A stretch of 64,000 bases of DNA from Odiellus spinosus (Eukaryota > Arthropoda > Arachnida > Opiliones > Phalangiidae), in assembly GCA_963920705.1 (NCBI GenBank), contig OY987239.1, positions 12,945,004 through 13,009,003 of the forward strand. Direction: 5' to 3'. Made by a program: the position numbers and the translations under genes. Under the pieces are notes generated by a model. That model saw only the letters and a list, made by a program, of their open reading frames with translations. It was not told the origin of the DNA and made no database searches. Position 1 is the stretch's first letter, and each line of letters begins with the position of its first letter. Below are positions 1 to 64,000 of the stretch, one piece after another.

Positions 1-581
1 TTTTTAGGCCTTGGTTCAATTCTATCAAATAGACAAAGAAACAAAAAGTTGAAATATAAAATAATCGTGACAGTATCACTTTAGGGAAATTACAATTTTT
101 CTAACATATAATTATAATTATAATTTAATATTTGAAGAACGAATTATTTAATTAGCTATTTCACCTCCCCTTTTTTATTTTTTTATACATTTGGTTGAAT
201 CTAGGCCATCTTTTAAAACACCATTACATAAGGAAATCAATAAAGTTTAAATTCTTTATGAATTTAATACAATTATAACGAAATTTGAAATTACCCCTGT
301 ATGGCAGCTACTCGTTACGCATCAAAGCGCGAAGGCTGGAACACATTTACAGGTGCTAATGTTAAATTACTATCTAATATAAGATTATATTTTAAAGTGA
401 GGCTGTCACAATTTTTTTGTGTGGTATAAAATTAATTTGGGTAAAGAATTCAGGATGACCATATTTCCTATATTTTATCATATATTTTCAACGTTTCCCT
501 ACGGACGTTCTTATAATTTCTCCTTTTTCCTATATTTTACGATTTTTCAAGATATCATTCGTATTTGCGTGTTTCTAAAAC

Positions 582-898
582 CAGAAATAGATGAACCGAA
601 ATTATCAACGAGAGCTTAGATTGGGAAATGCATTTTATTTGGAGTGAATGGGGAGGGTAAGCACTGGGGGAATGGGCTTCCTCGGCCTCAATGAAATACC
701 GAGGAGGATCTTGGGAAACTGATCGCCCCACGTAGCGACGGCTGCAAACCAAGCCAGGTGGCGCATTCAACGTTTCTCGGCTAGGCGAAATTCCGCGGGG
801 GAGGGGGCTACAACTGTCGTCTAAGAGAGGGGAAACGGAGAACTTGCCTGTGGCGTTAGAGGAATAGCTCGTTGATAATTTCGGTTCATCTATTTCTG
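582..898. mobile_element. MITE, 317 bp, CAG...CTG ends, 7-bp TSD
   Basis: Terminal inverted repeats of about 33 bp start CAGAAATAGATGAACC. The 7-bp sequence CTAAAAC flanks both ends (575-581 and 899-905). Non-coding. Lies upstream of the first visible carboxypeptidase exon. Confidence 0.85.
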
Positions 899-1236
899 CT
901 AAAACTACAAAAATTTAATTTAATTTTTAATTAAGGAATAAGTCTGTTTAAAATTCCCATTAAAAAGCTTGAATTTTATTATAACTTCATTTTTCAACCC
1001 TATTTTTCCCATAATTTCCCTAATTTTCCTATATTTCCTATCATTTTTGTTTACCAATAGTTTCCCACTTATAACAAAGACGTAACGACACACCCTATTA
1101 ACTAACCCTAACCATTAACGTCCAATCAGAGCTATAATGTTTTTCAAAAGGAATAGATTGCGTGTTTCAAATATTTATGGAAGGATAATTGAATTTCTTT
1201 CTTCCGTTTTCTTTGATATTTTTAACGGGAAAAAAG

Positions 1237-3668
1237 GTTCAACCGGAAACAATGGCCGTAATGGAATGGATTCTTAACAACCCTTTCGTGTTATCGGCGA
1301 ATCTCCACGGAGGGGCGCTAGTAGCCAATTACCCGTTTGACCAAACTGAGGATGGGAGCAGCCGAGAATACACACCAACCCCTGACGATGGAACTTTCAG
1401 GTAATTGTATTTCTAAGAAGGATAGTGACTGGATTTACTAAAAATCAATAATGGGTTATAGAACTAGAAGTAAATAATGAATTATAAGTCAGACACTTCG
1501 TGCATTAAATCCCAATGAGGCTATTAGGAAAGGTCCATAATAGCAGAGGTATATAATAAACCCCCTTCGGGGGGAAGTATGAAAGGTAGGCAAAATCGAC
1601 GAACAACGAGTGCCCGGCGTAAATCGCGGCGGATCGACACGCCGCTTTACTCCCAAAAAATAGTTACACCATTTTGAACCTGACTAAATTTTCCCTACGC
1701 GCGCTTCCGGAACTCGCGAGCCGAAGTCAACCTTCGACTCCGTTTTAACGGACAGCCTGACTCCCGAGACAGGAAGTTCTAAACGCAAATCGAGCCGTCT
1801 TGTTTATACAAAGACCATTTACTAGAGTAGCGACATTGAGAAGTCCAGCGCGAACTAATGGCCTAGATAATACACCTCTTTCATTTATTTTTACCCCTAC
1901 CAAAGGGGGGTAGGCAACCACAGAATCAGACAAGCAAAGGGGGTGAAACATCGCCATCATTGCGCATGAGCTCATCATCCCCCTTTACAGGTGTGATTCA
2001 GTGGGTTGCCTACCCCCTTTAGAGGGGGTAAAAATAAATGAAAGAGGTCTATTAGCAGCGGGCTCTCGTTGTTCGTGATTTTTAGCATTGGTAGTATAGG
2101 GGCTTTCATACTTCCCCCCGAAGGGGGTTATTATATACCTCTGATAATACATCACTTAAAAGCCAAAAAAGTCATCACCCCTGTCTTGTTCGAGTGATTT
2201 GGACTCTTTAGCTCGAAATAAAATTACAGCAACATACTTATAAATATTATGTTACTTATAGTTAATTTAAAAAATGGCTCGTGTCTGTAGAAGACATTCT
2301 AATAATAAATTTTATTAGGGAGTTGATATGATTAACGATTATAAACGGAGCTATTGTTACGATGTGTAGAGGCACTTTAACCTTATTTTTAGACATCTGG
2401 CGCAAACCTACGCTAAAACCCATAAGACGATGTCATCCAAAGAAGGGATTAACTGCGGAGGAGATGATTTCTCAAAACAAGGCGGGATTACAAATGGGGC
2501 AGCTTGGTACAGTGTTGCTGGTGGTATGTACATGTTTTTCAACTGAATTTAGCCCTAGTTTTAGCCGAGTTTAGCTATAGGGAGACAGCAAAGTGCCAAG
2601 GGGGAAAGAAAGCCTGACGTCACGGAACCACCTTACTGGGGGAGTGCTTGTAAGGGCGAATACTGTAATTCCCTCACTAAGGGGGATGACAAAGAGGTGA
2701 GAGATAGAAACCTATGACGTAATAATGTCTCTCTTGCTGACTCCCTATAGTTTGACTTGACTGTAATTAGTCGACGAAATAATTTCAAAATAAATGTTTC
2801 CTTTTTTTATTGTCAATTTGAATTCTAAGGAATGCAAGATTTCAATTATCTAAGTTCTAACGATTTTGAAATCACCTTGGAACTGGGTTGCAGCAAATAC
2901 CCTTCCGAAGACGAATTACCAGCCGAATGGCAAAAGAACAGAGACGCTCTGATCAATTACATCTGGCAGGTAATTATCTTTCAAAGACCAACCAAAGAGA
3001 CGGAGACATATCAATAGAAATTGATAATAAAATTGTCCGATAAAGTCGCATATAGGAATCAAAGGCTTCGTAAAAGATTCAATAACTAACAAGCCATTGG
3101 TCGGCGCTACAATTAAAATAGTTAACGTTACCGACGGAACTTTAAAACCAATTGATCATGACGTCACCACGGGTAAGTCTTTATTTTATAATCGAAATAT
3201 TTAAAATAAAAATTCTCCGCAATCTACGTCATCATTATAGTCACGTGTTTCGATATTGTATAGAGAATACAGTTAATTCTCGTCCGTAATTATGGCCCCT
3301 GTAATAATAAGGTCGTTTTCGCGCCGTCTTTCTCGTAAAAGTACTTGAATCCAGATCAATTCAAAATACCTTTCGTATCTAAATTAAAATTATCAATTAC
3401 TCTCCAGAAATAAACTAATAAATAAAAAATGGTGTATTTATTTAAAATTACAGTTTATCAGGGGGAATATTGGAGATTAGTTACACCAGGAAAATATACT
3501 GTTACGGCAGTAATTAATGGTTACGATCCTGTAACCAAAGAAGTAACTGTCACAAACACACCCAAATTAAAAGCCAAAGAAATAGATTTTGAATTAACTC
3601 CTAACATTGAGAAGTTAAAGAAAGAAATCACAACGGATGCCATTCCATTTTCGGTACGAAACAGTTAG
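1237..3668 (+). CDS. N/E-subfamily metallocarboxypeptidase (carboxypeptidase D/E/M-like), 3' part only
   Basis: Five exons splice in phase: 1237-1400, 2393-2523, 2830-2969, 3046-3172 and 3454-3668 (stop TAG), giving 258 residues. The first exon has the zinc-ligand motif SANLHGG followed by LVANYPFD. The second and third join as [20 protein letters not shown], then [11 protein letters not shown] with the catalytic Glu of the M14B family. After that comes the transthyretin-like domain ([29 protein letters not shown]) typical of CPD, CPE, CPM and CPN. These enzymes remove C-terminal Lys or Arg from peptides in the secretory pathway or at the cell surface. The signal peptide, the HxxE zinc motif and the LNRNFPD region are missing, so 5' exons must lie left of the window; I found none in 1-1236. 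The C-terminus has no hydrophobic GPI or membrane tail. Family certain; which paralogue is not. Two of its introns contain MITEs. Confidence 0.88.
1544..2143. mobile_element. Foldback MITE, 600 bp, CAG...CTG ends
   Basis: About 42-bp terminal inverted repeats starting CAGAGGTATATAATA, plus internal inverted repeats near 1876-1935 and 2003-2046. Flanks ATAATAG and ATAATAC (6 of 7 match). Sits in a carboxypeptidase intron. Confidence 0.85.
2580..2745. mobile_element. Small MITE, 166 bp
   Basis: Inverted ends GGGAG(A/T)CAGCAA; TATA flanks both sides (2576-2579 and 2746-2749). Located in a carboxypeptidase intron. Superfamily not assigned. Confidence 0.6.
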
Positions 3669-4879
3669 AATGACCTCCGTGACCTCTCATTAATGACCAC
3701 GACCTTAACAGGTTTCAAACGATTCTGAGACGAACGTAGAAAGTAGGAGACATACTGACCCCAGAAGATTGATGGAGATGACCCGAATCTTATCATATTT
3801 GAAGAAACGTAGCGTACGGACATGAACCTTGACCCCTTGACCTTAAGCTTCCAATAAAATCGGGGCATTATTACAAATACTTAACTGTACAAGTCGCGTT
3901 TATTGGTCTCGTTAACCCCTCGATATGTGGTTCCTATATTACAATACGAATTCCCTAATTTGCGTTTCATTTTAAGCTTTTACCAAATTTTACACTACTT
4001 TTAAAAGTAATTATTACGTTACTTATGTTATTATTGTATAAGTATGTTTTTTCAACCAATTTCTTAACCTTGTAAAAGAATTTACAAAATAAATATTAAC
4101 ATAGAAATAAATATTTCACTTAAAATCCAAATTTATCGAATATGTTTTACATCTATTTTCTTTTTAAAATTGAAACGAGCATTTATGTAATTAGTGAATT
4201 ATTGTAAAAACAAAATATTAGTTAATTGCGTTTGTTGTATAAATTAAAACTTGTTTTAAACGTTCTCAAGAGCTAATTTATGACGTCAGTTTTTCTCTTC
4301 AACTAGTATCATAACTCCTCCCTAGATATATGGCTCAAATTAACCTCCATTGAGTCAAAATTCAATTTCATATGACGTACGTACCTATTTGAGTGCTACT
4401 TAATCTTATTTTGAGTCTGTTAAGTGTATTAACTCCAATAAAAGCAAGAAAAAGCATGATTCAATCACATTTATTCAAAATTTACATGATTTAATTAAGT
4501 ATAATCATGGCCTAATCATTAATAATACATATATTTCATTTAAAAAGTTGCTAAATAATGTTTCTTTTACATATTTATCATTAATAATACATTATCTAAA
4601 GCGTGTTTGCAAAAATAGGCTTAGCGTATATTCAAATTTCCCAGTATTGTATAAATCCCTCATTTAGTTCTGAAAACTGCCTCGAGAAAAGAGCTGAACT
4701 GAACCGAACCTCCATAATTTTTAAGGAGAGTAAAGGTTGAGTGGTTGACTCTTCCCCCGCATTTGCAGGCTTGCACTCTTAATACCGTTCCCCCCTTTCC
4801 GTCTCTACGCTTCGACAGAGAGCAAATCGCCGGCGTTAGCGCGAAGAAAGCTTCATCGGTCTCTTCTCTAGCGGTAAAA
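3669..4879. other. Intergenic: carboxypeptidase 3' end to ZFR start
   Basis: AATAAA candidates at about 3853 and 4086 would end the carboxypeptidase transcript. The stretch 4680-4879 upstream of the ZFR ATG is less AT-rich and probably holds its 5' UTR and promoter. No gene seen. Confidence 0.5.
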
Positions 4880-21012
<16,133 letters not shown>

Positions 21013-22335
21013 TTGATTTAACGAAAAAAACGGGACAAAAAAAAAACCCAGAAAATGAACATTTTTATTTCATAACATGTACTACGTAACACAATGACGC
21101 GTTAATTATTATAGCGATGCTTTCACACGCACTTCTCTTCGAAACAAAACACCCTCTTCCTTATTTTTTCGTTCATATCTCATCAAAATTTCCCCTAGTT
21201 GCACTTCATTTTTCCTTGTATATTTTTTTGTATTTTTAAGAATAAAAAGGGACTATTCTTTAATATTAATCGGAAAAAAACATCAAAAAACCCCCAAATA
21301 AATTGCATTCCACGTCTCTGGTTGGAATATTTATAGTTCTATTAAATCATAAACCCAAAAGTTGCTTAGAAAATAAAATTAGGCGCTTTTGCATTGAATC
21401 TTTTAAAATTGTGACGATATAACATTGTTTTTTGAGGTAGTAAAAAAAAAAAAAAGTTTAAGAATTGGACATCCCCACGCTCTTTAAAAGAGTTTTTTAA
21501 ACATAAAAACATGTTTATTATTCAGTGTATTATTCAACAAGCCATAAATAAAAGGTTTGAATCTATTTAAGTCTTTTTCTGTAATAAATAAAAAAAATTA
21601 AACGTCATTTTAATTTTATTTTCATCCATATTTTATGCCTACTTCTTTCAAAATACATTATTTATTTATGGCATTAATAGCCTTGGCGTCTGGAATTAAA
21701 CTAATTTGTTATTCAAACTCGAGGGCGAAACTTTAAAAGAAAATTAATTTAAACAGCTTGGCATACTTAGAAATATAATAATAGACTTATGATTATACGC
21801 GTAGAATTTGAATATAAGAGTCAAGGTTATTAAAAAGTGTGGGAAAAATGGATGCGCATGCGTGGTGGGAAGGCAAGGTCACACTCTACTTCGGAACAGG
21901 AAGGAAAATAAATCCTACCATAAAGCAGCCGCCGCGCGCATAATAGGAAGCCCCTCCCCCATTGCCGCATAATGAGAAATTCAACAGCCAATGACGAGAG
22001 AGTATAAGGAATTTACTATTGCGTAAGTCAAGGCCGTCCCGCGTAATAGGACGAGGCAGGTGGATCTCCCTCCTCTACGGCGCGTAATAAGATAAGAATG
22101 AAAGTAGGCCTAGCGGTTTTTTTTGGTCTAAAAAATGTCGGCGTTTTTCGAAAACGTTAGGCTTAGCTATGAGAAACGTTTTTATATTTTTGTCGTATTC
22201 TTTTTGAATTTTCTTAAAAACGCCTTAACCTAGAGGTATGAAATTTAGAATCTGAAGTTTTAATGATACGATAATAGTGGAACGGTAGTTATCTTTATTA
22301 TTTAAATAATGTTTTATTCAAGGTGTATTTAATTA
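21013..22335. other. Intergenic between ZFR and RASL12 (convergent 3' ends)
   Basis: AATAAA at 21241 and 21297 can end ZFR transcripts. A GC-richer block at about 21840-22100 is unexplained: no inverted repeat or frame recognised. Confidence 0.5.
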
Positions 22336-25308
22336 TTATTGAAACAATTTAAAACCTTTATTAAATATCTTAAACTTCTGATTACGTTCTAACGTGGATG
22401 ACCTTTCCTCGTGACGTTTAGTTTTAGGGTCAGCCGGAATACGCGGAATTATTCTGGGTATGACATTACGGTTTCCAGAACAAATTCTAGGGAGGGAACC
22501 TCTTTCGTCCGCAATTAGAACTGTCTTTAATTGACGCCTGACTTCTTGATCGCGTATGATGCTTCTAATTGCGTCGTGGAAAAATTTCGTGACGTCTTCG
22601 TAATCTTCGGTCGCTGCAGTTTCCACAAACATGGCGTCGTGTCTCGTGGCGTATAGACTACCTTCGTGGCTGCTAATTTCTCTAATGAAAAAGTCAAAAT
22701 ACACTCATTACTGAGTTTGTAAATGGAGTTCAGATATGTCATTCTAAGAACCAAATATGGTGAGTAAATTTTAACAATTAATGAAAACCCTAGATAGAGA
22801 TATAAAGACCGAGGATTAACAGGTTTTTGGGTCCCTTTAATTGTTCTTAACTTAGAACAAAAGTAATTCAATAGCCAATCACCATAAAGATTAAATAGGA
22901 AGCCAATTAAATATTTTCGCGCCATTCAGGCGGCCACTCCATCGGAGTGTAACCATGGCAACGCGCACCTTCAACCTATATTACTTTCAAATGGATTTAA
23001 TTCCAAAATAGGCTTAGCGTAAAATCAACTTTTCCGAGTATAAAAGTGAATTATTTTATCGGTAATAGCTAGAATAATATCATTTTCGCTTCGGTAAGTC
23101 AGTTTTTAATATAGTTATTGTTTATTTATAATTAAATATATTGAAATTAACTGATCCAAATGTCTTTTTGATAACTAGTTAAGTTCTCGTGACTAACCCT
23201 ATTGAATGATTGGCTATTGAACTTCTTTTTAACTCTACTTATGATTTCAAGTGCAGTTTCAATACCTGTATCGTTCCAAATCCACTTTATTTCCAACCAA
23301 ATACAATATGAAGTCACCTTCGTCTAAGCTACGAAATTGTTCGATGATTTCCAAGTACTTGCGAGCAGTTTCGAAACTTTTTCGACAAGTTATATTGTAA
23401 ACCACAGCTAAGGCATCGGCCCACTTCAAATATCGTTCAGGTTTTTTAAATTCCTTAGATAAAATTTAAGAGCGATTTAGGCTTAACTTTGAACCACAAA
23501 TTTTCGTTAAAATTAGTTAAATATTTATAAGAGGGTAAAAATTTAAGCTTTGAAACAATCAATGACGTAACGTGCAAAGACATTTTAAATTTAAAGGGAT
23601 AGTTTCGTGTTAATTAGGACCAAAACAAGATTGTATTAATTACTTAGAACTTTAAATTTCACTGAACAACAAATACTTTTGGCGCGAAAAACTAATTTAC
23701 GTCAACAGCAGTTCTTACTTTATCGCAAGTATCCATTACATTGACAACCACATCTTGGTTATCTAGACTGTCAATTCTGCAGTAAACGTCTTCTACGAAT
23801 AAATAAAGAAAACAGAAACGCCTATAACTTTAAAGATTTCAAGAAGCCTTGGAAAAAAGTGGTTGGCGCTGTTTTTTATCACTCATAAACGTCTTAATAC
23901 GGCACTCTTATTTACGACTACCGTAGAACTTGCAATGTAAGACATTTTCTCTTCAAGGGTGAACGATCAGAAAATGTTTTTTAGTTTAAACACTTTGAAA
24001 TGGGTGCTTTAAATAAGATAGGCAAAATCGTATAACAAAGCCATTCAAGTTTCACCATTTAAAGGGACTATCTGCGATATTTATAGGCCCTTTAAAGTCG
24101 CGTAGCGGAAGAAGTTGACCGTAAGAAATTGTACGGTAAAAGCTAGGCTACGTGCTTAATAAAGGATGGTTTTCGAGGAATATATTTTAGAGCAGATAGG
24201 TCCTTTAAAGGAACTAGCTGCGATTTTAGAGCCCCTTTAAAGTCGTCTTCTTTTCTGACTTAGCAGACGACGTTGATCATAAGAAATTGTACAGTCAAAG
24301 CTAGGATAAATGTTTTTCAAGGGAGAGATTTTAGAGGAGATAGGTCCTTTAAAGGCTCTGAAATTTGCCCCTTTAAAATCATTTTCCCTTACGTATACAG
24401 CCTAGCTAAGTTAGAAATGAAAGCGACTTTGAAGGGGAGTTTTCCCGTTCCCTTGGGTTTATTAATAACTTTGTTCCGTCTTTCATCCAAACTGATTTAA
24501 TTTTTTAATTATTAAAATTAAACATTTAATTAAACTTACCTAAATCCGGGTCGTATTCGGTAATGAACCTCTTCGTTAAATATTTCACTGTCAAGGCTAG
24601 TAAATTTGTTAATTATGTAGAAGCTAATTACATTAGAAGTAAACAATTTAGTTGGAACGAAACCAATTTACGTAGTAAAGGGAGAATGAAACCTAACAGA
24701 AAGTGGTTTTTTTTATCGATTAATTAAGTTTAAATAAACCTAATCCACAAATAAATTTTGATATAAACAATATTAGATATTAAGTGGCACGATGTGTATG
24801 TGTTATCTGTTTTCTTTAGCGCTTGATAGTGGTTCATTAGGTAATAGGGGTCATTCCTAAAATTATATACTTTCCCCTAAATAAAGCCAAGTAGATTATA
24901 CTCCCTTTAAAAAAATAAAACGTCATAAAATTATGTTATAATTACCTGATTTTCCAACTCCTAAAAGTCGCGGAGAATAAATAATTAAATTTGAATTAAA
25001 AATTTTGTTTTACATGTACTAAACTATAATTTTAATTAGCCGCGTTAAAACCAATCCATACCTATCAAACTTTATAATTAGGGCCTAAGTAATGATATTT
25101 TTGTAACGAAAGATATTTACCTGGTGGTCCAACGAGCGCTATATTAACCTAAGCGTATACAACCAAAAAAACGTGTCGTTGATGTCACGAAATCCATAGA
25201 TAAGTAAATATTTACCTCTGGAAGTAAACAACCGTGACTTGTAGCTGACAATTTTCGAGTAGGTGTTCCTCCAGATGTTCTTCCGTCCATTCCAAAGCCG
25301 AGTGTCAT
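22336..25308 (-). CDS. RASL12: Ras-like GTPase, RASL12 type (7 exons)
   Basis: Reading the minus strand, exons are 25308-25216, 25148-25121, 24960-24946 (15 nt), 24596-24540, 23792-23719, 23453-23266 and 22681-22336, in phase, giving 266 residues, about the length I recall for vertebrate RASL12. Visible: an N-terminal extension, P-loop GPPGVGKS split over three exons, ALTVKYLTKRFITEYDPDLE, a changed G3 motif (DTCDK in place of DTAGQ), G4 GNKVDL, and a C-terminus ending NKGFKLFQ that parallels the LLKGFKIF end of RASL12. There is no CAAX box, so no prenylation is expected. The altered G3 Gln and the absence of Thr in switch I suggest unusual or slow hydrolysis, as in its vertebrate counterpart (inference). 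The first two coding segments are short but have good splice sites. RERG-like is the nearest alternative. Confidence 0.88.
24060..24450. repeat. Dispersed repeat family (CCTTTAAAG / GTCGTCTGCT), in RASL12 intron
   Basis: Two tandem diverged copies. Relatives at 35800-36150 and 41150-41450 share CCCTTTAAAG, GAAATTGTAC and the GTCGTCTGCT or AGCAGACGAC core. Confidence 0.7.
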
Positions 25309-25714
25309 TTTAAACGACGTCTCTATTAATTTCTACCCCGTTTTTAATAATGTCGGATTACGTCGCTAAAATCCAAGTCAAATACAAACGCTCCTAACTA
25401 CGCTGTGAACCGAAATAATAATGAGTTTGCCAAATTTTCCCTTCAGATTCGAGTCATATGGTTTGAGTGAAACTAGAAGTTTTTGAAGAGGCATATTTTT
25501 ATCAAAACACAGAGACCAGGTGCCCGGAAATTTTGTTTTTTCAGCCCAGTCTGAAGACAAATTGAGTACGGATGAATGCTATAACGGAGATGTTTCAACA
25601 GCTTAAATTAAATTGGTTTTTAAGTCCTTGAGAAAGGTTAGTTCGAAAGATTTGCTGCAGGAGAAGTGTAAAAAAAAAAAAAAACGCGGTTAGAATATTT
25701 TCCTTTGTTTTCAA

Positions 25715-26165
25715 TACAAATTTTCGCGGTTTTTTTGTGTTGGAAGATCTTTAATAACTAAAACAGGGTCTGAAATAAGTATTTTTCTATTCGAAATTAA
25801 TTTAGGTTAATTTAACATAGTTTTTGTGTTTTGTTTGGAAAAGAAGAAGCAATCTTTATAGCACACTAGGCTTTGTTCCACTGGTAATAACGGGCGCTCT
25901 TCATTTATCAAAGCCCGTAATATTAGCTTTAATTAGTTAATTTTGGCTGATAATTTAAAAAATAACTACGTCCGCGTGAAGAATCGAATTCAAATTTTGC
26001 GCCTCAAATTAACCAAAAGAACTTGTTTTTTCTCAGCCAATAGGGTGCCTTGAAAAGTATTCCGTAGCGCCAGCTGATGTTAGAGTCAATATAAAAATGG
26101 CTACCGGATCAGCTGGAGCCGCTAGTTTGTTACAATTGTCCATTGAGTGAAGTTAAGTTATTTAG
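25715..26165 (+). repeat. Copy 1 of NDUFS7 promoter and first exon
   Basis: About 440 bp nearly identical to 28615-29033. It includes an ATG at 26097 and the same first nine codons (MATGSAGAA), with a potential donor after 26124 in the same phase as the real NDUFS7 exon 1. It lacks about 14 bp (the GCGCGGTGCTAGCG stretch) present in the other copies. Read without splicing, the frame stops after 17 codons. Confidence 0.85.
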
Positions 26166-26289
26166 TTAAATGAATTTTAATAGAAAAGGCAAAGGACCGG
26201 ACTATTACGAGGAAATGACCAAGTTTTAATTGATATTGGACAAACGAGAAAATCCATTAGCCTTAATATTGTAGAAAGTTAAAAGAAAG

Positions 26290-26463
26290 GTGCTTCAATG
26301 AACTGGTAGATATGAGCAGAACGATTGGCATGGAAGAAAATAAACACTGCAATAATGTCGTCAATATCAATGCGCTGAAAGCTATGTCAGAAGAATTCCC
26401 AAAATCTGAGACAGAAATGCTTGCCATTCCGCACGTTACTCGTACAGTTTTTAATTTTATAAA
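26290..26463 (+). pseudogene. Orphan exon resembling a RecQ/BLM HRDC domain
   Basis: From 26290 the frame reads CFNELVDMSRTIGMEEN, then INALKAMSEEF, ETEMLAIPHVTRTVF and NFIK, followed by a GT donor at 26464. The spacing and the helix signature, ending in an I-P-H-V-T turn, look like the HRDC (helicase and RNase D C-terminal) domain of BLM-type RecQ helicases. No helicase core is found in the window. It lies just 3' of the first copy of the NDUFS7 promoter/exon 1 and just 5' of an AT-rich array. It may be a captured exon or the relic of a duplicated helicase gene. HRDC identity is moderate. Confidence 0.5.
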
Positions 26464-26464
26464 G

Positions 26465-27022
26465 TAAATTTTAAAATTTTTAAATAATGTTAAATTAATA
26501 ATTTTAAATGTTAAATTAATAATTTTAAGTAATTAATAAAAATGTTAAATTAATAATTTTAAATAATTAATAAAAATGTTAAATTAATAATTTTAAATAA
26601 TTAATAAAAATGTTAAATTAATAATTTTAAATAATTAATAAAAATGTTAAATTAATAATTTTAAATAATTAATAAAAATGTAAAATTAATAATTTTAAAT
26701 AATTACTAAAAATGTTAAATTAATAATTTTAAATAATTAATAAAAATGTTAAATTAATAAAAATGTTAAATTAATAAAAATGTTAAATTAATAAAAATGT
26801 TAAATTAATAAAAATGTTAAATTAATAAAAATGTTAAATTAATAAAAATGTTAAATTAATAAAAATGTTAAATTAATAAAAATGTTAAATTAATAAAAAT
26901 GTTAAATTAATAAAAATGTTAAATTAATAAAAATGTTAAATTAATAAAAATGTTAAATTAATAAAAATGTTAAATTAATAAAAATGTTAAATTAATAAAA
27001 ATGTTAAATTAATAAAAATGTT
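26465..27022. repeat. AT-rich tandem array, 34-bp then 17-bp units
   Basis: About seven 34-bp units containing AATGTTAAATTAATAATTTT, followed by about 16 units of the 17-bp half. It directly abuts promoter copy 2. Confidence 0.9.
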
Positions 27023-27310
27023 AAATTAATTAGTTAATTTTGGCTGATTATTTAAAAAATAACTACGTCCGCGTGAAGAATCGAATTCAAATTTTGCGCC
27101 TCAAATTACCTTAAAGCGCGGTGCTAGCGAACTTGTTTTTTCTCAGCCAATAGGGTGCCTTGAAAAGTATTCCGTAGCGCCAGCTGATGTTAGAGTCAAT
27201 ATAAAAATGGCTACCGGATCAGCTGGAGCCGCAAGTTTGTTACAATTGTCCATTGAGTGAAGTTAAATGACATAGTTAAATGAATTCTAATAGAAAAGTA
27301 AAAGGACCGG
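27022..27310 (+). repeat. Copy 2 of NDUFS7 promoter and first exon
   Basis: About 280 bp matching copies 1 and 3, with an ATG at 27207, the MATGSAGAA codons and a phase-compatible donor after 27234. It shares with copy 1 about 100 bp downstream of the exon that copy 3 lacks, and is then interrupted by an inverted-repeat element. It begins directly at the end of an AT-rich array. Confidence 0.85.
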
Positions 27311-27328
27311 ACTATTGGTTGCCGAGGC

Positions 27329-27905
27329 CAAATTGAAGAATAGGTCCCGGTAGGATAGGTTAGGTTAGGTTACGTATGGTATTATTATGCTAAGCCTTGG
27401 CACCGGGACCTATTCTTCAAAACTCCCGGTTGCCGATTGTACAAAATGACCTCGAAAAGATTGTTGGTGTGAACCCTAGAACTAAACCAACAACTTTCAG
27501 GTATGTTGCCTCATTCTCAAATTTCTTAAGTAATTTGTTGCAGCCAAGCTACTCTGTGTTCAAGAAAACAATTTTGTCTGATTTATCAATTAAGGGTTGT
27601 TTAAAAGTATACAAACAAGCGTTTCTCACTCTATCTTGCTAACCTTTTTGGTTAGATTTGCGGATGATGAATAAAAGCTCAACTTACGCCGCAACATTCC
27701 AAGTACTGAATGAATTTTCGGCCTTATTTCAGATAGCTACTCGAGTGATATTTAATATTTCCATTATTGTTTCTAAATCACAAAAATGAGAGAGAAATAA
27801 TGGTGCTAATTGGGAGTTTTGAAGAATAGGTCCCGGTGCCAAGGCTTAGCATAATAATATGAGACCTAACCTATCCTACCGGGACCTATTCTTCAATTTG
27901 GCCCA
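27329..27905. repeat. Inverted-repeat element with about 95-bp palindromic ends
   Basis: The left end (27329-27427) and right end (27815-27905) are reverse complements, and each is itself a small palindrome bounded by TTGAAGAATAGGTCCCGGT and its complement. The left end contains a (GGTTA)3-like tract. The interior holds an orphan exon. No target duplication could be defined. Confidence 0.7.
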
Positions 27906-28392
27906 CGTTTTATTTATGATATTTAAGACGAACTTAACTAACATAATTCCGCGTGGGTTAATACCCATTAGATGCGCGGGTGCTATTTTGAGTACTCTAA
28001 TACCGAGTTGGACGAAGGGGGCCCAAAGGGAATCATAAATTTTTATCGATGGGAGCCCCAAAATTGATTAAATAGCCAAAGCCCAAAGATTTGCCTAGGA
28101 GGATAAAAAAATCCTTGCGCGGCTATTCTACTGATGGTAGAGTAGCTGCGGAAGGCCGTGGGTTTTAAATTCCACCCGTGAGTCAACATTTTTGTCACGG
28201 GTGGGTGCATTTCTATCATCTGTAATATACTTATCAAACAAATTTTTTTCACAAATTTAAAAATATTACAGACCACCAAAAATTAAGAACATCATGGAAT
28301 TTGCTGATGAAGGCTGTGCCGTTGTTGCTTCATTAGCCCAGAAATATGGTTCGCTGGCTGAGGCTGTTCTTAAAAGAGAAAAACATTTTTTA
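27420..28392 (+). pseudogene. Two orphan exons of unknown gene
   Basis: A first segment, about 27420-27500, reads LPIVQNDLEKIVGVNPRTKP, then TTF, ending at a good donor (GTATGT). A second, 28272-28392, reads PPKIKNIMEFADEGCAVVAS followed by LAQKYGSLAEAVLKR and joins in phase (split Arg codon), ending before GTAATA. The phase match and protein-like composition suggest real exons, but I do not recognise the family. The first segment lies between two inverted copies of a small palindromic element and follows a duplicated NDUFS7 5' region. Possibly another piece of the same source as the HRDC-like exon. Confidence 0.4.
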
Positions 28393-28394
28393 GT

Positions 28395-28612
28395 AATAAA
28401 TTAATAATTTTAAATAATTAATAAAAATGTTAAATTAATAATTTTAAATAATTAATAAAAATGTTAAATTAATAATTTTAAATAATTAATAAAAATGTTA
28501 AATTAATAATTTTAAATAATTAATAAAAATGTTAAATTAATAATTTTAAATAATTAATAAAAATGTTAAATTAATAATTTTAAAAAATTAATAAAAATGT
28601 TAAATTAATAAT
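28395..28612. repeat. AT-rich tandem array, 34-bp units (second locus)
   Basis: About six copies of the same 34-bp unit as the array at 26465, abutting promoter copy 3. Confidence 0.9.
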
Positions 28613-28614
28613 TA

Positions 28615-29005
28615 ATTTTCGCGGTTTTTTGTGTTGGAAGATCTTTAATAACTAAAACAGGGTCTGAAATAAGTATTTTTCTATTCGAAATTAATTTAAT
28701 TTAGGTTAATTTAACATAGTTATTGTGTTTTGTTTGGAAATGAAGAAGCAATCTTTTAGTACACTAGGCATTGTTCCACTGGTATTAACGGGCGCTCTTC
28801 ATTTATCAAAGCCGTAATATTAGCTTTAATTAGTTAATTTTGGCTGATAATTTAAAAAATAACTACGTCCGCGTGAAGAATCGAATTCAAATTTTGCGCC
28901 TCAAATTAACCAAAAGCGCGGTGCTAGCGAACTTGTTTTTTCTCAGCCAATAGGGTGCCTTGAAAAGTATTCCGTAGCGCCAGCTGATGTTAGAGTCGAT
29001 ATAAA
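28615..29005 (+). promoter_or_regulatory. NDUFS7 promoter/5' UTR region (copy 3, functional)
   Basis: Sequence directly upstream of the NDUFS7 start codon, present twice more upstream (25715 and 27022). Conservation among copies runs through the start codon and first exon, so the transcription start is probably inside the shared block. No TATA box is certain. Confidence 0.5.
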
Positions 29006-31232
<2,227 letters not shown>

Positions 31233-31467
31233 ATTAATCAATTTTACGTTCAGACATGTATATAGTTTAAAAAAAGTTCATTGTTAATTATTTTCGCGAG
31301 GAAATACTTCTACAAAAGCTGAGTTTCGTTGCGCAAAGAATTTACAATGAATTTAAAAGTGTTAGAAGAAAAATAAACCAATCAGAATAAACTTTTTGAA
31401 TAATTATTTAATCGTAGAAACAAAGTTAACAAAATTAGTAACAATTAACAAATTTAAATGAAGTTTA

Positions 31468-33441
31468 TTAAGCGTCAATCTTCGTTAAAAGTTGTTCGCT
31501 TAAACTAGAAACTTTATTAAACATTTTTTCAAAATGTTTCGAATAAAGTTCGCAATGATCTCCGGGTAAAAAACTCGCGTTTCCGCGTAACCGTAAATTT
31601 CTTATTTCAAAGAATTTAAAAGTGGCGAAATAAATTTCATCATCTACGCAATTTTGGGCCGCTTCAAGAAATTTACGAGCGGAAATATTATCGACCAATC
31701 CGGCGCTTCGTACGAATTTTAAAGCCGGTAAAACTTGTCTTTGCGATAATAAAACTTCGATAATTTCTTCGTTAGCTTTTCCCAATCGTTTTAACATATC
31801 TAAGGCTAATTGATTAGACGCTGGATAAACGTTCCGTAGACTTAACATTAAACAAGCTAACGGTTTTGAATCGTTAAAGATATGATATTGCAAAAACTGG
31901 TGCAATTGATAAAAACATCCGTGTTGTACCATTATGTTAATTATTAATTCGTACAAATAATGTTGAGCTTGAATTTGATTGGCCGATAATGAACGCAAAT
32001 ATTCCGTCATAACTGCCACGATAAATTTATAACTAACGTTCTTATTCTCTTCAAACGTCGAGAAAACGTTAGTATACATATCGGATTGCTCGATAACTAC
32101 GCAACGTTTTGTAGAAATATTCGTGGAACGAACGGCTTCAGTTCCTTCGTTCAACGAATGTTGCTTTAAAACTACGTTAAGTTTGTCAAATATCTTTGAT
32201 ATTGTCATTATCGGTAATTTATCTACGGAAGAAAGAGCGCTTTGACAAACTCTCAATATCGAATCTTTCGAGTTTTCCCTTAAAAGTAGGAACCCGATTA
32301 ACATAAATTTATCGGTAATTAATTCTTCTAATGGGTGTAAATTTAACTTAATATGCCATAAACATCCTATTTTAGCGTCAATTATTATATCTGGTTGAAA
32401 TATAACCCAATTTGGGGAATAAAGTTCGCAGAAATCAGAAGTATCTTTCGAACTCGAAGGTACAGTTGTTAATTTTATCTTAAAAGGCTTAATAGGATGA
32501 GGGCTAATTAACGGTTTATGATAAGTAACGAAGCCATCAGTCTCACCTGGTAATTTAATGTCAAAGATTAAAGAAGTTTTTGAGTGTTGGTGATGGACTA
32601 AAATTAAATCTTCAACGATATTAATAGCAAATCTTCCGCTTAAGTCTAGTCTTAAAGTATTGGTTTTTCGCGGTGGTCCTTCTTTTTGTAACGTATATAA
32701 AACTAATTCAGCTCCGGCTGATGAAGTTCCCGATCGTACTTGATGACGTAGAACGATTATTCTTTCTTTTCGATATATTGATCCCAGAACCACATCTCGT
32801 TCAAAAAGGCTTAGCTTCGCGGGTTTTGGAATTACGGGAAGATCTACTTCAAATTTGGGTAAACTATACATCGTTCCTGGTCTAAATTGAAACGAATGCA
32901 GTATGTTTCCTAAAGGACCCGAAGACACGACTAATAATGATGATTCAGGGTGATACACGAACCAGTTTGTCGTAACTTTATGGGTTTTAAGTGACTTGAA
33001 GTTACGGCGATCAGGAAACACTTGGTATAATTCAACTCCGTGATCAGTTACGAATACAACTTCGTTGATTGAAGGCCACACGAAACCTAATATTTGAGTA
33101 CTTCTACCTTTGCAGCACTGAGAGTATTCGATAGGGTCAATCGCCCCGTCAGAGAAATTGACGAATTCAACCGATTTTTGACATCTTTGAATCGCCAATA
33201 TTTTTTGATCAGGTGAGAACTTCATCGATATAACGTCGCCTTTATCTTCCATACGGAAATCTATCGTTGTTTTCTCATTTTTAACGACTACACCAGTCGC
33301 TCCTCCAGAACGTACGACAAATACTTGTCTATTAACTTCGTCAAAAAAGACATTAGTTATTTTACTGACCGGTTCGAAAGTAATTGGACTAGGGTCAAGC
33401 TCCAAAAAATAATCACCGCCTTCATTAGCCTCCATTTTCAC
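31468..33441 (-). CDS. RMC1: Regulator of MON1-CCZ1 complex (RMC1/Mic1), single exon
   Basis: One uninterrupted frame of 657 residues, the same length as I recall for vertebrate RMC1 (C18orf8, Mic1). Recognisable blocks: FFDEVNRQVFVVRSGGATGV near the N-terminus, QPDIIIDAKIGCLWHIKL in the middle, and the C-terminal Mic1 domain with LHQFLQYHIFNDSKPLACLM, LDMLKRLGKANEEIIEVLLS and DNISARKFLEAA. The N-terminal half is a WD-like beta-propeller and the C-terminal half is helical. RMC1 is a subunit of the Mon1-Ccz1 guanine-nucleotide exchange factor, which activates Rab7 on late endosomes and autophagosomes and is needed for cholesterol export from lysosomes. Being intronless among intron-rich neighbours is notable, but no poly-A tail or other retrogene mark is visible, and it sits head-to-head with PGGT1B. 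Confidence 0.95.
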   Translation of the reverse strand: MKMEANEGGDYFLELDPSPITFEPVSKITNVFFDEVNRQVFVVRSGGATGVVVKNEKTTIDFRMEDKGDVISMKFSPDQKILAIQRCQKSVEFVNFSDGAIDPIEYSQCCKGRSTQILGFVWPSINEVVFVTDHGVELYQVFPDRRNFKSLKTHKVTTNWFVYHPESSLLVVSSGPLGNILHSFQFRPGTMYSLPKFEVDLPVIPKPAKLSLFERDVVLGSIYRKERIIVLRHQVRSGTSSAGAELVLYTLQKEGPPRKTNTLRLDLSGRFAINIVEDLILVHHQHSKTSLIFDIKLPGETDGFVTYHKPLISPHPIKPFKIKLTTVPSSSKDTSDFCELYSPNWVIFQPDIIIDAKIGCLWHIKLNLHPLEELITDKFMLIGFLLLRENSKDSILRVCQSALSSVDKLPIMTISKIFDKLNVVLKQHSLNEGTEAVRSTNISTKRCVVIEQSDMYTNVFSTFEENKNVSYKFIVAVMTEYLRSLSANQIQAQHYLYELIINIMVQHGCFYQLHQFLQYHIFNDSKPLACLMLSLRNVYPASNQLALDMLKRLGKANEEIIEVLLSQRQVLPALKFVRSAGLVDNISARKFLEAAQNCVDDEIYFATFKFFEIRNLRLRGNASFLPGDHCELYSKHFEKMFNKVSSLSEQLLTKIDA

Positions 33442-33572
33442 AGTCTGATTGAACTCTGATTCACGTTTGTTGATCTTTGACCCCTAGGCGACGACTGCTA
33501 CATTTTTCTTTTTTGGTGGCCGAAGCCCGAAACTGTCAGATTTTGATAAGCCGCTTGAAGTTGTTTATAATT
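33442..33572. promoter_or_regulatory. Probable bidirectional promoter between RMC1 and PGGT1B
   Basis: Only 131 bp separate the start codons of two divergently transcribed conserved genes, so both 5' UTRs and promoters must fit here or overlap the coding regions. No TATA box is obvious. Shared regulation is an inference from spacing. Confidence 0.55.
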
Positions 33573-35731
<2,159 letters not shown>

Positions 35732-35799
35732 AGTTATTTAAAGGGTTTAGTGACACATTTTCGAGACCAAGGCTTAAAATACACCAAATAAATTTTATT

Positions 35800-36150
35800 T
35801 AAAGATTTAAAGGCCCTATCTGCTCTAGAATTTGCCACTTTAAAGACCATATTAGCTGTAGAATACCCTTTAAAGCTCTCTTCCCTTATGCCCACAGACA
35901 AGCTTTGATTGTACAATTTATTATGGTTAACGTCGTCTGCTAAGCGAGAAAATCTTGAAAGGGGTTCCATAAATAGCAGATAGTCCCTTTAAAGTCCGAT
36001 TGATGTGGCTAATGACTTAGCGTCGTCTGCTTATTTTTAAATACATTGGTGTCTTGATATTGATCAGAAAGGTCCAATTATAAGCCTTCTATCTTATTTT
36101 TCCATTAAGAAACCATTGGAATTCAAGTTCAGCAGACGACGTTAATTGAA
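35800..36150. repeat. Dispersed CCTTTAAAG / GTCGTCTGCT repeat
   Basis: Related to the copies at 24060 and 41150. Inverted relative to the 24060 copy in part. Confidence 0.65.
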
Positions 36151-37250
36151 ATCCACTCATAAGCCAAGTCTTAACAAATTTATCTTTTAATGGAAAAATC
36201 GACAAATTTTTTACTTTATGACGAATTCAATAGATCAGGATTTAATTTTAATTAAATTTAATTGACCCAAATATACTAATGATATTAATTTTACCCTATT
36301 TCATTAGCTAATTGATTTAGTTTAGTTTTAAATGACTTAAATTTGTTGGTAAACTTGGCTTTGTAAGCGAAACATTACTATAATTATAGAAATAAGGTAC
36401 AAAATAAAATCGTGTCACTAACTCTTTGAAATTTCAAAGTTTAATGTCAAACGGACAATTGTTTAATATCATTTATTATTTTATTTGAAACCAAATATTT
36501 ATGAATAAAGATTCCAGAATCAATTTTAAACATGTTTTGTTTTAATAATAAATTCAAAATTGGCTCAAAAATGTATGTTGGATTGCTCCGAGAGCAAGAC
36601 AGAGGACATTATTAGGTATGTCTATAAGAGGGTTTCGTATTTTCGATCGAAAACTAAATTTCGAACGGGCCATACTTTACCGCTTATGTTTAGCCCTGTA
36701 CGTAATTCAAACTTTCAACGGTCTCTTTGTCGGCTCTAAACAAAGACTGGCCGCTCAGTTTTGCCGCCTTTAGATTAGCAAACAATGAAAGGGTGAAAAG
36801 TTATTATAACCGCGCTTGGAAAAGTGGTGAAATAGGTTTTTGTGAGTGGTGTTAGCTTGTTCAAGTGAAATGGATTACTTTAATACTGCAAGCCAAATGG
36901 ATTAATTCAAGCCAAACTGGATTACTTCAGGCAAACTGGATTACTTCAAGCCAAATGGGGGATTACTTTCGTCAATCAACTGGATTAATTTCGTCTTAAA
37001 AGTAAGTTCAAACTATTTTCTACATAAAACATTTTGTTGTAAATGCAATTACGGTTAAAACTTGGTTACAAGTAACGCTTGTAACAATGTAAATATGCCT
37101 TAAGCCTAATATGATAATCCCAAGAAGTAGGTTCAATTTATGCTTGAAAATTTTAATATATTTAGTTGTTATAACGTACATTACGCAGTTGTACAAAAAT
37201 ACTCCATTGTTTTTATGGTAGGGTATGAAAATATATATATTTAAATACAT
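36151..37250. other. Intergenic, PGGT1B to ABHD11-like copy 1
   Basis: AT-rich. At 36865-36985 there are five diverged 23-bp units with AACTGGATTACTTCAAGCCA. No gene seen. Confidence 0.5.
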
Positions 37251-37394
37251 TTATACAGACGAAACATTAGCCTCGTTATGATAGAATCTCAGATACGATT
37301 CCATTAGTTCTTCAGGTCGATCTAGTTGAACTTGGTGTGTAGCGCCATTAATATATTCAAATTTTGCGTTAGGAAAAAGTTTTACAATTTCTGG

Positions 37395-38521
37395 GGTTCG
37401 ATTCTACAACTGTCCTTACGAGGTGTATGGATAATTTTTTATCCTTAAAACACGGATTAGTCCTTAGACCTCAATGTCGGTATTCTAGGAGCGTCCTTAG
37501 CAAAAATTATCCTGACTAAGGACAAAATAAAGTCCTTATGATAAGGTGAGGGTTAGACCTCACCTTAGAGGTCTAAGGACCGAAAATCATCCTTATTTTT
37601 TAAACATTTTAAAGATGGCCGCCATCGTAGCTCAGTGGAAATTTTTCGTTTAGCCGCTTAAGCCGACGGAGAAGAATTAGACGAGATTTAAGGCGTCAAA
37701 GAGTCGTAAGGGATCGATTACGAGCTTCTGAATTAAATAATTATCAATTTAAGCAATAATTTAGGGCTAAAAATGATAGCGCGTACCTATTATGGGATAG
37801 GTTAGCCGATCGCCTATCACGCTCTAGCTATTCCCGTAGACATTGAAGTAGGTTTGTTGCATGGTTTGTTAATATATTTTTACTAATTTTGCGTGCTTAT
37901 TTATTTTTTGATAGCCTTAAGATTTAGGTTTTGTTTCTTTCGATTTCCAGCTAGTCCAATTCTAAGAACTAAGTTGTCTATCATGTCAATGCCTGCGTAA
38001 CAATAACATAGGCATAGATCATGTACTTAATTGTTTGGTGAAAGTGGCCGTATAAAGCGTCCACTTACCAATTTCGATTGCATTTCTAAAAAATCTAGTA
38101 CTTTTTTCCATTTTTCTGTTGGAAACGTTTCCTAATCTTTTGGCCATAATTATAGTTAAAATCTCTATAAACTGCTATTTCAAAAACAGTCAAAAACTTG
38201 TATCGATAACCCCCGAACGACTAACCCTAAGCCTCGGCCTAACAAATTATTACACGAAACTCGGTGCTCCTCGCTCGAGAGGCGAATTTTATTCCTCAAA
38301 GTTTCATTGGGTAAGATGTCCGGAAATACGTCACTAGAGAAAATAAGGAGAATTTTTTCTCCTGTCCTTAAATGTAAGGAGTTTTCGTACGGATAGGTGG
38401 TGTAGAATACCGTTATTTTTGAAAAACTGAATTTGTCCTTAGACAATCCTTAGGCGGGAAATACGGATTTATCCTTATTGTTTAAATCCTTATATTTAAG
38501 GACAGTTGTAGAATCGAACCC
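37395..38521. mobile_element. Harbinger-like transposon, 1.13 kb, inserted in ABHD11-like copy 1
   Basis: Perfect 25-bp inverted ends, GGGTTCGATTCTACAACTGT then CCTTA, with a 3-bp CTG duplication (37392-37394 and 38522-38524). The intact paralogue shows the empty site. A short Arg-rich frame near 37650-37760 (RRDLRRQRVVRDRL) is faintly like the N-terminus of Harbinger transposases. No intact transposase, so probably non-autonomous. Confidence 0.8.
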
Positions 38522-39239
38522 CTGGTTCGTGTTCCACTCTGTAATAGTTAAATGAAGAGTTATTTATGACTGCGTAAACTTGGGTGTTACGTAAATGTTT
38601 ACTTCAAATACGTAGGCTTCTCCCCTCTTATAAATAACGTTGGCAAGTTGTTAGAACCTTTAATCACGGGTGAGGGATACATGTCAATTTCAAACCGAGT
38701 CTCCAATACGTCCAAATTAGTTAAACAAATGAAGTTATTCCCAATTTTGCAAATTGATGAGGCAAAAACTGTTCTCATAGACGCTGGCTTTATATAAATT
38801 ATAAAATGAGCGTGGATTTTTTTTTACATTGTAATGATACTTAAGGACATACAATTTCCATTTGTTCAAGTTCTTTATCGCAAATTTCCCGAGCCATTTC
38901 TAGACTTAAGTTAGAATTTAGTCGCTTCATTATGTTTCTCATCCCATTTATGAATAATAAATTCGCAGCCAGCATAGATTTTGGGACCCCAATAGGAGAT
39001 ATGTCAACTACGACTAATGATTTCACCCTAGATGGCTAAATTATAAAATTACTTTAATTCTTTGATTTCTATTTTTCTGGTTTTGTATCGCTTTCCATTA
39101 GTCACTTGTGAGACGTCATGGAAAGTGATATCTATTAGCCAGATGAAAAGAATCCACAAGGAGATTAGAGTCCATTGAATAAAGGATTAAACGTATTATC
39201 GTTAAGAAAAACGAATTTGGCTTAACTTAATCAACGTTT

Positions 39240-39380
39240 AGTAATTCATGAGACTTCTCCTTTAAATGAATTTTCATAATTCATGAGACTTCTCCTTTAA
39301 ATGAATTTTCATAATTCATGAGACTTCTCCTTTAAATGAATTTTCATAATTCATGAGACTTCTCCTTTAAATGATTATTC
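39240..39380. repeat. 35-bp tandem repeat, ABHD11-like copy 1 intron 2
   Basis: Nearly four copies of a unit with AATTCATGAGACTTCTCCTT. Confidence 0.92.
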
Positions 39381-39985
39381 TTTATTCAAGAGACTCGCTT
39401 ATTTTTAGTTATCGTTACTTGATTTAAGGCTAGAGGTATCGAAGTCAATCCACCCATGCTATGACCCAATAAATGACAATGTTCAATCTTATGATCATCG
39501 ATAAACTTTAGCATATCATCTGCCATGTCTAAAAAATTGCCGTAACTTGCTCGAGGGCTTTCGCCATGATTTCTCGCATCCAGAGTATAAACCTAAAACA
39601 AATTAGAGAAAGTTAGAACCATATTTTTAATTTAATTTTAGTGAAACAAACTAAATTACTTTGCTTTGAGTTTTATCTGCCAAATTCTGGGCGATATGAA
39701 CCCAATTACCGCGATGACCGTAAAGGGAATGTGTTATTATAACAGGAATTGTGGGTTTTATTAAATTAGAGGGATTAAATAGACTATATGCCAGTTTAAG
39801 TGCCATTCCCTTAATTTTTTTCGTGATAACTGAGGAACTTAAAAAAAATAGAACATTTATTTTAAATCCATCTTAGCCAAGGCTTAATTTCACGTGGGAT
39901 TGCGTAATGATTTCCACCTAGGGAAGGAAATAAGCGCGGGACATTGTTTCGTATGTTTTGTCGTCTGCTTTAAATTCGCCTTGAG

Positions 39986-40221
39986 CAGGGACGGAAATAA
40001 GCACAAGTCACTGGTCATCTGTCCGATAAATTTTCCAAATGTCCGATAACTTTTTTATTTTTAAGAGGGGGTCACTGGACAAATGTCCGATAAAAAAAAG
40101 TACTTTTCAATATAGGAAATGTAGTATTGTCCGGTAATTTTGTTAAATGTCCGATAACTTTTGAATTTTAAAGGGGAGTTACTGGACATTTGTCCAATAA
40201 GAAAAATTTCTTATGTCCCTG
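39986..40221. mobile_element. hAT-type MITE, copy A
   Basis: 236 bp. Ends CAGGGACGGAAATAAG and its approximate complement; flanks GCCTTGAG and GCGTTGAG, an 8-bp duplication with one change. The interior has repeated ATGTCCGATAACTTTT. Reverse orientation of copy B. Confidence 0.88.
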
Positions 40222-40467
40222 GCGTTGAGTCTTGACTCTTGCCTAGGGACGGAAATAAGCGCGGGACATTGTTCCAAATGTTTTGTCGTCTGCTTTTAAG
40301 TTTGCCTTAGTCTTGACGTCACAGTTACGAAAGTTAGGGCGGTAAATCCAATTCGAAAAACGTCATTTAACAATAAACTTATTCGATTTTTGATGAAAAC
40401 AAAACAGTTTTTGCGAAGATAAAAGTATTTTATTCAAAAAAGTTAATAAATTCAAATATAATTCGAT

Positions 40468-41848
40468 TTATAAACGCGAATCATTATTATATTGTTGATA
40501 AAACTTTGAATATATTTCTATAAGTTTGTCTGGACGATCTAGTTGAACTTGATGGCTAGCGCCGTTAATATATTCAAATTTTGCTTTCGGAAGAAGTTTT
40601 AATATCTCGGGTTCGTGTTCCTTTCTGAAAAAATGAATTTAATATTATCAAAGTTATTTTTAAAAGAAATAATAAAGGTTTTACTTCAAATAAGACGGCC
40701 TTTCGCCTCGAATGAATATAGTTGGCAAGTTATTTGACGTATTTAGTTTTGGAAATCGATACATATCGACTTCGAAGCGAGTTTCAAGAATATCCAAATC
40801 AGTTAGACAAATAAATTTGTTTTCTACTTTGCGAATACTCGATGCCATAACCCGTCTCATAGATTCTGGCTAAATTATTTATTAATTTATTAATACCAGT
40901 TTGATTATCATTAGTTTAAAATTGTACTTACAATTTCCAGTTGTTTAAGTTCATTCTCGCAAATATCACGAGCCATTTCTAGACTCAATTCAGAATGAAG
41001 CTTCTTCATAACCAATCTCATTGAATTTATAAACGTTACGTGTCCCGCAAGCATAGATTTTGGGGCTGCTATCGGAGAAACATCAACTACCGCTAACGTT
41101 TTAACTCTGGAAGGCTAGTTTTAAAAGAAACTTGATAATTTTTGGTGTTTAAAGGCCCTATCAGCTCTAGAATTTGCCCCTTTAGGTACACAGTCTAGCT
41201 TTGACTGTACAATTTGTTACAATCAACGTCGTCTGCTAAGCTAGAAATTAAGGCGACTTTAAAGGGGATTTGAAAACGCAGATAGTCCCTTTAAAAGAAT
41301 TGTTTTCTCCCAAGATGGGCTTCCCTCAATCTCAATAGGTTGATTAAGGTCGTCTGCTTATGTGATATGGTCTCCTATTGGTCTGATATGACTTCTTTGG
41401 TATCAAGAGACCAATAGGAGGTCAGATTACTTAAGCAGACTATTTTACAGGGGAAGAAAACTTGGTCTTACTTGAGTTAAAGCCAGGGCAATTGAGGTTA
41501 AACCACCTAAACTATGTCCCAGCAAATGACACTTCTTAATCCCATGATCATCTATAAACTTTATCAAATCATTTGCCATGTCTATAAAAGTGCAGTTAGT
41601 ATTTCGAGGGCTTTCCCCATGATTTCTGGCATCTAGGGTGTAAACCTAAATAAATTTGGGCTTAAAATTCATTCTTTAAGTTAATCATTATTTAAAATCA
41701 CCTCGCTTTGAATTTTATCAGCCAGTTTTTGAGCAACATGATCCCAATTACCTCTGTGACCAAAAATGCAATGCGTTATAATTACGGGAACTGCTGGGTT
41801 GATTAAATTTACAGGAAGGAATGCAGTGTATGCTAATTTAACCGCCAT
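40468..41848 (-). CDS. ABHD11-like alpha/beta hydrolase, copy 2 (5 exons, intact)
   Basis: Exons 41848-41702, 41645-41472, 41114-40932, 40869-40685 and 40624-40468 are in phase and give 281 residues. Motifs: ITHCIFGHRGNW (oxyanion region), YTLDARNHGESPRN, LLGHSLGGLTSIALAL with the nucleophile Ser, AVVDVSPIAAPKSML, TDLDILETRFEVDMYRF, and INGASHQVQLDRP with the catalytic His. The fold is that of serine alpha/beta hydrolases of the ABHD11 family. Unlike the upstream ABHD11 gene it has no separate N-terminal exon and no evident mitochondrial presequence, so it may be cytosolic (inference). Its exon lengths match copy 1 exactly for four exons, showing recent tandem duplication. The substrate is unknown. 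Divergent from MRPL1, 521 bp apart. Confidence 0.88.
41150..41450. repeat. Dispersed CCTTTAAAG / GTCGTCTGCT repeat, in ABHD11-like copy 2 intron
   Basis: Same family as 24060 and 35800. Lies in intron 2 of the copy 2 gene. Confidence 0.65.
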
Positions 41849-42037
41849 TATGAACAGCTTTTCAAATATACGAACATAAAGCTAGATTTAATCTTATTTG
41901 TAATCATATCTTTAATAAGAAACAGCTGCGAGGGCAAAGGTCATTGGTAATATGTTTCGTGATTGCCTGGTTCACTGGTTCAGTTCAGTAACTAGTTCCC
42001 TGTATCGAATGATCTACAAACTTAAGGTTCTAAGAAG

Positions 42038-42268
42038 CAGGGACGGAAATAAGGAATTTTTATTATTGGACAAATGTCCAGTAACCCCCCTTAAAAATTC
42101 AAAAGTTATCGGACATTTAACAAAATTACCGGACAATGCTACATTTCCTGTACTGAAAAGGTGCTTTTTTTTTATCGGACATTTTTCCAGTGACCCCCTC
42201 TTAAAAATAAAAAGTTATCGGACATTTGGAAAATTTATCGGACAAATGACCAGTGACTTCCGTCCCTG
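42038..42268. mobile_element. hAT-type MITE, copy B, with perfect 8-bp TSD
   Basis: 231 bp, inverted relative to copy A. Target duplication CTAAGAAG at 42030-42037 and 42269-42276. It sits 101 bp upstream of the MRPL1 start codon, within the divergent promoter interval. Confidence 0.93.
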
Positions 42269-42369
42269 CTAAGAAGTCTTCGTTTCGTGGGGAAACTTCT
42301 CAGTATTTTGACCTTCTAAATGGAAACTGGCAGCGCTGTTTTGTAGTTAAGTTAGCAGACGATATTAAA

Positions 42370-43470
42370 ATGGCTGCTTCCATGTCGGTCGTGTTTCGAA
42401 AATGTTTAATTTTCGGGGAAAAATCGCGTTATTTAAGCCCTTTATTTTACAATCAAGAAAGATATGCTTCGCGTAAAGGTAAACGCGCTCAAAAAATTGC
42501 CGAACATAAGGAATTGAAGCAAAGAAAACTGGAAGAAATGACTAAAAAGTCTAACAAAGTCCCCGGATTCTTGAAGATGGACAAGTCCCATTTGGATAAA
42601 TCTTTTAGAAACCGTAGGAGAGACATGAGTTTTTATTTAAAAACTCCTCCGTTCGACGACGTTTGGTACGAGAAATTCCATAAGAAACACGCTTGGATTT
42701 TCGAACAAGCCGTTGCTAATCATCGGGAAACCCATCATCCAACGATGTTAAATAAACCCGACGCTTTATTACACGCTACCATCGAATTGAGTCTGAAAAC
42801 TAATAAGAAAACCAAATTTGTTGGAAGGTTTAACAGTACCATTTGTTATCCGAACGAGTTTGAATACGGAGAAGAACGTAAAGTCGTCGCTTTTGTTAAA
42901 GACAGAGACGAACAGAAAAAAGCTCTCGATGCTGGAGCTGCGTTGGCTGGTGGATTAGAAGTCATCAAAGCTTACCAATCGGGTGATATTAAAGTTGGAG
43001 ATTACGATCATATTGTAGCTCATCCCGATATCCTTATGGATTTATCAACAATCAGAGGATTATTACGAAAACGTTTTCCAACCAAACAAGCGGGAAATTT
43101 TGGAGTTAACATCGTCGAAATGGTTAACAAATTTAAAACTGGGATCGAATACATGATGAATAAGGATACCTTTGACGAGAGTTTCGGTTGGATTGATACC
43201 GTCATTGGAAGATTGAATCAAACTGACGAAGAATTGAAGGAAAACGCGATCCGTTTATTGGAAAATATCGAAAGTTATCGATCTCCAAATGTTAAAAGTA
43301 ATTTCATCGTTGATGTCATTTTATGGTCTCCACCGTCGACTGAAAAGTTTTATTTGCGTTATTGGGATTTGTTGAAGAAATATGATCAAGATTTGGCCCA
43401 AAAATATACGATTATTGGACCTGATAATTACGCTTTAAAGTTCAACGAAAAGGAAGAAACTCGGAGTTGA
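42370..43470 (+). CDS. MRPL1: Mitochondrial ribosomal protein L1 (uL1m), single exon
   Basis: A 366-residue frame. The start at MAASMSVVFRKC is chosen because it opens a basic, Ser/Arg-containing presequence. The same frame extends upstream to 42253, inside a MITE, with no family similarity. The body has the L1 fold: ALLHATIELSL, RKVVAFVKDRDEQKKALDAG, GDYDHIVAHPDILMDLSTIR, LLRKRFPTKQAGNFGVNIVE and a C-terminal IESYRSPNVKSNFI. uL1m forms the mobile L1 stalk of the mitochondrial large subunit. A charged N-terminal extension (KGKRAQKIAEHKELKQRK) is usual for MRPL1. AATAAA at 43530, 60 bp after the stop. Confidence 0.95.
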   Translation: MAASMSVVFRKCLIFGEKSRYLSPLFYNQERYASRKGKRAQKIAEHKELKQRKLEEMTKKSNKVPGFLKMDKSHLDKSFRNRRRDMSFYLKTPPFDDVWYEKFHKKHAWIFEQAVANHRETHHPTMLNKPDALLHATIELSLKTNKKTKFVGRFNSTICYPNEFEYGEERKVVAFVKDRDEQKKALDAGAALAGGLEVIKAYQSGDIKVGDYDHIVAHPDILMDLSTIRGLLRKRFPTKQAGNFGVNIVEMVNKFKTGIEYMMNKDTFDESFGWIDTVIGRLNQTDEELKENAIRLLENIESYRSPNVKSNFIVDVILWSPPSTEKFYLRYWDLLKKYDQDLAQKYTIIGPDNYALKFNEKEETRS

Positions 43471-44532
43471 AAAATATCGTCGTAATTTTGTTTAAAAAAT
43501 GGAGTTAATGTAATTTTACTTAGTAATGAAATAAATATTGATACAAAAACTTGAATATTTTATTATTGAATCATTTCCTATATCCACAGAGAAAATATTA
43601 TCAAAGGGAAAGTCTAACAAGAAATATTTTCAAAATAAAACGGTCTTGTTCAACTTCTATCACTTATACCCCTTAAAGTAAACAGCACTTTTATTTTTGA
43701 GTCATTTTCCCATATCCACAAAGAGTCTTACGGTTTTCAATTATTTTTTAATTATAATTAAATATTTGCTTCGATTTTAATGGAAATTAAACGTGTCAAA
43801 GGGAAAGTCTAACAAAATATTTTAATTTTTATTCAAATTAAGTAGGCATTAAATTAGTTTCTCCCTAGCGATTGGTCCATTCAGTAAAATATGCGATGAC
43901 GTAACTACGACTACAGCCTTTGGCAATGCTAAAAACGTAGTCAGTTACGTAATAATCGTAGTACAGTCAAAGCTACAGCGTTTATGCTTAGTGGACAACC
44001 CCTCCTAATCTCTATCGATAAATATAAATCATTAATTTCATATTTTTAAATCTCAATTTATCGTTTAATTTTATCCCCCGAGTTTAGTTCAAATTTAAAT
44101 TACAGTAAAGGAAAAATTCGACCAATCATATTAATGCACCGTTTAATTTTACGTTTAATTTACGTTAATTTAAAGTAAAGTAGTTTAATTTAATTTTACG
44201 TTAATTTAAAAATTCGCCATATTTCGTGAAGAGAATTATTACAAATTATTAAAATTGGAAGACGGATATTTCTTAAAATTAGGTTTTATTAGGGGGAGGG
44301 GCTAAGATAGGATGACGTCATCCTGCATTTAAAATTTCACGGTTTTTTCAAAATCATAACTTGTAAAGTTTTGTAACTCTAATGTTAATCCTAATTGCTT
44401 AACTTTAATGTAGTTTTAATTATCTTTGTCATGTATGTAGTAATTAATTATATTAATTAATTATAAATCATATTTCTAATTATAAAAATGGCCCTTGTAT
44501 TAAGATTTGAACGAATGATCATCAGTTTATCA
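43471..44532. other. Intergenic, MRPL1 to ABHD11 3' end
   Basis: AT-rich, with a MRPL1 poly-A signal at 43530. Near 43560-43860 a phrase (AAAGGGAAAGTCTAACAA) recurs twice. No gene seen. Confidence 0.5.
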
Positions 44533-47500
44533 TTATTGTTGCTGTTTTAATTCGCTGTAAAATGGCAACAGCATATTTAGCACGTCTTTGGGTCTTTCAA
44601 GATTAACGTGATGTCCGCCTTCTCCTTCCAATGTTTCTATTTCGATGGACGGAAATGTTTTGTAAAGTTTTAGATAATCTTGAGGTCTAGAATTAATGGA
44701 AATAATTATATATTTGAATATTAAGAGATTAACAAATGGATTACGCTAATCTCAATATCAAAAACTTAAGGTTCGTTTGTTAATAACATTATAATTAGAA
44801 TAACATTACTTGACGTATTCAGAGTTTTCAATGTAAATGAATTTCGTGGGTCCATGGTATCCTTTACCAATAATGGGGTAAATGAAATGATCGATTTCGA
44901 AGCGGGCGTACAAGTAATCCAAGTTGCATAAAATTCGGAAGGTACCATCGTCATTTTGTACCAGATTTGACGTCAGAACTTCCGTCATGTAGCGTTCCTG
45001 GAACCATAATCGTTCAAAATATGTAATTATCTTTGTACTTTTATCTGTCTGTCGGTTGGGGACGCTAAAATGCGCGCGCAAAGGTAGACACGCTCCGTTA
45101 AACTTCATTGCTTGAGTTTTTATTTCCCGCGCTTTCTTATAAAGTCACGCGCTACATTTCAAACATCATTAAGCCTAATTTCAAACGTCCATTAAGCCTA
45201 CCAAGATTGTAGCTTTTTTTAACGATGTTTTTTATTTGGAACCATTTTATATTTGGTATTTAAACTGACTGGACCATTAAGCGAATGTTTTTTGAACCAG
45301 ACTAAAATCTAACCATACCTAACCGTAGCTAAAGAGGCGTGCTATTATGAAACTGGTTTCGATTTACGTAAAAAAAAAGTTATATGAAAAACTCCTCTCT
45401 TTACTCTGTGACCAGTTGAAATGGCCTGAGGGCTAAATTACTTCAATGGTTGTTGAACCCGAAATCATTTTAGCTTCTTACCAAAGAGTTCATTTTTTTA
45501 TATATATATAAACTGGTTAGTATTCGTGAGATGGACATATTTTTTTTTTTTTAAAGGGAAACTTTTCCCTAGCTCTAACAGATTGTCCAGCATCGATGGT
45601 TAAAGTTTGGACACTCGTAGTTGGGTCTGAGGTTTTCCATACCATGTTTTGGTCACGAAACTAAAATAATAATTATGCTTAATAATAATTAATCTTAATT
45701 AATGTACATCCAATATGGGTATAAGCTTGCAAAATTAAAACAGCTTCTTTGGGGAATCGAACTCGGGTCTCCGCAATCACCAAGCTAGCGCCTTACCAAC
45801 TCGGCAACTTTCTCATTGAGTAATTAAGCTTAATTATTATTTTAGTTTCATGATTAAGAAATGGTATGAAAAATCCCAGACCCAACTACGAGTGTCCAAA
45901 CTTTAAGCATCGATTCTGGACAATCCGTTGGAGCTAGGGAAAAGTTCCCGTGGACAATTTTGCTCCTTTAACCAAGCTTAACAATATATCTCAATTTAAA
46001 GGAAATTCGTAGAAAGCCAAAGTCCATAGAAAGTGTGCCATCTCCTTTGTACGAAGTGAATTTCCCACATTTTTTTTTAAAGAATTTTCCTCAAAATGTC
46101 ATGATAAATATAAATAATAAATTACGCGTTTCCTGTTTGTAGGAATAGCCTAAAAGTCGTATACAAGAGGTACCACCTACTAATCTCAGAAAATACGGGG
46201 GGTTCATCCTGGTAAAATAAATTTTAAGCAAAACACGCCCATATACTAATCCAGACTAAAACGTAGTAACTAAATTTAACATAATTACAATGTAATTAAA
46301 TCTCAATGGGGCTTAAAATATATCTTAGCAAAGTTACCACAGGTCAGGGGAAAACAGGGAAAAGTCAGGGAATTTGAAAATGAGCCTAAAAAGTCAGGGA
46401 ATTTTAAGATATTTTAAAAAGTCAGGGAATTTTAAAGATCTTTCGAGAAGCCAGGAAATTGCGATTATTATCCGCTGTTAAGATTCTCAGCTGACGGCGT
46501 GTCAGTTGTATAGATTAGAACAAAGATACGCCTGCAGTTTGGCCAACGCGATTATATAAAACAATAAAAGCTTAAAAATTGGGTAGTATTAGCAGAAACG
46601 GTCAGGGAAAATCCTTGGAAAAGGTCAGGGATAAGTCTGGGAATTTGAATCTGAAAAAACTGTATTTTTTTAAACACTTTATTACGTAGTTACTGCGTTT
46701 TTTCGACCGGAAATGACGTTTAGTTCTGTTTCTTGAAGCGTGCATATTTAGATACAAATTTTCCTCGTACTTGAACTATAGTAATATAAAATTTTTGCTT
46801 GTCGTTTTGCAAAAGTTAATGACTCCCCCGTATCTCTCTAGCCCTTGATCGTGTTTGATAGATGACACGGATATAAACGGGCCTTTTAGTTCCGCAAACC
46901 TGATTTTTAGCTACGCCAAAATTATTTCCAGTTAATAAAGCTATCCACTTTCAAACGCGGGGTGCTTTCTTGAAAAAAATTCTATTATTGAAAATGTAGA
47001 CTAGACCTACACCAATATTGGTTATTCTCTATCTCTATGGCCCTTGCCAATTGGCTACCATAACTCCACGTTGACCATCTTGTTTCAATAGCTTTATTAT
47101 TGAAAGTAAAAGTTGTAAAAAACTCCAACAAGGAAATTTGAATCCAAAAATAATCTTTTAAATTAACTACAAATTTGTTTGGGGTCGAAATAATTGAAAG
47201 TGGACCAAGTTCTATTTTTAGCATTTTATTTATGGGTCATTTTTAAGCCCGGGTAATTTGGTAATTGGTAAATTACGACCTAAATTACTGGTGTTAACAA
47301 AATTATATTTAAAATTACTCTTATTTAAATGTAGAAAATTTTTGGACTCTCTAAACATCTGACTTTAATTATTTATTAATTAATGTAGAATTGGTAAACT
47401 AACTAGTTACTTACCACGTTAATCGCTTCCAGTTCCTTTACGCATTTAGCCTTGGCTTTGTCCAAGGACATTCCATTGGGTAGTCGACGCACAAAATCTT

Positions 47501-50500
47501 TCATGGTATCCGATAAAAAACGGACAATTTGTGGCATTGGGGCAGGTTCCGAGAAAGGGCTGATATCCAAACACGCTAATGATTTAACTAAAGATGGCTA
47601 AAATAAAAATGTTGGGTACCATTATTGAGTTTATTTAAATTGGGTGCCATAAAGTTGGTATGGTAAATGAATTCGTACCCTAGTGAAGGCGATGGTCATG
47701 GCCGTTCGTCCACCCATGCTGTGTCCGAGTAGATGACACTTGCTTATTCCTTGTTCTTCCATGAAATGAATAATATCAGCACTCATGTCGTAATAATCGC
47801 CATTATTGCTTTGAGCGCTTTCGCCGTGGTTGCGAGGGTCCACTACATAAACCTGGATAAAGAAAAATAAGCTCACCATGTCCTTTACAATTTTTTATAT
47901 AAATTGTTATGGACACGAACTGGGAAACCTCGTAAAGTCAGGGAATTTGGATAGTCACCCCAAAAGGTCAGGGAAAAGTCAGGGAATATGGAAATTGATG
48001 CCAAAGGTAAGGGGAAAGTTAGGGAATTTGGAAATTGACCCCAAAAGGTCATGGATGTAGGAAATTGAGCCTAAAGATCAGAGAATATTCTTGTAATTTG
48101 GAAATTGACCCAAAAGGTCAAGGGACAAGTCAGGGAATTTGGAAATTGATGCCTAAGGTCAGGGGAAAGTTAGGGAATTTGGAAATTGACCCCAAAAGGT
48201 CATGGATGTAGGAAATTGACCCTAAAGATCAGAGAATATTCTTGTAATTTGGAAATTGACCCAAAAGGTCAAGGGACAAGTCAGGGAATATGGAAATTGA
48301 TGCCTAAGGTCAGGGGAAAGTTAGGGAATTTGGAAATTGACCCCGAAAGGTCATGGATGTAGGAAATTGACCCTAAAGATCAGAGAATAGTCTTGTAATT
48401 TGGAAATTGACCCAAAAGGTCAAGGGACAAGTCAGGGAATTTGGAAATTGATGCCTAAGGTCAGGGGAAAGTTAGGGAATTTGGAAATTGACCCCAAAAG
48501 GTCATGGAAGTAGCAAATTGACCCTAAAGATCAGAGAAAAATCAGTTAATTTGGAAATTGACCCAAAAGGTCAAGGGAAAGTTAGGGAATTTGGAAATTG
48601 ACCCCAAAAGGTCATGGAAGTATAAATTGACCCTAAAGATCAGAGAAAAATCAGTTAATTTGGAAATTGACCCAAAAGGTCAAGGGAAAGTCTTGTAATT
48701 TGTAAATTGACCCCAAAAGGTCATGGAGTTAATAAATTGACCCTGAAGGTTAGGGGAAAGTCAAGGAATTTGGGAATTGACCCAAAAGGTCATGTAAATT
48801 ATTTATAAATTGTCAAAGAAACCATGGAAAGGTCAGGGAAATTAACTTCCAAAATTTTGTACAAACCCCTATTACACGCGTACTTACTTCAAGGGCTGTA
48901 CTGTCAGCCAACTGTTGAGCCAAATGTTTCCAATTGTCTCTCCATCCAAATACGCAAGGAACCACAACAATCGGACACGAGTCTATCGTAATGTCTTGGG
49001 TCTTAGGTTGGTAACGGGTGAAAGCGCATGGCAACGGTTCACGTTCCCTGTGAGTAAACAATTAAATAAACAAACAAAGAAATAGAGTATTATTAACTCA
49101 TTATAATTCTCTAAATATTTGGATAAATTTTAAGCCACTCATTGAGAAGCGAAATATTTTTAAAATTCGTCAAAAACACATTATTTTAAACTAATTTATA
49201 ATTTAGGCGGGCCCCCTCTCCTCAACTTTGGAGTTAATTTAATTTCTCATTGCAGAGTGTCGCTTCTTCAGTTGACTATTTACACCGCTAGAGTGTCTCT
49301 CAAATGCTGTAGAATCTGTTGGTACAATTACCCGGATCAATACTGATATTATCAGAAGCCGATGAAACCCTCCTTTGAAGTCTACTACTCTAATGTTCCA
49401 TATAGCGCGCCTCTATGTATGGGTCAAATTCCCAATTTTCCGAGATCGGAGGGGTCCTACTTCATACCCCCTGTCTACGGAAAATTGGAAATTCTCTCTC
49501 TCCACAAACGACGACGTTTTTTTGACGAACTCCGAGGCTGCTAGAGATAGTCGGTGGACGAACTCCCGCTCCGAAAATATCTACCGTTAGGAGGCGTACG
49601 AATCGCGCTTTTTGAAACTAACCCATACAGAGAGGGGTAGACAAGACCCGGGAGTAATAGACTTCAAAGGAGGGTTTCATGTACTTCTGATATTATTAAA
49701 CTAATTTGCGTTGTTTACTTTTATGGAAGGGATAAAGTTATGGACTTTTGCATCTATCTATAATTTCTTTTTCCCACTATATTTTAAATAAGCATCATTT
49801 ATATTTTTCGTCCCATTACTTATTTTTAAATCAAATGAAAAGCTATTAAAGAAAGGGAAAATTTATTCAAAATGTTTATTTTAATTAATACCTTTACTTT
49901 AAGTTACGTTTCCGTTGCAAGGTACGTGGAAAACTCAGACTCAAATGTCTTATTTAATGTCTGTTTTTCTATAACTTTTATTAATTAATCTAATAAATTA
50001 TGATCAGTTATCAGTTCGTACGATTAAAAATATAATATTTATTAAGTTAACTTATCAGCGGATAAAGATTTGAAAACGTCAATTAAAAAATTAAATTTAA
50101 ACTTTGCGATAAAAAGTCAGGGAATTTGCTAATTGGCCCAAATGGTCAGAGAAAATAAATATTTTGGTACCAGTGTCAACGTAATTATTATAAACTGAAA
50201 ATATTTGCCCTAAAGATTCAAATTGTTTCTCATATTCCGAGTAAACTATCAGCTGACCCCGATGTCAAATAAAATGTGGCAATTGCCAGCGACTCAAGCT
50301 CGTAAGAATATATTCGTGAAAAAATTATTAAAATTTGTCAGGGAAATTATTTAGAAATGGTCAGGGAAAACCTGGAAAAGTCAGGGAAATTAACTTCCAA
50401 CATTTTGTACGAACCCTGTTTAAAATCCGACCAATCATATTTAACTAAGCGCTGTTAAAGGCTGAAATAATATGATTGGTTAAAATTTTATATTTACTAA

Positions 50501-50769
50501 AATTAAAATTTTATTTTTAATTAATTTAAAAACCAAGAACGCGTCTAAAAATTATGAAAAATTTCTGGAATACGTTTTATTTCACGCTGATTCAATATTT
50601 AGCTCCCAAGTTTGCATTTAAATTAAAATAAGTTTAATAAAATTAAAATTAATTGACATTACCACGAATAGTTCAAACGCTGACTCTTCAACTTGGCGTA
50701 GTTCATGTTTGATAGTTTGGGGATAAATAAACGAACTAATCTCTGATCCAGTCGACTTTTACGAATCAT
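44533..50769 (-). CDS. ABHD11: ABHD11, mitochondrial-type alpha/beta hydrolase (6 exons)
   Basis: Exons 50769-50663, 49047-48888, 47852-47679, 47597-47415, 44997-44810 and 44686-44533 (TAA) splice in phase to 321 residues, near the vertebrate length. The first exon encodes a basic, amphipathic N-terminus (MIRKSRLDQRLVRLFIPKLS) that fits a mitochondrial presequence. Later exons give VFGWRDNWKHLAQQLA, VVDPRNHGESAQ, KCHLLGHSMGGRTAMTIAFT (nucleophile elbow), CLDISPFSEP, and EGEGGHHVNLERP (catalytic His). Vertebrate ABHD11 is a matrix hydrolase linked to the oxoglutarate dehydrogenase complex. The oxyanion His-Gly of the family reads Pro-Cys here (VVPCVFG), a possible functional change. Introns 2 and 4 are long and filled by tandem and foldback repeats. 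Exons 3 and 4 match the two downstream paralogues in length. Confidence 0.92.
45555..46042 (-). mobile_element. Foldback SINE-like element with tRNA-like core
   Basis: Arms of about 120 bp (45569-45690 and 45840-45960) are inverted. Between them, on the minus strand (45808-45751), lies a tRNA-like stretch with TTGCCGAGTTGGTAAGG (box A-like) and GAGTTCGATTCCCC (box B-like). In ABHD11 intron 4. About 290 bp are shared with 59995-60283. Confidence 0.75.
46320..46640. repeat. GTCAGGGAA-type dispersed repeat, ABHD11 intron 4
   Basis: Contains AAGTCAGGGAATTTTAAGAT. Clearly homologous to 63720-64000 at the window end. Confidence 0.8.
47935..48840. repeat. GTCAGGGAA repeat with 151-bp higher-order period, ABHD11 intron 2
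   Basis: Short units around AATTTGGAAATTGACCC form a composite unit. GCCTAAGGTCAGGGG recurs at 48151, 48302 and 48453, exactly 151 bp apart. Confidence 0.93.
49353..49689. mobile_element. MITE, 337 bp, CAG...CTG ends, exact 7-bp TSD
   Basis: Ends CAGAAGCCGATGAAACCC and its complement, flanked by ATATTAT at 49346-49352 and 49690-49696. In ABHD11 intron 1. A second copy lies at 53281. Confidence 0.9.
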
Positions 50770-50987
50770 CTTCTTGGCGGAACGATGTGGGGGCGAAGGG
50801 GGGGATTCGTGACGTCACATTACGTCTAAAAGTCACCGACCCATGCGGCTATGAAAAATCCAAGACCCACCTAACCGCCTTCTTGTTAAAATGTTTATTT
50901 TTTCCCCCTTGAGGGAATCTTGACGCTTCAACTTTTTGCTTTTTTTAAAGTGAGGATGTCTGTTGATTCATTTTTAATTTTATCATT

Positions 50988-51640
50988 GGAATCGGATCGA
51001 TCCATTATCTTCCGTATATTTTCAGATATTTTATTTTCGGATAAATTGTAACTAAAACAATTTCTATATTCGTATAATTGTTAAATGGTTTAGCCGAAGA
51101 TAAGCCTTCGCCGCTTTATCTACCTACAAATTACTCGTTTTCAACACGTATAACGATGGATAATTCGCGTTTCCAGAGTCTAAAATATAAGAATTTTCAA
51201 AATTAACTTTTAATTCGAAGAATAGAAATAAAACGATAAGATTTTAAATCATCTTTTTATTCCTTATTTTTCACGGAAAATAAATTTTGAATGTTTTTTA
51301 TCCGAACGTATAACGCATCGGATAATATTCTAAGAAGGCTGGCTATTTTTGTTGGATAATAAAAACGGATATGGATTAGGTTTTGTTACTTTATCTTGGA
51401 ATAAGTTAACTCGAATGAAAAATAAGTCTATTTTTAATCAAACGGATAATTTAGTAGATTTTATCCAATTAATAAAAATTATACGAATTCTGTTCTCTAC
51501 ATTTTCCTGTCGCTGTAATTTTGTTTCTATTTGATATGTATATATATTTTAAATTGTTTTTTTAACGATCAACCCGAAAATATCACTCAATTTCAATTTA
51601 GAGTTTATTAAAAATCAGTGTAAGTCTCACTTTAAATTAT
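50988..51640. repeat. Dispersed repeat, about 650 bp, copy 1
   Basis: Shares with 55305-56002 blocks such as GGAATCGGATCGAT, CCGAAGATAAGCCTTCGCCG and AACGATCAACCCG. No coding frame recognised. Confidence 0.8.
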
Positions 51641-52183
51641 ACTTTTCCCACCCGCTGTTTTTTCCCCGCTGCCTGGTAAGAAAACTCCATATTCACCATG
51701 ATTTAGGTCTAAGAAATACGGTTCGCTAACTTCTTATAGGATCATATTAGAACCCTACCAGAAGATATTGAAACCTTGAGATATAATTATAATTAAGACT
51801 CTTAATAAATATACAATTATTTTAAAGTCAAGTTAATATTTGGGAATCCGGTAAAAAGTATAATTTAATCAAAAAGAAAATCATAATTAATTATGATAAG
51901 TTAAAAAGAGTGATTGGTAAATTTGTCTTTAAAAGAAAAATTTTAATAATAAGGCGCTTTATCTTGATGAAGATATATTTGACGTATTTAATATTAAATT
52001 TCAACAAAATTACTCAATTCCGAACAAAATATTTATGCAAATTAATAATAAGCTTATATTATTTATTAAAAATTTTGTTTTGATGAATTAAAATTAAATC
52101 TTACAGAACCAAGTTCCAATCATGATTTTTTTTAATTTAATTTTTGTAGTTTTGGGAGTTAAAAATTGATTTTTCTATTATCG

Positions 52184-52753
52184 GTAATACCCTTTTCAGA
52201 CGATTTGGGTCCACTTGATCGACACCCAAATGATCGACTCACAATTGATCGACTCCCAAATGATCGACAAAAGGTCCACTTGATCGACTCCCAAATGATC
52301 GACAAAGGGTCCACTTGATCGACTCCCAAACGATCGACAAAGGGATCAAATGATTGATGCCTTATCCCAAATTACCGACAACAAAGGGTGCATTTGATCG
52401 TTTCCCAATTGGTCAACTTCGTAATAACGATTATAAATAGATTAACCTAACCTAACCTAACCTAACCTAACCTGACCTATACTCGTTACTCGCTAAAAAA
52501 CTGGGCTGTCGATCAATTGGAATGGCTTGTCGATCAAATGGGAGTCGATCAAACGGTAGTCGATCAAACGGACTCCTTGTCGAGCAAATGAACCTAAGCC
52601 TTTCAGACGAGGCGTAACTAGCCGGTTTAATCAGATTTAACCGTGGTTTAATCACAATTAACCTTGGGTTTATTGCACTGAGAAGGCTATGTAAACCTCG
52701 GTTAAATCTGGTTAAACCACGGCTAATTACGCCTCGTCTGAAGAGGGTATTAG
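52184..52753. mobile_element. Host palindromic MITE carrying a nested insertion
   Basis: Outer ends TAATACCC(T)TTTCAGACGAGGCG and complement (TAATACCCTCTTCAG when reversed). The left end is split by the element at 52203-52600. The remaining part has inverted GGTTTAATC/GATTTAACC-type arms. Confidence 0.75.
52203..52600. mobile_element. Nested element with GATCGAC repeats and (CCTAA)n, 9-bp TSD
   Basis: 398 bp, flanked by TTTCAGACG at 52194-52202 and 52601-52609. The left part repeats TTGATCGACTCCCAAATGAT, the middle holds about six CCTAA units, and the right part repeats GTCGATCAAACGG. Copy 2 is at 57058. Confidence 0.88.
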
Positions 52754-53280
52754 CCGTGTTTTTTACGAACCACGATTGCCTGATATTCTTTAGAGTTATA
52801 TTCGAACTATTAATTAATCGGGGTTTGGACAAAATAATCCACAACTATCTGTTAATCAGTTAATCATAAAAAAAATAATCGGAAAATTATTCGCGATTAC
52901 ATTGAATTTATCATAGACTTTCCTCGAAAAATTTTAAGTTAGGAATAAAGATAAAATAATCAGAAATATTCTTGTCCAAACCCCGATCTCTATTGAAAAG
53001 TTTGTAAAAAAAGGTTATTTGAATAGGTATTGCTTTATTATTGTAATTATTAATTCGTGAAATATCGAGTTTTGTAATAATGTTTAAAATCTGCATATTT
53101 TAACCTCTAGTAATTGTGTTGAAACTCTTCCGTATATGCAAAGATTTAAGTCAGATTTATGCATTATCAAAAGTCCATCACTGTTATTCTATAGAAGTAA
53201 ACAACGCCCCATGTCTTAATACATTGGGATCGGGAAGACCGACGATATAGGCAAGGGCGGCCCGCCTAATTCCCTATCAG

Positions 53281-53618
53281 CAGAAGCCGATGAAACCCTC
53301 CTTTGAAGTCTACTACTCCAATGTTCCATATAGCTCTCCTCTCTGTATGGGTAAAATTCCCAATTTTACGAGATCGGAGGGGTCCTACTTCATACCCCCC
53401 TGTCTACGGAAAATTGGAAATTCTCTCTCTCCACAAACGACGACGTTTTTATGACGAACTCCGAGGCTACTAGAGATATTCGGTGGACGAACTCCCGCTC
53501 CGAAAATATCTACCGTTAGGAGGCGTACGAATCGCGCCTTTTGAGAATAACCCATACAGAGAGGGGTAGACAAGACCCGGGAGTAATAGACTTCAAAGGA
53601 GGGTTTCATCGGCTTCTG
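53281..53618. mobile_element. MITE, 338 bp, second copy of the 49353 family
   Basis: Same ends as the copy at 49353. Flanks CTATCAG and CTATCAC (6 of 7). Length differs by one base from the first copy, so amplification looks fairly recent. Confidence 0.9.
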
Positions 53619-54086
53619 CTATCACTCATAGTCCCGACTCGAAAATATCGAGCTAAAGAGTCCTAATGACTCGAGAGCAAGACAGGGGTGGTAATAGTAT
53701 TTTAGACTTTTGGCCCTGGGTTTTGTAATAATAATTTCAACAAATAGGGTTAAAATTACTTACGAATCATGAAACTGTAAATTCAGTTTTGTACATTGAA
53801 AACCCGAATATTTAAACGCGACTTAGACTAACTACACTAGTTTTGAAAGTGTACCTTTATTAACCAGCATCTATTCCGTGTATTACGCCGTTTTGGAGCT
53901 AGTCTCTATGGTTGTATTGTTAATAATTATAACCTGTATACAGCAGTTACTTTAGTGTAGTTGGTAGAATGATATTTTCATTTAGAAATTATTATTTTTT
54001 GTTTCAATGCCAAATTTTATTAACTTTATAAAACCCGCTTATCTTTAAACGGGAATTTAAATAGTTTTGTGGTTTTGTCGCCTAGG

Positions 54087-54640
54087 CATAAACCGATTGC
54101 GCCATTAGAAAGAAGACAGGCCCTAGATTAATTTAAAATAATAAAATTGACCTGAGCCACTCGTTAAAGATTATTCCGCCACTGATAGAAATCGAGCAAA
54201 AATCCAAAAATGACCCCTCTCTTAAAATGGCCGTAACTTTTTCCTACGACCTCCTAGACATAAACCGATTGCGCCATTAGAAAGAAGACATTCCCTAGAT
54301 TAATTTAAAATAATAAAATTAACATGAGCCACTCGTTAAAGATTATTCCGCCACTGATAGAAATCCAGCAAAAATTAGAAAATGACCCCTATCTTAAAAT
54401 GGCCGTAACTTTTTCCTACGACCTCCTAGACATAAACCGATTGCGCCATTAGAAAGAAGACATTCCCTAGATTAATTTAAAATAATAAAATTAACATGAG
54501 CCACTCGTTAAAGATTATTCCGCCACTGATAGAAATCCAGCAAAAATTAGAAAATGACCCCTATCTTAAAATGGCCGTAACTTTTTCCTACGACCTCCTA
54601 GACATAAACCGATTGCGTCATTAGAAAGAAGACATTCTTT
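54087..54640. repeat. 172-bp tandem repeat, 3.2 copies
   Basis: Copies start at 54087, 54259, 54431 and 54603 (partial), each beginning CATAAACCGATTGCG. The second and third are almost identical. No coding function seen. Confidence 0.93.
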
Positions 54641-55304
54641 AGATTATTCTAAAACATTAAAACTGTATTAAACCATATTTAATCATGATTTAATTAATCT
54701 TATTTAAATTTTTTTTAATCCATTAGGTATGATGTTGAAGAACAACCAATGAAATTGATGTTCAACACCTGGGAATTTAGTTAAAAATCGTCTGCTAGTT
54801 AAACCCGCGAACGTGTACAATATATTCGAAGAAGAACGAAGGCTACCCATTAAGCTTCGCTCTCCAAATTTGGTTGCCATAGTTACCCTTTTGGGATTCC
54901 CAGTCCGAGTTTCGAGCCAAGGTTGGATCGATCCCTGCCACCTTTACCTGTAAAAACAGCGTGGTACTTTAGACCAGATGCCTCCGGGTTGGACTCTTCT
55001 TGGAACTCATTGGCCGTTCTTCACCGAACCATTCAAGGTCGACCCAGGATTCTAGTGACTAGGGGTAAGTCTTTGACTGTTTATTACCCTACTATTTGTT
55101 GTGGCTATCACATCACGTTCGTCTCAAGTCTTAGACTTAATAAACTTCGGAATTAACCGGAAATTAGTTTTGACTCGGCTTTCATTACGTCACAAACACG
55201 TATTTTTTATTTCGTTCCCATGTGGGGGTTTTTGGGTTCAAAAACATCATGTAGTAAGGTTTTCACGGCATTTTAAATAAGCACCATTTAGATTTTGGAA
55301 TCGG
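54640..55304. other. Unassigned region
   Basis: Near 54920-55066 a GC-richer block ends at a good donor-like GGTAAGT, and could be an exon (frame with VKTAWYFRPDASGLDSSWNS). I do not recognise it, and no partner exon is evident. Confidence 0.3.
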
Positions 55305-56002
55305 ATCGATCTTATATTTTCAGATATTTTATTTTCGGGTAAATTGTTCGTAACTAAAACAATGAAATTTCTATATTCGTATAATTGTTAAATGGTTTAC
55401 CCGAAGATAAGCCTTCGCCGCTTTATCTACCTACAAATTACTCAGTTTTCAACACGTATAACGATGGATAATTCGCGTTTACAGAGTCTAAAATATAAGA
55501 AAAAATTTCAAATTAACTTTTAATTCGAAAGATAGAAATAAAACGATAAGATTTTAAATCATCTTTTTATTCGTTATTTTTCACGTAAAATAAACTTTGA
55601 ATTAAATTTTTATCCGAACGTATAACGCGTCGGATAATATTCTAAGGCCATTTTTGGATAATAAAAACGGATATGGATTAGGTTGTTTTACTTTATCTTC
55701 GTATAAGTTAACTCGAATGAAAAATAGTCTATGTTTTAATCAAACACGTAATAATATAACATCAGAATTTAGTAGATTTTATCCAATTAATAAAAATTAT
55801 AACGAGCTTTAGTTACATTTAAATATTACAATTTTAAGACTTCTAGCTTAATTATAATTAATTTTATCATTAAATTAGTAATAAGCGTTAATTTTGTTCT
55901 ATGTATATATATTTTGAATCGTTTTTTTAACGATCAACCCGGAAAAAAAACTCAATTTCCATTTTGAGTTCGTGAAAATCCGTGAAAACCTCACTTGAAT
56001 GA
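55305..56002. repeat. Dispersed repeat, about 650-700 bp, copy 2
   Basis: Same orientation as the copy at 50988; differs by substitutions and small indels. Confidence 0.8.
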
Positions 56003-57057
56003 TATTTAAGTTGTTTGTTTTTGAAGTAAGGATGCGTAAAGATGTACCCATATGTATTGAAATTGAATCTGATTGGATGAACAGTTTAGATTGATTTGAT
56101 AGGGTGCTAGGTTTATAGCTGCTCCCGCTTTGAATAAAATCAGAAAAAGGCCTTGAACCTTTTACATCTGATGGATCGGATGTGTTTGCTCTTGGTCCAT
56201 CTAAAATTCTCCTCCGCTCCTCTGGAGTTTGAAAAGGATTGTTTTGGGAATTTGGTAGCTAGGCCTAAAGGGGTGGCTCTTTATTTTACCTGTACTGAGA
56301 TATAGGTGGTCCTTTTTTAAAGGGAAACGGAAATTAAACGTTATTTTTTCTAATAATCAAAATATCTGTCTGTTGGTTGGAGAACACTTAACTTTAAACG
56401 CGATTGTTATTAAAATAATTTATTTATTGATATCGAAATTACAAAATATTCAATTTATTTAAAGGAGAAATTATGGCCAAAAATGGAATAGTTTTTTTTA
56501 ATTTATTTTAGCTCGAATTACCCTAATTAATTAGATGAAATAAGCAATAATACAGTTATTACAATCTATTGTTATTGAGTTACATTCTCCCTTTGATGAT
56601 TAATTTGCAGTAAAATTCATAATTCAAGTTTTTCTAAAAATATTATATTTAAATTTAATTAATTTGAATGAACTTTAAGAACACTTTTGTTTCGTCTTGT
56701 AATCTTCGTAGCTTCTTCATTCAATGGGTTTTTGTACGTTGGGGGATTAACGGATTAAGCTAAAGAAATGGGAAACTAAGCTATAGAGTGGTTATTAAAA
56801 TCTGAACGCTTCAAATCGAGATTAAGGTTTAGATTATGAATATTATCACAAGGAGATAATGAGTTCTAAGAATGACATTGTCCATTTCAAATAAACTTAG
56901 TAAAGGGACTCCAAAAATGAATTCCCTTTAAGCAAATAATTTATTTATGACAAAATTATCTCTTCAATTGTCTCGAAAAACTTTGAACTTTGAACTTTAC
57001 AAAAGCCGGCTTTATCGAGAAATGAAAAAATTCAGTTTGTTTTAACCGGTTAAAACG
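56003..57057. other. Gene-free, AT-rich
   Basis: Nothing recognised other than simple AT-rich sequence. Confidence 0.5.
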
Positions 57058-57525
57058 ATTTGGGTCCACTTGATCGACTCCCAAATGATCGACAAGAGGT
57101 CCACTTGATCGACACCCAAATGATCGACTCACAATTGATCGACTCCCAAATGATCGACAAAAGGTCCACTTGATCGACTCCCAAATGATCGACAAAGGGT
57201 CCACTTGATCGACTCCCAAACGATCGACAAAGGGATCAAATGATTGATGCCTAATCCCAAATTACCGACAACAAAGGGTGCATTTGATCGTTTCCCAATT
57301 GGTCAACTTCGTAATAACGATTATAAATAGATTAACCAACCTAACCTAACCCAAACCTAACCTAACCTAACCTATACTCGTTACTCGCTAAAAAACTGGG
57401 CTGTCGATCAATTGGAATGGCTTGTCGATCAAATGGGAGTCGATCAAATGGGAGTCGATCAAACGGTAGTCGATCAAACGGACTCCTTGTCGATCAATTG
57501 GAAGTCGAGCAAATGAACCTAAGCC
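57058..57525. mobile_element. Second copy of the GATCGAC / (CCTAA)n element
   Basis: 468 bp with the same ends (ATTTGGGTCC...CCTAAGCC). Flanks GTTAAAACG and GTTAAGACC (7 of 9 identical). Internal GATCGAC repeat number differs from copy 1. Confidence 0.85.
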
Positions 57526-58279
57526 GTTAAGACCAGACCTGGATAATTATATATTTTAATGATTATGTTTTGATAGAAGTCAGTGTCTCACTTATTAATA
57601 TTATTATAAACTTATGGTACAATGTTACTTACTATATTTGAGATTGAAATGGTCATTTCTCTCTTGGCTGAAGATTTTGTCTTTGTCTTGATGTAAAGTT
57701 AATGAATCTCCCGTCTTTTGGATTTATTTAGGAGAATATCCAAAGGAAGATTATTTATTATTGAACACTTGATGTTCAAAAATGAATTCTCTTCCATGAT
57801 TATTAATTTACGTTTTATCAAAAGTCTATGACTTTATACCATAAAAGTAAACAACACCCCGTAGCTTAATTATTATTAATAATAATTATAATTAAATCTT
57901 AACGGAAGAATATTAAAAATCTGAATTTCAAACAATTTATTTTAAAATAAATTACTATATCTTAGGTTTAATTTTTCCGGTTTGTTAGGCGACCTTGAAA
58001 ATAATTTTAATTTTGCTCTACATTCAAAAAATACTGTTTTATTTCGAAGAACTTTATGTTGTAACAAAAAACCGCTATAAAATCTTCAAAAAGAGTTCTT
58101 TCTTGGAGGAATAAGGCAGATGAATCAAAGACCATTGATAATTTTCAAAAAAAAAGTTCAAAATGCAAATTTTTGATTTCAAATTGAGAGATAATTTGCC
58201 ACAAAATGTTAATTGTTTGCTCAAAAATTAATTAGAATACCAGTTTTATAGCATTTAATGTGAACGTACCTTAAGTACG

Positions 58280-58700
58280 GACACTGTCCAACAAATATCT
58301 CATAACTTTGCTATTTGAGAGGGAATCACTGGACACTTGTACAATATTAAAAATTAATAACTGGTACAGAGAAATCTAGAAATACACTGAACACTTGTCC
58401 AATATTAAAAATTATTTACAAGCTGGTACAGGAAATTCTAAAAATGCACTGGACACTTGTCCAATATTAAAAATTATTTACAAGCTGGTACAGGAAATTC
58501 TAAAAATGCACTGGACACTTGTCCAATATTAGAAATTAATTACAAACTGGTAGAGGAAATTCTAAAAATGCACTGGACACTTGTCCAATATTAGAAATTA
58601 ATTACAAACTAGTACAAGGAGTTATAGAAATGCCTGATAATTTATTAAAAATGTTCAATAACTTTTAATTTGTGGACAATTGTCCAAAAATAATGAATGA
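58280..58700. repeat. 62-bp tandem repeat with GGACACTTGTCCAATATT
   Basis: Units at 58447, 58509 and 58571 (period 62) plus diverged neighbours. Bounded by GTACGGACACTGTCC and GGACAATTGTCC, so possibly an expanded relative of the hAT-type MITEs at 39986 and 42038. Confidence 0.8.
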
Positions 58701-59269
58701 AACTTTAGTCCCTAACTATCATATTCCTCCAAGCTTTATTTCCAACCCATTTTCCGTTTTAATATTGTAATAAAAAAATTCGGTAATATTTGGGCTGGTC
58801 CTAAAATCCTTTGGAGTGCGTCGAATCACCCGAAGTATTCACTAACTAAAACTAACATCATTCTATTATTATTAATTTATTATATTTGGATAGTTACTGA
58901 TAGCGCTAGGTTTGGGTCTTCATGCAATCTTAACTTTATGCTAACTGTAAAAAGTAGGCGGGCCATATCGCGTGCTTTGAAACCTCTCGTGTGGTTAGTT
59001 TAAGCGATTCCTAGAAAAACTGACCAGTCAAACCTATAGATTCAAGGAAACGTGAATATCAATGTATGGCTAAAGCTTAATAAAAACAAACTCATAGTTC
59101 AGTAGCCAATCACGAGTTTGAAGCCAATTAAAAATTCACACGCGCGAGGCGTTTTTCTCTATTAATTGGCCAAAATCGTTCGCGCGATAATATGTTTGGG
59201 TGTACCGATAAATGACGAATTCATTCAATTCTTCACGAAATCGTTTGAAGCGGTTAAAGGGCTGTAATA

Positions 59270-59905
59270 AGAGTTATAAGCATCCCTAGTACCGCTCGCT
59301 AAGATTAATTTAAATATATTTATAATCTACAGTCAATGTTAGGCCTAAAAAGAGTTATTTTTGATAAAATTATTATTAAAATAAAATTGTGGTAACTAAC
59401 CCTTTAAAGTTTATGTCAAGATGAATATTCAATATTAAATACTCTATTACAAACACGTTGCTAAACCTCTTCCCCCTAGTTTATCTTCATTGAACTTTCG
59501 ACATGAGATATGGGTTTTGTAACTCGATTAGATACGTATAGATGGCGCCTATGTCTCCATAAAATTCATTTTTCGCTTCATTTTTAAGAAATGTAATTTT
59601 TTTTTCAAGAATTTCGAAATCTATGGAGGGAGACATGGGTTTTGTAACTCATTTAGATACTTATAGATGGCGACTACGTCTCCATAAAATTCCATTTTCG
59701 CTTCAATTTTTCGAAACGTGATTTTTTTCAAGAATTTCAGACTCTATGCCAATATAAAATATTATTTTTAAATACAACAAATTTAAAATTAATAATAATA
59801 TTAAAATTATTTACGATAATGCTACTACATTGTTTAGAAAGCTTTCGGACACAAAAATTTTTAATTTAAATTAAAATTAAAATTAATAGAACAAAATATG
59901 TGAAA
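59270..59905. repeat. Dispersed repeat, about 640 bp, copy 1
   Basis: Shares long blocks with 61925-62560, such as TTATAATCTACAGT, ATAGATGGCG(C/A)CTA and CGATAATGCTACTACATTGT. Direct orientation, about 2.65 kb apart. Confidence 0.85.
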
Positions 59906-59994
59906 TAATTATTTATTACGGTTGATAGTTAAATTTAGTTTAATGTTTAATTAAATTACATAATTACGTGATATTAGTATGGGTTTAAAGGACA

Positions 59995-60285
59995 TGGCAC
60001 ACTTTCTATGGACTTTGGCTTTCTACGGATTTGCTTTAAATTGAGATATATTATTAAGGTTAGTTAAAGGAGCAAAATTGTCCACGGGAACTTTTCCCTA
60101 GCTCCGAGGGATTGTCCAGCATCGATGGTTAAAGTTTGGACACTCGTAGTTGGGTCTAGGATTTTCCATACCATTTTTTGGTCACGAAACTAAAATCCTA
60201 ATTAAGCTTAATCTCTCAATTAAAAGTTGCCGAGTTGGTAAGGCGCTAGCTTGGTGATTGCGGAGACCCGAGTTCGATTCCCAGA
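59995..60285 (+). mobile_element. SINE-like element, second copy, tRNA-like 3' part
   Basis: Starts ATGGCACACTTTCTATGG like the copy at 46042 and ends in the tRNA-like block 60226-60285 with box A- and box B-like motifs. The second arm is absent, so it is not a foldback here. Confidence 0.75.
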
Positions 60286-60972
60286 AAAATTCAGGTTTCC
60301 TTTAGTCACGTAACTTCATATTATCATGGTCACTAGCTCGCCATGAAACTTTTCGTTATTTTTTCAGTCTTACTTTCATTTTGAAGCATGGTATGGTCCG
60401 ATGCTTTTTTTACATATACGCGTGTGCATAGGTGTTTTTTAGCTATGGGTTTGTTCGGAAATGGTTAGCTGCCCAACTAATAGATCACGTAAAATACATT
60501 TACATTCTTCCGAATCCGTGTGGGCCATTTCGTGCTGGCAACGACGCCTACAAATCGCATGCTCTGTAACTTCGCTTATCCCTCGCTTTATCGACCCTTA
60601 ACACGCTAGAGACGCGGATTTCTACGAATAAAATCTCTCATCGGAGAATAATAGCCAATGTAAACTATAATCCACATATCCTAATAAGTTGGACATACTC
60701 CTCTTTAGAAATCGTCTACAATGAAATCAAAATTATCGTGATATCAGTTAGATATATCGGGAAATGTTTGGGTGTAACGATAGCCGTGTTCACACTAGAG
60801 ACCTTGAAACCGGTTTGAACCGGTTTGGAAAGGTCAAATAATAAAATTTCGTGATCTCACGTGTAGATTTTTGATCAATGATCAAGAAATATAAGTAATT
60901 TATTGAATAGTCGATTTGATCAGCTTCAAAACGCACGAAATCACGTTCAGACGTAGATCCATGGGTTAAATC

Positions 60973-61134
60973 CGAGGGGTCAGACACTCTTGAATTTGCT
61001 GTACACCTGAGTTCACTGAGTTCAGCTTTGACAGTGCATTGAGTTCGAACTCTTACGAACTCTGAGTTCACCTTTGATAGTGCAAAGAGTTCAACAATTT
61101 TGTACACCTGAGTTCGCGAGTGTCTGCCCCCTCG
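60973..61134. mobile_element. MITE, 162 bp, with exact 8-bp TSD
   Basis: Ends CGAGGGG(T/G)CAGACACTC and complement. GTTAAATC flanks at 60965-60972 and 61135-61142. The interior repeats GAGTTC and GAACTC. The 8-bp duplication suggests hAT. Confidence 0.88.
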
Positions 61135-61924
61135 GTTAAATCACACCAACTTATTGGAACTTTCAATATTATATACTTATGCTATAAAAACATCGTTTTA
61201 TTTTCTAGGCAAACCTTTTTATTATTTTACAAAGAAACGTTTACTTTGTATTAGCCTTTTTTACACTCGATTTGTGAATATTCCCTTTTATATTTGCTGG
61301 ATTTCTTATAGCGCCTTTTTAAAATTCTTCTCTAACCTTTTTGCTTCAATGCTACGCTTTAAAGATTCCATTTATTGGTAAAGGGCTAGTAACACGTTCT
61401 TTAAAATTATCCAATTTTGGTTTTAAAAATATCTAACACCAGAAGGGCTTGGAAGTTATAAGTCTGTATGTAATAAGTGTAAATCTCTTTTTAACCTACA
61501 CCCTTTGGGACTTTGGGTTACGTTTACGAATGAATTTGTATCCATGGTAACGCAACTCATCCGTGATTGGCCATCTTTTAATTGGGGTGAGCTTATGATT
61601 TGCAATAACGATTTCACGGTTCAGATTAGATGATGATATAAATTCTGACTACGTCCCAACCTTGAAAAAAACGCAACATCTTCAGTAGAAACGGGTTCTT
61701 TTAACGGCTCTTTTTAACGAGGCTGGATAAAGTATAGAAAATCCTATACTTTGAACCAACTTTGAAATAAACATACATCTTCAATACAAACGGGAGCATT
61801 TTAACGCCTCTTTTATCCGTTTCCAAGATTATTTTATAGATAGGCCGATTTCCATCCACATTCGCTAATAGTTTACCTTGCTCTAACAATTATTAAATTA
61901 TCTATAATGAAAGCTACGCGCCTA

Positions 61925-62560
61925 ATACAGGTTACAAACATCCCTAGTACCGTCCGCTAAGACTAAATTAAATATATTTATAATCTACAGTAAAATTTAG
62001 GCCTAATAAGAGTTCATTTTGATATAATTTTTATTAAAAATATATTGAGGTAACTAACCCTTTAAAATATATGTCAAGACGAATAATCAATTAGAAATAC
62101 TCTATAGCAAACACGCCGATAAACCTATTTCCCCTACTTTAACTTCATTGAATTGTCTACATGGGAAATGGATTTTGTAATTCAATTAGATACTTATAGA
62201 TGGCGACTACGTCTCCATAAAATTTTATTTTCGCTTCAATTTTTTAACTTCGCTGAATTTTCTAGTTTTCTACGCGAGATTTGGATTTTGTAATTCAATT
62301 AGATTCTGATAGATGGCGACTACGTCTCCATAAAATTATATTTTCGCTTCATTTTTTCAAAATGTGATTTTCTTACAAGAATTTCAGACTCTATGCCAAT
62401 ATAAAATATTATTTTTAAATACAACAAATTTAAAATTAATAATAATATTAAAATTATTAACGATAATGCTACTACATTGTTTGCAAAGCTTTCGGACGCA
62501 AAAATTTTAAATTTAAATTAAAATTAATAGACCAAAATTAGTTAAATAATTTTCTATTAC
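61925..62560. repeat. Dispersed repeat, about 640 bp, copy 2
   Basis: Second copy of the segment at 59270. Both contain an internal duplication of the GATGGCGACTACGTCTCCAT block. Confidence 0.85.
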
Positions 62561-63719
62561 GGTTGATAGTTAATGAATGCCTAATTATTCGAAAATGATG
62601 GTTAATTAAATTTTGTACGAAAATTAACTTTAATTACATTTCATACTGGGTCAGTCTCACAAGTCAGTTAAACATAAATTTGTTTTTAAATTAAATCTGC
62701 AAAACATTTTAATCTTACAATCTTTGGTTATATAATTTATTAATCATCAAAAATATGTAGTGATGATAGTGATATCAGTACAAATCAGGCCAATTTACGT
62801 CATCACGCGTGTCAGGTTGATCTAAAAAGGGAGTGTAATTAAGCCATGAGATCATCAGAATGGATTAGGTTAGGATTAATATCATACCAGTTCCAATTTC
62901 GATTCAATTAATTATTGTTTTAATTATTATAAAAAAAGGGAAGCCTTTAAAGAATCAATTGAACAAAGGTTAAGTCTCACCTGAAACGAGTAATATGAAA
63001 GACACTAAATTAATCGGTTGCCAAATTAATCTCACGAGCTTGTGACGTCAGTTTTACTTGATATTTAAATACCCTCCTATTGGATAACTATATATATTGG
63101 CTTAACCAATCGTGAAAGATCTTATAATTTGTCTAAACATATCTAAATTATGAAATTTTGACATAATTTAACCAAATTAATTAAAAATTCAAATTCAACA
63201 AATTTAAAATATTATAAATTTTGGTCCAATTCAGGTTGAATTTGGTTTTGTTTTATTTTTTCAATTTGGTCTAATACCATTTTTGACCAAATGGTGTGGA
63301 AAAATCTGGTCATCATTGGATAAAATCGAAATCACGTGATACTATACCTTTAATTCTAATATATATATTATACTTGCACTTTAATAAAATGTCACACGTG
63401 ACTAGAATAGCCGATGCACTTATATTAACTCCTAAATGCAATATCTTTCGTAACGAGGGCCACCCAACGCTAGTCTCACTGCAACCGCAACCGCGACCCT
63501 GGGAGGGAAACTCCCCCCGACTACTCGCGACTCCTACATAAGATAGATTGAAATTTCAACTAACGCAAAGGTTAAATCCTCTTCAATGGCTAGGTTATGG
63601 CAGCTTCCCGCTTTTGTCTGTATTAATACAATGATGAAATAACAAAGTGTGCCATGCTTCTATCACTATGGTTTAAAGAATGGGTTTTCATGGAATTTTT
63701 CTGGACTGATTTTTACTGA
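62561..63719. other. Gene-free region
   Basis: AT-rich. One GC-richer stretch at 63400-63540 with a frame of 81 codons is unrecognised and probably not a gene. Confidence 0.4.
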
Positions 63720-64000
63720 TTTCATTTGTCAGGGAAAACAGGGAAAAGTCTGGGAATTTTTTTGAAAATGAACCAAAAAAGTCAGGGAATTTTAAGATAT
63801 TTTAAAAAGTCAGTGAAAAGTCAGGGAATTTTAAGATATTTTAAAAAGTCAGTGAAAAGTCAGGGAATTTAAAGATCTCTCAAGATTACCATGTTATTGA
63901 AAATATTTATTTTTAAGTAATATAAAATATAAAAGATTAAAAATTGGGTAGTATTAGCCTGTTTCGGTCAGGGAAAATCGTTGGAAAAGGTCAGGGAAAA
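63720..64000. repeat. GTCAGGGAA-type dispersed repeat at window end
   Basis: Homologous to 46320-46640 (AAGTCAGGGAATTTTAAGAT and GGTCAGGGAAAATC in the same order). Continues past the window. Confidence 0.85.

Follow-up and report, generated by a model that had tools for sequence, protein, structure and literature searches.

A likely decayed promoter swap between NDUFS7 and a copy of the Bloom helicase gene in Odiellus spinosus

We find that the Odiellus spinosus locus of NDUFS7, the gene for the 20 kDa subunit of mitochondrial complex I, carries what is likely a decayed promoter swap, in which a copy of the DNA-repair helicase gene BLM (Bloom helicase) would have come to lie beside the NDUFS7 first exon, become fused to it, been duplicated and then collapsed. 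The window, by which we mean the whole stretch of 64,000 nucleotides that was analysed (C17:12945004-13009003, within a 443-Mb assembly), contains three copies of the NDUFS7 5′ block. Copies 1 and 2 run on into pieces of a gene located on C1, and copy 3 adjoins the NDUFS7 gene itself. The features are listed in Table 1.

Table 1. Features of the NDUFS7 locus (window positions) and of the C1 stretch from which the foreign pieces derive
Feature	Position	Strand	Matching C1 position	Remarks
NDUFS7 5′ block copy 1	25719-26124	+		Upstream region, ATG 26097, first-exon-like 28 nt
NDUFS7 5′ block copy 2	27026-27234	+		ATG 27207
NDUFS7 5′ block copy 3	28614-29033	+		ATG 29006; adjoins NDUFS7 gene
Dispersed repeat, ∼100-135 bp	28846-28982	+		Inside 5′ block; present in copies 1 and 2 too
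Exon 1, 5′ end and start	26124-26206	+	C1:19235293-19235375	Copy 1; 83 bp, 13/83 mismatches
Inside of BLM RQC/HRDC exon	26201-26452	+	C1:19260206-19260485	Copy 1; Pfam HRDC E 7.2e-6
Just past BLM stop	26449-26482	+	C1:19263565-19263598	Copy 1; 34 bp, 100% identity
AT array 1	26466-27030			34-bp units, then 17-bp units; TRF bounds, overlapping neighbours
Exon 1, 5′ end and part	27234-27325	+	C1:19235293-19235384	Copy 2; 88.0%
Short TIR element, 102 bp	27326-27427			In exon 1, copy 2 unit
Rest of exon 1 (to 27500), intron 1 start	27428-27809	+	C1:19235376-19235547, 19235611-19235823	Copy 2; 26/385 mismatches
TIR element, second copy, inverted	27812-27903			Edge of ∼5.3-kb gap relative to C1 intron 1
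Intron 1 end and truncated exon 2 (from 28272)	27904-28388	+	C1:19241110-19241591	Copy 2; 36/482 mismatches
AT array 2	28397-28613			34-bp units; TRF
NDUFS7 proposed first exon	29006-29033	+		28 nt; putative
NDUFS7 exon 2	29273-29517	+		Gene model and protein match
NDUFS7 exon 3	29578-29893	+		Gene model and protein match
NDUFS7 exon 4	31135-31232	+		Gene model and protein match
C1 exon 1		BLM strand	C1:19235339-19235448	Open frame and splice phase
C1 exon 2		BLM strand	C1:19241475-19241618	Open frame and splice phase
C1 exon 3		BLM strand	C1:19241725-19241879	Open frame and splice phase

Alignments within the window confirmed the three NDUFS7 5′ blocks, with their start codons, that a first-pass annotation had proposed. 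That annotation had called the blocks near-identical, which holds for substitutions, as these amounted to 2-3% when gaps were left out (5/201 between copies 1 and 2, 9/407 between copies 1 and 3, and 7/213 between copies 2 and 3), but not for their extent, as copy 2 is missing its upstream half (∼210 bp). Copy 1, for its part, is shortened by a 13-bp deletion that neither copy 2 nor copy 3 shows. Counted with gaps, 25719-26129 was 92.8% identical to 28614-29038 and 25929-26206 was 91.4% identical to 27026-27316, and the alignment of 27026-27239 with 28826-29038 gave 96.3%. In all three copies alike, a GT is reached 28 nt on from the ATG. The AT arrays were also located where they had been annotated, directly 5′ of copies 2 and 3; TAACC arrays were among the tandem repeats in the same scan. 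Rfam, searched at gathering scores across the whole window, gave 0 matches.

A search of the genome with copy 3 returned at least 15 scored matches (own-genome searches give lower bounds on match counts), namely the three copies, 11 short matches overlapping the dispersed repeat within the block and one other short match, so that the repeat accounts for 11/12 of the matches outside the locus. With copy 1 as the query, the search returned at least the three copies, 10 repeat matches and two others, one of which is BLM. A genome-wide family of NDUFS7 promoters was rejected, since, among these scored matches, the block or its downstream half was covered only by the three copies described here.

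The sequence that follows copies 1 and 2 has a single source. In the search of the animal's own genome, every foreign piece mapped to C1:19,235,293-19,263,598, always on the same strand and with the source order kept within each unit, which rules out separate origins of the foreign exons. Accordingly, the two exons behind copy 2, previously described as being of unknown origin, are the first two exons of the C1 gene. We identify the 3′ part of the C1 stretch as BLM from the predicted products of its exons. The exon carrying the RQC and HRDC domains (Pfam E values of 1.2e-16 and 7.9e-9, respectively) found Bloom syndrome protein as its best solved-structure matches, and a partial set of the C1 exon peptides matched Bloom syndrome protein with an E value of 1e-128, compared to 3e-65 for the best other RecQ protein. 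The queries for Pfam and for the partial exon set were joined by eye from open frames, and their BLM exon ends are approximate. The BLM stop codon is at C1:19263520-19263522, and AATAAA starts 4 and 9 nt past it.

The NDUFS7 block passes into C1 sequence at the identical base in copies 1 and 2, C1:19235293. The first 33 nt past the fusion (a break point picked by eye) are the same in both copies and differ from C1 at five sites. The shared fusion base, the 33 nt alike in both copies and their five common differences from C1 argue that a single fusion, followed by duplication, is the likely course. The C1 sequence at the fusion point is TTTCAGTTGAATCAGTTTG; with its TCAGTT, we take it to be an Inr-like start region, and it suggests a putative transcription start near C1:19235293. 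NDUFS7 copy 3 and C1 have an AGT in common at the join; therefore what follows the GT 'donor' in copies 1 and 2 is C1-derived sequence. Thus, the donor that had been annotated after the 28 nt is present as a GT in all three copies, but in copies 1 and 2 this GT lies within sequence of the C1 BLM locus and not in an NDUFS7 intron.

Both units are heavily decayed. In copy 1, the start of exon 1 joins the HRDC piece at a 6-nt overlap with ∼24.8 kb lost between them, and the HRDC piece joins the 3′ flank at a 4-nt overlap with ∼3.1 kb lost. What had been read as an HRDC-like exon is indeed HRDC sequence, but it is the interior of the exon (252 bp, with a 28-bp deletion) without the native acceptor. 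The 34-bp piece that follows corresponds to 43-76 nt past the stop codon, given the position of the BLM stop on C1. In the copy 2 unit, exon 1 is interrupted by the TIR element, which is flanked by a 9-bp target duplication (27317-27325 and 27428-27436). The matching sequence behind it consists of two sub-blocks (27428-27599 = C1:19235376-19235547 and 27597-27809 = C1:19235611-19235823, with three bases counted twice). Intron 1 is retained in this unit, as 27501-27809 and 27904-28271 match C1 intron 1, without a counterpart of C1:19235824-19241109 (∼5.3 kb). This middle part of the intron was probably lost at the locus, because the BLM copy on C16 matches blocks within the missing stretch. Exon 2 is cut off by the AT array.

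No usable BLM frame and no coding chimera is left. Reading from the ATG of the 5′ block meets a stop after 17 codons in both copies, and from the BLM ATG the frame is open for 19 codons (copy 1) or 18 codons (copy 2, where the TIR element breaks it). The suggestion that the promoters drive chimeric transcripts with captured exons, as a coding gene, is not supported, in view of these stops, the run of exon 2 into the array and the deletion in the HRDC piece. The alternative offered in the same annotation, a dead segmental duplication mediated by the arrays, is the best supported of its options with respect to the dead duplication, but not with respect to the arrays, because the two units have different breakpoints between BLM and array and between array and promoter.

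The C17 locus is one of several places in the genome with such pieces. A further broken piece of the C1 BLM stretch is found at C1:19266023-19266282, a look-alike pair of BLM fragments at C1:18580124-18583018 and 18586872-18589765, and further BLM pieces within C1:22484002-22493479 and C16:5874999-5884644. The peptide matches of the look-alike pair, of the place at 22.48 Mb and of the C16 copy contain stops.

The four-exon NDUFS7 model, which starts with the putative exon 1 in copy 3, encodes 228 residues and contains an Oxidored_q6 domain (Pfam E 5e-29). Its best solved-structure match is a chain named LD31474p, which we take to be the name of a fly clone (8esw, residues 53-228 of 228, E 1.3e-103), leaving residues 1-52 uncovered. 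Searched against the animal's own genome, the protein gave three exon matches (exons 2-4), every one of them at this locus, and a second NDUFS7 gene was rejected on this search. A TAG inside one of these matches reflects extension of the match into an intron end.

We compared the divergence of the blocks with that of the BLM pieces. The copy 2 pieces differ from C1 at 62/867 sites (7.2%, three bases counted twice), and over the first 83 nt the differences from C1 number 11 in copy 2 and 13 in copy 1. The 5′ blocks, at 2-3%, are less diverged among themselves than are the BLM pieces from C1 (Fisher's test versus 62/867, p = 0.0002, 0.014 and 0.04). Furthermore, a comparison of copy 1 with copy 2 gave 5/234 differences over the block plus the first 33 nt, against 7/50 in the 50 nt that follow (Fisher's test, p = 0.0014). 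All of these tests were post hoc, that is, chosen after the data had been seen. Gene conversion or a later duplication would explain the lower divergence of the blocks; selection for promoter function would do so as well.

The history that we favor would begin with a BLM copy of ∼28 kb, introns included, inserting beside the NDUFS7 first exon. A staggered break or template switch may have left an NDUFS7 5′ block on both sides of BLM, which would have placed the BLM 5′ end straight behind the NDUFS7 promoter; from the surviving pieces, a full-length copy probably once stood there. The fused unit, consisting of 5′ block, BLM and AT-rich filler, would then have been duplicated in tandem, a step suggested by the fact that copies 1 and 2 share their fusion point. 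The comparison with C1 shows how both BLM copies then collapsed, through truncation, the insertion of an element and deletions whose ends overlap by a few nucleotides.

Could copies 1 and 2 instead still act as alternative promoters of NDUFS7 and supply its first exon, with splicing across the BLM scraps to the acceptor at 29273? Both have retained the ATG, the 28-nt exon and the GT, their blocks have diverged less than the BLM pieces have, and splicing either copy to 29273 in silico yields full-length NDUFS7 with one residue changed. However, the donor in both copies is GTTTGT, compared to GTATGA, GTAAGA and GTATGT in the introns of NDUFS7 itself, and the missing upstream half of copy 2 and the 13-bp deletion of copy 1 also speak against such a role, which we regard as doubtful. 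Most likely NDUFS7 today uses copy 3, with copies 1 and 2 as apparent relics. At most, these could provide short non-coding transcript starts or weak extra NDUFS7 starts, the latter because the spliced forms would still encode the protein. A similarly minor chance goes to the possibility that the C1 stretch comprises a pair of genes, a small one (exons 1-4 or so) whose 5′ end was captured, and BLM behind it. The peptides of exons 1-2, likewise joined by eye from open frames, showed no BLM homology: they had no Pfam match above the cut-off, and among solved structures there were only weak WW-domain-like matches (best E 0.0087) and none to BLM. On the other hand, exons 1-5 all share the strand of BLM and precede its helicase exons. 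Exons 1-3 can be joined into a single stop-free frame, and the phases stay compatible as far as exon 5 (19248840-19249070), provided that a GTAGTA donor, read by eye, is used after exon 4. Exon 5 is also close to the helicase exons, which start from about 19251072, and BLM N-termini are poorly conserved. Exons 1-2 are therefore taken as the putative BLM N-terminus by position and splice phase, with homology not contributing. If they belonged to a separate small gene, the captured 5′ end would be renamed and the history would be unchanged.

Other routes by which the pieces could have arrived appear less probable still. Retroposition of an unspliced BLM transcript, running from the start site to near the 3′ end and leaving the AT arrays as a tail remnant, would account for the 5′ edge at an Inr-like A and for the 3′ piece a short way past the stop, where an AT-rich array begins. 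Yet this 3′ piece is probably past the cleavage site, given the two AATAAA motifs close to the stop codon; introns are kept, the arrays are not built of poly(A) units, the 3′ edge lacks a poly(A) run, and a direct repeat of 400 bp on both sides far exceeds the usual LINE target duplication, which makes retroposition improbable. We give even less weight to a combined reading in which an unspliced BLM transcript was copied in, giving a target duplication of 400 bp, and use as alternative NDUFS7 promoters has kept the three blocks alike. The occurrence of several BLM-derived fragments across the genome might point to a Helitron or other gene-capturing transposon that brought BLM and NDUFS7 fragments together, but the other BLM copies that were examined are long, follow the order of the gene and end at different points, rather than forming one repeated unit, so that such a carrier is very improbable. 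Least probable is an assembly artefact that stacked haplotypes or reads in tandem. Although low-complexity arrays between the copies might favor such an error, the contig is 13.7 Mb long and the BLM joins are specific and separately decayed. A simple assembly duplication of the blocks is likewise unlikely because the copies differ by 2-3%, carry distinct deletions and have different flanking sequence.

The decayed promoter swap that we propose would make the locus a readable fossil, in which the sequence still records the fusion point, the duplication and the way a large gene later collapsed. It also illustrates that pieces of a conserved gene can pass for captured exons if the parent goes unsearched, and the locus would matter more if RNA were to show the spare promoters in use. 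Among the literature matches listed, judged by title and the start of the abstract, there was nothing relevant on an NDUFS7-BLM fusion or on BLM copies.

In kind, the locus belongs with the known chimeric duplicates that have captured a promoter, here in a decayed state. Duplicated (unprocessed) pseudogenes are a recognised class, and like them, the locus keeps intron sequence and has accumulated stops, deletions and insertions, the disabling changes relative to the C1 parent being the TIR insertion, the gaps of 24.8, 5.3 and 3.1 kb and the 28-bp deletion. Unlike them, the BLM copy carries the promoter and first exon of NDUFS7 instead of its own. Chimeric gene duplicates form a class defined by Katju 2012 (PMC3449122). 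As in that class, two separate donors, at least one of them genic, are joined in one unit here (the NDUFS7 5′ block and the C1 BLM locus). In contrast to that class, there is no new open frame, with early stops in both units, and the locus has its promoter block three times and two units that decayed separately. In Drosophila yakuba, rearrangements put a promoter, 5′ UTR and start codon before other sequence, and many or most of them are expected to be transient (PMC6776367). Here, too, a promoter and start codon were placed ahead of foreign sequence. The D. yakuba cases were segregating, described as mostly young and supported by RNA (PMC6776367), whereas at our locus the downstream sequence is the known gene BLM and the divergence is about 7%.

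The dispersed repeat within the NDUFS7 5' block (upstream region, start codon and 28-nt first exon) has a strongly conserved core, CTCAGCCAATAGGGTGCC, which is present in most of its aligned copies, and this repeat could be a small transposon providing promoter sequence. A 20-bp tandem unit, TCCAAAAAACGAGTACTCGA, which contains a palindromic core, is present in about 57 copies (99% matches) at window positions 29964-31101, in NDUFS7 intron 3. The neighbouring genes in the window were identified by Pfam.

Features in the window and partial copies of the BLM stretch on contigs C1 and C16 of the same genome
Feature	Location	Strand	Basis or other loci
Zinc-finger exon	window 7560-8192	+	Pfam
Dispersed repeat (NDUFS7 5' block)	window 28846-28982		L004-L007, L027-L031, L033, L034
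RMC1	window 31471-33432	-	Pfam
Prenyltransferase-domain exon	window 34053-34532	+	Pfam
Ribosomal L1 family protein	window 42274-43470	+	Pfam
Broken partial copies, look-alike pair 6.7 kb apart	C1:18580124-18589765
Broken partial copy	C1:19266023-19266282
Broken partial copy	C1:22484002-22493479
Broken partial copy	C16:5874999-5884644

The additional copies of the BLM stretch are designated L021-L023 and L044-L047 among the matched loci. Compared with solved structures, the peptide of exon 1 of the C1 gene (C1:19235339-19235448) shows a weak likeness to WW domains, the best hit having E 0.0087, and a Pfam search of this peptide gave no match backing such a domain; a WW-like peptide would be unexpected at the start of a BLM gene. 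Intron 1 sequence of the C1 gene includes a short repeat (window 28148-28215), to which parts of four other loci (L013-L016) match and whose look we take to be tRNA-promoter-like.

Finally, the window contains two interstitial TAACC arrays (52443-52479 and 57333-57374), the repeated motif being the insect-type telomere motif.
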